From: Marinobacter bryozoorum
GTDB taxonomy: Bacteria > Pseudomonadota > Gammaproteobacteria > Pseudomonadales > Oleiphilaceae
Length of the DNA: 64,000 nt
Direction of reading: 5' to 3'
Assembly (NCBI RefSeq): GCF_023156245.1
Contig: NZ_JAKZAH010000020.1
Span: forward strand, 1 to 64,000
The position numbers and the translations under genes were made by a program. This document shows, in pieces, positions 1 to 64,000 of this stretch (position 1 is its first letter; each line of letters begins with the position of its first letter). Below the pieces are notes generated by a model. It was not told the DNA's origin, ran no database searches, and worked only from the letters and a program-made list of their open reading frames with translations.

Positions 1-1
1 A

Positions 2-955
2 ATCAGTGGCAGCTTTCGCGTGGAATGGGTGGCAGGCTTCGTCTGGAATCAGTGGCAACCTTGGTCTGGAATACGCACCCTGGTTTTCCAGCACATGACT
101 GACGGTGTGCTGGTGACCGACGGGCATGGCCGCCTGGTGGACAGTAACCCCTCGGCACGCCACCTGCTGGCCGGCACCGGGCAGCCGTTCGAACGGGGAG
201 AGCCGGTGCAGGAGTTTATCCCGGGTCTGTATTCAGGCCGCGAGGTGGCTAGCGAGATCGAACTTGACGGGCGCACCCTGAACGTCAAGAAAAACGTCTT
301 CCATGGCACAAGTGGCAAGGTTCGCGGAGTTATATACAGCTTCCGGGATGTCACGGACCTGAAGCAGAAGGAAGCCGATCTTCGGGAAAAGCTCGAGCGC
401 ATCGAAGAACTGCGTAATGCACTCAAGGAAGAATCCATTCGCGACCCGCTGACCGGGCTCTACAATCGGCGCTGGCTGGACGAAGTACTGGAGCACGAAA
501 TTCCCCGGGCCTTGCGGGAGCAAAGGCCGCTGACTTTCTGCATCCTCGACCTGGACCACTTCAAACGGGTCAATGACAAGTGGGGCCATGATGTTGGCGA
601 CCGTATCCTCGTGGCCCTGGCAAAGTTGCTGCAGGATGGCAGCCGCAAGCAGGATGTGGCGGCCCGCTTCGGGGGCGAGGAATTTGTCCTGGTGCTGCCT
701 GGCCTGGACCCGGAAGGTGCCCTGGAAGTGATAGGGCGCCTCCGGGGTGAGTTCTCGGCTATGGATTTCAGCCCCGGCGGGCCAGAGCGTCTGACATTTT
801 CAGCAGGCCTGGCCTGCGTACCGGAGCACGCATCAGAGAGGGAAGCCCTCTTTCGGCTTGCTGACCGGGCACTCTACCAGGCCAAGGATGAAGGCCGGGA
901 CCGGGCGGTCATTGCAGCACTGGCGGACGGGGCAGGTGCCGGGGAGTCTGCCTGA
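2..955 (+). CDS. PAS-GGDEF diguanylate cyclase, 5' end outside window
   Basis: C-terminal part of a protein that makes cyclic di-GMP from GTP. The frame is open from the first codon in the window with no upstream stop, so the true start lies to the left. Counting from the GTG at 20, a PAS-like domain covers about residues 22-115, a short coiled coil about 110-140, and the GGDEF domain about 140-300. The catalytic motif is intact as GGEEF (about 218-222), and an RxxD inhibitory site (RKQD, about 209-212) sits five residues before it, so product feedback inhibition is expected. The missing N-terminus may carry membrane segments or another sensor. The next gene converges from the other strand after 27 bases. 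Confidence 0.88.
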   Translation: MSGSFRVEWVAGFVWNQWQPWSGIRTLVFQHMTDGVLVTDGHGRLVDSNPSARHLLAGTGQPFERGEPVQEFIPGLYSGREVASEIELDGRTLNVKKNVFHGTSGKVRGVIYSFRDVTDLKQKEADLREKLERIEELRNALKEESIRDPLTGLYNRRWLDEVLEHEIPRALREQRPLTFCILDLDHFKRVNDKWGHDVGDRILVALAKLLQDGSRKQDVAARFGGEEFVLVLPGLDPEGALEVIGRLRGEFSAMDFSPGGPERLTFSAGLACVPEHASEREALFRLADRALYQAKDEGRDRAVIAALADGAGAGESA

Positions 956-982
956 CCCGCAGCCTCCCCGTTTGCCAGTGAA

Positions 983-2659
983 TTACACCCGGAACTGTGC
1001 AACCAGCTCCCGCAGCCGTTCGCCCAGGCGGGCCAGTTCCTGACTGGCTTCGTTGGTCTGGGTGACGCCGGTATCGCTGTTCTGGGCCGCTTCCACGATG
1101 CGCACCACGTTCTGGTTGATCTCCTCGGCCACCTGGCTTTGCTGTTCGGCGGCGGTGGCAATCTGGGTTACCTGGTCGTGGATGTGCTCCACGGATTGCT
1201 CAATGGTATTCAGGGCGGAGCTGGCGTGGTTAATTCGCTCTACCGTCTCTTCGGACAGCCCCTGGGATGAGCGCATCCGCTCCACCGCACTGCGGGACTC
1301 ATTGATAAAGCCATCAATCATCTCGCGGATCTGCCCGGCGGACTCGCCGCTGCGCTGGGCCAGCTGACGCACTTCATCTGCGACTACTGCGAAGCCCCGG
1401 CCGTGTTCGCCAGCACGGGCAGCTTCAATGGCAGCGTTCAGGGCCAGCAGGTTGGTCTGGTCGGTCACCTCGTGGATAACATCCAGCACCTTCTGGATCT
1501 CGTCACTGCGGGACGCAAGGGCCTCGATGGCCTCCGCGCTTTGCAGGATGTTCCGGGACAGTTCGTTTACCGACTGCTGGGAGCCGGCCATGGTCTGGCC
1601 GCCATCCTTCGCCAGCCGGTCCGCGTCGGCACCGGCACTCTGGACCTCGTTGGCGTTCTTCGAGATCTGGTGGATGGTGGCGGCCATCTCATTAATGGCG
1701 GAAGCAATCTGATCGGTTTCGGACCCCTGGGTCTGGACCGATGCTCGGGTTTCTTCAGCCACGCGGCTGAGCTCTTCCGCAGCAGAAGCCACCTGGTTGG
1801 TGGTGTCGCCCACCTCGCGGATGGTGGTGTGGATCTTGGCCACAAAGGCGTTGAACTGTCGCCCAAGGTCGGCCAGCTCATCCGTGCCTTCCGCTGGCAA
1901 ACGGCGTGTGAGGTCGCCTTCACCAGCGGCGATGTCTTCCATGGTCCGGGTGACCCGGTTCAGGGGTGCGGTGACGCTGCGGCCCATAAACAGGCCAAAG
2001 CTGATAGCGAGGACTACGATCACCACTGTAATCAGGAGAATCGAGAACAGAGCACTGCTGATCTGCTCATCGATTTCGGCACGGGCAGCGGCGATGGTCT
2101 CGTCCACGCTGGTCACGTAAACCCCGGTACCGATTACCCAGTTCCACTTTTCCAGGTAGAGCGAATAGGAGATCTTGGGTTCGACGTTCCCCGTCGCCGG
2201 GTTCTTCCATTCGTAGCTATGGTAGCCGTCGCCGGACTTGCCCGCTTCGAACAGATTACGGAGTAATGCCTTGGACTCCGGGGTGCTGTTCTTTACGTAA
2301 CCCTCTGCCGACGGCTTGGGCCGGAACGCCAGATTGAACGAATCATGGGTGTAGGCAAAGATGTAATTGTTCTCTCCGAACCCCATGGAGCGAATGGTGT
2401 CCCGAACCCGCAGCTTCGCCTCTTCCTCATCCAGTGAGGGGTCGGAGTAGTCGGCGTCGATAGCGGTTCTGGCGGCTTGAACGATATGTTTCAGGCTTTC
2501 CTTGTGAGTCTCGATCAGGTTATCCCTGAGGCGCTCCACCTCGTGCTTGCCGTTCTGCGTTAACTGGTTTGTGGTGATCCAAGCCGTAACGCCAGCGGTG
2601 ACCAGCACCGGCACCAGTACGGCAATCAACAGACGTGAACGGATGCGCAGTCGCTCCAT
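983..2659 (-). CDS. Methyl-accepting chemotaxis protein with Cache sensor
   Basis: Transmembrane chemoreceptor of 558 residues. An N-terminal membrane helix (about 8-28) is followed by a periplasmic single-Cache (sCache_2-like) ligand-binding domain (about 35-190), a second membrane helix (about 200-225), a HAMP domain and a long cytoplasmic signalling coiled coil. The highly conserved hairpin tip is visible ([19 protein letters not shown]), which binds CheA and CheW. The protein ends in QFRV and has no NWETF-like pentapeptide, so it should not tether CheR or CheB by that route. The ATG start at 2659 is followed directly by the first membrane helix. The ligand is not predictable; small organic acids are common for this sensor fold. 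It is monocistronic. Confidence 0.93.
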
Positions 2660-3062
2660 CAGTTTTATGGTAAAACTCCAGGCAATCTGAAAAGGACATC
2701 AGGTCGGAATAAGTCGGTCGCTAATTATCCGGATGTATGGCGGGATTGCCGTTCCGAAATGTAACCGGACTATCGCTATGTCCTGGTTATCGGCCGGTTA
2801 GGTCATAGCTTGAGGGTGCCTGCCTGCTTGGTACGCAGCTGAAGGTAAACTGTAAAACCTTGTTAAATGACTGTGACCGTTTGCCAAAGATTCCATGCCC
2901 GTGCACGACGCATCCGCGGCAGGGTGGCAAGCTCCCGGCAAATAGTGAAGAATGAGACGAAATCCCGTAACGCCCACACGGCACGCGCGGCAGGCTTCCC
3001 GGCTTTCGGAGTCCTGCCTGGTAGTCAAAACAATAAGATGGTCGGCCCTGATGTACGAGACG
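2660..3062. other. Intergenic region between chemoreceptor and DUF1329 gene
   Basis: About 400 bases without a credible gene. It must carry the divergent promoters of the chemoreceptor (minus) and the DUF1329 gene (plus). I looked for a flagellar sigma-28 type promoter for the chemoreceptor and did not find a convincing one. The short open frames here have no ribosome binding site or recognisable product. Confidence 0.5.
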
Positions 3063-4445
3063 ATGCAGAAAAAACTGATCCCCGCCCTTTGTGTTTCACT
3101 GCTGGCCCTGACCAGCGCTGCGCCCAGCCAGGCCGCTGTTTCCCAGGCCGAAGCCAACCGTCTGGGTAACAGTCTTACGCCGTTCGGTGCCATCCGTGCT
3201 GGCAACTCGGCGGGAACTATCCCACGCTGGACGGGTGGCGATACCACCATTCCGGATGGTTACGAAGGTAGCGGTGACCACCATGCCAATCCCTATCCCG
3301 ATGACGAGCCCCGCTACGTGGTAAAAGCGGAAAACATGGAGGAATACCGGGGCGTGCTGGCTGACGGCGTGGCTGCCATGTTCGAAGCCTACCCGGAATC
3401 GTTCAACCTGCAGGTTTATCCAACCCGAAGGCCCCATACTGCGCCTGATCATATCGTCGAAAATACCCGCAAGAACGCGACCAGCGCGACCCTGGTCAGT
3501 GAGGGATACAGCATCGAGAATGCCTTTGGCGGGCACCCGTTCCCGATTCTGCACGGCTCAGACGAAGAAAAGGGCATGCAGGCCATGTGGAACCACCTGA
3601 CCCGCTGGCGGGGGCGCTGGGTCGAGAGGGAATACACAGAGGTCGTGGTGGTAAACGGCCAGTACGGCGGTGTCACCATGCGTCAGGAAGTCTTCTTCAA
3701 CTGGAACAAGAAAGGCGGCTCCTGGGAAGATCTGGATAAAATCATCAACTACTACCTGTCTACCGTGATTGCACCTGAGCAATATGCCGGCGGCGGCATC
3801 CTGGTCCATGAAACCCTGAACCAGGCGGAAGAGCCCCGTCCAGCCTGGGGGTTCAGTGCCGGTGAAGTACGCCGTGCCCCGAGCCTGGGCTACGATTCGC
3901 CCATTGCCTCGTCCGGTAACCTGCGTACCGTTGATGATACCGACACGTTCAGCGGTGCACTCGACCGGTACAACTGGGAGTATAAGGGACTGCATGAAAA
4001 GCTGATTCCCTACAACAACTTCGACATTACCAGCGACAAATATTCGTACGATGATGTGCTGGACAAGCAGCACCTCAACCCTGACCTGATGCGCTGGGAG
4101 TTGCATCGGGTGCACGTGGTAGAAGCCAACCTGCGTGAAGATGCCCGCCACCTCTACCACAAGCGGGTGTTCTATATCGATGAGGACAGCTGGAATATCG
4201 CCCTGGTTGACCAGTATGACGACGAGGGCAACCTTTACCGGGTGACCATGGCCATGCTCAAGAACTTCTATGACATGCCCGGTGTCTGGTCAGACCTCGA
4301 GGTCTACCATGACCTTAAAAAAGGCATATACCACGCCACGGGCCTGATCAATGAATCTGAGGGCACCCGTTTATTCAAGGATGAGTTCCCGGGCAAGCGC
4401 TACTTCTCACCCTTCACCCTGCGTCGTCGCCTTTCTGGCTACTGA
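3063..4445 (+). CDS. Exported DUF1329 family protein
   Basis: Secreted protein of about 460 residues of the DUF1329 family, outer-membrane-associated proteins of proteobacteria often found beside DUF1302 proteins and hydrolases and linked to use of hydrophobic substrates; the biochemical role is not established. The frame is open further upstream to 2952, but an ATG at 3063 gives a clean signal peptide (MQKKLIPALCVSLLALTSA, cleavage near SQA), so I start there; ATG at 3051 is an alternative. The motif GNSAGTIPRWTGG near the mature N-terminus and the long C-terminal region with LVDQYDDEGNLYRV fit the family. The next gene on the same strand is a lipoprotein esterase, consistent with shared work on ester or lipid substrates. 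No DUF1302 partner is present. Confidence 0.85.
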   Translation: MQKKLIPALCVSLLALTSAAPSQAAVSQAEANRLGNSLTPFGAIRAGNSAGTIPRWTGGDTTIPDGYEGSGDHHANPYPDDEPRYVVKAENMEEYRGVLADGVAAMFEAYPESFNLQVYPTRRPHTAPDHIVENTRKNATSATLVSEGYSIENAFGGHPFPILHGSDEEKGMQAMWNHLTRWRGRWVEREYTEVVVVNGQYGGVTMRQEVFFNWNKKGGSWEDLDKIINYYLSTVIAPEQYAGGGILVHETLNQAEEPRPAWGFSAGEVRRAPSLGYDSPIASSGNLRTVDDTDTFSGALDRYNWEYKGLHEKLIPYNNFDITSDKYSYDDVLDKQHLNPDLMRWELHRVHVVEANLREDARHLYHKRVFYIDEDSWNIALVDQYDDEGNLYRVTMAMLKNFYDMPGVWSDLEVYHDLKKGIYHATGLINESEGTRLFKDEFPGKRYFSPFTLRRRLSGY

Positions 4446-4461
4446 GACGATTCATAAAACT

Positions 4462-4481
4462 GTGTCACAGGGACGTGACAC
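4462..4481. promoter_or_regulatory. Perfect 20-bp palindrome, possible operator or RNA hairpin
   Basis: GTGTCAC, six bases AGGGAC, then GTGACAC: a perfect 7-bp inverted repeat 17 bases after the DUF1329 stop and about 180 bases before the esterase start. No T run follows, so it is not a standard terminator. It could be a dimeric operator for the esterase or a 3' hairpin. The loop AGGGAC also occurs in the second hairpin of the repeat family at 33.6-35.5 kb, which may be chance. Confidence 0.35.
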
Positions 4482-4661
4482 GAGATGCCATTCCTTCCAA
4501 TAGTTAATCCCCGGGGCGCCAGACAGGTATCCCCGCTTGCCCTTAATCTGTGTACAGGTTTTCGATGGCCAGGCTTCAGGGCCCGGCCTGTCGAAGGCGC
4601 CTCCGGCCTTCCCGGGTAAACGGCCGGATAACGACAACAACAGACCAAGGCAGAACGAACC

Positions 4662-6410
4662 ATGAATTTCCTGCAGAACCAATCTTTCTGGCGTATGTCC
4701 ATGACAACCGCGTTGGCCGCCGCCATGCTTGCTGGATGTGGTGGCTCATCGTCGGGCTCTTCCTCTGACTCTGATGATACAGCTGAATTGCCGCCCAATG
4801 TTCGACAGACCCAGTCGGGTCAGGTGGAAGGCGTAGAGCAGGGCGCTGTGCGCATGTTCAAGGGCATTCCCTTTGCGAAACCGCCAGTGGGTGACTTGCG
4901 CTTTGCGCCGCCGCAGCCGGCTGATGCGTGGGAGGGTGTGCTCGATGCCAGTGAGTTTGGTAACAGCTGTCCCCAGACTGGCAGTGCATTCAATGGCTTC
5001 ACCGATAGCCTGGACGAAGACTGCCTCTATCTGAATGTGTATACCCCCACCGAGGGTGAGAATCATCCGGTCATGGTCTGGATTCATGGCGGTGCGTTTA
5101 TCACAGGATCCGGCGGTGAGTCCTATGAGCCCTCGCGGCTGGTCGATCAGGGAGTGGTCGTGGTGACCATGAACTACCGCCTGGGTGTGCTCGGCTTCCT
5201 GCCTGCAGCGGGTTTACCCGAAGGCAACGGCCAGTTCGGGTTGTTGGACCAGCAACTGGCACTGAAGTGGGTGCAGGACAATATTGATGCCTTCGGTGGT
5301 GATGCCGGCAATGTCACCATTTTCGGTGAGTCCGCTGGTGGCCACAGCGTATTGTCGCAGCTGGTTTCCGCAGGTGCGGGCACAGGGTCTGAAGGATTGT
5401 TCCACAAAGCCATTGTGCAAAGTGGTGCGTACCAGCCCACCCAGGTTCCCCAGCCCGTGGGTGAGGTCCTGATTGGTTCACCGGTGGTAGCGGCCCTGGG
5501 CTGCAGCGATGCCGGCGATGTCGCAGCCTGCCTGCGGGATGAAAGCGTTACGACGGCGGCCATCCTCGAGGCTCAGGGAGACTTGTGGTTTAACCCCACC
5601 TGGGGTCAGGGCATGCTGCCATATTCCATTCAGGCGGCCCTGAGCCAGGCAGGCGGCGCTGCCTTCCCCCAGGGTGTTCCGGTAATGACGGGTAATAACC
5701 TGCATGAGGGCCGGCTGTTCCTGGCGCTGGACGAGATCTCGGCTACCCTGGCGGGTGCGCCAGACCCGGTGGACACCCTGGAGGAGTACCAGGCCGAGGT
5801 CGGTGCCTTGCTGGCGTCTGATCCCAGGGGCCTGGACGCCGACCAGGTCGCTGCAGATTACCTGAATACGGACAGCAGTCCCCTTGCGACACCGCCAGTA
5901 ACCGATCCGGCCGCTGCAGACCGTTTCACCCTGGCACTGGCATCCATCCAGACCTCGTGGCGCTTCGCCTGTAATCAGCTGGCCCAGGTCGGCAGCCTGT
6001 CAGGCCAGGGGGTTCCGACCTTCGGCTACTGGTTTACCGATGAGGATGCTCCCAGCCTGTTCGGCCCTGAGCTCACGCCGATGCTGAGCTTTGACCTGGG
6101 TGCTGCCCATGCATTGGAAATCCAGTACGTGCTGAACAGCGAAGCTACCATGCGGGCGCGTGGTGCCAGTGATGAACAGCTTGCCCTCTCAGAACGGATG
6201 ATCGACCATTGGGTGCAGTTTGCTCGCTATGGCGATCCCAGTTCCGCTGACGGCACCGCCACCTGGCCGGACTACGCGGCTGGCAGCCAGCTCGTGGAGC
6301 TGACACCGGAAATCCCGGCTTCAGAGTCGCTGGTGAACGTGAGTGAGGCCGCGGCAGCCCATAACTGCGCCTATTGGGCGAACCCACCGCTGGCACCTGA
6401 CCAGATCTGA
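4662..6410 (+). CDS. Type B carboxylesterase lipoprotein
   Basis: Alpha/beta-hydrolase of 582 residues of the carboxylesterase type B family, expected to hydrolyse carboxylic esters at the cell surface or in the periplasm. The N-terminus has a lipoprotein signal with lipobox LAGC (Cys about 26) and a Ser/Asp-rich linker, so it is lipid-anchored. Family signatures are present: GIPFAKPPVGDLRF, EDCLYLNVYTP, the oxyanion region WIHGGAFITGSG, and the nucleophile elbow FGESAGGHS with Ser about 224. The C-terminal catalytic His probably lies in the GAAHALEI segment. The lipobox Met-1 start at 4662 is well placed. The preceding DUF1329 gene may serve the same substrate. A strong terminator follows. 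The substrate is unknown. Confidence 0.9.
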   Translation: MNFLQNQSFWRMSMTTALAAAMLAGCGGSSSGSSSDSDDTAELPPNVRQTQSGQVEGVEQGAVRMFKGIPFAKPPVGDLRFAPPQPADAWEGVLDASEFGNSCPQTGSAFNGFTDSLDEDCLYLNVYTPTEGENHPVMVWIHGGAFITGSGGESYEPSRLVDQGVVVVTMNYRLGVLGFLPAAGLPEGNGQFGLLDQQLALKWVQDNIDAFGGDAGNVTIFGESAGGHSVLSQLVSAGAGTGSEGLFHKAIVQSGAYQPTQVPQPVGEVLIGSPVVAALGCSDAGDVAACLRDESVTTAAILEAQGDLWFNPTWGQGMLPYSIQAALSQAGGAAFPQGVPVMTGNNLHEGRLFLALDEISATLAGAPDPVDTLEEYQAEVGALLASDPRGLDADQVAADYLNTDSSPLATPPVTDPAAADRFTLALASIQTSWRFACNQLAQVGSLSGQGVPTFGYWFTDEDAPSLFGPELTPMLSFDLGAAHALEIQYVLNSEATMRARGASDEQLALSERMIDHWVQFARYGDPSSADGTATWPDYAAGSQLVELTPEIPASESLVNVSEAAAAHNCAYWANPPLAPDQI

Positions 6411-6431
6411 GGCCGGGGCACCCCGGCATAA

Positions 6432-6480
6432 CCGGAGCGGCAATTCAGGCAGTGTAACCCTGAATTGCCTCCGGCTTTGT
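6432..6480 (+). terminator. Rho-independent terminator after the esterase gene
   Basis: A 16-bp stem (CCGGAG, two-base bulge, GCAATTCAGG pairing with CCTGAATTGCCTCCGG) closes a nine-base loop and is followed by CTTTGT. It starts 22 bases after the esterase stop. The T tract is short, so termination may be partial. Confidence 0.65.
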
Positions 6481-6552
6481 AAATCCCTCTCCCCTGATGA
6501 ATAATGGAACGCCATTTCGATAAACAACACTGATATTCATCAGGGGAGTTCC

Positions 6553-7527
6553 ATGAAGACAAGAATCACTGAACTGTTTGGTATCGAGCACCCGATCATC
6601 CAGGGTGGCATGCACTGGGTTGGCTATGCGGAGCTGGCAGCTGCCGTTTCCAACGCCGGCGGCCTGGGCATTATCACGGCGCTGACCCAGCCCACCCCGG
6701 AAGACCTGGCGAAGGAAATCGCCCGCTGCAAGGAGATGACCGATAAGCCTTTCGGCGTGAACCTCACCTTCCTGCCATCGTTCCAGGAACCCCCCTATCC
6801 CGAGTACATCCAGGCCATTATCGACGGTGGTGTGAAGGTCGTTGAAACCGCCGGTCGCAGCCCGGAGAAGTACATGCCGGCCCTCAAGGAAGCCGGTATC
6901 AAGGTAATTCACAAGTGCACCTCAGTGCGCCATGCCCTCAAGGCCCAGAAGATCGGTTGTGACGCCGTCAGCGTGGATGGCTTCGAGTGTGGCGGTCACC
7001 CGGGCGAGGATGACGTGCCCAACTTCATCCTTCTGCCCCGGGCGGCCGAGGAGCTGGATATCCCGTTCGTGGCATCCGGCGGCATGGCCGACGGACGTAG
7101 CCTGGTGGCGGCAATGGCCCTCGGTGCGGACGGCATGAATATGGGCACTCGCTTCCTGGCCACCAAGGATGCCCCGGTCCATGACACGGTCAAGCAGACC
7201 ATCGTGGAAGCCGACGAGCTGCAGACCCGGCTGGTGATGCGCCCGCTGCGCAATACCGAGCGGGTGATGAAGAACGCCGCGGTGGATGAGATCCTGCGGA
7301 TCGAGAAAGAGAAGGGCGCAGACACCCAGATCGACGACATCCGTCACCTGGTCACCGGCGCCAAGGGCAAGATGGTGCTGCATGAGGGCAAGATGGACGA
7401 GGCTGCCTGGAGTTGCGGCATGGTGGCCGGACTGATCCACGATGTGCCATCCTGTGAAGAGCTGATCAACCGCATCATGGGCGAGGCGGAAAGCATCATT
7501 CGTGATCGCCTGATGGGCGCTCTCTGA
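6553..7527 (+). CDS. Nitronate monooxygenase family FMN enzyme
   Basis: TIM-barrel flavoprotein of 324 residues of the nitronate monooxygenase / 2-nitropropane dioxygenase family, which oxidises nitronates such as propionate 3-nitronate using FMN and O2. Family marks are the N-terminal PIIQGGMHWVG, the phosphate-binding glycine loops (VASGGMADGRSL, GADGMNMGTRFLAT) and the GFECGGHPGED segment with the conserved His. The length is typical. ATG at 6553 is preceded by CAGGGGAG about seven bases away, a good ribosome binding site. Twelve bases separate it from the SMP-30 gene, so the two are very likely co-transcribed. Some members of this family act on other substrates, so the exact reaction is uncertain. 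Confidence 0.88.
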   Translation: MKTRITELFGIEHPIIQGGMHWVGYAELAAAVSNAGGLGIITALTQPTPEDLAKEIARCKEMTDKPFGVNLTFLPSFQEPPYPEYIQAIIDGGVKVVETAGRSPEKYMPALKEAGIKVIHKCTSVRHALKAQKIGCDAVSVDGFECGGHPGEDDVPNFILLPRAAEELDIPFVASGGMADGRSLVAAMALGADGMNMGTRFLATKDAPVHDTVKQTIVEADELQTRLVMRPLRNTERVMKNAAVDEILRIEKEKGADTQIDDIRHLVTGAKGKMVLHEGKMDEAAWSCGMVAGLIHDVPSCEELINRIMGEAESIIRDRLMGAL

Positions 7528-7539
7528 GGAGACACAATC

Positions 7540-8436
7540 ATGGCAGAACTGAACCTTCTTACCGATGGTGGCAGTTTCTTCGAAGGCCCCCGCTGGCGGG
7601 ATGGCCGCTGGTGGGTGTCCGATTTCTACCGCCACGGTGTTTACACGGTCACTACCGACGGCCTGGTGGAAAAGGTGCTGGATGCGCCGCAGCAGTCATC
7701 CGGTCTGGGCTGGTTGCCGGACGGTTCCCTGGTCTGGGTGTCGATGGTGGATCGCAAGGTCATGCGCCGCTCACCCGATGGTGAGACCAGCGTGTATGCG
7801 GACCTGTCAGGCCACGCAACAGGGCATGTGAATGACCTGGTAGCCGCCAATGATGGTAATGTCTGGGTAGGCAATTTCGGCTTCGACCTGATGGAAGGGG
7901 CCGACCTGCAACCGGCAAAGCTGATGCGGATTGACCCGGAAGGCAATCTCAGTGTCGCGGCGGAAGACCTGTACTTCCCCAACGGCATGGTGATTACACC
8001 GGACCAGAAAACCCTGGTAGTGGGCGAAACCTTCGGCAATCGCATGACCGCGTTCACCATCGCGGACGACGGCGAACTCTATGACCGCCGGGACTGGGCC
8101 GAGTTCGGCCCGAGACCCGCGCCTGGCCCCCGTGCCGATATGCTGAAACAGCTCAGCATCGGCCCCGACGGCTGCTGCCTGGACGCCGAAGGGCAGATCT
8201 GGATTGCCGATGCCTTCAACCAGCGCTGTATCCGCGTGGCTGAGGGTGGCGAGATCACTGAGGAGATCAAGGCACCGGAAGGCCAGGGGGTGTTCGCCTG
8301 CATGCTGGGTGATACCGATGGCCGCACCCTACTGATGTGCTGTGCCCCGGACTCCTCCGCCAAGCGCCGCAAACAGGCCAACGAGGCCACCCTGTACACC
8401 GCCCGGGTGGCGGTTCCCCACGCCGGTAATCCCTGA
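7540..8436 (+). CDS. SMP-30/gluconolactonase/LRE family lactonase-like protein
   Basis: Six-bladed beta-propeller of 298 residues in the SMP-30/gluconolactonase family, metal-dependent hydrolases of sugar and other lactones. Family features are GGSFFEGPRWRDGRWWVSDF near the N-terminus (Glu as a metal ligand), GHVNDLVAANDGNVWVGNFG (Asn ligand), YFPNGMVITPDQ (Asn ligand) and the late Asp region LDAEGQIWIADAFNQRCIRV. There is no signal peptide, so it is cytoplasmic. The start ATG follows GAGGAGAC at a good distance. It is translated from the same message as the nitronate monooxygenase. The link between these two activities is not obvious; the substrate is unknown. Confidence 0.87.
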   Translation: MAELNLLTDGGSFFEGPRWRDGRWWVSDFYRHGVYTVTTDGLVEKVLDAPQQSSGLGWLPDGSLVWVSMVDRKVMRRSPDGETSVYADLSGHATGHVNDLVAANDGNVWVGNFGFDLMEGADLQPAKLMRIDPEGNLSVAAEDLYFPNGMVITPDQKTLVVGETFGNRMTAFTIADDGELYDRRDWAEFGPRPAPGPRADMLKQLSIGPDGCCLDAEGQIWIADAFNQRCIRVAEGGEITEEIKAPEGQGVFACMLGDTDGRTLLMCCAPDSSAKRRKQANEATLYTARVAVPHAGNP

Positions 8437-8454
8437 CCGGTGATTCAGGTGCCA

Positions 8455-8490
8455 GGTTCCCGGGCTGCAACGGTCCGGGAGCCGGTTTTC
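8455..8490 (+). terminator. Probable terminator after the SMP-30 gene
   Basis: A 9-bp stem, GGTTCCCGG with CCGGGAGCC including one G-U pair, around an 11-base loop is followed by GGTTTTC. It begins 18 bases after the SMP-30 stop. Confidence 0.55.
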
Positions 8491-8683
8491 GGCATTCCCC
8501 TATGCACTATCCAGTGCGCTCCTCCGTATACCTCCCCAGATTTCTCCACGCCAGCCGGCGTGGCATTCACTCGAGGGGAACCCATTGGGCCGTTACCTCT
8601 CAAAGCCTGAAAGGCCGCTTGAATCCTCTGGTGTTGCCAGGATGTGGCGGTGTGCTTACCTATTCGGCAAAGGGGACAGAATT

Positions 8684-9871
8684 TTGAACAAACGTACAGG
8701 ATGGTTGGCGCTGTTTGCGGCAGGTGCACTGGGTGTGTGGGCCATGGCAGCCGCCCAGAACGAGTCCGGTCAGTCCGCCTATGCGCCGGATGACCCTGAC
8801 CTGGCGATAGCCACCTTCGCCGGCGGCTGCTTCTGGTGTGTGGAGGCGGGGTTCGAGAAGATTCCGGGGGTGGTGGAAGCGGTCTCCGGGTATGCAGGCG
8901 GTGAGGAACCATCACCCACCTATGAGCAGGTCTCCTCAGGGCGTACCGGCCATACCGAGGCAGTGCAGGTGTACTACGATCCGGACGAGATCACTTACGA
9001 GGGCCTGGTGGAAGGTTTCTGGCGCTTTATGGACCCAACGGATGCCAACGGCCAGTTCGTGGACCGGGGGCAGCAGTATCGCCCGGCCATTTTCTATCAT
9101 GATCAAGCACAAAGGGAAGTTGCCGAGGCCTCGAAGCAGGCGCTGGCCGATTCCGGCCGCTATGACGACCCGGTTGTGATCGAAATCGTTGCCCTGGACA
9201 AGTTCTGGGACGCCGAGGGATACCACCAGGATTACTACGAAAAGAACCCCATCCGCTACAAGGTCTACACTTTCAACAGCGGCCGTTTCCAGTTTATTGA
9301 CAAGGTGTGGGGAGAAGACCAGGAACTGGACTTCTCACAGTACCGGCCCGATGGCCAGGACCAGGCTGCTGGCATTACCAGCTCAGCAATCAACCGTATC
9401 GTGGCTGGCCCCGGCTTTGATCCGGAGCGTTTCCGGATGCCGGACGAGGCGACGCTGCGCTCGGAACTCACCGACCTCCAGTACGACGTGGCTCGTGAGG
9501 ATGGTACCGAAAGGGCGTTTGATAACGAGTACTGGGACAACAAGGAGCCGGGTCTCTACGTGGATATCGTCTCGGGTGAGCCCCTGTTCTCGTCACGGGA
9601 TATGTACAAATCCGGCACCGGGTGGCCCAGTTTTACCCGTCCCATCAACGCGGATGCGGTGGTGGAGCGGGAAGACAACAAGCTGTGGATGACCCGCACA
9701 GAGATCCGCAGCCGCTATGCCGACTCGCACCTGGGACACGTGTTCAATGACGGACCGGAGCCCACTGGCCTGCGATACTGTATGAACTCGGCGGCCATGG
9801 CCTTTATTCCCCTCGACCAGATGGAAGCGGCCGGCTACGGGGATTACATCGACCAGGTCCGGGAGGACTGA
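8684..9871 (+). CDS. msrAB: Exported bifunctional peptide methionine sulfoxide reductase MsrA-MsrB
   Basis: Fusion that reduces both S- and R-diastereomers of protein-bound methionine sulfoxide, 395 residues from the chosen start. The frame is open to 8585, but a TTG at 8684 has AGGGGAC seven bases upstream and begins a signal peptide ([18 protein letters not shown]...), which places the enzyme in the envelope. MsrA comes first, with the catalytic GCFWC motif (about 48-52). MsrB follows with [19 protein letters not shown] and the catalytic Cys in RYCMNSAAM (about 366). The two CxxC zinc-binding pairs of classical MsrB are absent, as in other MsrA-MsrB fusions. No thioredoxin-like domain is attached, so the electron donor must be separate. 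It ends one base before the convergent exonuclease gene. Confidence 0.92.
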
Positions 9872-9872
9872 T

Positions 9873-10607
9873 CTACAGCCAGAGATCCCGGACAGGCGTG
9901 TCCGGTCCGAAATGATGGCGGACCTGTGCCTGCAGCAGCTCCGCCGTGCCAATGGCGTCAATCAACGCGTTATGTCCCGGGTAGTGGGGCAGGTTATAGC
10001 GCAGCCGGCTGTCCGCCAGGCGGATGGATACCGGCTTCTTGCCCCACAATCGCTGCCAGCGGGTGGGGTTGCGGTCCGGGTGAAGGTGGGCCTCGATGGC
10101 CATGGTGTCGATCACCGGGAAGTCGATCCCTTCCTTCAGACGCCACTGCAATGCCACATCGAGGAAGGGCCGCTCTATGGCCCGGTAATGGACCACCGGG
10201 ATGCGCCCGGCCAGGGCCGGCAGTAATTCATCCAGTATATCCCCCAGATCCGGTGCTTCCTCGATATCCGTATGGGTGATGCCATGAATGGTGACCGACG
10301 TCTGGTGCAGCGGCAGCTGCGGTCTTACGACCCAGTGGCGGGCCTCGGCCAGGCGGATTCTATTCAGGGTGAAAGGCACCAGGCCAATACTGACGATGGA
10401 ATGCTGGTCCGGCTCCAGGCCGGTGGTCTCGAAATCCATGGCCACCATCGGCACCTCTTCCATGGGCGTATCCGGTTTCATGCAGAAGGCCTCATAGAAT
10501 GCCTTCAGGCGAGCGTCACTGGCCTCTTCGGCCAGTGACGACATGTGCTCTGGCCAGTCGCCGGACGGCAGGTGGGCCCCGCCGGATGCTTCGCGTCGGG
10601 TGCTCAT
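9873..10607 (-). CDS. DEDDh 3'-5' exonuclease, DNA polymerase III epsilon-like
   Basis: Exonuclease of 244 residues of the DnaQ-like DEDDh superfamily. Motif I is MDFETTGLEPDQHSIVSIG (Asp and Glu metal ligands), motif II lies in the HGIT...VHYRAIERPFLD region (Asp), and motif III is HNALIDAIGTAELL (His and Asp). There is no additional domain, so it is a stand-alone nuclease rather than the replicative proofreading subunit. It lies 33 bases downstream of the CBS-DUF294 gene on the same strand; these two families are paired in many Pseudomonas-like genomes, so they form an operon and probably one function, which is not known to me. The ATG at 10607 follows AGGAGAGCC. Confidence 0.88.
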   Translation of the reverse strand: MSTRREASGGAHLPSGDWPEHMSSLAEEASDARLKAFYEAFCMKPDTPMEEVPMVAMDFETTGLEPDQHSIVSIGLVPFTLNRIRLAEARHWVVRPQLPLHQTSVTIHGITHTDIEEAPDLGDILDELLPALAGRIPVVHYRAIERPFLDVALQWRLKEGIDFPVIDTMAIEAHLHPDRNPTRWQRLWGKKPVSIRLADSRLRYNLPHYPGHNALIDAIGTAELLQAQVRHHFGPDTPVRDLWL

Positions 10608-10640
10608 GGCTCTCCTGTGTACAACGTTGTTATCACGGAC

Positions 10641-12512
10641 TTACCGGGGTATCTGGGCGTTGTAACGATAACGCAGGAATTTCTGCGCCTGGCTGACGAC
10701 CTGGAAGGCGTCTTTCAGGTGACTGCGCTCGAAGGGGGAAAGGTCCTCCGGGCGCACGTTGTTGTCCGGCTCGCGCCCGTCCTCCATGGCCAGGGCCTGG
10801 TGGCGGATGCGGACAATGGCGATGAACTCCATGGCATCCCGCAGGTTGCCCACGCCGTCTTCCGGCAGCAGGCGGGTCTTGCCAATGTCCTGCAGCCGGT
10901 CAAAGGAGTTCTGGGCCCGGGAGCCACAGGCCAGGGCATGTACCCGGATCAGGTCGGAGACCGGCGCCGTACCCCGACGCTTCAGGTTGAAGGTTTTCTG
11001 CTGCTTGCCGTCCTCTTCCATCACGAACTGACGGAAAAAGCCCAGCGGTGGGGTTCGATTGAGGGCATTGCGAGCCAGCAGGGCCAGGAATCGCTGACTG
11101 TTCTGTGCTTTCTCGGCAATCAGTTCCTTGAGGGCTTCGGCGTAACGCTCTTCACCGTACACCCCGTCCAGGTCAAAGAAAATATTGCTGTTGAGCAGGG
11201 CTTCCGCCTTGGGGTTGTCGATCCAGTCGGTGAAGTATTCCTTCCATACTTTCAGGGGTTGCCGCCACTTTGGGTTGGTGGCCATGATGTCGCCGGAGCA
11301 GTAGGTGTAGCCGCACTCTGCCAGGCCGTCGCTGACAAACTTTGCCAGGGCCAGAAAATACTCATCATGCTCTGCCGGGTTGAAGCTGTCATCCAGCACC
11401 ATCGCATTGTCCTGGTCGGTGACAATAAGCTGCTCATCCCGTGCCATGGAACCCAGCGCCAGGAAGCAGTATGGCACCGGGGGCGGACCGAGTTTTTCTT
11501 CCCCCAGCTCTAACAGTCGCTGGGTAAAGCTGCGGCCGATGCCGGCCATGGCACTGCCGATCATGTGGGAGTTGGCGTCTTCGCTTACCATCCGGATAAA
11601 GCTGTTGCGAACTTCCTCGCTGATGGCCTTGAGGCCCTTCACATCGGGCTGGCGGTGAATGTTGCTGACCACGTACAGGCTGTTCTGGGATTCATATTTG
11701 ACGATATCCGACAGGGCCACCACACCCCGGGGCTTGCCCTTTTCGATGACCGGCAGGTGATGCACGTTGTTGTGCAGCATTTGCAGCATCGCCTCGAACA
11801 CCAGGGCATCGGGCCGGATGGTGATCAGGTCCGGTGACATGATATCGGCCACCGGGGTTTCAGAAGGCAGGGCGTCGGCCACGGCCCGGGTGCGCAGATC
11901 CCGGTCGGTGATGATGCCCACCAGGTTGCCCTCGTCGTCGCCGCTGCCTTCAACCAGCAACAGGGACGATACCCGGTTATCGGTCATGATGCGTGCGGCC
12001 TCCTGCAGACGCACAGTGGACGGGGCGGTGACCGGTTGGCGGGAAATCAGCCGGGAGACCTTCGCCGTCATGGAGTCGTTGGTCTGGTCTGCCCGGGTGA
12101 CGGCCTGGCGCAGGCGGCTTTTATCTTCGACCTCCACGAAGTCGGCGAAGACATCGTGGTTATCGAACAGGTCCTGGAACACCGGGTAGGGGATCAGGTA
12201 GACCAGCGTGTCTTCCAGCGCCGTGGCGGGAAAGCGCACCTGGCGCCCCATCAGCAAGCCGATTTGCCCGAAGATCTCCCCCTCACCGAGCCGGTTGTAC
12301 AGCTCCCCGGAGCGCCGGTAGAGTTCGGCGGCACCGCTGCGGATATAATGCAGGTCGGTATTGGTCTGGCCCAGTTCGAGGATTTTTTCCCCCGCCCGGA
12401 AATAGGCAATCTCGATACTGCCGGCCACCCGGTCCAGCGCCTCGTCCGGCAGTCCATTGAAGGGTGCGTGTTGCTGTAGGTGGTTACGGATGTCGATCAG
12501 TTCCGCTTGCAT
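10641..12512 (-). CDS. Cyclic-nucleotide-binding/CBS/DUF294 nucleotidyltransferase-like protein
   Basis: Signal-transduction protein of 623 residues from ATG at 12512; the frame runs on to 12626, but the extra residues look non-coding and homology of this architecture begins near MQAELIDIRNHL. Domain order: cNMP-binding jelly roll (about 10-130, IFGQIGLLMG), two CBS domains (about 155-275), DUF294 nucleotidyltransferase-like domain (about 300-440) and DUF294 C-terminal helical domain (about 470-615). The motif ALGSMARDEQLIVTDQDNAM resembles the GS...DxD signature of GlnD-type nucleotidyltransferases, so a modifying enzyme controlled by nucleotides is plausible. It is coupled to the exonuclease gene downstream. 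The target is unknown. Confidence 0.88.
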   Translation of the reverse strand: MQAELIDIRNHLQQHAPFNGLPDEALDRVAGSIEIAYFRAGEKILELGQTNTDLHYIRSGAAELYRRSGELYNRLGEGEIFGQIGLLMGRQVRFPATALEDTLVYLIPYPVFQDLFDNHDVFADFVEVEDKSRLRQAVTRADQTNDSMTAKVSRLISRQPVTAPSTVRLQEAARIMTDNRVSSLLLVEGSGDDEGNLVGIITDRDLRTRAVADALPSETPVADIMSPDLITIRPDALVFEAMLQMLHNNVHHLPVIEKGKPRGVVALSDIVKYESQNSLYVVSNIHRQPDVKGLKAISEEVRNSFIRMVSEDANSHMIGSAMAGIGRSFTQRLLELGEEKLGPPPVPYCFLALGSMARDEQLIVTDQDNAMVLDDSFNPAEHDEYFLALAKFVSDGLAECGYTYCSGDIMATNPKWRQPLKVWKEYFTDWIDNPKAEALLNSNIFFDLDGVYGEERYAEALKELIAEKAQNSQRFLALLARNALNRTPPLGFFRQFVMEEDGKQQKTFNLKRRGTAPVSDLIRVHALACGSRAQNSFDRLQDIGKTRLLPEDGVGNLRDAMEFIAIVRIRHQALAMEDGREPDNNVRPEDLSPFERSHLKDAFQVVSQAQKFLRYRYNAQIPR

Positions 12513-12653
12513 GGGCCGCCCTGTTGCTGTGGTGTCATTGAGGGTAACCACTGCAATATAGCAGGGCAGCAAGGCGGTTCGCGAACGGCTGCCCTGCAAC
12601 ACTTGACGAATTACATTGACCACCACAGGGGGTGTTGCTAGCCTTGCGCCCTG

Positions 12654-12847
12654 TTTTCAGGTGTCCTGTTGCCATTATGGCGCGGGATGAAACGGGAAGT
12701 CGGTGCGCCTTCGGGCCAGTCCGACGCTGCCCCCGCAACGGTAATTGAGATAAGGGTAACCAATCCGCCACTGCGCACGGTCGTGGGAAGGCGGTTACCC
12801 GTAACCGCACCGCGGTTCGCTCAAAAGCCCGGAGACCGGCCTGAAAA
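12654..12847 (+). promoter_or_regulatory. Cobalamin (AdoCbl) riboswitch
   Basis: Aptamer of about 194 bases upstream of btuB. The closing P1 helix is visible as TTTTCAGG (12654-12661) with CCTGAAAA (12840-12847). The conserved core is present: GGGAA...GGTGCG, then AGTCC, and the B12 box GCTGCCCCCGCAACGGTAA at about 12726-12744. The 3' conserved AGCCCGGAGACCGGCC matches the family's AGTCAGGAGACCTGCC. Binding of cobalamin should lower expression of the transport operon that follows. Confidence 0.93.
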
Positions 12848-12925
12848 CACACCCGGAGTTGCGGAGGGCGGCTCGGGTAGGCGACTCCCGGCATCTTCCC
12901 GCTCTCCGTCCTGCCTGCCCCGCTG

Positions 12926-12982
12926 ACTACTCCGTAATGCATGTCTTGAGCCCGTGCGGGTGCGCGCGGTTTGTGGAGTAGT
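12926..12982 (+). promoter_or_regulatory. Riboswitch expression platform sequestering the btuB ribosome binding site
   Basis: ACTACTCC at 12926-12933 is perfectly complementary to GGAGTAGT at 12975-12982, and the second segment contains the btuB Shine-Dalgarno sequence three bases before the ATG at 12986. A GC-rich inner hairpin (CCCGTGCGGG) fits inside. No U-tract terminator is present between aptamer and gene, so control appears to be at translation initiation. Confidence 0.7.
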
Positions 12983-12985
12983 GTG

Positions 12986-14818
12986 ATGTTCAAGTTTCCA
13001 GTTTTGGTGGCAGGGGCCTCCCTGCTTGCAGCTTCCCAGAATGCCTTTGCCCAGTCCCCGTCTGATACGGAATCCCTGGACCCTATCGTGGTAACCGCCA
13101 CACTGGGGCCGGAAACCGTTGGTGAGAGCCTTTCCTCCGTTACCGTGATCGACCAGTCAGATATCAAACGTCGGCAACCGACCGAATTCCGGGACCTGTT
13201 GCGGGGCCAGCCCGGGGTGAACCTGTCTTCTGAAGGCGGCTTTGGCAAGACCACCAGCCTGTTCCTGCGGGGAACCGGCAGCTCAGGCACGGTATTGCTG
13301 CTTGATGGTATCCGCCTGCGCTCCGGTACTGCCGGTATTCCCCCCTGGCAGTTCCTGCCAGCGGACCTGATGGGGCGGGTTGAACTGGTGCGCGGTGCGA
13401 AAAGTTCGCTGTATGGCGCTGATGCAGTTGGTGGTGTGGTGCAGGCGTTCACACTGGAGCCCGAAGCAGAGCGTCAGGGTTGGGTCGAGGTTTCCGGGGG
13501 CTCCCATGCTACCCGGGCAACCAGTGCCGGGGTTGCCGGGAAGGCCAGGCAGACCTCGTTCCTGGCCAGTGGCCTCTATTCCGATACGGATGGCACCAAC
13601 CTGCGTGCCGGTGGAGAGGACAGGGGGTTTCGCAATGCGGGCGGCCTTGCCAAACTGAACCACCGTTTCGACCAGGGCGGCGGGATGGGACTGACCGTTT
13701 TCCAGTCAGAGGGAAACACCGAGTTTGAGGGCGGCGACACCGATTTCATGATCCGCGCGGCAGGCCTGTACGTGGAAGCCGTTGCCAGTGATTACTGGCG
13801 CACCCGTATCCAGTTTTCTGAGGCCAGGGACGAGCAGGACACCTTTGGCAGCTACCCGAGCACCTATAATACCCTCTCTCGCTCCGCCCGCTGGGATAAC
13901 ACCCTGACGGCCGGGGTACACGAACTGGTACTGGGCTCCGAAGTCATGGTGGACGAAGTGGAAGGCAGCGATGACTTTGCCGAAACCAGCCGCACCAATG
14001 CGGCGGTCTATGGTCAGGGGCGCCTGAACTTTGGCCCGAGCGAGGTTATGCTCAGCCTGCGCCTGGATGACAACGAGGCCTTTGGCAAGGAAGAGACCGG
14101 CGGAATTGCCTTCGGTCACCAGTTTGACCGGGAACACCGCATGCGGGTGAGCTACGCGACCTCGTTCAGGGCCCCCACCTTCAATGACCTTTACCTGACA
14201 ACGCCCTATTACACCGGCAACCCCGACCTGGACGCAGAGCAGGGCCAGATGGTGGAGCTGGGCTTCTCCGGTCGTTACAGCTCCTGGTTCTGGGATGTGG
14301 CGGTGTATCAGAACGACATCGATGACCTGATTACCTACGTGTCGGACCCGGTCACCTGGGATGGCACCATGGAAAACGTGGAAACTGCCCGGATTCGTGG
14401 TGTGGAACTGTCTTCCGGCTATGAGGCAGGCAACTGGAATCTCGGCGCAGCGCTGACCTACGCTGACACAGAAAACAGGGACACCGGTGCTCGTTTACCG
14501 CGCCGCGCTGCCAAAATCATCCGGCTGGATGCGGACCGGCTTTTCGGTAGCTGGTCCGTCGGGGCCAGCCTGGTTGCGGAGAGTGATCGCTATAACGATG
14601 CAGAAAACACCAGCCTGTTGTCCGGGTATGGCACCGCTGACCTGCGAGCGGCCTGGAATTTCCTGCCCGGGTGGTCTGCCACGTTCAAGGTGGACAACGT
14701 GCTGGATCGTCGCTACACCACCAGCCTGGGTAATGACAGTGTGACGTTTGAACCGTTTGAATACCTGGCGGCGGGCCGCACCTACATGGCGTCGTTGCGT
14801 TATGATTTCAGCCGATAA
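12986..14818 (+). CDS. btuB: TonB-dependent outer-membrane cobalamin receptor BtuB
   Basis: Outer-membrane barrel of 610 residues that takes up vitamin B12 with TonB energy. ATG at 12986 is chosen over an in-frame TTG at 12971 because GGAG lies seven bases upstream and the signal peptide starts here (cleavage after NAFAQ). A TonB box-like segment DPIVVTATL follows the signal peptide, then the plug domain (about 45-150, with RQPTEFRDLLRGQPGVNLS and SSLYGADAVGGVV) and the 22-strand barrel ending in the aromatic residue pattern YMASLRYDFSR. Substrate assignment rests on the cobalamin riboswitch upstream and BtuFCD genes downstream as well as the BtuB-like size. Expression should fall when B12 is plentiful. 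Confidence 0.92.
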   Translation: MFKFPVLVAGASLLAASQNAFAQSPSDTESLDPIVVTATLGPETVGESLSSVTVIDQSDIKRRQPTEFRDLLRGQPGVNLSSEGGFGKTTSLFLRGTGSSGTVLLLDGIRLRSGTAGIPPWQFLPADLMGRVELVRGAKSSLYGADAVGGVVQAFTLEPEAERQGWVEVSGGSHATRATSAGVAGKARQTSFLASGLYSDTDGTNLRAGGEDRGFRNAGGLAKLNHRFDQGGGMGLTVFQSEGNTEFEGGDTDFMIRAAGLYVEAVASDYWRTRIQFSEARDEQDTFGSYPSTYNTLSRSARWDNTLTAGVHELVLGSEVMVDEVEGSDDFAETSRTNAAVYGQGRLNFGPSEVMLSLRLDDNEAFGKEETGGIAFGHQFDREHRMRVSYATSFRAPTFNDLYLTTPYYTGNPDLDAEQGQMVELGFSGRYSSWFWDVAVYQNDIDDLITYVSDPVTWDGTMENVETARIRGVELSSGYEAGNWNLGAALTYADTENRDTGARLPRRAAKIIRLDADRLFGSWSVGASLVAESDRYNDAENTSLLSGYGTADLRAAWNFLPGWSATFKVDNVLDRRYTTSLGNDSVTFEPFEYLAAGRTYMASLRYDFSR

Positions 14819-14852
14819 CCATTAGCCACTTCCATCCGGTAGCTGCCTCGCC

Positions 14853-15743
14853 ATGATCAGACCTGGGCCCACGATCACCTTCCTGCTGCTCCTGTTGCTG
14901 GCACCTGCGCCAGTAACAGCGCAAGGGCTGTGTGCCGTTGACGCCTTCGGGCGGGAGGTCTGCCTGTCGGAGCCGGCCGACCGGATTGTGTCGCTGTCGC
15001 CCGGCGCCACCGAACTGGTCTACTCCGCAGGCGCTGGTGACCAGTTGGTAGGTGCCGGCGCCTGGAGTGACTACCCGCCTGAGGCAAGGGATCTGCCCCG
15101 GGTAGGGGACAGCAACCGGGTGGACCTGGAAGCCATCCTTACCCTTGAGCCGGACCTGGTGATCGGCTGGACCGACGGCAATTCTAGGGCGCAACTGGAC
15201 CGGCTGGCGGAGCTGGGTGTGCCCGTGTTCTGGCTGGCCCCACGGACCTTCGACGATATCGCCGCCGCCGTTGAAACCCTGGGTCTGCTTACTGGTCACC
15301 AGGCGCTGGCAGAGCAGCGTGCTGGAGAGTTTCTGGCCGATATCAGAGCGATCGAATCACAGTATGACGCTGCCCGGCCCGTGCGGGTGTTCTACCAGGT
15401 GTGGGACCAGCCACTGATGACCGTCAATGACGACGAACTGATCAGCAAGGCCATACAGCTTTGTGGTGGCACCAATGTCTTTGGTGACCTGCCCCGCCTG
15501 GTCCCCCGTATTTCGGTGGAAACCCTGCTCACGATGGACCCGGAAGTGATCGTCACCGCCGGCCGGGGTGACTCGGACCAGGGCTGGCTGCAGCGTTGGC
15601 GGGACTACCCCTCGCTGACGGCAGTGGCTAATGACAACCTCTTCCTGGTTTCCCCGGACCTGCTACAGCGGGCCACCTTCCGCATGCTGGATGGCACCCG
15701 TGAGCTGTGCGACCTGTTGGAGCAGGCCCGTGCCCGCCTTTGA
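14853..15743 (+). CDS. btuF: Periplasmic cobalamin-binding protein BtuF
   Basis: Class III substrate-binding protein of 296 residues that hands cobalamin to the inner-membrane BtuCD transporter. It has a signal peptide (TITFLLLLLLAPAPVTAQG) and the family pattern DRIVSLSPGATELVYSAGAGDQLVG, then LTLEPDLVIGW, where the conserved Glu and Asp positions contact BtuC arginines in homologues. The helical backbone between two Rossmann-like lobes is expected around residues 130-160. It starts 34 bases after btuB and overlaps btuC by 14 bases, so translation is probably coupled. It should share the riboswitch control of the operon. Confidence 0.9.
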   Translation: MIRPGPTITFLLLLLLAPAPVTAQGLCAVDAFGREVCLSEPADRIVSLSPGATELVYSAGAGDQLVGAGAWSDYPPEARDLPRVGDSNRVDLEAILTLEPDLVIGWTDGNSRAQLDRLAELGVPVFWLAPRTFDDIAAAVETLGLLTGHQALAEQRAGEFLADIRAIESQYDAARPVRVFYQVWDQPLMTVNDDELISKAIQLCGGTNVFGDLPRLVPRISVETLLTMDPEVIVTAGRGDSDQGWLQRWRDYPSLTAVANDNLFLVSPDLLQRATFRMLDGTRELCDLLEQARARL

Positions 15744-16704
15744 CACCTTGCGCCCCCTGGCACTGCTGGCCCTGGCAGGGCTTGGGGCTATGGTGCTATC
15801 GGTCAGCGTAGGCAGTGCCGGCCTGTCGCTGGCGGATACCCTGGCGGCTCTCACGGGCAGCGGCAATGAACTGAATCGTACGCTGGTACTGGAACTGCGC
15901 CTGCCCCGAACCCTTGCCGCCTTCGCCACCGGCGGCTTGCTGGCGGTAGCCGGCGCACTGATGCAGGTATTGCTGCGCAACCCGCTGGCGGACCCCTATG
16001 TGCTGGGGCTGTCCGGCGGCGCAGCGGTAGGGGCCTTGCTGAGCATGCTGGGCGGGTTGGCCGGTGCCCTGATTACCGCTTCTGCCTTCGGCGGTGCCCT
16101 GTTATCAACACTGATGGTTTTCGGCCTGGCCCACGGTACCGGAAGCTGGACACCCACCCGGCTGTTACTGACCGGCGTGGTGGTGGCGGCGGGCTGGGGC
16201 GCAATCATTACGCTGTTACTGGCCCTTGCCCCGACCCGTGAGCTGCCAGGCATGCTGTACTGGCTGATGGGTGACGTGGCCTACGCCGGTACGCCCTGGC
16301 CGGCCTTTGTGCTGCTGGTACTCGCCTGCCTTCTGGTGATACCTGCGGGCCGCAGCCTGAATGTGCTCGCCCGGGGCCCCTTGCAGGCCGCTGCCCTCGG
16401 CGTCAACGTGCGCCCCATGGAATGGGCCATTTACATTGGTGCCAGCCTGCTGACCGCTACGGCGGTTACCACGGCCGGCAGCATCGGCTTCGTCGGGCTG
16501 GTGGTGCCCCATATGCTCCGATTGGTGCTGGGCAATGATCAGCGTATGATCCTGCCTGCCTGTGCCCTGGGTGGCGGGGCCCTGCTGGTGCTGGCAGATA
16601 CCCTCGCCCGGGTGGTGATTGCCCCGGAACAACTGCCTGTGGGTGTCATCACCGCGCTGCTGGGGGTGCCCACCTTCCTCTATCTGCTGTACCGGAGTCG
16701 CTGA
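15730..16704 (+). CDS. btuC: Cobalamin ABC transporter permease BtuC
   Basis: FecCD-family inner-membrane permease of 324 residues with about ten membrane helices. The open frame extends upstream to 15631 inside btuF, but GTG at 15730 has GGAG seven bases before it and starts just before the first hydrophobic helix, so I choose it; the 14-base overlap with btuF suggests coupling. Family marks are LRLPRTLAAFATGGLLAVAG, the segment LRNPLADPYVLGLSGGAAVG and GFVGLVVPHMLRLVLGNDQR, the coupling region that docks to the ATPase. Neighbouring btuF and btuD and the upstream riboswitch support cobalamin as substrate over iron-siderophores. Confidence 0.92.
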   Translation: MPAFDTLRPLALLALAGLGAMVLSVSVGSAGLSLADTLAALTGSGNELNRTLVLELRLPRTLAAFATGGLLAVAGALMQVLLRNPLADPYVLGLSGGAAVGALLSMLGGLAGALITASAFGGALLSTLMVFGLAHGTGSWTPTRLLLTGVVVAAGWGAIITLLLALAPTRELPGMLYWLMGDVAYAGTPWPAFVLLVLACLLVIPAGRSLNVLARGPLQAAALGVNVRPMEWAIYIGASLLTATAVTTAGSIGFVGLVVPHMLRLVLGNDQRMILPACALGGGALLVLADTLARVVIAPEQLPVGVITALLGVPTFLYLLYRSR

Positions 16705-17474
16705 TGGACACCTTGCAGGCTCGTCAGCTGGTGATCGATATTCCGGGGCGGACGGGTGGTTCCCCGCTGAACCTGACGGTTGAAGCGGGCCAGGTGTGGG
16801 GTGTGCTGGGGCCGAATGGTGCCGGCAAAACCACCTTACTGCATACGCTGGCGGGCCTGCGATCACCGCGGGAGGGCGAGGTTCGCCTGGGTGACTGCCC
16901 GCTGACGGAGCTCCGTCGGCGTAGTGTGGCCCGACAGCTGGGCCTGGTGTTCCAGGACCGGCAGGATGGCTTTCCGGCCACCGTACTGGAAACCGCCCTG
17001 ATCGGACGCCATCCGTGGCTGTCCCCCTGGCAGATGGAAAGCGGGGATGACCTGAACCGGGCAGAGGCAGCGCTACAGGCCCTGGATGTGGACCACCTGA
17101 AGGATCGGCTGGTGAGCACGCTCTCCGGAGGCGAGCGTCAGCGGGTCGCCATCGCCACGGTACTGACCCAGACCCCGGATACCTGGTTGCTGGATGAACC
17201 CACCAACCACCTGGATCTTCACCACCAGGTTGCCGTCATGCAGTTGCTGAAGCAGCAGGCCGAGGCCGGCCGGGCCATTTTCATGTGCCTGCATGACCTG
17301 AACCTGGCCGCCCGCTGGTGCGACCACCTTCTGTTACTCTTTCCGAATGGTGAGGCCTGCTGGGGCCATGCCAGCCAGATGCTGGTCCCGTCTGCCCTGG
17401 AGAGCCTGTATAACCAGAAACTGATCACCGTGGAAGCCGACGGTGCGCCGGTTTTTGTGCCGGCAAAGGGGTAG
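16704..17474 (+). CDS. btuD: Cobalamin ABC transporter ATPase BtuD
   Basis: ABC ATPase of 256 residues that powers B12 import through BtuC. Walker A is GPNGAGKTT (about 36-44), the signature is LSGGERQRVAIA, and Walker B with the catalytic Glu is TWLLDEPTNHLDL, followed by the H-loop in MCLHDLNLAARWCDH. Its ATG shares one base with the btuC stop (TGATG), so translation is coupled. It is the last gene of the riboswitch-controlled operon. The binding-site residues of the FecE/BtuD subfamily are intact. Confidence 0.92.
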   Translation: MDTLQARQLVIDIPGRTGGSPLNLTVEAGQVWGVLGPNGAGKTTLLHTLAGLRSPREGEVRLGDCPLTELRRRSVARQLGLVFQDRQDGFPATVLETALIGRHPWLSPWQMESGDDLNRAEAALQALDVDHLKDRLVSTLSGGERQRVAIATVLTQTPDTWLLDEPTNHLDLHHQVAVMQLLKQQAEAGRAIFMCLHDLNLAARWCDHLLLLFPNGEACWGHASQMLVPSALESLYNQKLITVEADGAPVFVPAKG

Positions 17475-17545
17475 TTCAGGGAGGCCACCCTCAGTCCCCA
17501 GGCACCCATGTGGGGTGTGCCCCCCATTGAGTTGTCTCCATACGC

Positions 17546-17551
17546 TATAAT
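17546..17551 (+). promoter_or_regulatory. Possible -10 element of the yjdM promoter
   Basis: A perfect TATAAT lies about 100 bases before the GTG start of the zinc-ribbon gene. No good -35 hexamer is found 16-18 bases upstream, so this is a weak call. Confidence 0.35.
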
Positions 17552-17648
17552 GCCCGCCCCTTGAAGTGTTGGGTACTGAGTGGCCAGGCGTCTAGTGTCC
17601 CGTCTGCCTCATCCAGCGCTTGTGACCTTCCACAGAGCGAGGCTTATC

Positions 17649-17990
17649 GTGAGCAGTTTACCGAGTTGTCCTGAATGCCAGTCTGAATTCACCTATGAGG
17701 ACGGTGAGTTCCTTGTTTGCCCGGAGTGTGGGCATGAATGGCAAGCCGGTGGCGAGCCCTCGGAAGCCTCTGCGGGGCTTGCTGTCAGCGATGCGAACGG
17801 CAACCCACTGGCGGACGGTGACACGGTGACCGTGATCAAGGATCTGAAGGTGAAGGGATCGTCCTCGGTGGTCAAGGTTGGCACCAAGGTCAAGAACATC
17901 CGCCTGGTGGATGGCGACCATGATATCGATTGCAAGATCGACGGTATCGGCCCGATGAAGCTGAAGTCCGAGTTCGTCAAGAAGGCCTGA
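17649..17990 (+). CDS. yjdM: YjdM/PhnA-like zinc-ribbon protein
   Basis: Cytoplasmic protein of 113 residues, the size of E. coli YjdM (formerly PhnA). Two CxxC knuckles (CPEC and CPEC, about residues 6-9 and 25-28) form the zinc ribbon, followed by the PhnA SH3-like domain with [22 protein letters not shown] and [30 protein letters not shown] at 17649 with GAGG seven bases upstream gives a start that matches the family; the longer open frame to 17580 adds residues without family resemblance. The old name suggested phosphonate use, but the function is not established and no phn genes are nearby. Confidence 0.88.
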
Positions 17991-17992
17991 TA

Positions 17993-19114
17993 TCAGGCCA
18001 TTCCCGCAATACTCCTGCGGAAACGCCGCAACGACAGGGCAAAGAACACGCCGCCGATCACCATCAGCCCAAGCAGGGGTGGCCAGACAATGGCCAGCCC
18101 GGCTCCCCGGAACAGGATGGCCTGGGCCAGGCTGATGAAGTGGGTGGTGGGTGCCAGCTGCATGATGCCCTGGATGAAGGCAGGCATGTTCTCGAACGGT
18201 GTCGCGCCGCCGGAAAGCAGTTGCAGGGGGATCAGCACCAGGATGATCAGCATCCCCAGCTGCGGCATGGATCGGGCCACTGTTGCCAGGAAGATACCCA
18301 TGGAGGTGGTGGCAAACAGGTGCAGGGCCGCCACCAGCACGAAGAGCAGTGTTGAACCCTCAACAGGCACCTGCATCCACCCCTTGACCACCAGTACCAG
18401 GGAGGCACTGGAAGCGAGCAGTACCACCAGCCCCATAGCCACTACCTTGGCTACCATGATCTCCACCGGCCGCAGTGGCATCACCAGCAGGTGTTCGATG
18501 GTGCCGTGCTCCCGCTCCCGGATCAGGGCTGCACCAGTGAGGATGATCGACAGCATGGTGATGTTGTCGATCAGTTCAATCACCGCGCCGAACCAGCCCT
18601 GGTTGAGGGCGGGGTTGAAGCGGTTGCGAATCTCCAGCGCCACCGGTGACGTGCTCCTGCGGTCACCCTGCACAAACGCCCGGGTCTCCTCGCTGAGAAT
18701 CGCCTGGATGTAGCCAGCCCCCAGAAACGCCTGGGTCAGCTTGGTGGCATCCACATTGAGCTGGATGGTGGGCTGGTTACCTGACAACAGCTCACGCTGT
18801 AGTCCGGGCGGAATATCCAGCACAAAGGTGAAGTCGCCGGCGTCCATCAGGGGATCGATCTGGCGCTGTTCGATACTGGCGGGGGGAAGGAACCAGGGCG
18901 GGTAGAGGGCACCGGTCATGCGGATCGACAGCGGCGAGCGGTCTTCATCCACGATGGCGATGGGTGCCATGTGCAGGGTTTCGGGGATGCTGGCACTGCT
19001 GATGTAGATGTTGACGCTGAAGGCGAACAGGATCAGCGCGAGCATGATCCGGTCCCGGCCCAGGCTGCGCCATTCCTTGATGGTCAGGTGGAAGATGTTG
19101 GCCAGCGGTTGCAC
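17993..19114 (-). CDS. yhhJ: ABC-2 family permease, YhhJ-like
   Basis: Inner-membrane ABC-2 type permease of 373 residues: an N-terminal helix (about 22-42), a large periplasmic segment (about 45-175) and five C-terminal helices. The motif REREHGTIEHLLVMPLRPVEIMVAKV is the conserved cytoplasmic coupling region of these exporters. It is the last gene of a three-gene operon with an RbbA-like ATPase/permease (two bases upstream) and a membrane-fusion protein, the arrangement of E. coli yhiI-rbbA-yhhJ. It probably dimerises with the membrane half of the RbbA-like protein to form an exporter; the substrate is unknown. Confidence 0.88.
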   Translation of the reverse strand: MQPLANIFHLTIKEWRSLGRDRIMLALILFAFSVNIYISSASIPETLHMAPIAIVDEDRSPLSIRMTGALYPPWFLPPASIEQRQIDPLMDAGDFTFVLDIPPGLQRELLSGNQPTIQLNVDATKLTQAFLGAGYIQAILSEETRAFVQGDRRSTSPVALEIRNRFNPALNQGWFGAVIELIDNITMLSIILTGAALIREREHGTIEHLLVMPLRPVEIMVAKVVAMGLVVLLASSASLVLVVKGWMQVPVEGSTLLFVLVAALHLFATTSMGIFLATVARSMPQLGMLIILVLIPLQLLSGGATPFENMPAFIQGIMQLAPTTHFISLAQAILFRGAGLAIVWPPLLGLMVIGGVFFALSLRRFRRSIAGMA

Positions 19115-19116
19115 GG

Positions 19117-21864
19117 TCAGCGCTCCTGCTTCTTCAGGGCCATCAGGCTGAGCCCCAGGATGACGGGCACGGACAACGCCAGCGGCCAGAACGAGCCGGA
19201 CAGGTCGGCAAACCCCGGGGCCTTGGAAAAGGTGCCACTGCTGATGGTCAGGAAGTGGGAGGTGGGGTAGATCTCACCGATGATCCGGGGAATACCCTCC
19301 AGCGCCGATACGGGTGTTGTCATACCGGAAAAGGTCACAGCCGGTATCAGGGTGATAATGGTGGTGCCGAAGATGGCCGCGGTCTGGCTGCGCATAAAGC
19401 TGGACACCAGCAGTCCCAGGCCGGTGGCGGCCATCACATAGAGCAGGGCGGCAGTCACATAGGCGAGGTAACTGCCCTTGAAGGGAACGCCAAAGGCGAA
19501 AACCGCCAGCGCCGTGAGCAGCAGGAAGTTCGCCATCGCCAGTACGATATAGGGGATCTGCTTGCCCAGCAGGAATTCCAGCTGTGTCACCGGCGTCACG
19601 TAGAAGTTGATAATGGAGCCCAGCTCTTTTTCCCGTACCACGCTCAGGGCCGTCAGCATGGCGGGAATCATCATCAGCAGCAACGGAATAACCGTGGGCA
19701 CGATGGCCACCAGGCTGGCGACTTCAGGGTTGTACCGATAACGGGTTTCCACATTGATAGAGAGCGGCTGAGTGACAGGCGTGGACTGGAAGCGCAGTTG
19801 CTCCTGCAGCCAGCCCCCATGCAGTGCCTGCAGATAACCGGCCACGGTTTCTGCCCGGCTGGGCATGGCGCCGTCCACCCAGGCGCCGATGGCCACCGGC
19901 CGGCCATGTTGCAGGTCACGGGCGAACCCTGGTGGTATCTCCAGGGCGAGCTCCAGTTCACCGCTGCGCATGCGCCGGTCCAGTTCACCGTAGTCGGTAA
20001 TCGGGGTGCGCTCGAGGAAGTAGTTCGAGCCGCTGAGGTTCAGCAGGTACTGGCGGCTGGTGCTGGTCTGGTCCCGGTCCAGAACGGCAAAGCGGATGTC
20101 TTCCACATCCATACTGATGCCGTAACCCATGATCACCAGCAGGATCACCGACCCCAGTAAGGCCAGGGTTGCCCTGATCGGGTCGCGCTGCAGCTCCAGG
20201 CTTTCCCGGCGGGTGTAGCTGCACAGGCGAAGCAGGCTGAAGCGTCCGGGTGTCCTGCCGTTTTCATTGCCCCTGGCCACCGGCGGCGCCACGCTTTCAT
20301 CAGCCTTGCCGGCGGCTTCTTCCAGCCAGGCAACGAAGGCATCGTTGAGGGTTTCTGCGCCCCTGGTTTCCCTGAGGGCGGTGGGTGTGTCGCTGGCCAG
20401 GACCTGGCCGGCATGCATCAGCGAGACCCGGTCACAGCGCTCCGCTTCGTTCATGAAATGGGTGGAGATAAAGATCGTTACCCTGTCTTCCCGGGACAGG
20501 TCGATCAGCAGTTGCCAGAACTGGTCGCGGGCAATGGGGTCCACCCCGGAGGTGGGTTCATCCAGTATCAGCAGTTCGGGGCGATGGATCACGGCCACGG
20601 CCAGGGAGAGGCGCTGCCGGACCCCCAGGGGCAGGGCGGAGGGAAGTTCGTCCTCCACACCCCCGAGGCCAAAACGCTCCAGCATTTCCGCAACACGTGC
20701 GGGAATGCTGTCCGGTGGCAGGTGAAACAGCCTGGCGTGTAACTCCAGGTTCTGGCGTACGGTCAGTTCGGAGTACAGGGAAAAGGACTGGGACATATAG
20801 CCCACCCGGCGGCGGGTATCCAGGTCCGTGGCATCCACCGGGTGCCCGAACAGTCGGGCATTGCCTTCCGACGCTGGCAACAGGCCCGTCAGCATTTTCA
20901 TGGTGGTGGTCTTGCCGCAACCGTTGGAGCCCAGGAAGCCAAAGATTTCGCCCCGCTCTACCCGCAGGTTAACGTCCTGCACTGCCACAAAGTCGCCAAA
21001 TCGCATGGTCAGCCCTTCGGCCTCGATGGCGATATCGGGTTGTCCGTCCTGTCCGTCTGTGCGTGGTGGAATAGTGACCGGGTGGTGCTTGCGGCGTTTC
21101 TCCTCCGGCAGCAGACGGATAAAGGCGGCTTCCAGCGTGTCCGCCCCGGTGCGCTGCCGTAATGCCTCTGCGGTTCCCGTGGCCAGTACCCGGCCTTCAT
21201 CCATGGCGACCAGCCAGTCAAAGCGTTCGGCCTCTTCCATGTAGGCGGTGGCAATCACCACGCTCATGCCCGGGCGGCGGCTGCGGACCCGTTCCACCAG
21301 CGCCCAGAACTGGGAGCGGGAGAGTGGATCGACCCCGGTGGTGGGCTCATCCAGTACCAGCAGGTCCGGGTCATGGATCAATGCACAGCACAGCCCCAGC
21401 TTCTGCTTCATACCGCCGGACAGCTTGCCGGCGGGCCGGTCACGGAATTCCAGCAGGCCGGTGGCAGCCAGGAGTTCGTTAACGCGCTGGCCTCTCTCCT
21501 GCCGGCCATGGCCAAACAACCGGGCGAAGAAATCCAGGTTTTCCTGAACCGACAGGGTGGCATAGAGGTTCTTGCCCAGCCCTTGTGGCATGTAGGCGAT
21601 ACGGGGGCCGGTGTGCCTGCGGTGGCTGGCATCCGCCATATCGCCGCCGAGTACCTGAACCGTGCCCTGCTGGATACTGCGGGCGCCGGCAATCAGGGAT
21701 AGCAGGCTGGACTTTCCGACGCCATCGGGCCCGATCAGCCCGACCATGCAGCCAGATGGGACCTCGAGGCTGATTTCCCGCAGGGCAGGGTGCTTGCGGT
21801 AGTGCAAGGTGACGCCGTCAAGCCGGATCACCGGCGCGGGCGGGGCGTCTTTGCGGCCATTCAT
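19117..21864 (-). CDS. rbbA: RbbA-like fusion of two ABC ATPase domains and an ABC-2 permease
   Basis: Protein of about 915 residues. The first ATPase domain (about 10-240) has Walker [10 protein letters not shown], signature [10 protein letters not shown] and Walker [14 protein letters not shown]. The second (about 280-510) has [10 protein letters not shown], the degenerate signature [10 protein letters not shown] and [13 protein letters not shown]. The C-terminal third (about 560-915) is an ABC-2 membrane domain with a large extracytoplasmic loop. Size and order match E. coli RbbA, named a ribosome-associated ATPase, but the context with an adaptor and a second permease argues for an exporter. 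A GTG at 21873 is an alternative start; ATG 21864 fits the first conserved residues better. Confidence 0.88.
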
Positions 21865-21876
21865 GGGACACACCGG

Positions 21877-22941
21877 TTATTGCACTTGTGGCATCTGGAG
21901 CTCCGCCGGCCAGTCCCGGGTGTCATCCAGCCGCACGTAAGCCATGCCGGGCAGCCCGGTTTTCACCTGGCGGGCGTATTTTTTGAGAAGTGCCGGATCA
22001 ATGCTGGCCTTCACCCGGAACATCAGCTTGAGCCGCTCGCTCTGGGTCTCGACGGTCTTTGGTGTGAACTGGGCTTCGCTAGCCACAAAGGAAATCCTGG
22101 CCGGTACGATGACATCCGGTGCGGCATCCAGCACCAGCCGCACCTCGGTACCCAGCGCCACCCGGCCGACAGCGGTGGTTGGCAGGTAGAAGGTCATGAA
22201 CACCTCGCTGATGTCGATCATGTTCAGCACGCGACCGCCGGGGGCCAGCACCTCACCGGGTTCCGCCACCCGGTACTGTACGCGGCCGGCACGGGGTGCC
22301 TTGAGATCCGCGTCCTCGATCTCCACCTGCAGCCGCTCCACGGTCGCTTCGGTCGCCCTGATCAGGGACTGCGCCTGGACTACCTGTGCCCTGGCTGCGG
22401 CGATAGCGGCATCCATGGAGGAGACCTGCGCCTTTGCTGCATTCAGGGCGGCTGCGGCACCGTCCACAGCGGCCTGGTGATCTTCCAGTTGCTGGGTTGA
22501 AATGGACCCACGCTCAGCGAGGGCCCGGGAGCGCTTGAGGCGATTACGGGCGGAGTTCAGCTCAGTCTGTCGCTGCGCCACCACAGACAGGCTGGCCGCT
22601 TTCTCGCTCTCCCGTTGTGACACCAGGGCTTCGGCGGCCATTTCAGAGTGCCTGGCCTGCTGGACCTGGGCCTGTGCCTCCGCCAGTGACGCCTGCAGGC
22701 TTTGGGTATCCATCCTCGCAAGCAACTGTCGGGCATCAACAAAGTCGCCCTCCCGAACCATGACTTCCAGCAGCCGTCCGCCGGACCGGGTGGCAATGTC
22801 GATTTCCGTCGCTTCAATGCGGCCATTGCCACTGGCGACATAGTCCGGCAGTTCGCCGGGGCGGTACTGGTTCCAGGCCCAGGTTGCGACAATCGCCAGT
22901 AAGCCCATCAGGATCCAGGGGAGCCATTTCTTTGCCGACAT
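21877..22941 (-). CDS. yhiI: HlyD-family membrane-fusion protein, YhiI-like
   Basis: Periplasmic adaptor of 354 residues that should link the RbbA/YhhJ-like inner-membrane exporter with an outer-membrane channel. An N-terminal anchor helix (about 5-22) is followed by a half lipoyl domain (NGRIEATEIDIATRSGGRLLEVMVREGDFVDARQLLARMD), a long coiled-coil hairpin (about 75-190), the second half lipoyl (DLKAPRAGRVQYRVAEPGEVLAPGG) and a beta barrel. It is the first gene of its operon, with 12 bases to the downstream start. No outer-membrane TolC-like gene is in the window. The divergent 23.3 kb region contains its promoter. Confidence 0.9.
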   Translation of the reverse strand: MSAKKWLPWILMGLLAIVATWAWNQYRPGELPDYVASGNGRIEATEIDIATRSGGRLLEVMVREGDFVDARQLLARMDTQSLQASLAEAQAQVQQARHSEMAAEALVSQRESEKAASLSVVAQRQTELNSARNRLKRSRALAERGSISTQQLEDHQAAVDGAAAALNAAKAQVSSMDAAIAAARAQVVQAQSLIRATEATVERLQVEIEDADLKAPRAGRVQYRVAEPGEVLAPGGRVLNMIDISEVFMTFYLPTTAVGRVALGTEVRLVLDAAPDVIVPARISFVASEAQFTPKTVETQSERLKLMFRVKASIDPALLKKYARQVKTGLPGMAYVRLDDTRDWPAELQMPQVQ

Positions 22942-23177
22942 AACGCAGTCCGTGTGTGGTTGGCCGAGGTTTCGAAAATCACTATGCCAAGCTTAAGGGC
23001 GCCATACCCTGCAATGCCAGCGGAACCGGTCAGGTTCCTGTCCGGGATCATTTGTTTATCGGGGCAACTATCGTCGCTGGCCTGCGACGTTCTGCCTCAT
23101 TCCCGGGACCGGCGAAGGTTATATACTGACCCGGTAATGGCGGTTGTCCGTATCCACAGAACGGGCATAACCGGTTC

Positions 23178-23212
23178 AGCCCTGCACGGATTTTCCGTTC
23201 AGGGCTTTTTTT
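23178..23212 (+). terminator. Strong Rho-independent terminator with no gene before it
   Basis: AGCCCTG and ACGGA pair with TCCGT and CAGGGCT (12 bp with one C-T mismatch) around a three-base TTT loop and run into seven T residues. The only gene upstream on this strand is none: the neighbours are a divergent adaptor gene starting at 22941 and the RND adaptor starting at 23334. The hairpin therefore ends either an unannotated small RNA or a leader transcript. A TATACT at 23122-23127 lies about 50 bases before the hairpin. The rest of 22942-23333 shows no gene. Confidence 0.75.
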
Positions 23213-23333
23213 ATGATGCGGGTCAAGGCACCCCTGTCCTCCGATATAGCCCGCTGACCTATACTGTGCAGTTCGTATAAAGGTGCCGGGTGCCTTTCTC
23301 CTGGTGCAATCGCTTTCTGACGAGTGCCTGACC

Positions 23334-24575
23334 ATGATCAGACGCCTGATCCCCCTGTTTATCATCATTGCCGGTATCGCCATTTTCCACTTGCTGAAGC
23401 TGACCCGTCCGGAACCTGAGCCCGCCGGTCAGACCGAACGCTCCTGGCCTGTGCAGGTGATGGAAGCCGAATTTGGCGCCTGGCGGCCGGCGCTGCCGGT
23501 CTATGGCGAGGTGGTGGCGCCCGACCTGATGACCGTTACTGCACCAGTTTCAGGCCGGATAGCGGAACGACCGGTCAGTGAGGGAAGCCGTGTCGCCAGG
23601 GGCGACCTGCTTGTGGCCCTGGATCCCGCCGACGTGCAGCCCGCATTGCAACAGGCGGAGGCCGAAGCGGCTGACCTGCGGGCCCAGATACGCAGTGAGC
23701 AGATCCGGGTGGAAACCGACCGCAAGGCGCTGGCCCGGGAACAGGCCATTCGTGAAAACGCCCGCCGGCAACTTGAACGTACCCGGTCGCTGCAGGGTAG
23801 CAACCTGGCTTCCCAGCGGGACCTGGACACTGCCCGCGACGTCATGGAGCAAGCAGAGCTGGCGGTGACCCTGCGACAGCAGAACCTGGCAGAACACCCG
23901 GCCCGGCTGGACAGCCTGGAAGCCAGGTTGCAACGTGCCGAGGCAGCCCTGGCGGCGGCCCGGCGGGATGCTGAGCGGGCCTCGGCAACCGCCGTTTTCG
24001 ATGGTGTGGTGGCACGGGTTGAAGTGGCCGTGGGCGACCGGGTGACCGCCAATTCGCCGCTGTTGTCCCTCTATCAGCCCGGGGCCCTGGAAGTGCGTGC
24101 CCGCATACCTGCCCGGTTTGCGCAGGCGCTGGAGACGGCACTGGCGGACGATCAGCCAGTGCAGGCAACCTCTGAAGATCAGCGGTTCCGGTTGACACTG
24201 ACCGGCTTCGCGGGCGAGAGCGACCCCCGGGGGCCGCTGGGGCTTTTCCGGCTCCGGGAAGACCAGGCTGGCCTTCGACCTGGCGACATGGTGCCCCTGG
24301 TAGTGCTTCGTCCGGCGGTGGATTCGGTGGTGGCTGTGCCCTACAGCGCCCTTTACGGGAGCGACAGTCTGTATGTGATGACCGAAGAAGGGCGTATGCA
24401 CCGGGTGCCGGTCGAGCAGGTGGGGGAAGTTCTCAGGGAAGGTGGCTATTATGACGCCCTGGTGCGTAGCGAGCGGTTGCAGCAGGGTGACCTCATCATC
24501 ACCACCCACCTGCCCAATGCCATCGAAGGCCTGAAAGTCGCCGTGGCGGAAGCCTCGGGAGCAGAAACTGAATGA
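23334..24575 (+). CDS. RND efflux periplasmic adaptor
   Basis: Membrane-fusion subunit of about 413 residues for the RND pump encoded next. ATG at 23334 starts with a membrane anchor (LIPLFIIIAGIAIFHLLKL); the frame extends back to GTG 23283, but those residues do not fit. The lipoyl halves are seen in TVTAPVSGRIAERPVSEGSRVARGDLLVALDP and ATAVFDGVVARVEVAVGDRVTANSPL, flanking an Arg/Gln-rich coiled coil (about 90-210), then a beta barrel and membrane-proximal domain. It overlaps the pump gene by four bases (ATGA), so they are translationally coupled. No specific regulator is adjacent. Confidence 0.9.
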   Translation: MIRRLIPLFIIIAGIAIFHLLKLTRPEPEPAGQTERSWPVQVMEAEFGAWRPALPVYGEVVAPDLMTVTAPVSGRIAERPVSEGSRVARGDLLVALDPADVQPALQQAEAEAADLRAQIRSEQIRVETDRKALAREQAIRENARRQLERTRSLQGSNLASQRDLDTARDVMEQAELAVTLRQQNLAEHPARLDSLEARLQRAEAALAAARRDAERASATAVFDGVVARVEVAVGDRVTANSPLLSLYQPGALEVRARIPARFAQALETALADDQPVQATSEDQRFRLTLTGFAGESDPRGPLGLFRLREDQAGLRPGDMVPLVVLRPAVDSVVAVPYSALYGSDSLYVMTEEGRMHRVPVEQVGEVLREGGYYDALVRSERLQQGDLIITTHLPNAIEGLKVAVAEASGAETE

Positions 24576-27500
24576 GCCGTCGCCGCAAGGGAATTATCGG
24601 CTTCTTTGTACACCACCGGGTTGCCGCCAACCTGGTGATGATCCTCATGCTGCTGGCCGGTGCCCTGGGCCTGATGCGCATGAATATCCAGTTCTTTCCC
24701 ACCTTTGCCCTGGATATCGTCAATGTCCAGGTGGTCTGGAGCGGGGCTGCGGCGGAAGACATAGAGCAGGGCATTACTGATCCCCTGGAGCAGCGCTTCC
24801 GCAGTATCAATGGCCTGAAAAAAATGACGTCCACCTCTGCCCAGGGGGTGGCCAGTATCACCCTGGAGTTTGAGGAAGGCACCGAGCCCATCCAGGCGGT
24901 GGATGATGTACGCCAGCAGGTGGAGGAATTCAGTAACCTGCCGGCCGATGCCGAGACACCCCGGGTCAGCCGGGTTGGCCGCTATGAGCCAGTGGCCCGT
25001 CTGCTGATGTATGGCGACCTGGCGCCGGAAGAACTCCGTCGCCTGGCCTATCGCTATGAGGACGAGCTGTTGCGGGCCGGCATTGACCGTATCGAGATCA
25101 CCGGCCTGCCGGACGTGCAGATGAGCATCGACGTGCCGGTGGAGCGGTTGCAGGCCCTGGGGTTGTCGCTGGATGACATTGCTGACCGGGTCCAGGCCCA
25201 GTCACAGGACCTGCCCGCCGGGTTGATGGGGCAGCAGGATGCCACCCGGGAGCTGCGGGCTACCAGCCAGGGGCGTTCCCCGGAGGACTTTGCCGACCTT
25301 TCGGTCATTGCAGACAACCGGGAACGGATCCGCCTGGGGGATATTGCCGTTATCCGGCAGGAAGCCCGGGACCAGCAGGTCACCCTGACCCGGGACGGCA
25401 AGCCTGCCGTGGAACTGCGCCTGCTGAGGGCCGAGCAGGGGCATTCCCTGCGTGCGGCTGAGGTACTGGAAAAGTGGATGGACGAAACCCGGCCCCAGCT
25501 GCCCGCGACGGTGTCGCTGGAAGTCTATGACCAGACCTGGGAGCTGATCGATCAGCGGATCTCGCTACTGACCAGTAACGGCCTGGGCGGGTTGGTATTG
25601 GTGCTGATATTACTGTACCTGTTCCTGCCGGGTCGGGTTGCCCTGTGGGTGGCAGTGGGTATTCCCACGGCTTTCATGGCCGCACTGGGTGCGCTCTGGC
25701 TGTACGGCGGCTCCATCAACATGATGTCGCTGTTCGCCCTGATCATGGCCCTGGGTGTCATCGTCGATGACGCCATCGTGGTGGGGGAAGACGCCGATGC
25801 CCATGCCCGGATGGGGGAACAGTCCGCCTATGCGTCGGAGGGGGCGGCCAAGCGCATGGTGTGGCCGGTGCTGGCCTCTTCACTGACCACGGTGGCGGCG
25901 TTCATGCCGTTACTGGTGGTCAGTGGCGTCATCGGTAACATCCTGGGGGATATCCCCGTTGTCATGATTTGTGTACTGGTAGCCTCGCTGCTTGAGTGCT
26001 TTATCGTGCTGCCGGCCCACCTCCGCCATGCCTTTACCCCGGGTAAGCCAGGTGCCCGCGTTGGCCGGCTGGAACGGATTCGACAGGGCTTCGACCGGCG
26101 TTTTGAGGCGTTCCGCCAGGGACCCTGCCGGAGGCTTTCCCGCTGGACACTGGCGCACCGTGCCATCGTGCTGGCGAGCCTGTTCACATTGACCGCAGGC
26201 ACCTTCGGCCTGTGGGCGGGGGACCGTATCGGCTTCAGTTTCTTTCCGACGCCCGAGCCAAGCGTGCTCTATGCCAATGCCAATTTCGTCGCCGGTACCG
26301 ACCGGGAGACCGTGGACCGCTTCCTGGTCCACCTGGAAGAAACCCTCAATGAAACCGAGGAAGCCCTGGGGGGTAACCTGATCCTCCACGCGGTTACCAC
26401 CCACGGCAGTGCACAGTCCGGTGGCGGTACAGCCCGCTCCGGTGATGATGTGGGCTCGATGATGCTGGAGCTTGTTGACCCGGATGACCGCACCGTTCGC
26501 AACGCAGAGTTTGTCCGTGCGTGGCGCGAAAGAATACAGCTGCCCCCGGGCATGGAGAACCTGACCATTACCGAGCGGCAGGCAGGTCCGCCGGGCCGGG
26601 ATGTGAATGTCCGCCTTACCGGGGCCGATACCATCAGTCTGAAGCGGGCCGCAGAGTCTCTCTCTGCAGCGATGCGCTCGCTGCCGGGTGTGCTTGACTC
26701 CGAGGATGACCTGCCCTGGGGACGGCAGCAGCTGATCTACGAAGTCTCGCCCCGGGGCGAGAGCCTCGGGCTGACCACGCTGGATGTCGGGCGACAGTTG
26801 CGGGCAGCCTTTGACGGCCGGGTGGTGCAGATCTACCAGGATGATCGCGACGAGGTTGAGGTCCGGGTCCAGTTGCCCAGGGAGCAGCGGGAGCGGGTCA
26901 GTACGCTTTCACGGCTCACCATCCGCCTGCCTGATGGTCGATTTGTGCCACTGGAGCAGGTAATTGATCTCAGCCCCCGCCAGGGCTTCGATGCGCTGCG
27001 CCATGCCGACGGCCAGCTGGCAGTGGAAGTGACAGCCCAGCTGGACCCGGCGCAAACCAACGCCGGTCGGGTGCTGGAATCCCTGCGTACCCACACCCTG
27101 CCGGAACTGGCGGACACCTGGGGCGTTCGGTACAGCTTTGAGGGGCGCTCGGCGGACCAGCGCCAGACCCTCGATGACATGAAGATGGGGGCTATCGCCG
27201 GCCTGGCACTGATGTACGTTGTGTTGGTGTGGGTGTTCTCTTCCTGGAGCACGCCGCTGATCGTCATGGCCATCATTCCCTTTGCGCTGATCGGCGCCTT
27301 GCTGGGCCACTGGGCCATGGGCCTGGAGCTTACCGTGCTGTCCCTGTTCGGTCTGTTTGGCCTGTCAGGTATCGTGGTGAACAATGCCATTATCCTGGTG
27401 TCCTTCTACCAGGCCGAGCGCAAGAAGGGACTTGGTGTTGACGAAGCACTGAACGAGGCGGTGGTACAAAGGGTCAGGGCCGTTATACTGACCTCTCTCA

Positions 27501-27700
27501 CGACGATCGGCGGGCTGTTGCCGCTGATGTTCGAGACGTCCCTGCAGGCCCAGTTCCTGATACCCATGGCGGCGTCGATTACTTTCGGGCTGGCCCTTGC
27601 GACGGTGCTGGTGCTGATCGTCATTCCGGCGCTGCTTTCGTTACTGGAACAGTTCCATGGCTGGCGGACAGCCGGGTCACGCGAAACGTCAACCAACTGA
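24572..27700 (+). CDS. RND-family efflux pump, AcrB/MdtB-like
   Basis: Inner-membrane proton-driven exporter of 1042 residues with the family's 12 membrane helices and two large periplasmic loops. Features include the N-terminal FVHHRVAANLVMILMLLAG, the pore-region pattern ITDPLEQRFRSINGLKKMTSTSAQG, and the helix-4 proton relay LGVIVDDAIVVGEDA with adjacent Asp pairs. The second half has GLFGLSGIVVNNAIILVSF. It shares a four-base overlap with the adaptor gene. The pump resembles the broad-substrate HAE clade rather than heavy-metal CzcA pumps, but the cargo is not predictable. No outer-membrane factor gene is adjacent. Confidence 0.92.
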   Translation: MSRRRKGIIGFFVHHRVAANLVMILMLLAGALGLMRMNIQFFPTFALDIVNVQVVWSGAAAEDIEQGITDPLEQRFRSINGLKKMTSTSAQGVASITLEFEEGTEPIQAVDDVRQQVEEFSNLPADAETPRVSRVGRYEPVARLLMYGDLAPEELRRLAYRYEDELLRAGIDRIEITGLPDVQMSIDVPVERLQALGLSLDDIADRVQAQSQDLPAGLMGQQDATRELRATSQGRSPEDFADLSVIADNRERIRLGDIAVIRQEARDQQVTLTRDGKPAVELRLLRAEQGHSLRAAEVLEKWMDETRPQLPATVSLEVYDQTWELIDQRISLLTSNGLGGLVLVLILLYLFLPGRVALWVAVGIPTAFMAALGALWLYGGSINMMSLFALIMALGVIVDDAIVVGEDADAHARMGEQSAYASEGAAKRMVWPVLASSLTTVAAFMPLLVVSGVIGNILGDIPVVMICVLVASLLECFIVLPAHLRHAFTPGKPGARVGRLERIRQGFDRRFEAFRQGPCRRLSRWTLAHRAIVLASLFTLTAGTFGLWAGDRIGFSFFPTPEPSVLYANANFVAGTDRETVDRFLVHLEETLNETEEALGGNLILHAVTTHGSAQSGGGTARSGDDVGSMMLELVDPDDRTVRNAEFVRAWRERIQLPPGMENLTITERQAGPPGRDVNVRLTGADTISLKRAAESLSAAMRSLPGVLDSEDDLPWGRQQLIYEVSPRGESLGLTTLDVGRQLRAAFDGRVVQIYQDDRDEVEVRVQLPREQRERVSTLSRLTIRLPDGRFVPLEQVIDLSPRQGFDALRHADGQLAVEVTAQLDPAQTNAGRVLESLRTHTLPELADTWGVRYSFEGRSADQRQTLDDMKMGAIAGLALMYVVLVWVFSSWSTPLIVMAIIPFALIGALLGHWAMGLELTVLSLFGLFGLSGIVVNNAIILVSFYQAERKKGLGVDEALNEAVVQRVRAVILTSLTTIGGLLPLMFETSLQAQFLIPMAASITFGLALATVLVLIVIPALLSLLEQFHGWRTAGSRETSTN

Positions 27701-27718
27701 TCACAGGGAGTATTGCAG

Positions 27719-28480
27719 TTGAAGGTCATCGCACTCCACAACCTCAAGGGGGGCGTCGGGAAAACCGCAGCAGCCTCCAATATTGCGGCCCTGGCCGCCG
27801 AAGCCGGCATTCCGACACTGTTATGGGACCTTGACCCTCAGGGGGCGGTGAGCTGGTACTTCGGCAATACCGGTGACGGCCATTCCCGGGTGCCGAAGGC
27901 CGGCAAGCTGGTCAAGGGCAAGACGCCAATCGGCAAGACCATTGTGCCCACCGGGATCGATAACCTGGACCTGATTCCGGCGGACGTCAGCTTCCGCAAT
28001 ATTGACCTGCAACTGGAAAAGCACGGTGACCGCAATACCCTGGCGGACTGGCTGGAGCCCCTGGGGGAGGATTACGGCCTGGTCGTCCTGGACTGCCCGC
28101 CTTCCCTGTCCCGGCTGGCGGAGCAGGTGTTCCGGGTCTCGGACCGGGTGCTGGTGCCACTGGTACCCACCTGGCTGTCGCTGAACAGCTGGCACCAGAT
28201 GCAGGCATTCATTGCCGACAAGAAAGTCGATCGACGCAAGTTCTACCCCTTCTGGACCATGGTCGACCGGCGCAAGCGGCTTCATCGCCAGTTGCTGGAG
28301 CAACCACCAAAAGAGCTGGAGCAGCTGATGCCGGGGTGCATTCCCTATGCCAGTGACGTGGAACGCATGGGTGAACTGCGCCAGCCGGTCCACTGGTTTG
28401 CACCCCGCTCCCCGGCGGCGCTGGCCTACCGTCTGCTATGGCGCAGTCTCAGTAAGGGAAAACGATCACTCGATCTCTGA
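27719..28480 (+). CDS. ParA/MinD-family ATPase without ParB partner
   Basis: Deviant Walker ATPase of 253 residues. The motif KGGVGKTAAASN gives Walker A with its signature Lys, WDLDPQGAVSWYF is the A' region and LVVLDCPPSLSRL is Walker B. I choose TTG at 27719 over TTG at 27713 because GGGAG at 27706-27710 is eight bases from the former and only two from the latter. It follows the RND pump gene by 18 bases on the same strand and may be co-transcribed. There is no ParB or parS, so chromosome or plasmid partition is not implied; related orphan ParAs position other cargo. Function unknown. Confidence 0.85.
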   Translation: MKVIALHNLKGGVGKTAAASNIAALAAEAGIPTLLWDLDPQGAVSWYFGNTGDGHSRVPKAGKLVKGKTPIGKTIVPTGIDNLDLIPADVSFRNIDLQLEKHGDRNTLADWLEPLGEDYGLVVLDCPPSLSRLAEQVFRVSDRVLVPLVPTWLSLNSWHQMQAFIADKKVDRRKFYPFWTMVDRRKRLHRQLLEQPPKELEQLMPGCIPYASDVERMGELRQPVHWFAPRSPAALAYRLLWRSLSKGKRSLDL

Positions 28481-28515
28481 TCCGTTCCTGACTGTCAGGT
28501 GCAGGCCCATGTTTG

Positions 28516-28971
28516 CTAGCGGGTAGGCCAGTACCGCTGCATTTCCATATAGAGGAACGAAGCACTCCAGGTGATCAGTACCAGCCCAGCCAGCGCCTCG
28601 ATACCCGTGAGATACCGCAGTGCTCCCAAAGGCTCGATGTCGCCATAGCCCAGGGTGGTGAAGGTCGTGTAGGAGAAGTAGACGGCATCGATAAACGCCC
28701 CGGAGAAGTTCCCGGCCAGCTGCCCCCAGCCTTCGGCATGGTGCATGAAGTAGTACACACTGGCGAACAGCCAGACCTGGACCGTGTGGGCAATCAATAT
28801 GCCGAATACCGCCACGATCAACCGGAAGTGCCGTGTGCGGGTGTGGTGAAGGCTTTCCAGTATGCCGCTGAGCCGGACCAGACTCTCATGGTGGATAAGC
28901 ACCACGATAATGACAATCAGGCTGTTCAGCAGCGTTACGTTTAACAGGCTGGCGTGGTCAGCAAGCTCCAT
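28516..28971 (-). CDS. Ion-channel protein with potassium selectivity filter
   Basis: Membrane protein of 151 residues of the two-helix ion channel family (Ion_trans_2). An N-terminal hydrophobic segment (about 10-27), a helix at about 50-70, and the pore region TTFTTLGYGDIEPLG (about 100-114) before a final helix (about 118-142). TLGYGD is the canonical potassium filter, so a tetrameric potassium channel is likely. There is no cytoplasmic RCK/TrkA or cyclic-nucleotide domain, so gating is unknown. It converges on the ParA-like gene and is transcribed away from the region at 29 kb; the gap of 123 bases to the upstream diguanylate cyclase gene contains two GC hairpins but no clear U tract. Confidence 0.85.
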   Translation of the reverse strand: MELADHASLLNVTLLNSLIVIIVVLIHHESLVRLSGILESLHHTRTRHFRLIVAVFGILIAHTVQVWLFASVYYFMHHAEGWGQLAGNFSGAFIDAVYFSYTTFTTLGYGDIEPLGALRYLTGIEALAGLVLITWSASFLYMEMQRYWPTR

Positions 28972-29094
28972 CGGCAGTTAGATTCTCTCGTTATGGATCA
29001 GTGGCGAAACCCGGCTTTGTCAGTCATGTCAGCCGGGCATGGTGCCGGTGTTTGTTTGCTTCCCGGGTGAAGACTTCCCCGGGCGGCGTTCCAC

Positions 29095-30165
29095 TCAGCG
29101 TACAGTTGAAGCCGGAACCTCAGGCTCCGTCGGTGCTGGTGGCGGGACAACCTGGTTACGCCCCTGCTCCTTGGCCTGGTAAAGGCGGCTGTCAGCCATG
29201 GCCAGCAGGTCCTGCAGTGTTTCACCATCCACCCCCAGTTCGGCAACGCCGACGCTCAGCGACAGGGGTATGGCTTCGCCGGCGTGTTCGATATTGGCGG
29301 TGGCCAGGGCCTTTCGCAGTTCTTCTGCCACCTGGCTGGCTGTGACGGTGGCGGTGTTAACCAGGATCACCCCGAACTCCTCACCGCCCAGCCGACCCGC
29401 CAGGTCGGAGGTCCTGAGCCTCCGTCGTAGCAGGTCGGCGAAGAAAACCAGGGCACAGTCGCCTGCCTCATGGCCGTACAAGTCATTCACCTGCTTGAAG
29501 TGGTCCAGGTCGATGACCAGCAGAGACAACGGCTGCCCTTCCCGTACGGCCCGGCTTTTCTCCCGTTCGAAGAATACCTTGATGCGGGAGCGATTGGGCA
29601 GGCCGGTAAGGAAATCGGTCTGGGCCATGTGTAAAAGCTGGGTTTCGCTGCGCTCCCGACTAACTTCATAGACGTGGGAAAATACGGTGATGCAGGCGGT
29701 CAGGACGATCATGTTCGCCACGGAACGTATATCCATAATGGCGCTGTCGTCCATGAACCTCCACAGGAAGATAACGGCGGCGATAACGATAAACAGTAGC
29801 GAAATCGCCAGGCCAGCCCGACGCCCCAGCAGCAGGTGACTGACCAGCGGAATCAGCAGTACCCAGCCGAAGATAGTCACGCTGGCGGTGGGCGTGGCGA
29901 TGGCAATCATCATGGCAGTGAAGAAGGGGACGATATACGCCAGTATCCACCGTTCCAGGTGCCGGGTCCGGTGGGCGTAGTACAGCAGGACTGCTGAGTA
30001 GAGCCCCATACCCCATTCCACGGTGGCCAGCGTCCAGGTGCCTTTCATGGCATTGAGGAGGCCGAAAAGAATGCCACCGCTGATGGTGATCCAGAGCAGT
30101 GCGACCAGCACTGCCTTGCGATGGGGACGGGCAAGCTGGGTGAGTGTATCCGGGTGTGCGTCCAT
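29095..30165 (-). CDS. Membrane-bound GGDEF diguanylate cyclase
   Basis: Cyclic di-GMP synthase of 356 residues. Five or six membrane helices span about residues 18-170, followed by a short linker and the GGDEF domain (about 182-340). The active site GGEEF (about 260-264) is intact, and an RxxD inhibitory site (RTSD, about 251-254) precedes it by five residues. A near-consensus CRP/Vfr site lies 27 bases before the ATG, which suggests cAMP control of this enzyme. It is the second diguanylate cyclase in the window. The C-terminal tail is Pro-rich and not part of the domain. Confidence 0.92.
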   Translation of the reverse strand: MDAHPDTLTQLARPHRKAVLVALLWITISGGILFGLLNAMKGTWTLATVEWGMGLYSAVLLYYAHRTRHLERWILAYIVPFFTAMMIAIATPTASVTIFGWVLLIPLVSHLLLGRRAGLAISLLFIVIAAVIFLWRFMDDSAIMDIRSVANMIVLTACITVFSHVYEVSRERSETQLLHMAQTDFLTGLPNRSRIKVFFEREKSRAVREGQPLSLLVIDLDHFKQVNDLYGHEAGDCALVFFADLLRRRLRTSDLAGRLGGEEFGVILVNTATVTASQVAEELRKALATANIEHAGEAIPLSLSVGVAELGVDGETLQDLLAMADSRLYQAKEQGRNQVVPPPAPTEPEVPASTVR

Positions 30166-30191
30166 GGGCTGCGATCCGGTAATTTTTTGTG

Positions 30192-30207
30192 CGTGAATTT
30201 GATCACA
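30192..30207. promoter_or_regulatory. Near-consensus CRP/Vfr binding site
   Basis: CGTGA-ATTTGA-TCACA matches the CRP/Vfr consensus TGTGA-N6-TCACA at nine of ten positions, with AT-rich flanks on both sides. It lies between the diguanylate cyclase start (30165, minus) and the AI-2E permease stop (30238). Its closeness to the start codon would favour repression if the promoter lies upstream of it, or the site may overlap the promoter. Confidence 0.6.
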
Positions 30208-30237
30208 AATTACCTGTCGTTAAAATACTTGCGTCGG

Positions 30238-31389
30238 TTATTTTCCGAGCAATTCCCCCAGCCCCTGCAGATTCTCCACATGGTCGCAAAGTGTCTTGGT
30301 CATCATCAGAATCGGTGTCGCCAGGATCAGCCCCACGGGGCCCCACAGCCAGCCCCAGAACAGCAGGCCAATGAAGATCACGACCGCGTTAAGGCTGGAT
30401 ACCTGGCTGGTGAGCCACGGCGTCAGCAGGTAGCCCTGGATACTGGTAATCACCAGTGATGCCCCGGATACCGCGAGGGCCATGTCCATGGAGCCGAACT
30501 GGATAAAGGCTGCTGCGCCGGAACCGATAAAGACCAGGAATGGTCCGAGGTAGGGGATAGCGCTGGCAATACCCGCCAGGACGCCCCACAAAAGGGACTG
30601 TTCGACGCCGATCAGCACAAACGCCAGCCAGGTAAGCACGCCCACGAACACGGCCCCCAGAAACATCACGAAGATGAAGCGGCGCATCTGGTAGTGAAAT
30701 TCGTTCAGCATGCGAGCAACCTTTCGCATGCTGTGAAAATCCGGTCCCGACATGCGCACGATCTTGCGTTTGTAGAGCTTGCCGATGGCAAGTACGAAGT
30801 AGACGAGGAACAGCACGGAGAACAGCTGGGTAACCATCATGGTCCCGCCCGCTGCGCGCTCCATAAGGTAGTCCCTGAGGTTGAAAGGCTCTTCAACGAC
30901 ACGCACGGCTGTCGCCTGCACACGGCTGCGTTGCTCCTCCCTGGATTTGGAAGCGGATTCCTCGATCTCCTTGGCGGCCTCCTGTGCTTTCTCCATCAGC
31001 CCTTCAGACTTGGGCTGGCGGCTGCTCTCCCGCTCGAATTGCTGGACGGCGTCGGGGATGCGCTCCAGCATTCTCATGGCTTCGCTTTGCAGGGGCATTG
31101 CTGCCAGGGCCAGAATCGCCAGCAAACTGCTCAGTACCAGGGCGGCACTGATCGGACGGGGAACACGCAGCCGGTCCAGCAGGGAGACCACCGGGTCCAG
31201 GGCGTAGCTGATCATGATGCCGGCTACCAATGGCAGCAGCACGGCCTGCGCCCAGTCCAGGAAAACGATAAAGCCCATGCCGGCGATGAGAATGGGGGCG
31301 ATATAGTAGAAATTGATGGCATTGGCCGCGACGGACCGCCCTTTCTGGTCGTCGCCGGGTGATGGTGTATTGCCTGTATGACTCTGCAT
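30238..31389 (-). CDS. AI-2E family (PerM-like) transporter
   Basis: Inner-membrane protein of 383 residues of the AI-2E transporter (UPF0118) superfamily, with about eight helices. Features are the paired N-terminal helices (IAPILIAGMGFIVFLDWAQAVLLPLVAGIMISYALDP region), a Glu/Lys-rich cytoplasmic or periplasmic loop (about 100-185) and the C-terminal block LWGVLAGIASAIPYLGPFLVFIG and WGWLWGPVGLILATPILMMTK. Members export AI-2, act as sodium-proton antiporters, or have unknown cargo, so the substrate is open. No quorum-sensing genes are near. The long charged insert between the first and second helix pairs is a notable feature of this subgroup. Confidence 0.9.
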   Translation of the reverse strand: MQSHTGNTPSPGDDQKGRSVAANAINFYYIAPILIAGMGFIVFLDWAQAVLLPLVAGIMISYALDPVVSLLDRLRVPRPISAALVLSSLLAILALAAMPLQSEAMRMLERIPDAVQQFERESSRQPKSEGLMEKAQEAAKEIEESASKSREEQRSRVQATAVRVVEEPFNLRDYLMERAAGGTMMVTQLFSVLFLVYFVLAIGKLYKRKIVRMSGPDFHSMRKVARMLNEFHYQMRRFIFVMFLGAVFVGVLTWLAFVLIGVEQSLLWGVLAGIASAIPYLGPFLVFIGSGAAAFIQFGSMDMALAVSGASLVITSIQGYLLTPWLTSQVSSLNAVVIFIGLLFWGWLWGPVGLILATPILMMTKTLCDHVENLQGLGELLGK

Positions 31390-31500
31390 TCCATCCCTGC
31401 TCTGGTGGTGGATCCGTTCCTACATGATGGCAACGGGTTGCCCCGGGGTACAGGAAATCGGCAGGAGATTAATGGTTTCGTAAGGTTGGCAGGGGAAGTG

Positions 31501-31523
31501 GCGGCCACCGGGGAGGTGGCCGC
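31501..31523 (-). terminator. GC-rich 3' hairpin after the SDR gene
   Basis: A perfect 9-bp stem, GCGGCCACC with GGTGGCCGC, around a five-base loop lies seven bases after the SDR stop on the minus strand. No U run follows, so it could be a weak terminator or an exonuclease-blocking stem at the end of the catabolic operon. Confidence 0.4.
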
Positions 31524-31529
31524 AACGTA

Positions 31530-32309
31530 TTACAGTGGGTTGACGACGTGGCCACCATCCACGGTGATGACAGACCCGGTCATGAACTGACCCGCATTGC
31601 TGGCGAGCAACAGCATGGCGCCGTTGAGTTCGTCAAGCTGGCCGAGACGGCGCATGGGCACGCCCTTCTGGATGAAGTCCTGACCCTGGTCGGTGTCGAA
31701 GAAGTCTTCGTTGATCTCGGTGCGGAAATAGCCCGGTGCTATGGCGTTGACCCGGATCTTGTATCGCGCGAGCTCCATGCCCAGGGACTTGGTGAGCTGC
31801 ACCACGGCAGCCTTGGACGTGGCATAGTGGCTGAGCCCCTTACCCACACGAAGTCCGAGGATGGAAGCGATATTGACGATGCTGCCGGACTTGCCGGCCT
31901 TCGCCATGCGCTGTCCGCCGCACTGTGCCACACGCCAGACGCCGTCCAGGTTGGTGCCCAGCATGAAGCGCCAGTCTTCCTCACTGATTTCCAGCGCCCG
32001 GGCGGCACCGCCGACACCGGCGTTGTTGAGTACCACGTCCACGACGCCAAAGGCTTCCTCGGCAGCGTCGAAGGCTGCTTCCACGCTCTCCCGCGAGGTA
32101 ACGTCCATGGCAACGGAGAGCACTTCGCCGCCTTCGCCGCGAATGTCGTCAGCGAGCTGATTGAGTTTTTCTACCCTGCGAGCGCCGATGACAACACGGG
32201 CACCCACCTGGCTGCAGATACGGGCAAAGTGCGCGCCAAGGCCACTGGACGCACCAGTGACCATGACGGTTTTGCCCTTGAGCGAGAAGGCATCAAGGGG
32301 ATGGCTCAT
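31530..32309 (-). CDS. Short-chain dehydrogenase/reductase
   Basis: Classical SDR of 259 residues from ATG 32309. The NAD(P)-binding motif is TGASSGLG (about 18-25), followed by NNAG, the catalytic Ser in IVNIASILGL and the YxxxK site HYATSKAA. The acceptor loop starts GARRVEKL, where the Arg residues after the second strand may favour NADP. The ATG overlaps the thiolase stop (TGATG), so translation is coupled. As the last gene of the Liv/beta-oxidation operon it probably handles a 3-hydroxyacyl, 3-ketoacyl or alcohol intermediate. 3-hydroxybutyrate dehydrogenase is possible, but the substrate is not determined by sequence. Confidence 0.9.
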   Translation of the reverse strand: MSHPLDAFSLKGKTVMVTGASSGLGAHFARICSQVGARVVIGARRVEKLNQLADDIRGEGGEVLSVAMDVTSRESVEAAFDAAEEAFGVVDVVLNNAGVGGAARALEISEEDWRFMLGTNLDGVWRVAQCGGQRMAKAGKSGSIVNIASILGLRVGKGLSHYATSKAAVVQLTKSLGMELARYKIRVNAIAPGYFRTEINEDFFDTDQGQDFIQKGVPMRRLGQLDELNGAMLLLASNAGQFMTGSVITVDGGHVVNPL

Positions 32310-33493
32310 CACAGCACCTCAAACAGCCCGGCTGCGCCCATGCCGCCGCCAACACACATGGTAACGACCACGTATTTGACGCCACGACGCTTACCTTCGA
32401 GCAGGGCATGACCTACCATCCGGGCACCACTCATGCCGTAGGGGTGACCGATAGAGATGGCGCCACCGTTGACGTTCAGGCGGTCATCGGGGATACCCAG
32501 CTTGTCGCGGCAGTACAGCACCTGTACGGCGAAGGCTTCGTTCAGCTCCCACAGACCGATATCGTCCACTTTCAGGCCATGTTGCTTGAGCAGCTTGGGT
32601 ACGGCGTAGACCGGGCCGATACCCATTTCTTCGGGCTTGAGACCCGCGACGGCCATGCCACGGTAGGCACCCAGGGGCTGCAGGCCACGCTGTTCGGCAA
32701 GCTTGGAGTCCATCAGCACGCAGGCGCTGGCGCCATCGGAGAGCTGGCTGGCGTTGCCGGCGGTGATGCAGCCGCCTTCGATGACCGGGTTGAGGCCGGC
32801 CAGGCCTTCGAGCTGGGTGGACGGACGGTTGCCTTCGTCCTTGTCGAGGGTGGCTTCTTCGTAGGTGACTTCCTTGGTTTCCTTGTTCATCACCGCCTTT
32901 GTGGTGGTGACCGGTACAATTTCGTCATCGTACAGACCCTTTTCCTGGGCGACAGCGGTGCGCTGCTGGGACTGAAGCGCATACTCGTCCTGGGCTTCAC
33001 GGCTGATGCCGTAGACGTTGGCCACGTTCTCCGCGGTTTCCAGCATTGGCATGTAGGCATGAGCAGCATGTTTGATGACGGTCTCGTCACGTTCGTTGGC
33101 CATCCACTCGAAGTTCTTCTGCTGAACCAAGGAAATGTTCTCGTGTCCGGCGCCAATGGCGACGTCCTGGCCGTCATGGATAATCTGCTTGGCGGCGGTC
33201 GCGATTGCCATCAGGCCAGAGGCGCACTGGCGGTCGATGGTCATGCCACTGACGGTCAGGGGCAGCCCTGAGGCCAATGCTGTCAGGCGTCCGAGGTTCA
33301 TGCCGGCTGTGCCGCCCTGCATGGCGGTACCCATTACCAGGTCTTCGATTTCTGCCGGATCGACCTTGGCGCGCTCAACGGCAGCCTTGATGGCGAAGGA
33401 CGCCATGGTGGGTGACTTGGTGTTGTTGAACAGTCCCCGGAAGGCTTTGCCAATGGGGGTACGTGCGGTGGATACGATGACTGCTTCTCTCAT
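32309..33493 (-). CDS. Acetyl-CoA C-acyltransferase (thiolase)
   Basis: Thiolase of 394 residues, cleaving 3-ketoacyl-CoA to acetyl-CoA in degradation. The acylated Cys lies in [16 protein letters not shown] (about 90), the conserved His in [22 protein letters not shown] (about 350) and the second Cys in [17 protein letters not shown] (about 380). The length and sequence features fit the degradative class I/II thiolase family. It is translationally coupled to the SDR and belongs with the acyl-CoA dehydrogenase and 3-hydroxyacyl-CoA dehydrogenase genes upstream. About 480 bases carrying two structured repeats separate it from the dehydrogenase gene. Confidence 0.93.
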
Positions 33494-33590
33494 GATCTCT
33501 TCCTCTTGGTGTTAAAAATATTCTATCGGGCCGGCTCAAACCTGACGTTTCTGTTTAGTGTTCACGTAACAGGTCCCAGACCTCCACGGA

Positions 33591-33708
33591 GTCGATCGAC
33601 CGGCGGGACAGGCTTTCGCAGCAGCGCCATGGATGGCGCGGAGCAAGGCCGGTCCAGGGATGGGCCGTGAATTGCGGCGGAGAAAGCCTGTCCCGGCGGG
33701 CGAGCGAC
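33591..33708 (+). repeat. Structured repeat element, copy A
   Basis: Inverted arms 33591-33617 and 33682-33708 match at 24 of 27 positions, with the inner 14 bases perfect. They enclose a 64-base core (33618-33681). The core holds hairpin 1, CGCC-ATGGAT-GGCG, and hairpin 2, GGTCC-AGGGAT-GGGCC, bracketed by GCAA and TTGC. It would fold as a three-way junction. The core is nearly identical to the reverse complement of copy B, while the arms differ. It lies between the thiolase and 3-hydroxyacyl-CoA dehydrogenase genes. Confidence 0.85.
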
Positions 33709-33805
33709 GGACTACCTTGTTTCTCGTGACTTCAGCAAATCATTTTCGGCTTGATCAGCGGTTCCAAGCATGCTCACCCAGACTGTGAATGAGGTGCCTG
33801 GCCTC

Positions 33806-33902
33806 CCGGTGGGGGTACTTCCTCCGCTGCAATTCACGGCCCGTCCTGGACCGACCTTGCACCGGGCCATCCATGGCCCTGCTGCGGAAGTACCCCCACC
33901 GG
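33806..33902 (-). repeat. Structured repeat element, copy B, opposite orientation to A
   Basis: Perfect 17-bp arms (33806-33822 and 33886-33902) enclose a 63-base core that, read on the minus strand, aligns with copy A at 57 of about 64 positions. Hairpin 1 is GGCC-ATGGAT-GGCC: compared with A both outer bases of the stem have swapped (C-G to G-C), a compensatory change. The arms share no long identity with those of A but are likewise G-rich and end in CTTCC. The remainder of 33494-33973 shows no gene. Confidence 0.85.
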
Positions 33903-33973
33903 AAGTCCGTGTGAGCTCCGTGCTGTCCGCCTTTGGAATAATTCTGTTTATCCTGCCAGATCGTTTTTTCGCT

Positions 33974-35314
33974 TCAGACTTTCTCGATCTTCGTCTTGCC
34001 TTCCGCAACCAGCTTTTCCAACAGCGGTGCCGGCTCAAACCACATTGTGCCGTAATCACCCAGGGTATCGCGATAGTGACGGATGGTATCGAGGATCTTC
34101 TCCAACCCGATCTGCTCGGCGTAATGCATGGGTCCACCCAGCCAGGCCGGGAAGCCGTAACCGTTGATCCACACCAGGTCGATATCACCACTGCGCAGGG
34201 CAATGCCCTCGTCCAGAATCTGGATACCCTCGTTGATCAGCATGTACAGACAGCGATCGTGGATTTCCTCGTTGCTGATCTCCCGGCGCTCGATGCCCAG
34301 GTCAGCAGCGATTTTCTCGGCCAGTTGGGTCACCTCAGGATCTTCTTTCTTCTCCCGGTCTTCATAGATATAAAACCCGCGACCGGTCTTCTGACCGTAA
34401 CGGCCCAGGTGATAGAGCTCGTCCGCCAGTTTGCAGTAGCCCGGGTCCTGGCTGATTTCATCCCGGCGGGATTCCCGTACCAGGTAGCCCACGTCGATAC
34501 CGGCCAGGTCGTACATGGACAGTACACCCATGGCCAGGCCGGTGGAGGTCATCACGCCGTCCACCTGGGCCGGGGTCGCGCCTTCCAGTACCAGGCGGTG
34601 GGCTTCACGGGCGTAGGGTTCAAGCATGCGGTTGCCGATAAAGCCGAAGCAGACCCCGGAAACCACCGCGACCTTTTTGATAGTCTCAGCCATATTCAGG
34701 CAGGTGGCCAGCACATCGTCAGCGGTTTTCTCTCCACGAACGATTTCCAGCAGCCGCATCACGTTAGCCGGGCTGAAGAAGTGCAGGCCGATAACGTCCT
34801 GGGGACGGTTGGTAGATGCAGCAATCTGGTCCACGTCCAGGGTGGAGGTGTTGGAGGCGAGGATGGCGCCGGGCTTGCACACCTTGTCGAGGGTGCCGAA
34901 CACCTGCTTCTTGACGTTCATGCTCTCGAAGACAGCCTCGATCACCAGGTCGGCATCACCCAGGTCGTCGTAGCTGAGGGTGCCTGAGAGCAGGGCCATG
35001 CGCTGGTCCATTTCTTCCTGGCTGAGTTTGCCCTTGGTGACGGTGCGCTGGTAGTTCTTGCGGATGATCTCCAGGCCCTTGTCCAGGGCTTCCTGCTTGA
35101 GTTCCAGCATGACCACCGGGATGCCGGCGTTGGCATAGTTCATGGCAATACCACCGCCCATGGTGCCGGCGCCGATAACGGCCACTTTCATGATGGGGCG
35201 CAGCTGAATATCCGGGCTGATGCCGGGGATGTCGCTCGCGACTTTCTCGGCCTGTTTTACATGGTCCAGGGCTTTTTGCTGTTCCGGGGTGTAGTGGTCT
35301 TGGGGACTTGTCAT
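33974..35314 (-). CDS. 3-hydroxyacyl-CoA dehydrogenase, FadB-like but without hydratase domain
   Basis: NAD-dependent dehydrogenase of 446 residues from ATG 35314 (AAGGAAAAC upstream). The frame extends to 35368, but the added residues are not family-like. The Rossmann motif VIGAGTMGGGIAMNYANAG lies at about 48-66, followed by the 3HCDH N domain (to about 225, with SNTSTLDVDQIA and GLHFFSPANVMRLLEIV) and two 3HCDH C-terminal domains (about 230-330 and 360-435, with INGYGFPAWLGGP). This is the C-terminal two-thirds of a FadB-type protein, lacking the enoyl-CoA hydratase half. No separate hydratase gene is in the operon, so that step must come from elsewhere. Structured repeats flank the gene on both sides. 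Confidence 0.92.
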   Translation of the reverse strand: MTSPQDHYTPEQQKALDHVKQAEKVASDIPGISPDIQLRPIMKVAVIGAGTMGGGIAMNYANAGIPVVMLELKQEALDKGLEIIRKNYQRTVTKGKLSQEEMDQRMALLSGTLSYDDLGDADLVIEAVFESMNVKKQVFGTLDKVCKPGAILASNTSTLDVDQIAASTNRPQDVIGLHFFSPANVMRLLEIVRGEKTADDVLATCLNMAETIKKVAVVSGVCFGFIGNRMLEPYAREAHRLVLEGATPAQVDGVMTSTGLAMGVLSMYDLAGIDVGYLVRESRRDEISQDPGYCKLADELYHLGRYGQKTGRGFYIYEDREKKEDPEVTQLAEKIAADLGIERREISNEEIHDRCLYMLINEGIQILDEGIALRSGDIDLVWINGYGFPAWLGGPMHYAEQIGLEKILDTIRHYRDTLGDYGTMWFEPAPLLEKLVAEGKTKIEKV

Positions 35315-35380
35315 GATGTTTTCCTTTGAATATCCGAGTAGAGGGCTTGGCGAAGATGCGGCTTGCACAAGGTCGAGAGG

Positions 35381-35488
35381 CAGGGGGGCCGGGCACTTTT
35401 TCCGGGACCGTCGAAAAGATGGACCTTTTCGACGAGCCTACAGGGACGTATTTACGGTGTGTCCCGGAAAAAGTGCCCGGCCCCCCTG
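35381..35488 (+). repeat. Structured repeat element, copy C
   Basis: Perfect 28-bp inverted arms at 35381-35408 and 35461-35488 enclose a 52-base core. Hairpin 1 is GTCGAAAAG-ATGGAC-CTTTTCGAC (9-bp stem) and hairpin 2 is TAC-AGGGAC-GTA. The stems differ completely from copies A and B, but the loop motifs ATGGAY and AGGGAY and their order are the same, as are the G-rich arms with a CTTTTTCC end. It lies in the gap between the 3-hydroxyacyl-CoA dehydrogenase and acyl-CoA dehydrogenase genes. Confidence 0.85.
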
Positions 35489-35521
35489 ACTCCGGAGGGC
35501 AAACTCAAAACCTGGCGAACA

Positions 35522-37321
35522 TCAGAACCAGTCGTTCTCCATATCCAGGTTGTCGCGGTTGCCGTTAGCCAGCAGCCGGGCGTAGCCTTCGAGCGGAGCC
35601 AGTTCCCAGTTCATGAAATAGCGGGCCGCATGGACCTTGCCCTGGTAGAACTGTTCTTCCGAACCGGACGCGCCGGCAGTCAGGGCCTTCTCGGCCGCCA
35701 TGGCCTGCTTGAGCCAGATCCAGCCCACCAGTACCTTGCCGAACATGTCCAGGTACATGGTGGCGTTGGACAGACCGTGGTCCGGGTCCGCCGCCAGTTG
35801 CTTCTGAAGCTCAGAGGTTACCGACTTGAGGGTGTTCAGTGCTTGCGTCAGCTGGCTGGCCAGCGGCCCGCAGGTGTCCAGGTTGGCGGCTTCATCCAGG
35901 GTAGCCTGGATGCGATGCTGGAATTCGGCGTAGCCGTCGCCGCCTTTGGGGCCCAGTTTGCGGCCCAGCAGGTCGATGCCCTGGATGCCTTCCGTGCCTT
36001 CGTGGATGGGGTTCAGGCGGTTGTCCCGGTAAAGCTGCTCAAGCGGGTATTCCCGGGTATAGCCGGCGCCACCGAGAACCTGGATACCGAGGTCTGAGGC
36101 GATGACGCCGTACTTGGACGGCCAGGTCTTGACCATGGGGGTGATCAGGTCAAGCAGCTCAGCGGCGGCCTTGCGTTCACTGTCATCTGCTGCTGTGCTG
36201 GCATCTTCCACCAGGGTGCTTGCGTACAGGCACAGGGCCAGGCTACCTTCGGCGTAGGCCTTCTGCATCAGCAGCATGCGGCGCACATCCGCGTGTTCAA
36301 CGATCTTGACCTGGGGGGCGTCCGGGTTCTTGTTGCCGGGCAGGCGGCCCTGTGGGCGGTCGCGGGCATAGTCCAGGGCTTCCAGGTAGCTCTGGTAACC
36401 CATGGCGGCCGCGCCCAGGCCGACACCGATGCGGGCTTCGTTCATCATCTGGAACATGTAGCCCAGACCCTTGTTGGGCTCGCCCACCAGGTAGCCAACC
36501 GCACCGTCTTTTTCGCCAAAGTTCAGTACGGTGGAGGTGGTGTTCCGGTAGCCCATCTTGTGCAGCAGGCCGGCCAGGGCGACGTCGTTGCGGTCGCCCC
36601 GGGTGCCGTCGTTGTTAACGTGGAACTTGGGTACCAGGAACAGGGAGATACCGCGAACGCCGGCCGGTGCGCCCTCAATGCGGGCCAGCACCATGTGGAC
36701 GATGTTGTCGGTGAGTTCGTGGTCGCCACCGGAGATGTACATCTTGTTGCCGAACAGGCGATAGCTGCCATCATCGGCCGGCTTCGCCATGGTGCGAAGG
36801 TCGCCGAGGGCAGAGCCCTGCCCCGGCTCGGTCAATGCCATGGTGCCGCTGTAGCGGCCATCGAGCATGGCCGGCAGGTACTTGTCCTTCAGCTCGTCGC
36901 TGCCAAAGCTTTTGAGCAGGTTGGCGGCGCCGATGGTGAGAAACGAGTAGGCGGTGCTGGAGACGTTAGCGGCGTTGAAATAGGCCATGCTGGCCCGCAG
37001 CACCACTTCCGGCAGCTGTGAGCCGCCGTCGTCGAAATCATGGTGGGATGCCAGGAAACCGGCTTCGGCGAAAGCATTCCAGGCCGGCTGGGTTTCCGGG
37101 ATCAGGGTGACTTTTTTACCATCGAACGTGGGTTCGTTGGCATCCCCCTTTTGATTGTGGGGCGCGAAATACTCGGCGGCTATGTCCCGTGCGGTGTTGA
37201 GCGTGGCATCGAAGATGGCACGGTCATGCTCCGCGTAGCGGGGCCGTTGCAGCAGGGATTCGGTGTCGAGGACTTCGTAGAGTTGGAATTCGAGATCGCG
37301 ATCGTTAAGCAGTTTTGCCAT
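35522..37321 (-). CDS. Large acyl-CoA dehydrogenase, DmdC-like
   Basis: FAD enzyme of 599 residues that should introduce the alpha-beta double bond of an acyl-CoA. It has the long form typical of DmdC-type and related dehydrogenases with an extra C-terminal domain (about 470-590). Visible features are the FAD/substrate loops GTMALTEPGQGSALGDLRT and YISGGDHEL, the NEARIGVGLGA helix, the GGAGYTREYPLEQLYRDNR segment and the probable catalytic Glu in NPIHEGTEGIQ. It is the first beta-oxidation gene after livF. DmdC acts on 3-methylmercaptopropionyl-CoA, but relatives act on other acyl-CoAs, so the substrate stays open. A 13-bp hairpin precedes its ribosome binding region. Confidence 0.92.
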   Translation of the reverse strand: MAKLLNDRDLEFQLYEVLDTESLLQRPRYAEHDRAIFDATLNTARDIAAEYFAPHNQKGDANEPTFDGKKVTLIPETQPAWNAFAEAGFLASHHDFDDGGSQLPEVVLRASMAYFNAANVSSTAYSFLTIGAANLLKSFGSDELKDKYLPAMLDGRYSGTMALTEPGQGSALGDLRTMAKPADDGSYRLFGNKMYISGGDHELTDNIVHMVLARIEGAPAGVRGISLFLVPKFHVNNDGTRGDRNDVALAGLLHKMGYRNTTSTVLNFGEKDGAVGYLVGEPNKGLGYMFQMMNEARIGVGLGAAAMGYQSYLEALDYARDRPQGRLPGNKNPDAPQVKIVEHADVRRMLLMQKAYAEGSLALCLYASTLVEDASTAADDSERKAAAELLDLITPMVKTWPSKYGVIASDLGIQVLGGAGYTREYPLEQLYRDNRLNPIHEGTEGIQGIDLLGRKLGPKGGDGYAEFQHRIQATLDEAANLDTCGPLASQLTQALNTLKSVTSELQKQLAADPDHGLSNATMYLDMFGKVLVGWIWLKQAMAAEKALTAGASGSEEQFYQGKVHAARYFMNWELAPLEGYARLLANGNRDNLDMENDWF

Positions 37322-37335
37322 TGACAGTTTCCGGG

Positions 37336-37372
37336 GCAGCCCACCCGGGGCGAGCTGCTCCGGGTGGGCTGC
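37336..37372 (-). other. Intercistronic hairpin between livF and the acyl-CoA dehydrogenase gene
   Basis: A perfect 13-bp stem at 37336-37348 and 37360-37372 (arm GCAGCCCACCCGG) lies four bases after the livF stop and 14 bases before the next start. There is no U tract, so it is more likely an RNA-processing or stability element than a terminator. It lacks the ATGGAY loop of the repeat family. Confidence 0.55.
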
Positions 37373-37375
37373 TTC

Positions 37376-38074
37376 CTAGACCTCCAGCCATTCTTTGCGG
37401 ATTTCGGGGTTGTTTTTCAGCTCTTCCGGGGTGCCTTCGTAGACGATGTTGCCATCCCCCATGATGTAGATACGGTCAGCAATGTCCAGGGCGATGGACA
37501 GCTTCTGCTCTACCAGCAGCACCGCCAGGCCATCGTTTGCCATCTGTTTGAGGATGGCGGCCACGTCGGCGACTACCTTGGGCGCCAGGCCCTCGGTGGG
37601 TTCGTCCACCAGTATGCACTGGGGATCTCCCATCAGGGCGCGGAACATGCTGAGCATCTGTTGCTCACCACCGGACAGCACCTCGGCCGGGGTATGCTCC
37701 CGCTCCTTGAGGCGGGGGAACCACTCGTAGACCTTGTCGAGGGTCCACTTCTCACCGGTCTGGCCCTTTTTCTTCATGCCCAGCTCGAGGTTCTGCAGTA
37801 CGGAAAGGCCGGGGAAAATGGCGCGGTCTTCCGGGACATAGCCAATGCCGACGTGGGCAATTTCATGAGACTGCTTGCCGCTGATGGTATTGCCATCGAA
37901 CTCGATATGCCCCACCGGTGGCACCAGGCCCATCACCGCCTTGCACAGGGTGGATCGCCCGACCCCGTTTCGGCCCAGCAGGCTGACGATCTCGCCCCGG
38001 TTGACGGTCATGTTGGCGCCACGAAGCACGTGGCTCTTGCCATAGTAGGCGTGTAAATCCTGGATCTTGAGCAT
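37376..38074 (-). CDS. livF: Branched-chain-type ABC importer ATPase LivF
   Basis: ABC ATPase of 232 residues, one of the two ATPases of a Liv-type importer. The signature VLSGGEQQML and Walker B CILVDEPTEGLAP are intact, with a Glu after the Asp. Walker A reads GRNGVGRST: the invariant Lys is Arg (codon CGA on the minus strand). This substitution occurs in some members of this clade as far as I recall, but it would normally impair ATP binding, so it is notable. The ATG overlaps the livG stop. The following gene is an acyl-CoA dehydrogenase, which suggests the importer brings in a carboxylic acid or similar catabolic substrate. Confidence 0.9.
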   Translation of the reverse strand: MLKIQDLHAYYGKSHVLRGANMTVNRGEIVSLLGRNGVGRSTLCKAVMGLVPPVGHIEFDGNTISGKQSHEIAHVGIGYVPEDRAIFPGLSVLQNLELGMKKKGQTGEKWTLDKVYEWFPRLKEREHTPAEVLSGGEQQMLSMFRALMGDPQCILVDEPTEGLAPKVVADVAAILKQMANDGLAVLLVEQKLSIALDIADRIYIMGDGNIVYEGTPEELKNNPEIRKEWLEV

Positions 38075-38829
38075 CAGTGGACCTCCGTACCGAGATAGGC
38101 TTCCTGAACGGCCGCGTTGTTGCGGATTTCTTCCGGGGTGCCGGTGGCGATGATTTCGCCATACACCAGTACGGAAATGCGGTCTGCCAGTTCGAAGACC
38201 ACGCTCAGGTCGTGCTCTACCACCACCAGGGTGTTTTCGCCGGTCATGCGCTGGATCAGCTGGATGACGTCGTTGGCTTCGGTACGGCTCATGCCCGCTG
38301 TGGGCTCGTCCAGCAGGATCACCTTGGCACCGGAAGCGACGGTGCAGCCGATCTCCAGTGACCGTTGCTGGGCGTAGGTGAGCAGGGAGGCTGGTACCTC
38401 GGCTTGCTCGGTCAGGTTCAGGCGCTCGGCCAGTTCATAGGCCCGCTCCGTCACCGCCTTCTGGCCCATGACACTCTTCCAGAAAGCGTATTTGTGGCCT
38501 TCCGACCAGAGCAGCGAGCAACGCAGGTTCTGCATCACTGTCATGTTCTGGAACAGGTTGGTTACCTGGAAGCTGCGGCTCAGGCCCATGCGGTTGACCT
38601 TATGGGCCGGCAGGTTATGGATGTCATTACCGAAAAGCTTGATAGAGCCATCGGACACTTTCATCCGTCCACTGATCAGGTTGAACATGGTGGACTTGCC
38701 GGCGCCATTAGGGCCGATGATGACGTGGCGTTCGTGTTCATGAACCTCGAGGTTCAGGCCGCGGATGATCTCGGCGCGCCCGAAGTTCTTCTTTACGCCC
38801 TTGAGTTCGAGTGCGTTACGGGTAGTCAT
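38074..38829 (-). CDS. livG: Branched-chain-type ABC importer ATPase LivG
   Basis: ABC ATPase of 251 residues. Walker A is GPNGAGKST (about 38-46) with a normal Lys, the family's degenerate signature is LTYAQQRSLEIGCTVASG, and Walker B is VILLDEPTAGMSRTEA. It pairs with LivF as the second nucleotide-binding subunit and can supply the intact ATP site if the LivF site is weakened. Start and stop overlap livM and livF, so the five liv genes are translated as a unit. Substrate is set by the binding protein LivK, not by this subunit. Confidence 0.92.
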   Translation of the reverse strand: MTTRNALELKGVKKNFGRAEIIRGLNLEVHEHERHVIIGPNGAGKSTMFNLISGRMKVSDGSIKLFGNDIHNLPAHKVNRMGLSRSFQVTNLFQNMTVMQNLRCSLLWSEGHKYAFWKSVMGQKAVTERAYELAERLNLTEQAEVPASLLTYAQQRSLEIGCTVASGAKVILLDEPTAGMSRTEANDVIQLIQRMTGENTLVVVEHDLSVVFELADRISVLVYGEIIATGTPEEIRNNAAVQEAYLGTEVH

Positions 38830-40136
38830 GCCTTACCTCCGTCTGACTTGGCGTCGAGTTTACGCTTGAGCATCGGGTTGCCGTGGAACAGCATCAGCCC
38901 GAAACCGATGATGGCGATACCAAAGGACACCAGCCAGGGCAGGGCGTTGGTGGCATCAACGGTGACACCCATCAGGGCGAAGGGAGCGCTCGGGTCCCAG
39001 CTACGGAAGTAGTGGTAGGCCAGCTCGATCACGCAGATCAGGCCAAAGATGCCTACCAGGCCGGTCAGCAGGATATACAGCCGGGCACCGGTGTTGCCTT
39101 TCCAGCCGCCCGCTTTCCAGCTGAGGTACTGGGTATGGACGATACCTACCAGACCCATCGGAGCAAACATGACGATGGCGATGAACATCAGGCCGAAATA
39201 CAGCACCCAGGCCTCGGTGTAGGTGGAGAGGGAGCTTTCCAGGAAGGTCACCAGCGTGCCGCCCACGATCGGGCCAATGAAGTAGCCGATGCCGCCGATA
39301 TAGGTGCCCAGCAATACGGCACCGGATGTGAGTGCGTTTACTGCTTCGTCGTTGACGATCTCGTCGGTGATCACGAAAAGGCCACCAGCAAGGCCGGCAA
39401 ACATGGCTGACAGGGCGAACTGGATGAATCGCACGATGGTCGGGTTGTAGCCCACAAACTGCGCCCGTTCCGGGTTGTCCCGCACGGCGTTTGCCATCCA
39501 GCCCAGTGGGGTTTTCCTGAGCAGGTAGATCAGAATAGCGGCAATAAACGTCCAGGCCACCACCAGGAAGTACACGTTACGGCTGGGGGCGTAGTCCACG
39601 CCAAACAGCGACGGTGCTTCGTCCCGGTAGCCGAACAGGCCGGCCTCACCACCGAAGAAGTCGGTGAACATCAGTGAGCTGGAGTGCACCAGGGCACCCA
39701 GGCCCAGGGTGATCATCGCAAACACGACGCCAGCCCGACGAACCGAGAAGGTGCCGAAGATGATACCGAAGAACAGGCCGGCGCCAGCACCGACCACGGG
39801 CAGCAGTTCAAGGGGCAGGCCTTCGCCGCCAGCGTCATTGATGCTGCGCAGCAGGTGCATGGCTACGAAGGCGCCCAGACCGTAATAGACCGCGTGCCCG
39901 AAGGACAGCAGACCGGTATTGCCCAGCAGCATGTTATAGGACAGGGCGAAGATGATCGCCACGCCCATATGGCTGAGCAGGTTGATGGCATGGCCCGAAT
40001 CAAAGATGAAGGGCAGCACGATCGCCACAAGCGGTACGACCACCCAGGGCCATAACTTCAGCAGGTTGGTTCCCCCTGCTGCGGTATTGGTAGCCATAGA
40101 TTTGGTTTCCTGTTGCATTGTTGTTGTGGTGGTCAT
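38826..40136 (-). CDS. livM: Branched-chain-type ABC importer permease LivM
   Basis: Inner-membrane permease of 436 residues with about ten helices. The family signature LLGNTGLLSFGHAVYYGLGAFVAMHLL is present, as is the coupling segment TPLGWMANAVRDNPERAQFVGYNPTIVRF. It is longer than E. coli LivM, with an insert or extension near residues 300-420. The ATG overlaps the livH stop (ATGA) and gives a Thr/Met-rich N-terminus; ATG codons at residues 7 and 14 are alternatives. It forms the translocation pathway with LivH. Confidence 0.92.
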   Translation of the reverse strand: MTTTTTMQQETKSMATNTAAGGTNLLKLWPWVVVPLVAIVLPFIFDSGHAINLLSHMGVAIIFALSYNMLLGNTGLLSFGHAVYYGLGAFVAMHLLRSINDAGGEGLPLELLPVVGAGAGLFFGIIFGTFSVRRAGVVFAMITLGLGALVHSSSLMFTDFFGGEAGLFGYRDEAPSLFGVDYAPSRNVYFLVVAWTFIAAILIYLLRKTPLGWMANAVRDNPERAQFVGYNPTIVRFIQFALSAMFAGLAGGLFVITDEIVNDEAVNALTSGAVLLGTYIGGIGYFIGPIVGGTLVTFLESSLSTYTEAWVLYFGLMFIAIVMFAPMGLVGIVHTQYLSWKAGGWKGNTGARLYILLTGLVGIFGLICVIELAYHYFRSWDPSAPFALMGVTVDATNALPWLVSFGIAIIGFGLMLFHGNPMLKRKLDAKSDGGKA

Positions 40137-41077
40137 GCTTCACGCTTCCCGAACAGGCCGCGAGGTCTGAAGATCAGGGTCAGTACCAGCAGCAGGAACG
40201 GAAGTACGGGGGCAATACGGGTGGCTTCCATATGCCAGAGCACACCGAAGAAGCCGGAGTCCTCGATACCCAGCGCGCCGATACTGTCGGCCAGGGAGAA
40301 GTTCACTGACAGGAAGAAGGTCTGCAGGATCCCTATGATCAGTGAGGCCACCAGTGCCCCGGGAACCGAGCCAAGGCCACCCAGTACCACCACCACGAAG
40401 ACAATTGGCCCCATCATGAACGCCATGCCGGGGTCGGTGACAAAGTGAATACCTCCGACGACGCCACCAAGACCAGCCAGTGCGCAACCAAAGGCGAATA
40501 CGAGGGTAAAGACCATCGGTACGTTATGACCCAGTGCACCAACCATATCCGGGCGGGACAGGGCGCCCTGGATGATCAGGCCGGCACGGGTTTTCTTTAT
40601 CAGAACCCACAGGCCGATAAACATGGCAACGGCGACCAGCAGGATGAAGACCTTGAACCAGGAGTAATCCAGGCCAAACATGGTGAATGCGGTGGTATTC
40701 AGGGCAGCAGGGGCCTTGTAGGCAACCGGCACGGTGCCCCAGAACAGAGCGACCAGCTCCTCGATGACGTAGGCGAGGCCGAAGGTGAAGAGCAGTTCCG
40801 GTACGTGACCGTACTGGTGAACCCGGCGCAGGCCATAGCGTTCAACCAGCGCACCCATGACACCGACAGCGATGGGTGCGAGGAAAAGCGCCACCCAGAA
40901 CCCGGTTCCCAGGCCGAAGGTGTAGGCGAAGTAGGCGCCAAGCATATAAAAGCTGGCGTGGGCAAAGTTCAAGACACCCATCATCCCGAAGATCAGGGTC
41001 AGGCCGCTGGACATCATGAACAGCAGCGTACCGTAGAGCACGCCATTGAAGATCGAATAAGCGATGGTTTCGAGCAT
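40133..41077 (-). CDS. livH: Branched-chain-type ABC importer permease LivH
   Basis: Inner-membrane permease of 314 residues with about eight helices. Family marks are FNGVLYGTLLFMMSSGLTLIFGMMGVLNFAHASFYMLGAYF near the N-terminus and the C-terminal region GGLGSVPGALVASLIIGILQTF. It overlaps livM by four bases. Upstream, a 10-bp stem hairpin separates it from livK, probably reducing transcription of the membrane and ATPase genes relative to the binding protein. The lipid-facing sequence is ordinary for the family; there is no sign of substrate specificity here. Confidence 0.93.
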   Translation of the reverse strand: MLETIAYSIFNGVLYGTLLFMMSSGLTLIFGMMGVLNFAHASFYMLGAYFAYTFGLGTGFWVALFLAPIAVGVMGALVERYGLRRVHQYGHVPELLFTFGLAYVIEELVALFWGTVPVAYKAPAALNTTAFTMFGLDYSWFKVFILLVAVAMFIGLWVLIKKTRAGLIIQGALSRPDMVGALGHNVPMVFTLVFAFGCALAGLGGVVGGIHFVTDPGMAFMMGPIVFVVVVLGGLGSVPGALVASLIIGILQTFFLSVNFSLADSIGALGIEDSGFFGVLWHMEATRIAPVLPFLLLVLTLIFRPRGLFGKREA

Positions 41078-41111
41078 GGTGAGACGAATCCTGGTTTATT
41101 GTTCTGAAAAG

Positions 41112-41136
41112 CTCCGGTGGCATTGCGCCACCGGAG
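41112..41136 (-). terminator. Attenuating hairpin between livK and livH
   Basis: On the minus strand a perfect 10-bp stem (CTCCGGTGGC with GCCACCGGAG, five-base loop) is followed by CTTTTC. It begins 12 bases after the livK stop and precedes livH by 34 bases. Partial termination here would give more binding protein than permease, a common pattern in ABC importer operons. Confidence 0.6.
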
Positions 41137-41148
41137 TATGGCTGGGGC

Positions 41149-42408
41149 TTACGGACGTCTCATGTCGCAGGTGGTATCAACCGTAGCCTGTTCTACCGGG
41201 ATGTTGGCGACAGTACGGAAGCCAACGCCGGAATTATCGGCATCGTACTTGGCCTCGGTGTCCATTACAGACAGGTACATGGGCTGCAGGATCTGGTGGT
41301 CCTGAGCGCGCATGGTCACTGTGCCGGTGGGCGAATCGAATTCCATGCCTTCCAGGGCCTTGGCGATAGCGTCGATATCCTCGGCGTTACCCACTTCCTC
41401 GATGGCCGCTTTCAGCATGTGCATCTGGTTGTAGATGCGGTGGTAGTACCAGTCGATCTCCGGGTAGCGCTCCTTGAACTCCTGGAACCACTTCTCGTAG
41501 TCCTCCAGACCTTCGTCGACGTTGACGTCAGCGTGCCATTCGGTGATCTGGTGGAGTTTGTCTTCACCGCGTGGACCAACCGCTGCAGGCGTGCCAAGGC
41601 CACCGCCATAGTAGGTGTAGATGTTGACGTCCAGGCCGGCACTGTCGATGGCGCGAACCAGCAGGGACAGGTCGTTACCCCAGTTGCCGGATACTACGGT
41701 ATCAGCACCGGACTGCTGGATACGGGAGACATAGGGAGAGAAGTCGCGCACCTGGCCAATCGGGTGCATGACGTCGCCGACCACCTCGGCGTCGAGGCCT
41801 TTCTCGTCCACCAGCTCCTTCATGCGCTTGGAGATGAACTGGCCGTGTGAGTAGTCCATGTTGATCAGGAAGATCTTGTCGATGTCGTCATCGCGAGTCT
41901 TCATGTAGTTGGACAGTGCTTCCAGCTTGATGTCGGAGGCGGCATCAAAGCGGAAGTGGTAGAAGCTGCAGCGCTCATTGGTGAGGGCCGGATCTACCGC
42001 GGCGTAGTTCAGGTACAGAACCTTGTTGTCTTCGTTACGACGGTTGTTGCGATCCACCGCTTCGACCATGGCACCGGCCACGTTGGAGCCGTTGCCCTGA
42101 GTGACGAACTTGATACCGTCGTCGACAGAGCGCTGGATCAGCTGCACTGACTCAGAGGGGCTTTGCTTGTTATCCATGGCAACGATCTCAATGTCGCGGC
42201 CAAGGATGCCACCCTGCTCATTCATCTTCTCTGCAGCAAACCGGAAATGCTTCAGGCCTTGGTCACCCACGTTGGCGAAGGGCCCGGACAGCGGCTCGAT
42301 GTAGGAAATGCGGATGGGACCATCCTGCGCATAGGTGATGGATGAAATGGCCATGGAAAGGCCGATCATGGTGCCGGTGAACAGGCCGGTCTTCTTGTTT
42401 CGTAGCAT
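41149..42408 (-). CDS. livK: Periplasmic binding protein LivK-like
   Basis: Substrate-binding protein of 419 residues (Peripla_BP_6 family), the specificity subunit of the LivKHMGF importer. A signal peptide (GTMIGLSMAISSITYAQ) precedes IRISYIEPLSGPFANVGDQGLKHFRFAAEKMNEQGGILGRDIEIVAMDNKQSP, the typical opening of the amide/branched-chain class. The ATG at 42408 has CAGGAGAAAATC upstream. The ligand may not be an amino acid: the operon continues into beta-oxidation genes and the family also binds short acids, amides and aromatics. A 16-base sequence 72 bases upstream is shared with the promoter of the regulator gene at 46.7 kb. Confidence 0.92.
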   Translation of the reverse strand: MLRNKKTGLFTGTMIGLSMAISSITYAQDGPIRISYIEPLSGPFANVGDQGLKHFRFAAEKMNEQGGILGRDIEIVAMDNKQSPSESVQLIQRSVDDGIKFVTQGNGSNVAGAMVEAVDRNNRRNEDNKVLYLNYAAVDPALTNERCSFYHFRFDAASDIKLEALSNYMKTRDDDIDKIFLINMDYSHGQFISKRMKELVDEKGLDAEVVGDVMHPIGQVRDFSPYVSRIQQSGADTVVSGNWGNDLSLLVRAIDSAGLDVNIYTYYGGGLGTPAAVGPRGEDKLHQITEWHADVNVDEGLEDYEKWFQEFKERYPEIDWYYHRIYNQMHMLKAAIEEVGNAEDIDAIAKALEGMEFDSPTGTVTMRAQDHQILQPMYLSVMDTEAKYDADNSGVGFRTVANIPVEQATVDTTCDMRRP

Positions 42409-42479
42409 GATTTTCTCCTGATATTCGCTGCCAGCATGGCAGCTGTCTTCTTGTATTTGTTGCTTAGTGGTTCAGACTG

Positions 42480-42495
42480 TATAGCGAGCGCTTGT
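42480..42495 (-). promoter_or_regulatory. Shared operator/-10 motif upstream of livK
   Basis: On the minus strand ACAAGCGCTCGCTATA, containing the inverted repeat AGCG-CT-CGCT, overlaps TATACA (42478-42483), the likely -10 of the liv operon. The same 16 bases occur at 46699-46714 before the regulator gene. The remaining 42409-42772 interval holds the 3' hairpin of the tannase-family gene and no other gene. Confidence 0.6.
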
Positions 42496-42734
42496 TCTAT
42501 TCAATCTGGACTTTCATTATTTTTTACTATGAAAATACCTCCCGGAATTGGTGATGGATTCAGGCAGTTGCGTTTTGCCCCTCGAATCAAAGGTATAGTT
42601 GAATTACTCAACCAGTTCAACCAGTGAAGCCGCGTTTACCTAATATTTACTGTAGCCGGCGGCTCCAGGCAAGTCCTGGGGGCTGTTCGGCCGCAAGCAG
42701 CATCGTTGCGACCGCCCGACTCTGTGTGTCATGG

Positions 42735-42764
42735 CCGGCGCCTGACTCTCGTCTCTGGCGCCGG
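42735..42764 (-). terminator. GC-rich hairpin after the tannase-family gene
   Basis: Perfect 8-bp stem CCGGCGCC with GGCGCCGG around a 14-base loop, nine bases after the stop on the minus strand. No U tract follows, so termination here would be weak or Rho-assisted. Confidence 0.4.
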
Positions 42765-42772
42765 ACGACTTG

Positions 42773-44470
42773 TCATTCCACGCATTTAAATGAAGTGGCT
42801 GAAAGCGGGTCCCCGCCATCAATGTATTCCGGCCAGGCCGGATAGTCACACAGTGGCCGTGTACGACCGGCTATGCCGACAGTGTCCATGGTGATCTGGT
42901 TTTTCGGGGCGATGTCCTGCTCCGCCCACTCCTCCAGCGCTGAGAGCGAATCCCAGGTTGCGTTGAAGAAGGAGCTTGCCCCGTGCCCGAACCCGGGAAC
43001 CTCGTAGTAGCGAACAAAACTGTCCACATCCTGCTGGCCCATCTGCTCCACCAGTCGTTCGTAATAAATTTCGGTGGCCCTTGAGCTGACCAGAATGTCC
43101 GAGAGGCCATGGGCCAGCAGCAGCTTACCACCTTTTTCCGCAAACCCGGAGATGTCGGTGCCGGCGTTAAAAAGAATGCTCAGCTTGCTGATGCGCTCGG
43201 CAAATTCCGGTCGGGGCTCGATCGGGTCGAAGTCGAAGGAATTGAAATTGGCGTCCTGCGCCACGGAATACCGGACCCACTGGTCCACCAGCACACTCAG
43301 GTAAGGCGCCGTGGGTGGCATTGGCATGGCAGGCTGGCTGGTGCCCAGGGCGAGGAACACAACAACCGGCTGTACCGGTGTATCGATTGTAGTGATGCCA
43401 AGGTCTGCACCCCAGACGTTGCTGCCGGGGTAGCCGGTTTCACCGTTGGCCAGATCAAACTTGAACTCTACGCCATCGTTCATGGCCTTTAGTGCGGTGA
43501 TCTGGGCATCGGACAGGCAGTGGTTCCCTTCGTCATTTCCGCTGGCGCATCGTAGCGAATTGCCATTGATAGTTGCGGTGTCAGGGTCGAAGTTATCGTT
43601 GCACTGGCGCTGGTCACCGATTATGCCGTCCTCGAGCCCGTCCAGGGCATCGCAGGATTCGAGAGCGGCGTCCAGCAGCAGCTGGCGTTTGGCGGAGTTG
43701 GGGTAGGCCCCGGATTCGGCCAAGGCCAGGCTGATATGTTGTCCGGCCAGCCATGCCGACATGTTGTTCCAGGCTGGATACCAGGCGATAGCGCCGTCCC
43801 AGTCGTCTGGCCATCTCTGGATGCTGGTCAGGGCCTCGCGTCCACCGGTGGAGCCGCCTGCGAAATAGCTCTTCTCGGGTTCACTGGCGTATCGCTTGCC
43901 TACAACAAAAACGGCAGCATCGCGGGTTTTCTTGAGGGCTTCGCCGCCAAAGTTGCGCACCGCTTCGTCGTTGAGCCCCCAGCGTCCGTCTTGTGAGCCA
44001 TATTCGTTGGCTTGATGGCCGGAGTCGCTGGCGAAGGTGGCATAGCCACGACCGAGGGGTGTCAGCGCATCAGGGGCGCTCTGGGGAACGTTAGCGGTAA
44101 TGGCCGGAATGGTGCCGTTAAAGCCGCCCCCGCCAAACATGAGTGCCTTCGAGTTCCAGTCGGCTGGCAGTGCCACCTGGAAAAGAATGTCGGGTGCTTC
44201 GGGGTCGACTGGCGCGATGCTTCCGGAAACAAGGCAGTGCTCCGGTATGGCCGCAGCGCCGCTGCCACTGGCTTCCACAACTTCTGCGGCTGTAATGGTG
44301 CCGCCGGAGGTTGCCAGGGCTATTTCCCCGGCGGGAATCTCCAGTCCTTCCAGGTCTGTACAGGCCATTGGTTTATCGCTTGAGGAAGAGCTGCCTCCGC
44401 AACCGGCGATCAGCGTGATGGCCAGACAGCCAGCCGCAAGGCCTGGCAATTTCAAATTGATGTTCTTCAT
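42773..44470 (-). CDS. Tannase/feruloyl-esterase family lipoprotein with missing CS-D-HC cysteines
   Basis: Secreted alpha/beta-hydrolase of 565 residues from ATG 44470 (AAGGAAG upstream); the frame extends to 44518 without support. The signal ends in a lipobox, LIAGC, followed by GGSSSSSD, so it is lipid-anchored. The family core is clear: SGSIAPVDPEAPDILFQVALPADWNSKALMFGGGGFNG, the nucleophile elbow GGSTGGREAL and the His segment EVPGFGHGASS. In family enzymes the nucleophile Ser is preceded by Cys and the His followed by Cys, forming a disulfide (CS-D-HC motif); here both are Gly. It should release an acid from an ester outside the cell. Its place beside the liv/beta-oxidation operon suggests it feeds it. 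Confidence 0.87.
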   Translation of the reverse strand: MKNINLKLPGLAAGCLAITLIAGCGGSSSSSDKPMACTDLEGLEIPAGEIALATSGGTITAAEVVEASGSGAAAIPEHCLVSGSIAPVDPEAPDILFQVALPADWNSKALMFGGGGFNGTIPAITANVPQSAPDALTPLGRGYATFASDSGHQANEYGSQDGRWGLNDEAVRNFGGEALKKTRDAAVFVVGKRYASEPEKSYFAGGSTGGREALTSIQRWPDDWDGAIAWYPAWNNMSAWLAGQHISLALAESGAYPNSAKRQLLLDAALESCDALDGLEDGIIGDQRQCNDNFDPDTATINGNSLRCASGNDEGNHCLSDAQITALKAMNDGVEFKFDLANGETGYPGSNVWGADLGITTIDTPVQPVVVFLALGTSQPAMPMPPTAPYLSVLVDQWVRYSVAQDANFNSFDFDPIEPRPEFAERISKLSILFNAGTDISGFAEKGGKLLLAHGLSDILVSSRATEIYYERLVEQMGQQDVDSFVRYYEVPGFGHGASSFFNATWDSLSALEEWAEQDIAPKNQITMDTVGIAGRTRPLCDYPAWPEYIDGGDPLSATSFKCVE

Positions 44471-44706
44471 TGCTGCTTCCTTGTTTGTTGTCGTTGTTTT
44501 TGGGGGCTTCGGTGCCATGGGCGCCGACCCCGGACCATAAGCAACTCTGTCCGGGCTGACAATGTGAGTCAGTTACATTTTTGGGCGACCAGATATGTGT
44601 GAGAGTCACAGTGGTTTTTCTGCCACGCCTCCGCGAGTCAGCTGATACCGGTGTTCCCGGGCAGGAAGCCGGCGGGAGGGTGGCGGGGCTGCCGTGCTTT
44701 CTGCTC

Positions 44707-46659
44707 TTACCTGCCGGCTTTTTTCCTCAGGCTGTACAGCCGCAGTGCCAGCTGGATCTCCAGCGACCGGTTATCCTGCTGCCACGGACCCAGTATGGCG
44801 TTGATGGCGTCAAGCCGGTTATGAATGGTGTTGACGTGGAGCTTCAGCTTGCGGGCGGTAGCCCTGGCATTCTGCTGCTCGCTCATGAATATCTGCAGGG
44901 TTCGGACCAGCTCTGTTTTCCTGGCACGGTCCGATTCGATGAGTTCGCCAATCGTTGCCCGGATAAAGGCTGCCACATCCACCGGCGTCCTGTTGCCGAG
45001 CAATGGCGTATATATAGCGTACTCATGGTAGAAAAATGTCCCGTTGTTGCGCCCCAGGTGCTTCGCGACGTGCAGCGACTGTATCGCCAGCCGATACTCA
45101 CCGGGTAGGTCCTCTGGCTGCCTGATGGGGTGGGAGAGGGCCGTCAGTCCGGTCCAGGTGGGCTCGTTACTCATGTGTTCATGAAGGAGGCGCCGGATAG
45201 CCTGGGTATCGTTCTGGTTAAACAGCAGGACGATCCGGCCGTCGATTTCCGTCGCCACCCCGGACAGGGGCTTCAGTCGTTTATTGATCTTTTTCAGGAA
45301 AAAATGAACCTTTGACGGCTCAAGGGCAATCACCGCCAGCACCATCGGGGACTGTGTGTCGAGGCCGATTTTCAGGGCCTGGGTTCTGGTGGGTGGCCGG
45401 GCCGGGTCTTTCGGGTCCAGAAGGTTGGCAATGGTGGTCCTGATGTCGAGCAGGTCAGAGGCGGTCTTCTTTTCCTCAAGCAGGTTCAGTACTGCAAGCG
45501 CGGTGGACGAACGCTCGAAGATCCGGGTCTGGTGACCGGATAACGGAGCCTGGGTGCGGATAAGCAGCGACCCCAGGTGATCATTGCCACTTGAAACAGC
45601 CATCAGGTTGAGGATGTGCTGGTGGTTATCCAGGGTCACTGAGCGACCCGTCAGCCGGCTGGCTTCGATGGCTTTGTTCATCGGCCTGCTGGACTGGCTG
45701 TTCAGGGTGATGGTTTCGAAGAACGGCAGGGCGCTTGCCGGGACGGCAAAGGTGACGGATCCCATGGGGTCGATAAATCCGAGTTCACCATCGAGCAGGT
45801 CGGCGACCAGGCGGATCATGTCCGGCTGGCTGCCGCCCCTGGCGATCCGGGAGGTCAGTTTCTCATGGGCGTCGGTGGCATGCTCCAGCATGGCTACCTT
45901 GTCCTGCAGCTCCCGGTTTGCCTGCTCGGCGTACCTGAGGGCGTGCTGCTTCTGTTCGAAGATTTGCGCATTGCGGATCGCTACGGAAGCATGGGCGGCT
46001 AGGGTGCCGAGTACGGAAATCTCCCAGGGCTGATGGAACCGCTCGTAACGGTCGGCAACGAACAGGACACCGATGACCACGGAGTTCGACATGATCGGCA
46101 CGGACAGTACCGACTGGATTCCCTCTTCTGCCATGGCCCTGTCCATCAGGGGATCATGGATGAACTGGTCTTCCGTCAGGTAGTTGCGGGTAGTAAAGGC
46201 TGACCGGGAGTTTCGCACATGGCCGGCGATGCCTGCTTCCCCGGGCCCTCTGAGATCCTTGATAAGCTCGGTGTAGACGCCATCAGTGGCCAGAATCCTT
46301 CCCTCCTTGTCCGGGGCTTGCCCGGCCAGCCAGGCAATATCACTGCGTAGCAACTTGCGCCCGCGAGTCACGATGCTGTTAAGGACCGCTTCCGGGTCCT
46401 TCAGTTCGGTGAGTGTTTCAGCGCTTTCTGATACGGCCCGAAGCGAGCGTTCGTTGAGCTGATATTGCTCGTTCCGTTGGGCCAGGTTGATGGCTTTTCC
46501 GACAGCTTCGAGCAGATCAGACTTTTCCTCCAGGCTGAGGGAGAGTGATTCGGCCTCGGAAAGATGCCTGGAGAGTTCGCTTGCTCCCCGCCCTTTATCC
46601 AGGTCATCCAGAATGGCCTGATACGTGTGGATCAGGAGTGCGTGGGTGGATTTTGACAT
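44707..46659 (-). CDS. GAF-domain PucR/CdaR-type transcriptional regulator
   Basis: Regulator of 650 residues from ATG 46659. An N-terminal helical region (about 1-75) is followed by a GAF domain (about 85-235, with EEGIQSVLSVPIMSNSVVIGVLFVADRYERF), a coiled coil, a middle region (about 285-560) and a C-terminal PucR-type helix-turn-helix (HTH_30, about 585-645, FMSEQQNARATARKLKLHVNTIHNRLDAIN). PucR/CdaR proteins usually activate degradation genes in response to a metabolite. It is divergent from acetoacetyl-CoA synthetase and lies just downstream of no other gene on its strand. A TATAAT at 46697-46702 is its likely -10. The frame continues to 46773 but passes over that promoter, so the shorter start is preferred. 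Confidence 0.85.
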   Translation of the reverse strand: MSKSTHALLIHTYQAILDDLDKGRGASELSRHLSEAESLSLSLEEKSDLLEAVGKAINLAQRNEQYQLNERSLRAVSESAETLTELKDPEAVLNSIVTRGRKLLRSDIAWLAGQAPDKEGRILATDGVYTELIKDLRGPGEAGIAGHVRNSRSAFTTRNYLTEDQFIHDPLMDRAMAEEGIQSVLSVPIMSNSVVIGVLFVADRYERFHQPWEISVLGTLAAHASVAIRNAQIFEQKQHALRYAEQANRELQDKVAMLEHATDAHEKLTSRIARGGSQPDMIRLVADLLDGELGFIDPMGSVTFAVPASALPFFETITLNSQSSRPMNKAIEASRLTGRSVTLDNHQHILNLMAVSSGNDHLGSLLIRTQAPLSGHQTRIFERSSTALAVLNLLEEKKTASDLLDIRTTIANLLDPKDPARPPTRTQALKIGLDTQSPMVLAVIALEPSKVHFFLKKINKRLKPLSGVATEIDGRIVLLFNQNDTQAIRRLLHEHMSNEPTWTGLTALSHPIRQPEDLPGEYRLAIQSLHVAKHLGRNNGTFFYHEYAIYTPLLGNRTPVDVAAFIRATIGELIESDRARKTELVRTLQIFMSEQQNARATARKLKLHVNTIHNRLDAINAILGPWQQDNRSLEIQLALRLYSLRKKAGR

Positions 46660-46698
46660 TGAGCTCAGGCCCTGTTTATCCGATAGTATGTCACCCAT

Positions 46699-46714
46699 TA
46701 TAGCGAGCGCTTGT
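46699..46714 (-). promoter_or_regulatory. Shared operator/-10 motif upstream of the PucR-type regulator gene
   Basis: On the minus strand ACAAGCGCTCGCTATA overlaps TATAAT (46697-46702), a perfect -10 placed 38 bases before the regulator ATG. The identical 16-mer sits in the same place relative to the -10 of livK at 42480-42495. The inverted repeat AGCG-CT-CGCT suggests a dimeric repressor or autoregulatory site. Confidence 0.6.
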
Positions 46715-46793
46715 ACCACAAGTTGGCAGGTGCCGCCCCCGATCGCAATCTGATGTCTACCTATGACAGTCAATAATAAATGGAGACCCGCCC

Positions 46794-48776
46794 ATGACAG
46801 ACCAGACCCCCGAATGCCTCTGGCAACCCGACCAGGCTCGTATCGAGCGCAGCCTCATGCACGATTTCATGCAGTGGCTGAACACACACAAAGACCAGAA
46901 TTTTGACGATTACAGTGCGCTCTGGCAGTGGTCCGTAGATCACCTGGAAGATTTCTGGGCTGCGTTCTGGGACTATTTCGATATCCGGCATTCGGCCCCT
47001 TATTCCCGGGTGCTGGACGGCGACCGCATGCCAGGCGCCACCTGGTTTGAGGGCGCCCGGATAAACATGATCGAGCAGGCATTCCGCTTCCATGAGGATG
47101 AGCCCGGGCGCCCTGCGATCATCTCCCGGTCCGAGACTCGCGAGCTGCAGGAGCTTTCCTGGGGTGACCTGAAGAAACAGGTCGCGTCCTTTGCCCATGG
47201 CCTGCGACAGATGGGGGTTACATCCGGTGACCGCGTGGTGGCCTACCTGCCCAACATTCCGGAGGCAGTGGTGGCTTTCTACGCCTGCGCCAGTATCGGC
47301 GCCATCTGGTCCAGCTGCTCGCCGGATATGGGCACCCGCAGCGTGATTGACCGGTTCCGCCAGATCGATCCCAAGGTAATGATTGCCGTGGACGGCTATC
47401 GCTACGGTGGCAAGGATTTCAGCCGCATGGAGGTAGTCAGCCAGTTACGGGAAGAGCTGCCCACCCTGGAGCAGGTCGTGTTGCTGCCGTACCTGGATAC
47501 CGGGGTGACCATGGAAAACAGCGTACCCTGGTCGGACATGCTGGCCCACGAAGAGCCTATGAGCTTCGAACAGCTGCCCTTCGACCATCCCCTGTGGGTG
47601 GTTTACTCCTCCGGCACTACCGGCATGCCCAAACCCATTGTGCACAGCCATGGTGGCGCCCTGCTGGAGGGGCTGCAGGGTCAGGGGCTGCATATGGACC
47701 TGCAGCCGGATGACCGCTACCTGTGGTTCACCACCACCGGCTGGATCATGTGGAACGCCCAGATTGGCGGTTTGCTGCTGGGCTCGACCATCTGTATCTA
47801 CGACGGCAACCCGGGCTATCCGGACCTGGGCACCCTCTGGCGGTTTGCCGGGGAAGCCGGGGTGACCTTCTTCGGCGCAGGCGCCGCCTACTTCCTCAAC
47901 TGCAAGAAGGCCGAGATTCACCCGCGGGACTACGCCGACCTGAGCCGGATCCATTCCGTGGGCTCCACCGGCTCACCACTGCCGGATGAAGGCTACAAGT
48001 GGATCATGAACGAAATCGGCGATGACGTGCTGGTGGCACCTATCAGCGGTGGTACCGATGTTGCGGCTTTCTATGTGGGCTGTAACCCGATCATGCCGGT
48101 GTACGCCGGTGAGATGCAGTGCTGCACCCTGGGTACGGCGGTCTATGCGTTTGACGAGGACGGTAAGCCGCTGGAAGACGAGGTAGGTGAGCTGGTGGTT
48201 ACCAGGCCCATGCCCTCCATGCCCCTGTACTTCTGGGGCGACGAAGGCGGCCATCGCTATCACGACAGCTACTTCGATACCTATCCGGGCATCTGGCGCC
48301 ATGGTGACTGGATTCGTATTACCCCACGGGGTGGCGCCATCATCTATGGCCGTTCGGATACCACTATCAACCGCCAGGGCGTACGCATGGGTACCGGTGA
48401 AATCTACCGGGTAGTGGAAGAGATCCCGGAGGTCATGGACTCACTGATCGTGGACCTGGAATACCTGGGGCGGGAATCCTACATGCCGCTGTTCGTGGTG
48501 TTGCGTGAAGGTGTCACCCTGGATGATGACCTGAAGGGGAGGATTCGTGCAGCGATCCGGGACAACCTGTCAGCCCGTCACGTGCCCAATGAGATCATCC
48601 CGACAGCGGAGATTCCCTACACGCTGACCGGCAAGAAAATGGAGCTGCCCATCCGCAAGCTCTTGCTGGGCAAGCCCCTGTCCCAGGTGGCGAGCCCGGA
48701 TGCCATGGCCAATCCGGGCAGCCTGGATTTCTACATCAACTTTGCCGAAGAGCGAGGTACGGCGCCCGCAGAGTAA
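46794..48776 (+). CDS. aacS: Acetoacetyl-CoA synthetase
   Basis: ATP-dependent acetoacetate-CoA ligase of 660 residues, the usual length of the family. The AMP-binding motif is VVYSSGTTGMPKPIVHSHGG (about 268-287); the acyl-CoA synthetase C-terminal motif with the adenylation Lys is in EIPYTLTGKKMELPIRKLL (Lys about 623). The N-terminal ACAS-like domain (about 30-95, LWQWSVDHLEDFWAAFWDYFDI) separates it from most other ligases. ATG follows TGGAGACCC. It is divergent from the PucR-type regulator, which probably controls it. Acetoacetate activation joins naturally to the thiolase of the catabolic operon. Confidence 0.92.
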   Translation: MTDQTPECLWQPDQARIERSLMHDFMQWLNTHKDQNFDDYSALWQWSVDHLEDFWAAFWDYFDIRHSAPYSRVLDGDRMPGATWFEGARINMIEQAFRFHEDEPGRPAIISRSETRELQELSWGDLKKQVASFAHGLRQMGVTSGDRVVAYLPNIPEAVVAFYACASIGAIWSSCSPDMGTRSVIDRFRQIDPKVMIAVDGYRYGGKDFSRMEVVSQLREELPTLEQVVLLPYLDTGVTMENSVPWSDMLAHEEPMSFEQLPFDHPLWVVYSSGTTGMPKPIVHSHGGALLEGLQGQGLHMDLQPDDRYLWFTTTGWIMWNAQIGGLLLGSTICIYDGNPGYPDLGTLWRFAGEAGVTFFGAGAAYFLNCKKAEIHPRDYADLSRIHSVGSTGSPLPDEGYKWIMNEIGDDVLVAPISGGTDVAAFYVGCNPIMPVYAGEMQCCTLGTAVYAFDEDGKPLEDEVGELVVTRPMPSMPLYFWGDEGGHRYHDSYFDTYPGIWRHGDWIRITPRGGAIIYGRSDTTINRQGVRMGTGEIYRVVEEIPEVMDSLIVDLEYLGRESYMPLFVVLREGVTLDDDLKGRIRAAIRDNLSARHVPNEIIPTAEIPYTLTGKKMELPIRKLLLGKPLSQVASPDAMANPGSLDFYINFAEERGTAPAE

Positions 48777-48807
48777 GGCTGCCCGGCAGCCATACCCTGA
48801 CGGGTAT
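48777..48807. terminator. Two tandem hairpins between convergent genes
   Basis: Directly after the aacS stop come GGCTGCCCGGCAGCC and ATACCC-TGAC-GGGTAT. They lie between convergent aacS and the acyl-CoA dehydrogenase gene and could serve both strands. Neither has a U run. Confidence 0.4.
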
Positions 48808-48814
48808 CAGGGGC

Positions 48815-50062
48815 TCAGCGGAGGTTGTAGTAAGCCGCCGTTGAGCCCCGGTGCTCCTTCGCCTTCTCGATCTCGGCCCGGGCCACGGTGCGCAGGTGCA
48901 CCTCATCCGGGCCGTCGAGGAAGCGCAGGGCACGGCCCCAGGTCCACAGGTAGGCTAGGGGGGTATCAGGCGTCAGTCCCATGGCGCCGAATACCTGCAT
49001 GGCCCGGTCCACGACACGGGTCTGAAGGCGTGCGGCCACCAGTTTGATGGCGGATACGTCCACCCGCGCCGCCTGGTTACCGTACTGATCCATTTTCCAG
49101 GCCGCCTGTAACACCAGCAGGCGGGCCTGGTCGATTTCCAGCCGCGACTCGGCGATCCAGTCCCTGACGTTCTCAAACTCACTGAGAAACTTGCCAAAGG
49201 TGCGCCGTTCCAGGGAGCGTTCGGTCATCATCTCCAGTGCCAGTTCGCACTGACCGATGGTGCGCATGCAATGGTGGACCCGGCCCGGACCCAGGCGCGC
49301 CTGGGCCATGGCAAAGCCTTCGCCGGGTTTGCCCAGCAAGTTCCTTGCCGGTACCCGCACGTTGCGGAAGGCGATCTCGCAATGCCCCTCCGGGGAGTGG
49401 TGCTGCATGATGGGAATGTTGCGGACCACCTCCAGGCCGGGAGCATCCATGGGCACGATGACCATGGAGTGTTCGTGGTGGCGGTTGTCACCGGGGCCGT
49501 CATCGCAACGGCCCAGCACAATGGCAAATCGACAGTTGGGGTGATTGGCGCCGGTGATGAACCACTTGCGGCCGTCTACGACGTACTCGTCACCGTCGCG
49601 CCGGATGGTCGTGCTGATATTGGTGGCGTCGGAGGAGGCCGTGTCCGGCTCACTCATGGCGAAGCAGGAGCGAATGGTGCCGTCCAGCTGGGGTTTCAGC
49701 CAGGTCTCGTACTGCTCATCGGTGGCGAACCGGTGCAGAAGTTCCATATTGCCGGTGTCCGGCGCACTGCAGTTGAATAGCTCAGCGGCCCAGGGCAGCC
49801 GGCCCATGATCTCGGCCAGTGGGGCATAGTCCAGGTTGGACATGGGCGTGCCCGGCTCGTGGTCTTTCAGCTCCGGCAGGAACAGGTTCCAGAGACCGTC
49901 TTCCCGGGCCTGGGCCTTGATGGGTTCGATAATGTCCAGTGGGTAGACGCCATCCTCTGCGCTGCGCAACCAATCGCTGTTGCGTGGCAGGACGTGTTTT
50001 TTCATGAACCGTCGCATCAGGTCCTGGACCTGGCGGGCGTCTTCGGAATAATCAAAATCCAT
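48815..50062 (-). CDS. Acyl-CoA dehydrogenase, ACAD10/11-like
   Basis: FAD acyl-CoA dehydrogenase of 415 residues from ATG 50062; the frame extends upstream to 50149 without family-like sequence. Motifs include CFAMSEPDTASSDATNI (substrate/FAD loop), KWFITGANHPNCRF, the GPGRVHHCMRTIGQCELAL helix and the C-terminal VFGAMGLTPDTPLAYLWTWGRALRFLDGPDEVHLRTVAR. This length and the GPGRVHH pattern fit the ACAD10/11-related group found in many proteobacteria, whose substrates in bacteria are mostly unknown. It converges on aacS and is the only gene in its transcript. A role in catabolism of the same compounds is possible, but it is not in the liv operon. Confidence 0.92.
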   Translation of the reverse strand: MDFDYSEDARQVQDLMRRFMKKHVLPRNSDWLRSAEDGVYPLDIIEPIKAQAREDGLWNLFLPELKDHEPGTPMSNLDYAPLAEIMGRLPWAAELFNCSAPDTGNMELLHRFATDEQYETWLKPQLDGTIRSCFAMSEPDTASSDATNISTTIRRDGDEYVVDGRKWFITGANHPNCRFAIVLGRCDDGPGDNRHHEHSMVIVPMDAPGLEVVRNIPIMQHHSPEGHCEIAFRNVRVPARNLLGKPGEGFAMAQARLGPGRVHHCMRTIGQCELALEMMTERSLERRTFGKFLSEFENVRDWIAESRLEIDQARLLVLQAAWKMDQYGNQAARVDVSAIKLVAARLQTRVVDRAMQVFGAMGLTPDTPLAYLWTWGRALRFLDGPDEVHLRTVARAEIEKAKEHRGSTAAYYNLR

Positions 50063-50162
50063 GGTGGGCCCTGGTAGCTGTTGGACAGATTCCGGTAAAC
50101 CGGCCTGTGGACACACTACGTTATCACCACCGCCTGGGCGTTGATGCACGTCAAGCCGGTAC

Positions 50163-50573
50163 TCAGGCGCTGGCGGCGGCCTCGGCGTCCAGCTCCTTCC
50201 AGGCGGCGTAGCGGTGCAGGTCTGACTCCACCATTTTCAGGCAGAGGGCTACCACGCCGGCATCGTCCAGCAGGCCAAAGCCGATCAGCACATCGGGAAT
50301 CAGGTCCAGTGGGTTCAGTACATAGAGCAGGGCGCCGGCTATGGCCGCCACGCTTTTCCAGGGAACCTGCCGGTAGCGGCCGTTCCAGTAATCCCGCAGC
50401 AGCGAGAACATCAGGCGGATATCCGTGGAAAACCGCTCAAGCTTGCCCCCGGCCTGCACCTTGGCTTCGATCTTTTTCTGCCGTTCCAGCAGGGTCTCGA
50501 TGTCGTCCTGGTTTACCTTGCTGCTTTCCCGGTCAAGTTCCTCCCGGGCGCGCTCCTGGCTGATGGCTGCCAT
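50163..50573 (-). CDS. YkvA-type DUF1232 membrane protein
   Basis: Protein of 136 residues. A charged, coiled-coil N-terminus (about 1-50, ERAREELDRESSKVNQDDIETLLERQKKIEAK) precedes the DUF1232 core ALLYVLNPLDLIPDVLIGFGLLDDAGVVALCLKMV (about 80-115), the family's hallmark YxxxPxDLIPD pattern. ATG at 50573 has GAGG five bases upstream and is preferred to upstream starts (50612, 50669). DUF1232 proteins are small membrane-associated proteins of unknown function. The next gene upstream is divergent. It is probably monocistronic. Confidence 0.85.
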   Translation of the reverse strand: MAAISQERAREELDRESSKVNQDDIETLLERQKKIEAKVQAGGKLERFSTDIRLMFSLLRDYWNGRYRQVPWKSVAAIAGALLYVLNPLDLIPDVLIGFGLLDDAGVVALCLKMVESDLHRYAAWKELDAEAAASA

Positions 50574-50882
50574 GGCATCCTCGTGTTTGCTGAAGAGTGG
50601 GTAGGCGGGCATCACGCGAAGCTGAACTTCGGTGAAAGGTGATCGGTCGCCTTTCAAGGATTCTAGCACCCGATCGATACACGGGAATATTGCGGGTGCT
50701 TACCCCAAAATTACAAGGTGGGGTACAGGCCGGAAACACCCCATGCGATGCCGGACTGGTTGCCTGCAAGTGAATGGTTTGCAGGATTGTCATCCCGACC
50801 ACGGACGGTTGAGTGTCGGCACTGGTATGATGGCGTTTTCGAACGGGCGGCCCGGGCCGCAGACTCAGGAGGGTTACCAACC

Positions 50883-51338
50883 ATGAATGGAATGAGCGTA
50901 GCTGGTCGGATTATCGTGCTCGGTTGCCTGGCATTGCTGGCGGCCTGTGCCTCCGGACCTGGCTCACAGCAGGGTGGACCTGTGCCCACAGCACCCCTGA
51001 CCAACACCTACTGGAAGCTGATGGAGCTTCAGGGCAACGCGGTGGACGTCCCGCAGGGAGAGCAGGGCGAGCCCCATATGATCTTTCGGGACGACGGCAA
51101 GGTGAATGGCTTCAGCGGTTGCAACCGGTTCGTGGGTGAGTACACAGTCACTGGTGCCAACCTGCTGTTCGATTCCATGGCCAGCACCCGTATGGCGTGC
51201 CCGGACGACAGCTATGAAACTGTGCTTTACGACGTATTTGCCGATACGGCCGGGGTGTTCCTGGAAGGCAAGGTGCTCAAGCTGCTGGATGACCAGGGCC
51301 ATGGGCTGGCCCGTTTCGAGGCGGTGGCCCTGCCCTGA
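50883..51338 (+). CDS. META-domain lipoprotein, HslJ-like
   Basis: Small lipoprotein of 151 residues. The signal MNGMSVAGRIIVLGCLALLAACAS ends in the lipobox LAAC. The META domain follows (about 40-145) with YWKLMELQGNAV, FRDDGKVNGFSGCNRFVGEYTV, the TRMACPD motif and the Cys residues that form the family's conserved pair. HslJ-type proteins have been linked to heat or novobiocin resistance, with the mechanism unclear. ATG 50883 has AGGAGGG at about nine bases. Upstream in-frame residues back to 50718 are not part of the protein. It is monocistronic. Confidence 0.88.
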   Translation: MNGMSVAGRIIVLGCLALLAACASGPGSQQGGPVPTAPLTNTYWKLMELQGNAVDVPQGEQGEPHMIFRDDGKVNGFSGCNRFVGEYTVTGANLLFDSMASTRMACPDDSYETVLYDVFADTAGVFLEGKVLKLLDDQGHGLARFEAVALP

Positions 51339-51383
51339 ATGCCAGGTTGGCCGGGAACCCGCATGGTCCCCGGCCAGTTCGGG

Positions 51384-52199
51384 TTACGGCGCGGCCGTAT
51401 AGTTTTGTGTGGAGTATTCGTCCATGGAAGGCTTACTGACCACGGTCAGGTGGGTGTCGTCGTTCAGCGGCAGCCAGGCTCCTTCGTTACGCTCCCGATA
51501 CTCGATATCGTGCAGTCTTGTGCCGGCGCTGCGATTCATGTCTACGTACCAGCGCAGGCCAGCGGCATAGGGGTAGGCGCCACTGGAGTCAGTGTGGGCG
51601 TAGTCGACGGCCTCGTTGAGCACCGAGCGTATTTCGGCGCCTGTAAGCTCGTATTCCTCCTCGTTCGCGTCTTCGCGAACCAGTGGCTCATCCAGCAGCA
51701 GGTGGGGGACACCGTTACACGACTGACCAACCCCTTCGTCGTTCCACTCCACACTCAACTCGCCTACGACCCAGGAATACTGCCAGGCCTGGGCGACGCA
51801 GACCTGGTCGCCGTCTGCGTTGGTAGTCAGGGTCGGGTAGGGGCCGGAGCTTTCCAGGCCATAGGCGGAAAAGTCGCCAAGGAGTGAGTGGGAGTCGCCG
51901 CCGATAATGACATCGACCCCGCTTAGCCTGTTGGCCAGCTCAAGGTCGTTCTGATACTGGTAGTGGGTCAGCAGGATAATCTTGTTGATGCCGCTCCCGG
52001 TCAGTTCGTCGATCATTGCCTGTGCGGTTGCCTGTTCATCCAGGAACTCGGTGGTTTCAAGGGGACTGGAGCTGTTGCGGGTCTTGTTGGCGATATCGAT
52101 GCCAATGATACCCACCCGTGCGCCATCGATTTCCCGCACGGTATAGGGCTTTATGTAATCATCCTGCGCTGTCGGCGCCAGCGGGGTGCCCACTTCCGG
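51384..52199 (-). pseudogene. Remnant of an exported 5'-nucleotidase/UDP-sugar hydrolase gene
   Basis: The open frame encodes about 270 residues of the UshA/5'-nucleotidase family: VGTPLAPTAQDDYIKPYTVREIDGARVGIIGIDI and IIGGDSHSLLGDF from the metallophosphatase domain, and ELTGAEIRSVLNEAVDYAHTDSSGAYPYAAGLRWYVDMN from the nucleotide-binding C-terminal domain. Missing are the signal peptide and the first metal-binding motifs (DxH, GNHD), a stretch between the two domains, and the C-terminal end of the second domain. The first codon of the frame is a GTG with no ribosome binding site, and homology begins a few residues upstream of it. The gene appears to have been shortened at the front, in the middle and at the end. 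It is unlikely to be active. Confidence 0.75.
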
Positions 52200-52301
52200 A
52201 TGCGCTGGGTGTTTCGGACTCCGTCGGGAGCCTGTTGATCAGGGTGCCGTCAGACTATGACGGCGACATGAGATTTTTGTGACGGGTTGGCGACAGGGCC
52301 T

Positions 52302-52775
52302 TTACCACCGGGCCTTGTCCCACATTTCCGGGTTGGCCCAGTATTTCGGGTTGTTCCAGTCCCGCTTGTGGTTGTAGGTGTCGATGTTGTAGGTATACAG
52401 ACTGTGGCTGGTGCCTTCGTCTCCAACGGCCTGGCGGGTGAAACCCAGGGCCAGGAAATCGGTCAGCCGCCAGCCACTGGCGTTTTCCACCAGAACGGCG
52501 ATACGCCGGTTACCCAGGTTACGCAGTTGCCCCAGCAGCAGCGTCCCCGTGGTCCGGTCCATGGCTTCCAGCGTATCCGAGATAAGGGCCAGGTCGTGGG
52601 GCCCTGCGCTTTCGCCGGTAAGCTCACCCTGGCTGTGGACCAGTACATCTACCCGGATGGCCTGTGCTGACGACTGCCATGCCCCGGCGGTCACTTCAGC
52701 CGCACTGCCGGCTACCAGCAACGACGAAGGCCGGGCGTCCAGGATGATGGGTTCGAAGATGGCCTGTGGCTTCAT
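52302..52775 (-). CDS. DUF6231 family protein
   Basis: Cytoplasmic protein of 157 residues. ATG 52775 has GGAGG eight bases upstream, so a longer frame reaching to 53549 is not used: that part is the antisense of the ABC ATPase gene. Visible features are the DARPSSLLVAGSAAEVTAGAW glycine-containing loop, LALISDTLEAMD and a C-terminal Trp/Asn/Lys-rich tail (WNNPKYWANPEMWDKARW). The pattern suggests a methyltransferase-like or Rossmann fold, but the function is unknown. I recognise it as the small family of Marinobacter-type genomes called DUF6231. It is divergent from the ABC operon that follows. Confidence 0.75.
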   Translation of the reverse strand: MKPQAIFEPIILDARPSSLLVAGSAAEVTAGAWQSSAQAIRVDVLVHSQGELTGESAGPHDLALISDTLEAMDRTTGTLLLGQLRNLGNRRIAVLVENASGWRLTDFLALGFTRQAVGDEGTSHSLYTYNIDTYNHKRDWNNPKYWANPEMWDKARW

Positions 52776-52856
52776 GGCAATATCCTCCGCTGAATCTGTC
52801 ATCATACGCTCCGGGGCTGCTCCCGGCCTCCCCAGTAATGTTTGAAGGAGTTGGTT

Positions 52857-53507
52857 TTGGCTGCCATCAAGGTTGCAGATCTCCATAAGTCCTACCGCAC
52901 CGGGGCCGGACGGGTGCCCGTTTTCGAAGGCCTGTCTTTCTCGGTTGAGACGGGGCATTCGCTTGCCCTGACGGGGCCTTCCGGGTCCGGCAAGAGTACC
53001 TTGCTGAATATTCTGTGTGGGATGGAAACGACCGATCGCGGAGTCATCACCCTGTTCGGGAGGGTTGCGGCTCAGCGAAGCCCGGGGGACTGGGCAGAAC
53101 TTCGGCGGCGCCGGATCGGGGTGGTGTTCCAGGACAGTAACCTGATGCCGGCCCTCACCCTGGAAGAGAATGTACGTCTGCGTGCCGACCTGGCTGGTCA
53201 GTCCTTTGGTCCCGTTCGGGACTGGCTCGAGCGGCTGGGACTGAAGGGTCTGGAGAGGCGCTATCCGGACCAGGTTTCCGGTGGGCAGCGTCAGCGAGCG
53301 TCCCTGGCAATGGTGTTTGCCATGGCGCCGGACCTGATCCTTGCAGATGAACCCACGGGCAGCCTTGACCGGAATACCGCCCATGACGTGGCTGATGAAC
53401 TTTTCCTGTGGCAACGGCGTCGTGGCTGTACCCTGGTGCTGGCCACCCACGACCTGTCGCTGGCGGACCGTTGTGACCAGCACCTGGACCTGGCCGGCGG
53501 AAACTGA
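52857..53507 (+). CDS. LolD/AttE-like ABC ATPase
   Basis: ABC ATPase of 216 residues of the LolD/MacB class. TTG at 52857 has AAGGAG six bases upstream and is preferred over TTG at 52842, which would overlap the ribosome binding site. Walker A is GPSGSGKST, the signature is VSGGQRQRASL and Walker B is LILADEPTGSLDR. It is followed by a FtsX-type permease three bases on and a lipocalin-like lipoprotein. That trio matches the AttE/AttFG/AttH layout. The ATPase probably powers extraction or movement of a lipid or hydrophobic molecule across the envelope. Confidence 0.88.
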   Translation: MAAIKVADLHKSYRTGAGRVPVFEGLSFSVETGHSLALTGPSGSGKSTLLNILCGMETTDRGVITLFGRVAAQRSPGDWAELRRRRIGVVFQDSNLMPALTLEENVRLRADLAGQSFGPVRDWLERLGLKGLERRYPDQVSGGQRQRASLAMVFAMAPDLILADEPTGSLDRNTAHDVADELFLWQRRRGCTLVLATHDLSLADRCDQHLDLAGGN

Positions 53508-53510
53508 ACC

Positions 53511-55742
53511 ATGTTGCTGCGGGCAATTCTCAGTCACTACCGGCGCCACCCGATGCAGTTACTGGCACTATGGGCCATTCTCACCCTGGCGACTGCGCTC
53601 TGGTCCGGGGTATGGACACTGACCGACCAGGCCCGGGACAGTATGCAGGTCGGCGATCGTCAGCTGGCCGGGCAACAATTACTGGCCCGTCAGGATGGCG
53701 CTGAGGTAACCGTTGAAGACTTCGCCACCCTGCGCCGACAGGGCCTCTGCGTGGTGCCATGGTTGGAGGTTGTGGTCGGCAGCGGAGGTGCCCGGGTTAT
53801 TGGTGTGGACCCGCTGGCGATGAGCTGCGCAGACTCCGCCCGGTCCGGTACGGCACCCGCGCTGGATGGCGAGCCCTTCGTAGATATCGCCGAAGCCGCC
53901 GGCCTGGCCCTGAAAAGGCCTTCAAGGCTGCGCCTGTACCTTGCCAGGGAGACAGACCGGCTGCCAGAGGGCTGGAGGCGCCAGCCCGACCCGTCGGCAC
54001 TGGACACCGGTGAACTGGCGGACAGCTTCCTGCTCAACCTCAACGCCCTGGCGGTACTGGTGGTGCTGGTGTCAGCGTTGCTGATACGCAGTGTCTATAC
54101 GCTGGGGCTTGCCCAGCGCCGGCACGGGCTGCAACTGCTGGAGCGTTATGGTGTCCAGCGTCGCCGGCTGCGTCGCTATTTGCTGCTGGAGCTGGGCGTT
54201 CTCGCCCTGTTGGGGGCGCTGCCCGGCCATGGCCTCGGGCTCTTGTTGGCGGAGATGCTCGGCGCAGGGTTTGGTGCGGCCATGGATAACCTGTTTGACA
54301 CCGGCCTGCTGCAAACGTCCCGGTCGGTTACCGGGTTCCTGGTCACCCTGGGGGTGATGACGCTGGTTGTGGCCTGGTGTGGCCTCGATCTCCTGAAGGT
54401 CCGTCGGGAGCAATCTTTCATCCCCGGCTGGAAGCCCATGGCGGGGTTTACCATGCTGGTTGCCGGGGTTGTGTTGGTGCTGGTGGCCGGCTCCCTGGTC
54501 GTTGCGTTCCTGGCAACTGCATTGCTGCTGGCGGGTGCCGGGCTAATCACACCCTGGCTGCTGCAAAGGCTGGTGTTGCCTCACCGTGATGCATCGCCAC
54601 TGCACCTGTGGCGACGCCGGGAGCTGGGTGTGCTGATGCGCCGGCTTGCGCTGCCGCTGGTGGCGCTGCAGTTGGCAGCCGGCACAGTCATCGCAGTCCA
54701 CGCCCTTGTGCACACCTTTGAGGGAACCTTCAACCAATGGCTCGGGCAGCGCCTGGCCGGAGACCTTTTTGTGGAGGTTCCCGATGGAAAAAACATCTCA
54801 ACGGTGGCTTCGGTATTGTCGCAAGGGCACCTGGTTGATAGCTGGCATCCGGTAGAGCGGGGGCAGGTTGCCCTGGTCGATGGAGACCAGACTCACATCC
54901 TGGACCTGATGGCGACCGATACCCGCTCGCCCCTGGTGCGGGAGTGGTCTCTGCTCCATGCCAGTGAAGCGCCCTGGCGAGCCGTCAGGAAAGGAGCTGT
55001 GCTGGTGAACGAGCAGCTGGCCCGGCGCCGGGGCCTGGCTCCGGGCAGCCGCGTCAGCATCCTGGTCGAGGGAGAACGCCGCCAGGTAACCGTTGCCGGA
55101 ATCTACGCGGACTACGGGCGCCCGTCGGGTGAGGTACTGATGGATGTGGCCTTTCTGCCGTCAGGCTATGAGCCCGGCTTCCGCTCGCTCACGATAACCC
55201 TGCCGGCCAGCGGCAATAGCAGGCAGGCCTCGCTGGTATCTGCGCTGGAGCAGGCCTGGCAAGTGAACGGTTTGCAGGTACGGGATAATGCCACCGTGCA
55301 CCGGATTGCTAACCGGATATTCCGACAGACCTTCACGCTGACCCGCGCGATCAGCTATCTGACCCTGGGCCTGGCGGTGGTTGCGCTGTTGCTGACCGGT
55401 TGGGTCGTGCTGGGCTCAAGGCATTGGTATTACCAGCTGCTGACGACATGGGGCCTGGCCGGGAAGGCCTGGTTCCACGTCATGCTCAGACTGACGACGG
55501 AGCTGATGCTGGTAATCTGGCTTGCGGCAGTACCGACAGGCATTGCCCTGACCTGGGTGCTGGTGCAGCGGATTAATCCCCTGGCGTTTGGCTGGTCGCT
55601 GCCCATGGCTGTCTACCCCGGTTTCTGGCTGGAGCTTATGGCGTTGCTGGCACTTTCCGCGCTGATCGTTGCGGGAGCCTTCTATCTCAGGGCGCCGTCG
55701 CAGGTATCGGCACCGGACCTGGCAACCGGGGAGGAGCGATGA
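53511..55742 (+). CDS. FtsX-domain ABC permease, fused AttF/AttG-like
   Basis: Inner-membrane permease of 743 residues with two FtsX-type domains: an N-terminal helix (about 15-35), a periplasmic domain (about 40-170), helices at about 185-360, then a second periplasmic domain (about 410-600) and C-terminal helices (about 615-730). It combines what are two permeases in AttFG, LolCE-like systems. It starts three bases after the ATPase and overlaps the lipoprotein gene by four bases (ATGA), so all three are translated together. The cargo is unknown. Confidence 0.85.
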   Translation: MLLRAILSHYRRHPMQLLALWAILTLATALWSGVWTLTDQARDSMQVGDRQLAGQQLLARQDGAEVTVEDFATLRRQGLCVVPWLEVVVGSGGARVIGVDPLAMSCADSARSGTAPALDGEPFVDIAEAAGLALKRPSRLRLYLARETDRLPEGWRRQPDPSALDTGELADSFLLNLNALAVLVVLVSALLIRSVYTLGLAQRRHGLQLLERYGVQRRRLRRYLLLELGVLALLGALPGHGLGLLLAEMLGAGFGAAMDNLFDTGLLQTSRSVTGFLVTLGVMTLVVAWCGLDLLKVRREQSFIPGWKPMAGFTMLVAGVVLVLVAGSLVVAFLATALLLAGAGLITPWLLQRLVLPHRDASPLHLWRRRELGVLMRRLALPLVALQLAAGTVIAVHALVHTFEGTFNQWLGQRLAGDLFVEVPDGKNISTVASVLSQGHLVDSWHPVERGQVALVDGDQTHILDLMATDTRSPLVREWSLLHASEAPWRAVRKGAVLVNEQLARRRGLAPGSRVSILVEGERRQVTVAGIYADYGRPSGEVLMDVAFLPSGYEPGFRSLTITLPASGNSRQASLVSALEQAWQVNGLQVRDNATVHRIANRIFRQTFTLTRAISYLTLGLAVVALLLTGWVVLGSRHWYYQLLTTWGLAGKAWFHVMLRLTTELMLVIWLAAVPTGIALTWVLVQRINPLAFGWSLPMAVYPGFWLELMALLALSALIVAGAFYLRAPSQVSAPDLATGEER

Positions 55743-56839
55743 AAATGAACCTGTTGTTTGCGCTGCTGGCTGTCATCCCCGTTGCCACCCTGGTTGGCTG
55801 CTCCGGTGAACCTTCGGACACCGGGTTCGCCGGACTTGCTGCGCAGGGCCAGCAAGAGGGCTTCCGGCAGCCAGCACCGGGGGACCTTGTCCGGCTGCCA
55901 GCGGATTGGGGGGCGCATCCGGAATACCGTATTGAATGGTGGTACCTCACCGCCAACCTGGAAACTGCGGCTGGACAACCCCTCGGGCTGCAGTGGACCC
56001 AGTTCCGTCAGGGCCTGGAACCACGGTCGACGGATGACCCGGCCCCAAAGGCCTCACTCTGGCCATTACACTCCGCCTGGATGGCCCATGGCGCAGTCTC
56101 CTTCGGCGGACAGCACTGGTTTGATGAGCGCTTTGCCCGGGGTGATACAGGCCAGGCAGGCGCCACGGCGGCCCCACTGCAGGTCTGGCTGGATCATTGG
56201 CAACTGATGGAGGTGGCAGACGGACAGTGGCAACTATCGGCCTCGGGGGACGGCTGGTCCTATGAGCTTGCACTGGTTCCGGAGGGACAAGTGGTGCGTC
56301 ACGGCGAACAGGGCTTCAGCGCGAAAACGCCGGACGGGCAGGGCTCGATGTATTTTAGCCTGACGGATATTGCCATTGAAGGTGAAGTGGTACTTGATGG
56401 ACAGAGCCACTCGGTCAGCGGTCTGGGTTGGCTGGACCGGGAGTGGAGCAGTCGCTTTCTGCGCTCAGATCAGCGCGGCTGGGACTGGTTCGCCCTGCGC
56501 CTGGACGACGGCAGCCGGCTGATGGTGTTCCGGGTGGGGGATGGTGACAACGCCTACCGCTCTGGTACCTGGGTTGATCCACAGGGACAGGTTCACTCCC
56601 TGGCGTCCGATGAAATTGACCTGGCTGCGCTGGATTACCGGGAGATCAACCAGGGCCGTGTGCCGGTCGCCTGGCAACTGGATATTCCGGACAGGGGGTT
56701 ATCCCTGGAGATCCGTGCGCCGCTGGGAACATACTGGAACGAAGGATTGTATCCCTACTGGGAGAGCCCGGTCTCTGTCTCAGGTTCCGTAGACGGTAGC
56801 GGTTATATGGAGCTCACCGGCTATGGCGGAGGGCCGTGA
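55739..56839 (+). CDS. AttH/CrtC-like lipocalin-fold lipoprotein
   Basis: Envelope protein of 366 residues with a lipobox (LVGC, Cys about 21). The mature part has two lipocalin-like domains typical of AttH/CrtC proteins: HPEYRIEWWYLTANLETAAGQPLGLQWTQFR (about 60-90), the GLGWLDREWSSRFL motif and YREINQGRVPVAWQLDIPDRGL. CrtC enzymes hydrate carotenoids, but no carotenoid genes are near and AttH proteins associate with ABC transporters, so a lipid-binding or hydratase role in this operon is more plausible. Its start overlaps the permease stop. Confidence 0.88.
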   Translation: MKMNLLFALLAVIPVATLVGCSGEPSDTGFAGLAAQGQQEGFRQPAPGDLVRLPADWGAHPEYRIEWWYLTANLETAAGQPLGLQWTQFRQGLEPRSTDDPAPKASLWPLHSAWMAHGAVSFGGQHWFDERFARGDTGQAGATAAPLQVWLDHWQLMEVADGQWQLSASGDGWSYELALVPEGQVVRHGEQGFSAKTPDGQGSMYFSLTDIAIEGEVVLDGQSHSVSGLGWLDREWSSRFLRSDQRGWDWFALRLDDGSRLMVFRVGDGDNAYRSGTWVDPQGQVHSLASDEIDLAALDYREINQGRVPVAWQLDIPDRGLSLEIRAPLGTYWNEGLYPYWESPVSVSGSVDGSGYMELTGYGGGP

Positions 56840-56929
56840 TGACAGCGCGAATGGATGAAAGCGGGTTGGTGAGGTAGGATTCCTGTATAGCCAGACCAAA
56901 AGTTGCTGATCTCATCAAAAGGGAAGCCT

Positions 56930-57388
56930 ATGGAAATCAAGACGTTTGAAGACCTGATCGACTGGGTCCGTGATATGCACGGCTTTCTCGCACGCAGCCT
57001 GCGGGAGAGCGCTGCCGGTAATGCCAATGACCAGGCAAGCGCACTGCTGACTTACCTGGCAGACCACGAACAGGAGTTGGTGCGGATAACCGAAGAGTTT
57101 GAACGTCAGGCAGATCCCAAGGCCCTGAGAACCCGCCTGTACGATTACATGAAACATCAGCCCGTGAAGGTTTCTGATCCGTCAGATACCCACTTTGCTT
57201 CCCTGACTTTCGATGACATCGCCCGGGAGGTCTTCCAGTTCCATGACCAGGTAATCGACCTCTATGACAGCCTGGCAGGCAAGGCTGAGATTGCGGAAGC
57301 CAAGGAACTGATGGATTCGCTCAAGGAAATGGAAGAGCACGAGGCGATGCGCCTGGCGCGACAGGTTAGCAACAGCAGGGATATCTGA
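56930..57388 (+). CDS. Helical protein of unknown function, ferritin-like in pattern
   Basis: All-helical cytoplasmic protein of 152 residues with no signal peptide. ATG 56930 has AAAAGGGA five bases upstream; the frame reaches 56903 without support. The two long amphipathic repeats HEQELVRITEEFERQADPKALRTRL and EVFQFHDQVIDLYDSLAGKAEIAEAKELMDSLKEMEEHEAMRLARQV contain Glu/His pairs spaced as in ferritin- or rubrerythrin-like metal-binding bundles, but a full EXXH pair set is not convincing. It lies between the AttH-like and acyltransferase genes on the same strand. I do not recognise the family. Confidence 0.7.
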   Translation: MEIKTFEDLIDWVRDMHGFLARSLRESAAGNANDQASALLTYLADHEQELVRITEEFERQADPKALRTRLYDYMKHQPVKVSDPSDTHFASLTFDDIAREVFQFHDQVIDLYDSLAGKAEIAEAKELMDSLKEMEEHEAMRLARQVSNSRDI

Positions 57389-57414
57389 GGGGCCGGCCAG
57401 CCGGGGTTACGCAC

Positions 57415-58317
57415 GTGTTCGTTTTGCACCTTTTCCGGGCGACGCTTTTTTGCCTGCTGGTCCTGCTCATTACCCTGATTGGTATTGGCCCCATGCTGGT
57501 GATGGGGCTGGTAAAAGCCCTGGTGCCGTTCAGGCCGCTACAGCGGGTCTGCTCCCTGGGGGTGATGTGGATTGCGGAGGCCTGGGCAGAAGGCCTCAAA
57601 TGGTTGTTCCGCCTGTTGACTCCGACCATCTGGGATATCCGCAGTGACGTCGAGCTGGGCCGGGACCAGCCTTACCTGGTGATATGCAACCACCAGTCCT
57701 GGGTGGATATCCCGGCCCTGGTGGAGGCGTTCAATCGTCGGACGCCATTCTTCAAGTTTTTCCTCAAGAAAGAGCTGATCTGGGTTCCGCTGATCGGACT
57801 GGCATTCTGGGCGCTGGACTACCCCTTCATGAAGCGCTACAGCAAGGCGCACCTGGAGAAGCACCCGGAAGACCGGGGCAAGGACCTGGAAATCACCCGC
57901 CAGGCCTGCGAAAAGTTCCATAACCTGCCGGTTACGGTGGTGAACTTCCTGGAAGGCACCCGATTCACCCCTGCCAAGCATCAGCAACAAGGCTCACCTT
58001 ACCGGCATCTGCTCAAACCGAAATCCGGCGGAGTTGCCTTTGTCATGGCTGCGCTGGGCGGCCAGATGCACGCATTGCTTGATGTGACCATCATGTACCC
58101 GGAGGGGCGTATTCCCGGATTCTGGCACCTGATCAGCGGTCAGGTGTCCAGGGTGGTGGTGGATATACGCCGGCGCACGGTACCGGCGGAGCTGTTTGCC
58201 GGTGACTACGCCAATGACCCCGTCTTCCGGGAAACCTTCCAGGCCTGGGTCAGCCAGCTATGGGCAGAGAAAGACGAACGTATCGACCAGCTGCGCGGGG
58301 AAGAGGCGGCCCGCTGA
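57415..58317 (+). CDS. PlsC-family 1-acylglycerol-3-phosphate acyltransferase-like protein, YihG-like
   Basis: Membrane acyltransferase of 300 residues starting at GTG 57415. Two N-terminal helices (about 5-40) precede the acyltransferase domain with block I NHQSWVD (the HX4D catalytic pair, about 92-97), the FFLKKELIWVPLIG segment, block III FLEGTR (about 182-187) and the MYPEGRIPG block. Size and order fit the YihG/acyl-lysophospholipid group that transfers acyl chains to lysophosphatidic acid or similar. It converges on TauE/SafE with five bases between stops. It may influence membrane lipid composition. Confidence 0.88.
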   Translation: MFVLHLFRATLFCLLVLLITLIGIGPMLVMGLVKALVPFRPLQRVCSLGVMWIAEAWAEGLKWLFRLLTPTIWDIRSDVELGRDQPYLVICNHQSWVDIPALVEAFNRRTPFFKFFLKKELIWVPLIGLAFWALDYPFMKRYSKAHLEKHPEDRGKDLEITRQACEKFHNLPVTVVNFLEGTRFTPAKHQQQGSPYRHLLKPKSGGVAFVMAALGGQMHALLDVTIMYPEGRIPGFWHLISGQVSRVVVDIRRRTVPAELFAGDYANDPVFRETFQAWVSQLWAEKDERIDQLRGEEAAR

Positions 58318-58322
58318 ACAGG

Positions 58323-59066
58323 TCAGCCCAGGTTCAGGTTGATCAGTCCACGTATCAGCGCTGCCAGTCCGGCGACGGCGGCAATGCCCAGGATGATTGG
58401 GCGAAGTGCCTCAAACGGTAGCCGGTTTACCAGCCCGGCGGACAGCCAGAAACCGATAAAGACCCCCGGCATGGTGGCGACGAAGAGCCACAACTCGGTG
58501 ACGCCCAGATAGCCGGAAATGATCAGCGTAGCCAGCACAAAGACGTTGGCAAACAGGAAAAAGGCCGACAGGTTGGCCCGTACCATCGGTCCCTTCTCGT
58601 TCTGGTAGATCATCGCGATGGGCGGTCCGCCGACGGCAGTAATGGTGCCCATGTAGGTAGAGGCAAGGCCTGCGATGATGCTGTTACGCGGGTTCAGGCG
58701 GGGTTTCAGGCCCGCCACGCTGAGGATGACGGCCAGCAGGATCAGGGTGCCGAAGATCAGTTCAAAGCCCTGTGCCGTAATGACCAGCAGGGTGCCACCG
58801 GCCAGGGCGGCACCGGCCAGGCCACCGCCGATGGCGTAGCGCACCTCCCGCACCTGCAGGGCAGTGCGGTTGCGCATCAGCATCAGGATAGTGAGTATGG
58901 CGGCGTTGAGGGTCAGCGGCGCGGGTATGAACGCCGGCGAAATCAGGAACAGCAGCGGTGCTGCCAGTGTACCAATGCCGTAACCTGCTACGCCCTGCAG
59001 GCAGGAGCCGGCCAGGATCACCAGGTTGGCCAGTAGGATGTGGTAGAGCGTGATATCGGCTGGCAC
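58323..59066 (-). CDS. TauE/SafE family membrane transporter
   Basis: Inner-membrane protein of 247 residues with eight predicted helices in two repeats of four. Pattern includes LANLVILAGSCLQGVAGYGIGTLAAPLL and GLASTYMGTITAVGGPPIAMIYQNEKG, where GGPP is the family marker. TauE/SafE proteins export or import organic sulfur anions such as sulfoacetate, but the family is broad and the substrate is not set by sequence. It has no neighbours in operon. The N-terminus is short of a typical cytoplasmic lead. Confidence 0.87.
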   Translation of the reverse strand: MPADITLYHILLANLVILAGSCLQGVAGYGIGTLAAPLLFLISPAFIPAPLTLNAAILTILMLMRNRTALQVREVRYAIGGGLAGAALAGGTLLVITAQGFELIFGTLILLAVILSVAGLKPRLNPRNSIIAGLASTYMGTITAVGGPPIAMIYQNEKGPMVRANLSAFFLFANVFVLATLIISGYLGVTELWLFVATMPGVFIGFWLSAGLVNRLPFEALRPIILGIAAVAGLAALIRGLINLNLG

Positions 59067-59197
59067 AGCAGGGCCTGTCCTTGCGAGGGTTATCGTTAAG
59101 AAGCAGGCAGTTATAACACACGGCCAGTTAGGTCGCTATTGGTTGGAGGCTGTCGGTTTGCAGTCGTTGCACGCCACCCGAAAATGAGGAACCCCCT

Positions 59198-59656
59198 ATG
59201 TCAGATACGCCGGAATGCCCCTGCGGCAGCGGCCAACCCTATCAGCAGTGCTGCCGGCGGTATCATCACCATGGCGAGCCGGCACCCACACCGGAAGCGC
59301 TGATGCGTTCCCGGTACAGCGCCTTTGTGCTGAAACTTACCGACTATTTGCGGGCGACCTGGCATCCGGATACCCGGCCGGCAACCCTGCAGCTGGATGA
59401 TTCACCGGACTGGGTGGGCCTTCAGGTGCTGTCTTCCGGCGAGCAGGAAGGCCGGGGGCAGGTGCACTTCCGGGCGGTGTACCGGCTGCCGGATGGTTTC
59501 GGTTATCTGGAGGAAGCATCGGACTTTGTTCGTGAGGATGGCCGCTGGTTCTATCTCAGCGGCCAGACCCGGGAAGGCCGCCTGGACCCGGGGCGTAATG
59601 AACCCTGCCCCTGTGGCAGTGGCCGCAAGTTCAAGGCCTGTTGCCTGAAAAGGTAA
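59198..59656 (+). CDS. ychJ: YchJ family SEC-C motif protein (UPF0225)
   Basis: Cytoplasmic protein of 152 residues. Two SEC-C type zinc-binding motifs flank the core: CPCGSGQPYQQCCRRYHHH at the N-terminus and CPCGSGRKFKACC at the C-terminus. The central NTF2-like domain has ALMRSRYSAFVLKLTDYLRATWHP and WVGLQVLSS...GQVHFRAVYR. YchJ proteins are widespread in proteobacteria with unknown function; the zinc motif resembles that of SecA. ATG has GAGGA upstream. It is followed by a DUF3565 gene 55 bases on and probably shares its promoter. Confidence 0.92.
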   Translation: MSDTPECPCGSGQPYQQCCRRYHHHGEPAPTPEALMRSRYSAFVLKLTDYLRATWHPDTRPATLQLDDSPDWVGLQVLSSGEQEGRGQVHFRAVYRLPDGFGYLEEASDFVREDGRWFYLSGQTREGRLDPGRNEPCPCGSGRKFKACCLKR

Positions 59657-59711
59657 AGGGTGCCTGACAGCCTGCGATGACAAGCCAGGGCGCATTCGGA
59701 AAGGGGCTTTG

Positions 59712-59942
59712 ATGAAACAGCCGATTACCGGTTACCACTGTGATGAGGAGGGTCACTGCGTGGCCCAGCTCTCCTGCGGCCACAATCAACACGTGCGCCA
59801 CCAACCGCCCTGGGTGAACCGGCCCTGGGTAGTCACAGCGGAGGGCAGGCAGGGGATGCTGGGATTCCGGCTGAATTGCGTGAAGTGTGAGGAGGGCGCG
59901 CCGCCGGACGAGCGCCCTCCCGCAGAGACCCTTCGGGGCTGA
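59712..59942 (+). CDS. DUF3565 family protein
   Basis: Small protein of 76 residues. It carries four Cys and several His in the pattern YHCDEEGHCVAQLSCGHNQHVRHQPPW...CVKC, suggesting a zinc site. The start ATG 59712 has AAAGGGG six bases before it. DUF3565 has no known function. The stop is directly followed by the stop of the convergent PfpI-like gene. It may be co-transcribed with ychJ. Confidence 0.85.
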   Translation: MKQPITGYHCDEEGHCVAQLSCGHNQHVRHQPPWVNRPWVVTAEGRQGMLGFRLNCVKCEEGAPPDERPPAETLRG

Positions 59943-60623
59943 TCAGTCTTCCAGGGCCTGCAGAACTGCCTTGGCAGCGCCTTCGGAGGAAGCCGGGTTC
60001 TGGCCGGTAATCAGGTTGCCGTCCACCACGATGTGAGGTGACCAGTCATCACCACGGCTGTAGTTGCCACCCTTCTCCTTGAGCATATCTTCCACCAGGA
60101 AGGGCACCACACCGGTCAGGCCGACGGCCTCTTCCTCGCTGTTGCTGAAGCCGGTTACGCCGCGGCCGCGGACGAACCAGTCGCCGTTGGGAGATTCCGG
60201 GTGCCGGAAGATCGCCGGCGCATGGCATACCGCACCGATGACCTTGCCGGCGTTGTTGGCTTCTTGCAGCAAGCGGATGGAGTCCGCATCTTCGGCAAGG
60301 TCCCATAGCGGGCCGTGGCCACCCGGGTAAAACACGGCGTCGTAGTCATGCACGTTGACGTCGCTGAGCTTCCGGGTGTTTGCCAGTGCCTTGCGGCCAT
60401 GCTCGTCGTCGCTGAAGCGGCGGGTGCTCTCCGTCAGTGCGTCCTCTGCTTCGCTGTTGGGGTCGACCGGGGGTTGCCCGCCCTTGGGGGAGGCCAGGGT
60501 AATATCCGCTCCCGCATCGCGGAATACGTAGTAGGGAGCGGTGAATTCCTCCAGCCAGAAGCCGGTCTTGTGTCCGGTGTTTCCCATTGCGCTGTGGGAT
60601 GTCAGTACCATCAGAACCTTCAT
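59943..60623 (-). CDS. DJ-1/PfpI family protein, Hsp31-like
   Basis: Glutamine-amidotransferase-like protein of 226 residues from ATG 60623, which has GGGAGG upstream; the frame extends to 60683 without family sequence. The nucleophile elbow is GAVCHAPAIF (Cys about 122, then His) and the acidic partner lies in TGFWLEEFTAPYYVF (Glu). The glycine-rich GGQPPVDPNSEAED and YPGGHGPLWDL segments are typical of the Hsp31/glyoxalase III or type 1 GATase-like group. It may act as a chaperone-like or glyoxalase enzyme in stress. The upstream 250 bases show no gene. Confidence 0.9.
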   Translation of the reverse strand: MKVLMVLTSHSAMGNTGHKTGFWLEEFTAPYYVFRDAGADITLASPKGGQPPVDPNSEAEDALTESTRRFSDDEHGRKALANTRKLSDVNVHDYDAVFYPGGHGPLWDLAEDADSIRLLQEANNAGKVIGAVCHAPAIFRHPESPNGDWFVRGRGVTGFSNSEEEAVGLTGVVPFLVEDMLKEKGGNYSRGDDWSPHIVVDGNLITGQNPASSEGAAKAVLQALED

Positions 60624-60875
60624 GTGCTTGCCTCCCGTGTGAGAGTGAAAAGGGACGGCGGGCCTGTCTGCCGACGCCATCAATTACTGCTTACTGGTAT
60701 GGGTTGGTATGCCGGGTCGTGATTACAACCCGGGTTGCCCCGTTTTAATCAGTCGAAGTAGCTACGCTGCGAGGAATGTCTGGATCACCCGGCTGTGCGC
60801 TGGTTCCGCGCCGGCCATTGGTGAAGGCATGCCCATGGCGGTAAGCTGTCGGACCAGTTTTTCAGGGAGCGCGTT

Positions 60876-61070
60876 ATGAAACACAAGGAAAAGGAATGCA
60901 CCTGGGCGCCAGGTATGCAGGATACGGATATCACCTTTGCCGGTGAGCATACCTGGGCAACGATCATGCGGGCCCGCAGCGATCCGCGTAGCCCTTCAGC
61001 CCGGGGGAGGTGGCTAGTGCTTATCACAGTGCTCGGTGTCGCTGGCCTGGCGGCCTGGTGGCTGCTCTGA
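60876..61070 (+). CDS. Small membrane protein of unknown function
   Basis: Small ORF of 64 residues with a credible ribosome binding site (CAGGGAG, seven bases) and a C-terminal hydrophobic segment, WLVLITVLGVAGLAAWWLL, that would form one membrane helix. The N-terminal half is charged and contains one Cys and two Trp. It converges on the SixA-CHAD gene and an antisense frame (60762-60950) also exists but lacks a ribosome binding site. I do not recognise it. The 250 bases upstream contain no other gene. Confidence 0.6.
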   Translation: MKHKEKECTWAPGMQDTDITFAGEHTWATIMRARSDPRSPSARGRWLVLITVLGVAGLAAWWLL

Positions 61071-61086
61071 ACCGGGCTCTCCGTCT

Positions 61087-62460
61087 TCAGGCTAATTCAA
61101 GATTCGGGGACGTGAGGATCCTTGCCCGTGCTTCCTGCTTTTCTCTCTCCAGTTCAGCCGCCAGCTCTGCCAGTGCCGGTGGTAGTTGGCGGTCCCTGCG
61201 ATTGTCAGCGAGGGTGTCCAACAGCGTCAGTTGAACGTGGCGATCCTGGAACCGGCCGTAGAGCTTCTGTTGTCTCTTGAGTGTGTTGATCAAGTCCTGG
61301 TAACCCTGCGTGTCCAGTTCTGCCAGGTACCGGAGTCGTTTCAGGGCCTTGCGTACGTCGTGGAAACGCTCATCGGGCGCATCAGGTGCCAGGTGGGCGA
61401 ACAGCTGTTGGCAGAGTGCAGCTCGCTCACTGACCGTGTTGTGAATGGTGCTGGGTGTCAGCTTTTTCAGCGGTCGTGACAGCGTCTTTCCGGTAACCGC
61501 CGCTTCCCAGGTTGCAAGGGCCTTGCGCCACCCCTTCCCCTCGAGCTGGCTGCACAGTTGCTGCTGGCACTCAGTTTGCCAGTGCCTGAAAAAAGCCTCT
61601 GCCCCGGAGGCACGCAGGGACTGGCGCAATCGCCGATCTTCCATGGTGCGGGCATCAAGCTCCATCAAAAACACGTCCAGGTCCCGCACGATGCTGGTCT
61701 GGCGGGCCATGGTCTTCAACGGATGCAAGGCTTTTTTCAGGTGTTCATCGCCGGTGGTGGTGCAGATCGCTTCCGTGATGGCGCGACTTTGTCGCAGGGC
61801 AATACGGAACTGGTGCAGGAACTCCGGGTCGACGCCCGCCAGAACACCTGGCTGGATGGCGCGCATTCGCTCCAGCAAGTGGTGCAATGTTGCGGGTACC
61901 TGCTTTCGCAGGTCCTGTTCTTTATGCGGAGGGGGCGGGGCCTTGCGCTGAAACAGCTTGTAGCTGGCCAGCTTCGGGGGCAGGTAGGCCACAACCCTGG
62001 ACTGCCCCTTGCCCGCTCTGGCCCAGCTATCGATGGGTAGTTCCAGGTGCATGACTGAACCGGTGGCCATGTCTGGCGCATCCTGCCCGGTCAGCCGGGC
62101 AGCCAGGTCTGAGAGCGCAGGGTTATGGCCTATGATGGTCAGGGTTTCCGGGTCTTCCGGGAGCTGGCGAATCCAGTGTAAGAGGCGTTTATAGCGAAAC
62201 GTATAGAGATCGGGTTCAAAGTGAATCCTGGCGACCAGCCGGGGTTCGCCCAACAAGTCCAGCAGCCCTTCAATAGTCTGCCGCGCCCGGCAGGCCTGGC
62301 TGACATGCACCTGGCCATCCAGGGCGCCCATCATCCTGAGGGGCCGGGCCATGGCTTCCAGCTGGCGGTGACCACGTTTGTTGAGAGGACGGTCCAGGTC
62401 ACTGAGCGATGCGTTGCTCCAGCTGGATTTGCCATGTCGGATCAGGAAAAGCTGTTTCAT
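61087..62460 (-). CDS. Fusion of SixA-like histidine phosphatase and CHAD domain
   Basis: Cytoplasmic protein of 457 residues from ATG 62460 (AGGGGGAT upstream). The N-terminal histidine phosphatase domain (about 1-150) has LFLIRHGKSSWSN, the catalytic RHG, and TIIGHNPALSDLAARL with the second His. A linker (about 155-185) leads to a CHAD domain (about 190-440), a helical domain rich in conserved His and Lys/Arg (HDVRKALKRLRYLAEL) that binds polyphosphate. The fusion suggests a phosphatase acting on phosphohistidine or polyphosphate-linked substrates. The gene is divergent from a TRAP binding protein gene. The function is inferred from domain type. Confidence 0.9.
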   Translation of the reverse strand: MKQLFLIRHGKSSWSNASLSDLDRPLNKRGHRQLEAMARPLRMMGALDGQVHVSQACRARQTIEGLLDLLGEPRLVARIHFEPDLYTFRYKRLLHWIRQLPEDPETLTIIGHNPALSDLAARLTGQDAPDMATGSVMHLELPIDSWARAGKGQSRVVAYLPPKLASYKLFQRKAPPPPHKEQDLRKQVPATLHHLLERMRAIQPGVLAGVDPEFLHQFRIALRQSRAITEAICTTTGDEHLKKALHPLKTMARQTSIVRDLDVFLMELDARTMEDRRLRQSLRASGAEAFFRHWQTECQQQLCSQLEGKGWRKALATWEAAVTGKTLSRPLKKLTPSTIHNTVSERAALCQQLFAHLAPDAPDERFHDVRKALKRLRYLAELDTQGYQDLINTLKRQQKLYGRFQDRHVQLTLLDTLADNRRDRQLPPALAELAAELEREKQEARARILTSPNLELA

Positions 62461-62559
62461 GGAGATCCCCCTGTGCATTGGCCGGTCTGGGAGGCTATCA
62501 TTACCCGGTCATACCGGTTCGACATGGCTTCAGGCCATCAGCCGGTTGCTCAATCAACC

Positions 62560-62565
62560 TATAAT
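62560..62565 (+). promoter_or_regulatory. Possible -10 element of the TRAP binding protein gene
   Basis: A perfect TATAAT lies 26 bases before ATG 62591. No clear -35 hexamer at the right spacing. The ribosome binding site GGAAG is at about 62575. Confidence 0.35.
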
Positions 62566-62590
62566 AAAATCACTGCTGGAAGTAAATATT

Positions 62591-63664
62591 ATGACATTAC
62601 GCTCCAAGCTGACGGCAGCAGCGCTGCTTCTGGGCCTCTCCTTCACCGGAAGCCAGGCTGTCGCCGAAGAAACCTATACCCTGCGCCTTGCAGAAACCTG
62701 GGGGCCGAACTATCCAATCCTGGGGGATACCAACCGCAGCCTGAAGGCCATGGTCGAGAAGATGTCCGAGGGTCGTATCAAGATCCGCATCGACTCCTCC
62801 AACAAGCACAAGGCGCCCTTCGGTATCTTCGATATGGTCAAGGCAGGCCAATACGACATTGGCCACACCGCGTCCTACTATTACAAGGGCAAGATCCCCA
62901 ACAGCATGTTCTTCACCACCGTGCCTTTCGGCATGACAGCACCGGAGCAGTACGCCTGGTTCTATTACGGTGAGGGCTTTGACCTGGCCCAGGAAGTCTA
63001 TGGCGAACACAATATGCTGTCGTTCCCTGGCGGTAATACCGGCGTCCAGATGGGTGGCTGGTTCCGTGATGAGATCGAGTCCCTGGAGGATCTGCAGGGC
63101 CTGAAAATGCGGACACCTGGCTTCGCTGGTGAGGTTATGTCTGACATCGGCGTTGCCGTCACCAACATCCCGCCGGGAGAGCTGTTCACGGCCCTGGAGC
63201 GTGGCACCATTGACGCGCTGGAATGGGTTGGCCCGGCCCTGGACCTGCCCATGGGCTTCCACCAGATTGCCGATTACTACTACGGTGGCTGGCAGGAGCC
63301 GTCTGCAGAGCTGCAGTGGCTGGTTAACAAGGATGTCTGGAACAAGCTGCCGGAAGACCTCCAGGAAGTGCTCCGGGTCGCCATGCGCACCGCTGCCTAT
63401 GACATGTACATCCAGACCATGCACGAAAGCGGCAAGGCCTGGAGCAGCATCCAGGAAGAGTACCCGAACGTGAAGTTCCGCACTTTCCCGGATGAAGTCA
63501 TGGAGGCGCTGCGTGCTTCTACCAAGAAGCTGCTGGCTGAAATGGCCGAGGAAGATCCGCTCACCAAGAAAATTATTGATTCCCAGCGTGAGTACATGGA
63601 GCAGATTCGTCCCTGGACCAACATTTCCGACCGGGCCTATCTGAACAACTCGGACGTTGAGTAA
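62591..63664 (+). CDS. TRAP transporter DctP-type binding protein
   Basis: Periplasmic substrate-binding protein of 357 residues. ATG 62591 is chosen over upstream frames because it starts a clean signal peptide (LTAAALLLGLSFTGSQAVA) with GGAAG eight bases before. The DctP domain follows with YTLRLAETWGPNYPILGDTNRSLKAMVEKMSEGRIKI, the IDALEWVGPALDLPMG motif and a conserved Arg/Trp binding pocket region. The substrate is likely an organic acid. No DctQ or DctM permease genes follow: the next item is a terminator and then a gene on the other strand. So the membrane parts must be elsewhere or it is an orphan. Confidence 0.88.
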   Translation: MTLRSKLTAAALLLGLSFTGSQAVAEETYTLRLAETWGPNYPILGDTNRSLKAMVEKMSEGRIKIRIDSSNKHKAPFGIFDMVKAGQYDIGHTASYYYKGKIPNSMFFTTVPFGMTAPEQYAWFYYGEGFDLAQEVYGEHNMLSFPGGNTGVQMGGWFRDEIESLEDLQGLKMRTPGFAGEVMSDIGVAVTNIPPGELFTALERGTIDALEWVGPALDLPMGFHQIADYYYGGWQEPSAELQWLVNKDVWNKLPEDLQEVLRVAMRTAAYDMYIQTMHESGKAWSSIQEEYPNVKFRTFPDEVMEALRASTKKLLAEMAEEDPLTKKIIDSQREYMEQIRPWTNISDRAYLNNSDVE

Positions 63665-63684
63665 GTCTGAGTGACACTCTGGAG

Positions 63685-63745
63685 CCGGCCAGCTGGCCGG
63701 TTTCCTTAAACAACAAACCCCGCCTTGAGCGGGGTTTGTTGTTTT
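63685..63745. terminator. Palindrome and bidirectional terminator between TRAP and PEP-CTERM genes
   Basis: A perfect 16-bp palindrome, CCGGCCAGCTGGCCGG (63685-63700), is followed by a 16-bp stem, AAACAACAAACCCCGC (63708-63723) with its complement at 63729-63744 around CTTGA, ending in T-rich sequence on the plus strand and with a matching U-rich arm on the minus strand. It can terminate both converging genes. Confidence 0.85.
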
Positions 63746-63764
63746 TGCAGGTTGCTCTCGAGGC

Positions 63765-64000
63765 TCAGGAAGCCTTGCTGCGCCGACGGGCAAACCGCAG
63801 GCCGATCAGCCCAAGGCCGAGCAGAGCCAGTGAACCGGGTTCGGGAACCGGGATTACCGGGGTCCCTGGTTCGCCTGGTAATCCGCCCGCCCAGGAAAAA
63901 TCATCGGTTCCATTTTTCCAAGGGCTGTTGAAGTGGCCGGAAATGGAGGGCTGCCCGGTGTTTACCAGGATGTCCTTGAACAAGTACGACACCAGGTAGT
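63765..64000 (-). CDS. C-terminal end of a PEP-CTERM sorted protein
   Basis: The frame remains open past the right edge of the window, so only the C-terminal about 78 residues are seen. They end in VPEPGSLALLGLGLIGLRFARRR, a PEP motif, a hydrophobic helix and an Arg cluster: the signal cut by exosortase. Upstream is a Gly/Pro-rich segment. The visible part says nothing of the main domain. The presence of a PEP-CTERM protein implies an exosortase elsewhere in the genome, often with an exopolysaccharide locus. Confidence 0.85.
   Translation of the reverse strand, partial: YLVSYLFKDILVNTGQPSISGHFNSPWKNGTDDFSWAGGLPGEPGTPVIPVPEPGSLALLGLGLIGLRFARRRSKAS

Follow-up and report, generated by a model that had tools for sequence, protein, structure and literature searches.

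TwoAYGGAY (Rfam RF01731), a pair of A-Y-GGA-Y-loop hairpins within a poorly conserved outer stem, has been described as a probable RNA that is probably not cis-regulatory (Weinberg et al. 2010, PMC2864571). The idea that it binds CsrA is already in print, as a proposal from motif matches whose experimental test still lay ahead in that report (PMC4333381). The high-affinity form of a Csr/Rsm site is given as an ANGGAX hexaloop placed directly on a stem (PMC4005645, PMC7652899); the SELEX consensus is RUACARGGAUGU, and one CsrA dimer can bridge sites 10–63 nt apart (PMC7652899). In RsmZ, a C-G pair closes the loops and the N is absent from some of them, and GGAs that are occluded are reported to bind poorly (PMC4005645); a very stable structure may also disfavour CsrA binding, according to a review (PMC7652899). 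Here, we compare with these systems three elements found in a 64,000-nt stretch of Marinobacter bryozoorum DNA (the window), together with the repeat family to which they belong.

Three structured elements in a fatty-acid oxidation cluster

The three elements sit between genes of a minus-strand fatty-acid oxidation cluster, with a 3-hydroxyacyl-CoA dehydrogenase gene (33974–35368, minus strand; start at 35314 by inference) between elements and an acetyl-CoA C-acyltransferase gene (32309–33493, minus strand) after copies 1 and 2. Copy 1 occupies 33591–33708 on the plus strand; its 5′ arm (33591–33617) and 3′ arm (33682–33708) enclose hairpin 1 (33624–33639; loop ATGGAT, 33629–33634) and hairpin 2 (33649–33668; loop AGGGAT, 33656–33661). 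Copy 2 lies on the minus strand at 33800–33908 (arms 33886–33908 and 33800–33822), with the loop ATGGAT (33869–33874) in hairpin 1 (33864–33879) and a five-base loop, AGGAC (33843–33847), one base short, in hairpin 2 (33837–33853). Copy 3 is again on the plus strand, at 35377–35492, and its arms (35377–35408 and 35461–35492) are 97% complementary; hairpin 1 (35409–35434) carries the loop ATGGAC (35419–35424) and hairpin 2 (35439–35450) reads TAC-AGGGAC-GTA, with the loop at 35442–35447. The short stem of this last hairpin was taken from the consensus fold, the other five hairpins from sequence and fold together.

An earlier note on this DNA had described three structured copies of one architecture. 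They are present: for copies 1, 2 and 3, folding of the GGA strand scores z = −8.0, −7.4 and −10.7, respectively, which none of 200 shuffles equals. The arms of copies 2 and 3 run further than that note had them, to the limits given above, and, as a correction to it, copy 2 is oriented opposite to the other two. The proposed loops ATGGAY and AGGGAY, or close to it, fit copies 1 and 3, with the second loop of copy 2 a nucleotide short. The arms pair within each copy and differ from copy to copy; their inner ends, read on the GGA strand, are CTTTC (copy 1), CTTCC (copy 2) and CTTTTTCC (copy 3). Copies 1 and 2 have one core in common, which we call type A; the core of copy 3, type D, is another one built to the same plan.

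It had also been stated that no named family matches. For copies 1 and 2 this does not stand: both resemble TwoAYGGAY, scoring 35.0 and 26.1 bits against RF01731 (Rfam, sensitive mode), below its 43-bit cut-off. The statement survives for copy 3, for which Rfam had nothing at E ≤ 10. RF01731 also had no match at E ≤ 1 in seven further type D loci, where the models overlapping the elements were sub-threshold microRNA and Ysr224 models. Type A shows the RF01731 plan of two looped hairpins within a variable outer stem and differs from it in the second loop base, which is often G, A or missing rather than Y. Against this genome, RF01731 gave 33 matches at E ≤ 10, two of which exceed the cut-off; of 100 genomes surveyed in the genus, with this one among them, 85 had a match at E ≤ 0.01 and 14 had one above the cut-off.

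The nearest named relatives of the dehydrogenase come from Marinobacter zhanjiangensis (94%), a record labelled Stutzerimonas stutzeri (90%) and M. daqiaonensis (86%). At the copy 3 site, M. zhanjiangensis has the element in the same place, with eight arm pairs changed and 8/8 compensated, and M. daqiaonensis has an element whose core is inverted. For copies 1 and 2, no counterparts were found by eye when the three nearest relatives were inspected at their thiolase intergenic regions. After the dehydrogenase gene, at the sites matching copies 1 and 2, the relatives (L048, L049 and L050) carry short hairpins of a GGGTCNGACCC-like kind with a T run of 4–7 behind them.

Family size, distribution and mobility

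Type D was first found with a pattern drawn from copy 3 and its like, which fixed loop 2 and left loop 1 free. It picked out 17 places in the genome (reversed-pattern control, 4), and all 17, judged by eye from sequence and folds, share the plan with the other core. Covariance models were built from 28 type A copies (R1) and from these 17 type D copies (R2). In this genome, R2 gave 35 matches at E ≤ 1e-9 and R1 gave 35 at E ≤ 1e-6, one of the latter truncated; copies 1 and 2 score 111.4 and 108.5 bits with R1 and copy 3 scores 117.5 bits with R2, each being itself a member of its model. Altogether, we counted 69 elements. Outside this number are an RF01731 match on C36 (18.3 bits) and a truncated R1 match (C83:137314); C72:10297 was counted from a separate search. 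The earlier note's suggestion of a family is therefore borne out well beyond three copies, and the one described family that resembles it, TwoAYGGAY, has a function that is a prediction in its published account.

In G083, a complete genome from the genus, R2 matched 118 times. Across the order, R2 matched in 107 of 293 genomes (12 of the 107 Marinobacter) and 50 of 118 genera, and across the class in 62 of 369 genomes, this one included, and 56 of 272 genera; since both surveys scored no more than 10 to 12 candidates in each genome, the copy numbers they give are lower bounds. The window copies belong to a large, mostly unannotated and mostly intergenic repeat family of many Gammaproteobacteria.

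Such a distribution raises the possibility, listed in the earlier note, of a non-autonomous mobile element, namely one whose folded GGA strand, as RNA or single-stranded DNA, is recognised by a transposase or reverse transcriptase and whose resting copies have no host function. High copy number, which differs between species and between types, agrees with it, as do a random orientation to genes (see below) and pairs of which one member, found in this genome, is missing from a relative through gain or loss. Terminal repeats divide the evidence. Of 39 flank pairs from other genera, 3 exceeded the 99th percentile for terminal inverted repeats (expected 0.2). One genome (G416) has three nearly identical 209-bp units (L283, L285 and L286) with a type D element inside and 19-bp inverted ends, CTAAATACGTGTTCCGAAT; their C|TA...TA|G borders resemble an IS630-type target. 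Three further type D elements lie inside units of 226–249 bp (L252 in G448, L269 in G576 and L278 in G670), and the terminal inverted repeats are unrelated. For Marinobacter, on the other hand, no terminal repeats stood out (inverted, 1/136 with 1.0 expected; direct, 3/136 with 1.2 expected). Copy 3 had no match in plasmid and phage collections. The family resembles MITEs in the 200–250-bp units with terminal inverted repeats that surround it in G416, G448, G576 and G670, and differs from them in that Marinobacter copies have no such ends and the ends in other genera are mutually unrelated. The module can ride on transposon-like units, yet the family is not explained thereby, and we consider a purely mobile element unlikely.

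REP and REPIN repeats that accompany a RAYT flank the Y1 transposase gene. None of the four Y1_Tnp loci of this genome has an R1 or R2 match at E ≤ 0.01 within about 1.5 kb on each side, which speaks against a RAYT/REPIN system and, again, against mobility. Intergenic location, palindromic form, many copies and inverted pairs are shared with REP, BIME and REPIN sequences. The differences are a length of ~110 nt with a two-hairpin core, as opposed to 14–40 nt for E. coli REP (PMC12306157), selection that is strand-specific, and the lack of adjoining Y1 transposase genes in this genome.

Setting, folding strand and arm evolution

Only 5 of the 69 elements overlap a called ORF. Leaving out these five and one at an edge, 47 clean sites remained, of which 28 lie between co-directional, 17 between convergent and 2 between divergent genes (convergent versus divergent, p = 0.0007); gaps of at least 120 bp in the window number 11, 1 and 4, respectively. 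Single elements at co-directional sites were sense in 8 cases and antisense in 11, and orientation to genes is thus random. Orientation to one another is not: pairs less than 400 bp apart had facing 5′ ends (“− +”) in 51 of 56 cases. These comprise 15/17 in this genome, 5/5 and 3/4 in two relatives, 13/13 in G083, 10/10 in other genera, 4/5 at other loci of the genus (L143, L150, L155 and L130, with L129 the exception) and a further 1/2 (L257; L252 holds two elements in the same direction). Copies 1 and 2 form a “+ −” pair, the rarer polarity, and are one of the five exceptions. Some “− +” pairs are 600–1050 bp apart (G000:C51:7881–8616; G083 C1 2969062, 3039870 and 3550898), and a short called gene lies between the two elements of the G000:C51 pair.

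The scarcity of divergent sites is what one would expect of a general REP/BIME-type 3′-end hairpin, in which the loops are irrelevant and the stem serves as an exonuclease barrier or as an aid to termination. The stems are indeed very stable, and A and C abound on the GGA strand downstream of the elements, a composition that could suit Rho-dependent termination. Intrinsic termination finds no support in the sequence after the stem, where T makes up 12% and 15% of the first two 10-nt bins (136 elements) and no T run follows. Moreover, a plain stem would need neither invariant A-N-GGA-N loops nor a fixed spacing, and random orientation goes with a G·T excess that lies on the GGA strand whether an element is sense or antisense (see below). 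We hold a general 3′-end role to be quite doubtful.

Further features of the flanks were scored on the same 136 elements. A scan for sigma-70-type promoters upstream found nothing above shuffles. Short conserved motifs occur on both flanks (log-likelihoods 215 and 236 versus 34 and 39 for shuffles), approximately ANCTCNRARGTYNG before the stem and GCACCNAARCY, at times then CAGGCTAC, after it. A target-site duplication was rejected, the two flank motifs of a locus resembling each other no more closely than they resemble motifs from other loci (5.65 versus 5.71). At one locus (L011), tandem repeats of a CCAACAG-like unit stand just downstream of the element.

Which strand folds can be read from the mispairs in the arms. 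On the GGA strand, G·T outnumbers A·C by 49 to 2, a count in which sets A1 and A2 were aligned by sequence alone, covariance-model alignments leaning to G·T. Type D alone, whose copies were found regardless of their arms, gave 25 versus 1 (p = 8e-7). Over 112 Marinobacter elements the ratio was 128:7, and between co-directional neighbours it was 35:1 for sense and 31:2 for antisense elements. Order-level loci, some Marinobacter among them, gave 44:6; the excess is weaker at class-level loci (17:5, leaving out a reverse-strand match, L266:1504). This asymmetry argues that the GGA strand folds as a single strand, be it RNA or single-stranded DNA, and speaks against a cruciform or mere palindrome repair.

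Five covariation measures agree with selection on pairing: for type A, type D and 90 distinct R2 matches, 0/500 shuffles reached the observed values and slid controls were all lower. We then compared orthologous sites among this genome, M. zhanjiangensis and M. daqiaonensis (flank identity 77–91%), summing 13 of 14 comparisons, of which three come from one trio; L168/L171 was dropped as not orthologous. Of 364 arm pairs, 271 were unchanged and 93 changed—67 on both sides and still paired, 9 on one side and still paired, and 17 with at least one of the two unpaired—and the core kept 42–52 of its 52 positions. The two antisense comparisons richest in changes had all 23 of their changed arm pairs altered on both sides and paired, two further antisense comparisons showing one changed pair, broken (L184/L177), and four changed pairs, of which one was two-sided, one one-sided and two broken (L186/L187). 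The arm structure is under selection, and compensatory change at resting loci is not what a role in transposition alone would predict.

The surplus of two-sided over one-sided paired changes (67 versus 9) could also arise if one arm were repaired from the other, that is, if the arms were palindromes kept perfect by template switching without selection on an RNA. Such repair works on both strands, however, and should not yield 49 G·T against 2 A·C. It also sits poorly with the conserved core and with the lack of replication-strand bias, which was absent between the halves of the G083 chromosome (99 of the 118 matches used, origin assumed near base 1). We regard template-switch repair as very unlikely.

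Loop conservation, spacing and predicted binding by CsrA

The loops read A-N-GGA-N. In 90 of 90 distinct Marinobacter sequences matched by R2, both loops keep their A and their GGA, although conservation is partly conditioned by the loop 2 fixed in the first search pattern. The N was G51/T38/A1 in loop 1 and T54/G32/C4 in loop 2, and the last base was mostly T or C. Together with covariation beyond all 500 shuffles, this supports what the earlier note had proposed from three copies, namely that stems vary and loops are constant. Among 42 order-level sequences, both GGAs were kept in 42/42, a single loop-1 A had become C and the N was missing three times over both loops; class-level sequences hold to the plan by eye. 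GGA-to-GGA distance was 22–25 nt in 86 type D elements and 25–30 nt in 49 of 50 type A elements, or 22–30 nt in 135/136 (parser range 18–34 nt; the type A copy L162 gave no two spaced loops), which is inside the range that a CsrA dimer can bridge.

In type D, loop 2 is mostly (T/C)(A/C)CA-N-GGA-(T/C)-G-(T/G), and hairpin 2 of copy 3 comes near the CsrA SELEX consensus. An A(N)GGAX loop on a stem, conserved over copies, is present in the consensus fold, where loop 2 of copy 3 is an open A-GGGA-C on a TAC/GTA stem paired in 100% of cells; copy 3 folded singly for minimum energy has that loop partly paired, GGG with CCT, a point against binding there. This genome has one csrA gene, whose product presumably resembles E. 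coli CsrA. Outside Marinobacter, csrA was present in 79 of 80 element-bearing genomes, each at least 97% complete and chosen from 168 found in the order and class surveys; the single miss, G576, carries the element. This co-occurrence is a weak test, because csrA is common in Gammaproteobacteria and only element-bearing genomes were scored.

Among the roles suggested in the earlier note, that of a protein-binding RNA fits best, with binding by CsrA—reportedly the proposal of Gardner and Eldai for TwoAYGGAY—as the prediction. Fold, strand and loops together point to an RNA that would offer two predicted sites to a CsrA dimer. That the element is such a strand-specific structured RNA with two spaced CsrA/RsmA sites is, in our estimate, about an even call. 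The GGA strand folds into a long, locus-specific stem with a G-rich 5′ arm and carries two small hairpins, whose GGAs lie ~22–30 nt apart, each in an A-N-GGA-N loop, the CsrA/RsmA recognition form. A single element could then present a CsrA dimer with a complete two-site ligand, and the tens to more than 100 copies per genome might serve as dispersed CsrA binding sites, a titration reservoir; alternatively, they might recruit CsrA locally to 3′ regions and intergenic RNA. The analysis establishes the fold with its covariation, the strand that folds, the pattern and spacing of the loops, the copy number, the mostly intergenic location and the presence of CsrA; from these we infer that the GGA strand is transcribed, bound by CsrA and of importance to the cell. 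Expression is the weakest step of the CsrA reading: antisense elements require a transcript of their own and, with 8 sense against 11 antisense, are not explained by upstream read-through.

The dedicated small RNAs CsrB and RsmZ are the nearest functional comparison. A(N)GGAX loops, an N that is sometimes missing (as in RsmZ) and a bridgeable spacing are shared with them. The element differs in that it has two sites rather than many, is dispersed in tens of copies, stands on a long stem peculiar to each locus and shows no recognised promoter. A bolder reading, which we put forward tentatively as the less probable outcome, is that of a dispersed CsrA sponge. Dozens to more than 100 two-site ligands in the intergenic DNA of Marinobacter and many other Gammaproteobacteria would each be expressed on the GGA strand whatever the direction of their neighbours, often as divergent pairs with facing 5′ ends, and a repeat family would set the level of a global regulator, in place of a few dedicated small RNAs or together with them, the module travelling as transposon-like cargo in some lineages. 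If the CsrA reading holds, unannotated repeats may account for much of the capacity of many Gammaproteobacteria to bind CsrA, and a global regulatory network would shift whenever copies were gained or lost. Should CsrA not bind, we know of no explanation for a structured family that shows strand-specific selection and, across genera, a strong pair polarity.

In literature searches of titles and abstract openings, we found no description of type D, of coupled arm evolution or of pair polarity, and nothing describing these elements under REP in Marinobacter or CsrA with repeats. Six short core strings were absent from the papers searched by text, and neither Marinobacter nor RAYT appears in the main text of the RepRanger paper (PMC12306157). 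If the CsrA reading is right, a little-studied Rfam entry also becomes a large family whose folding strand is clear, whose ligand can be tested and whose copies are a natural archive of compensatory evolution.

Elsewhere in the window, a cobalamin riboswitch (RF00174, 104.9 bits; 12642–12858, plus strand) precedes the gene at 12971–14818.
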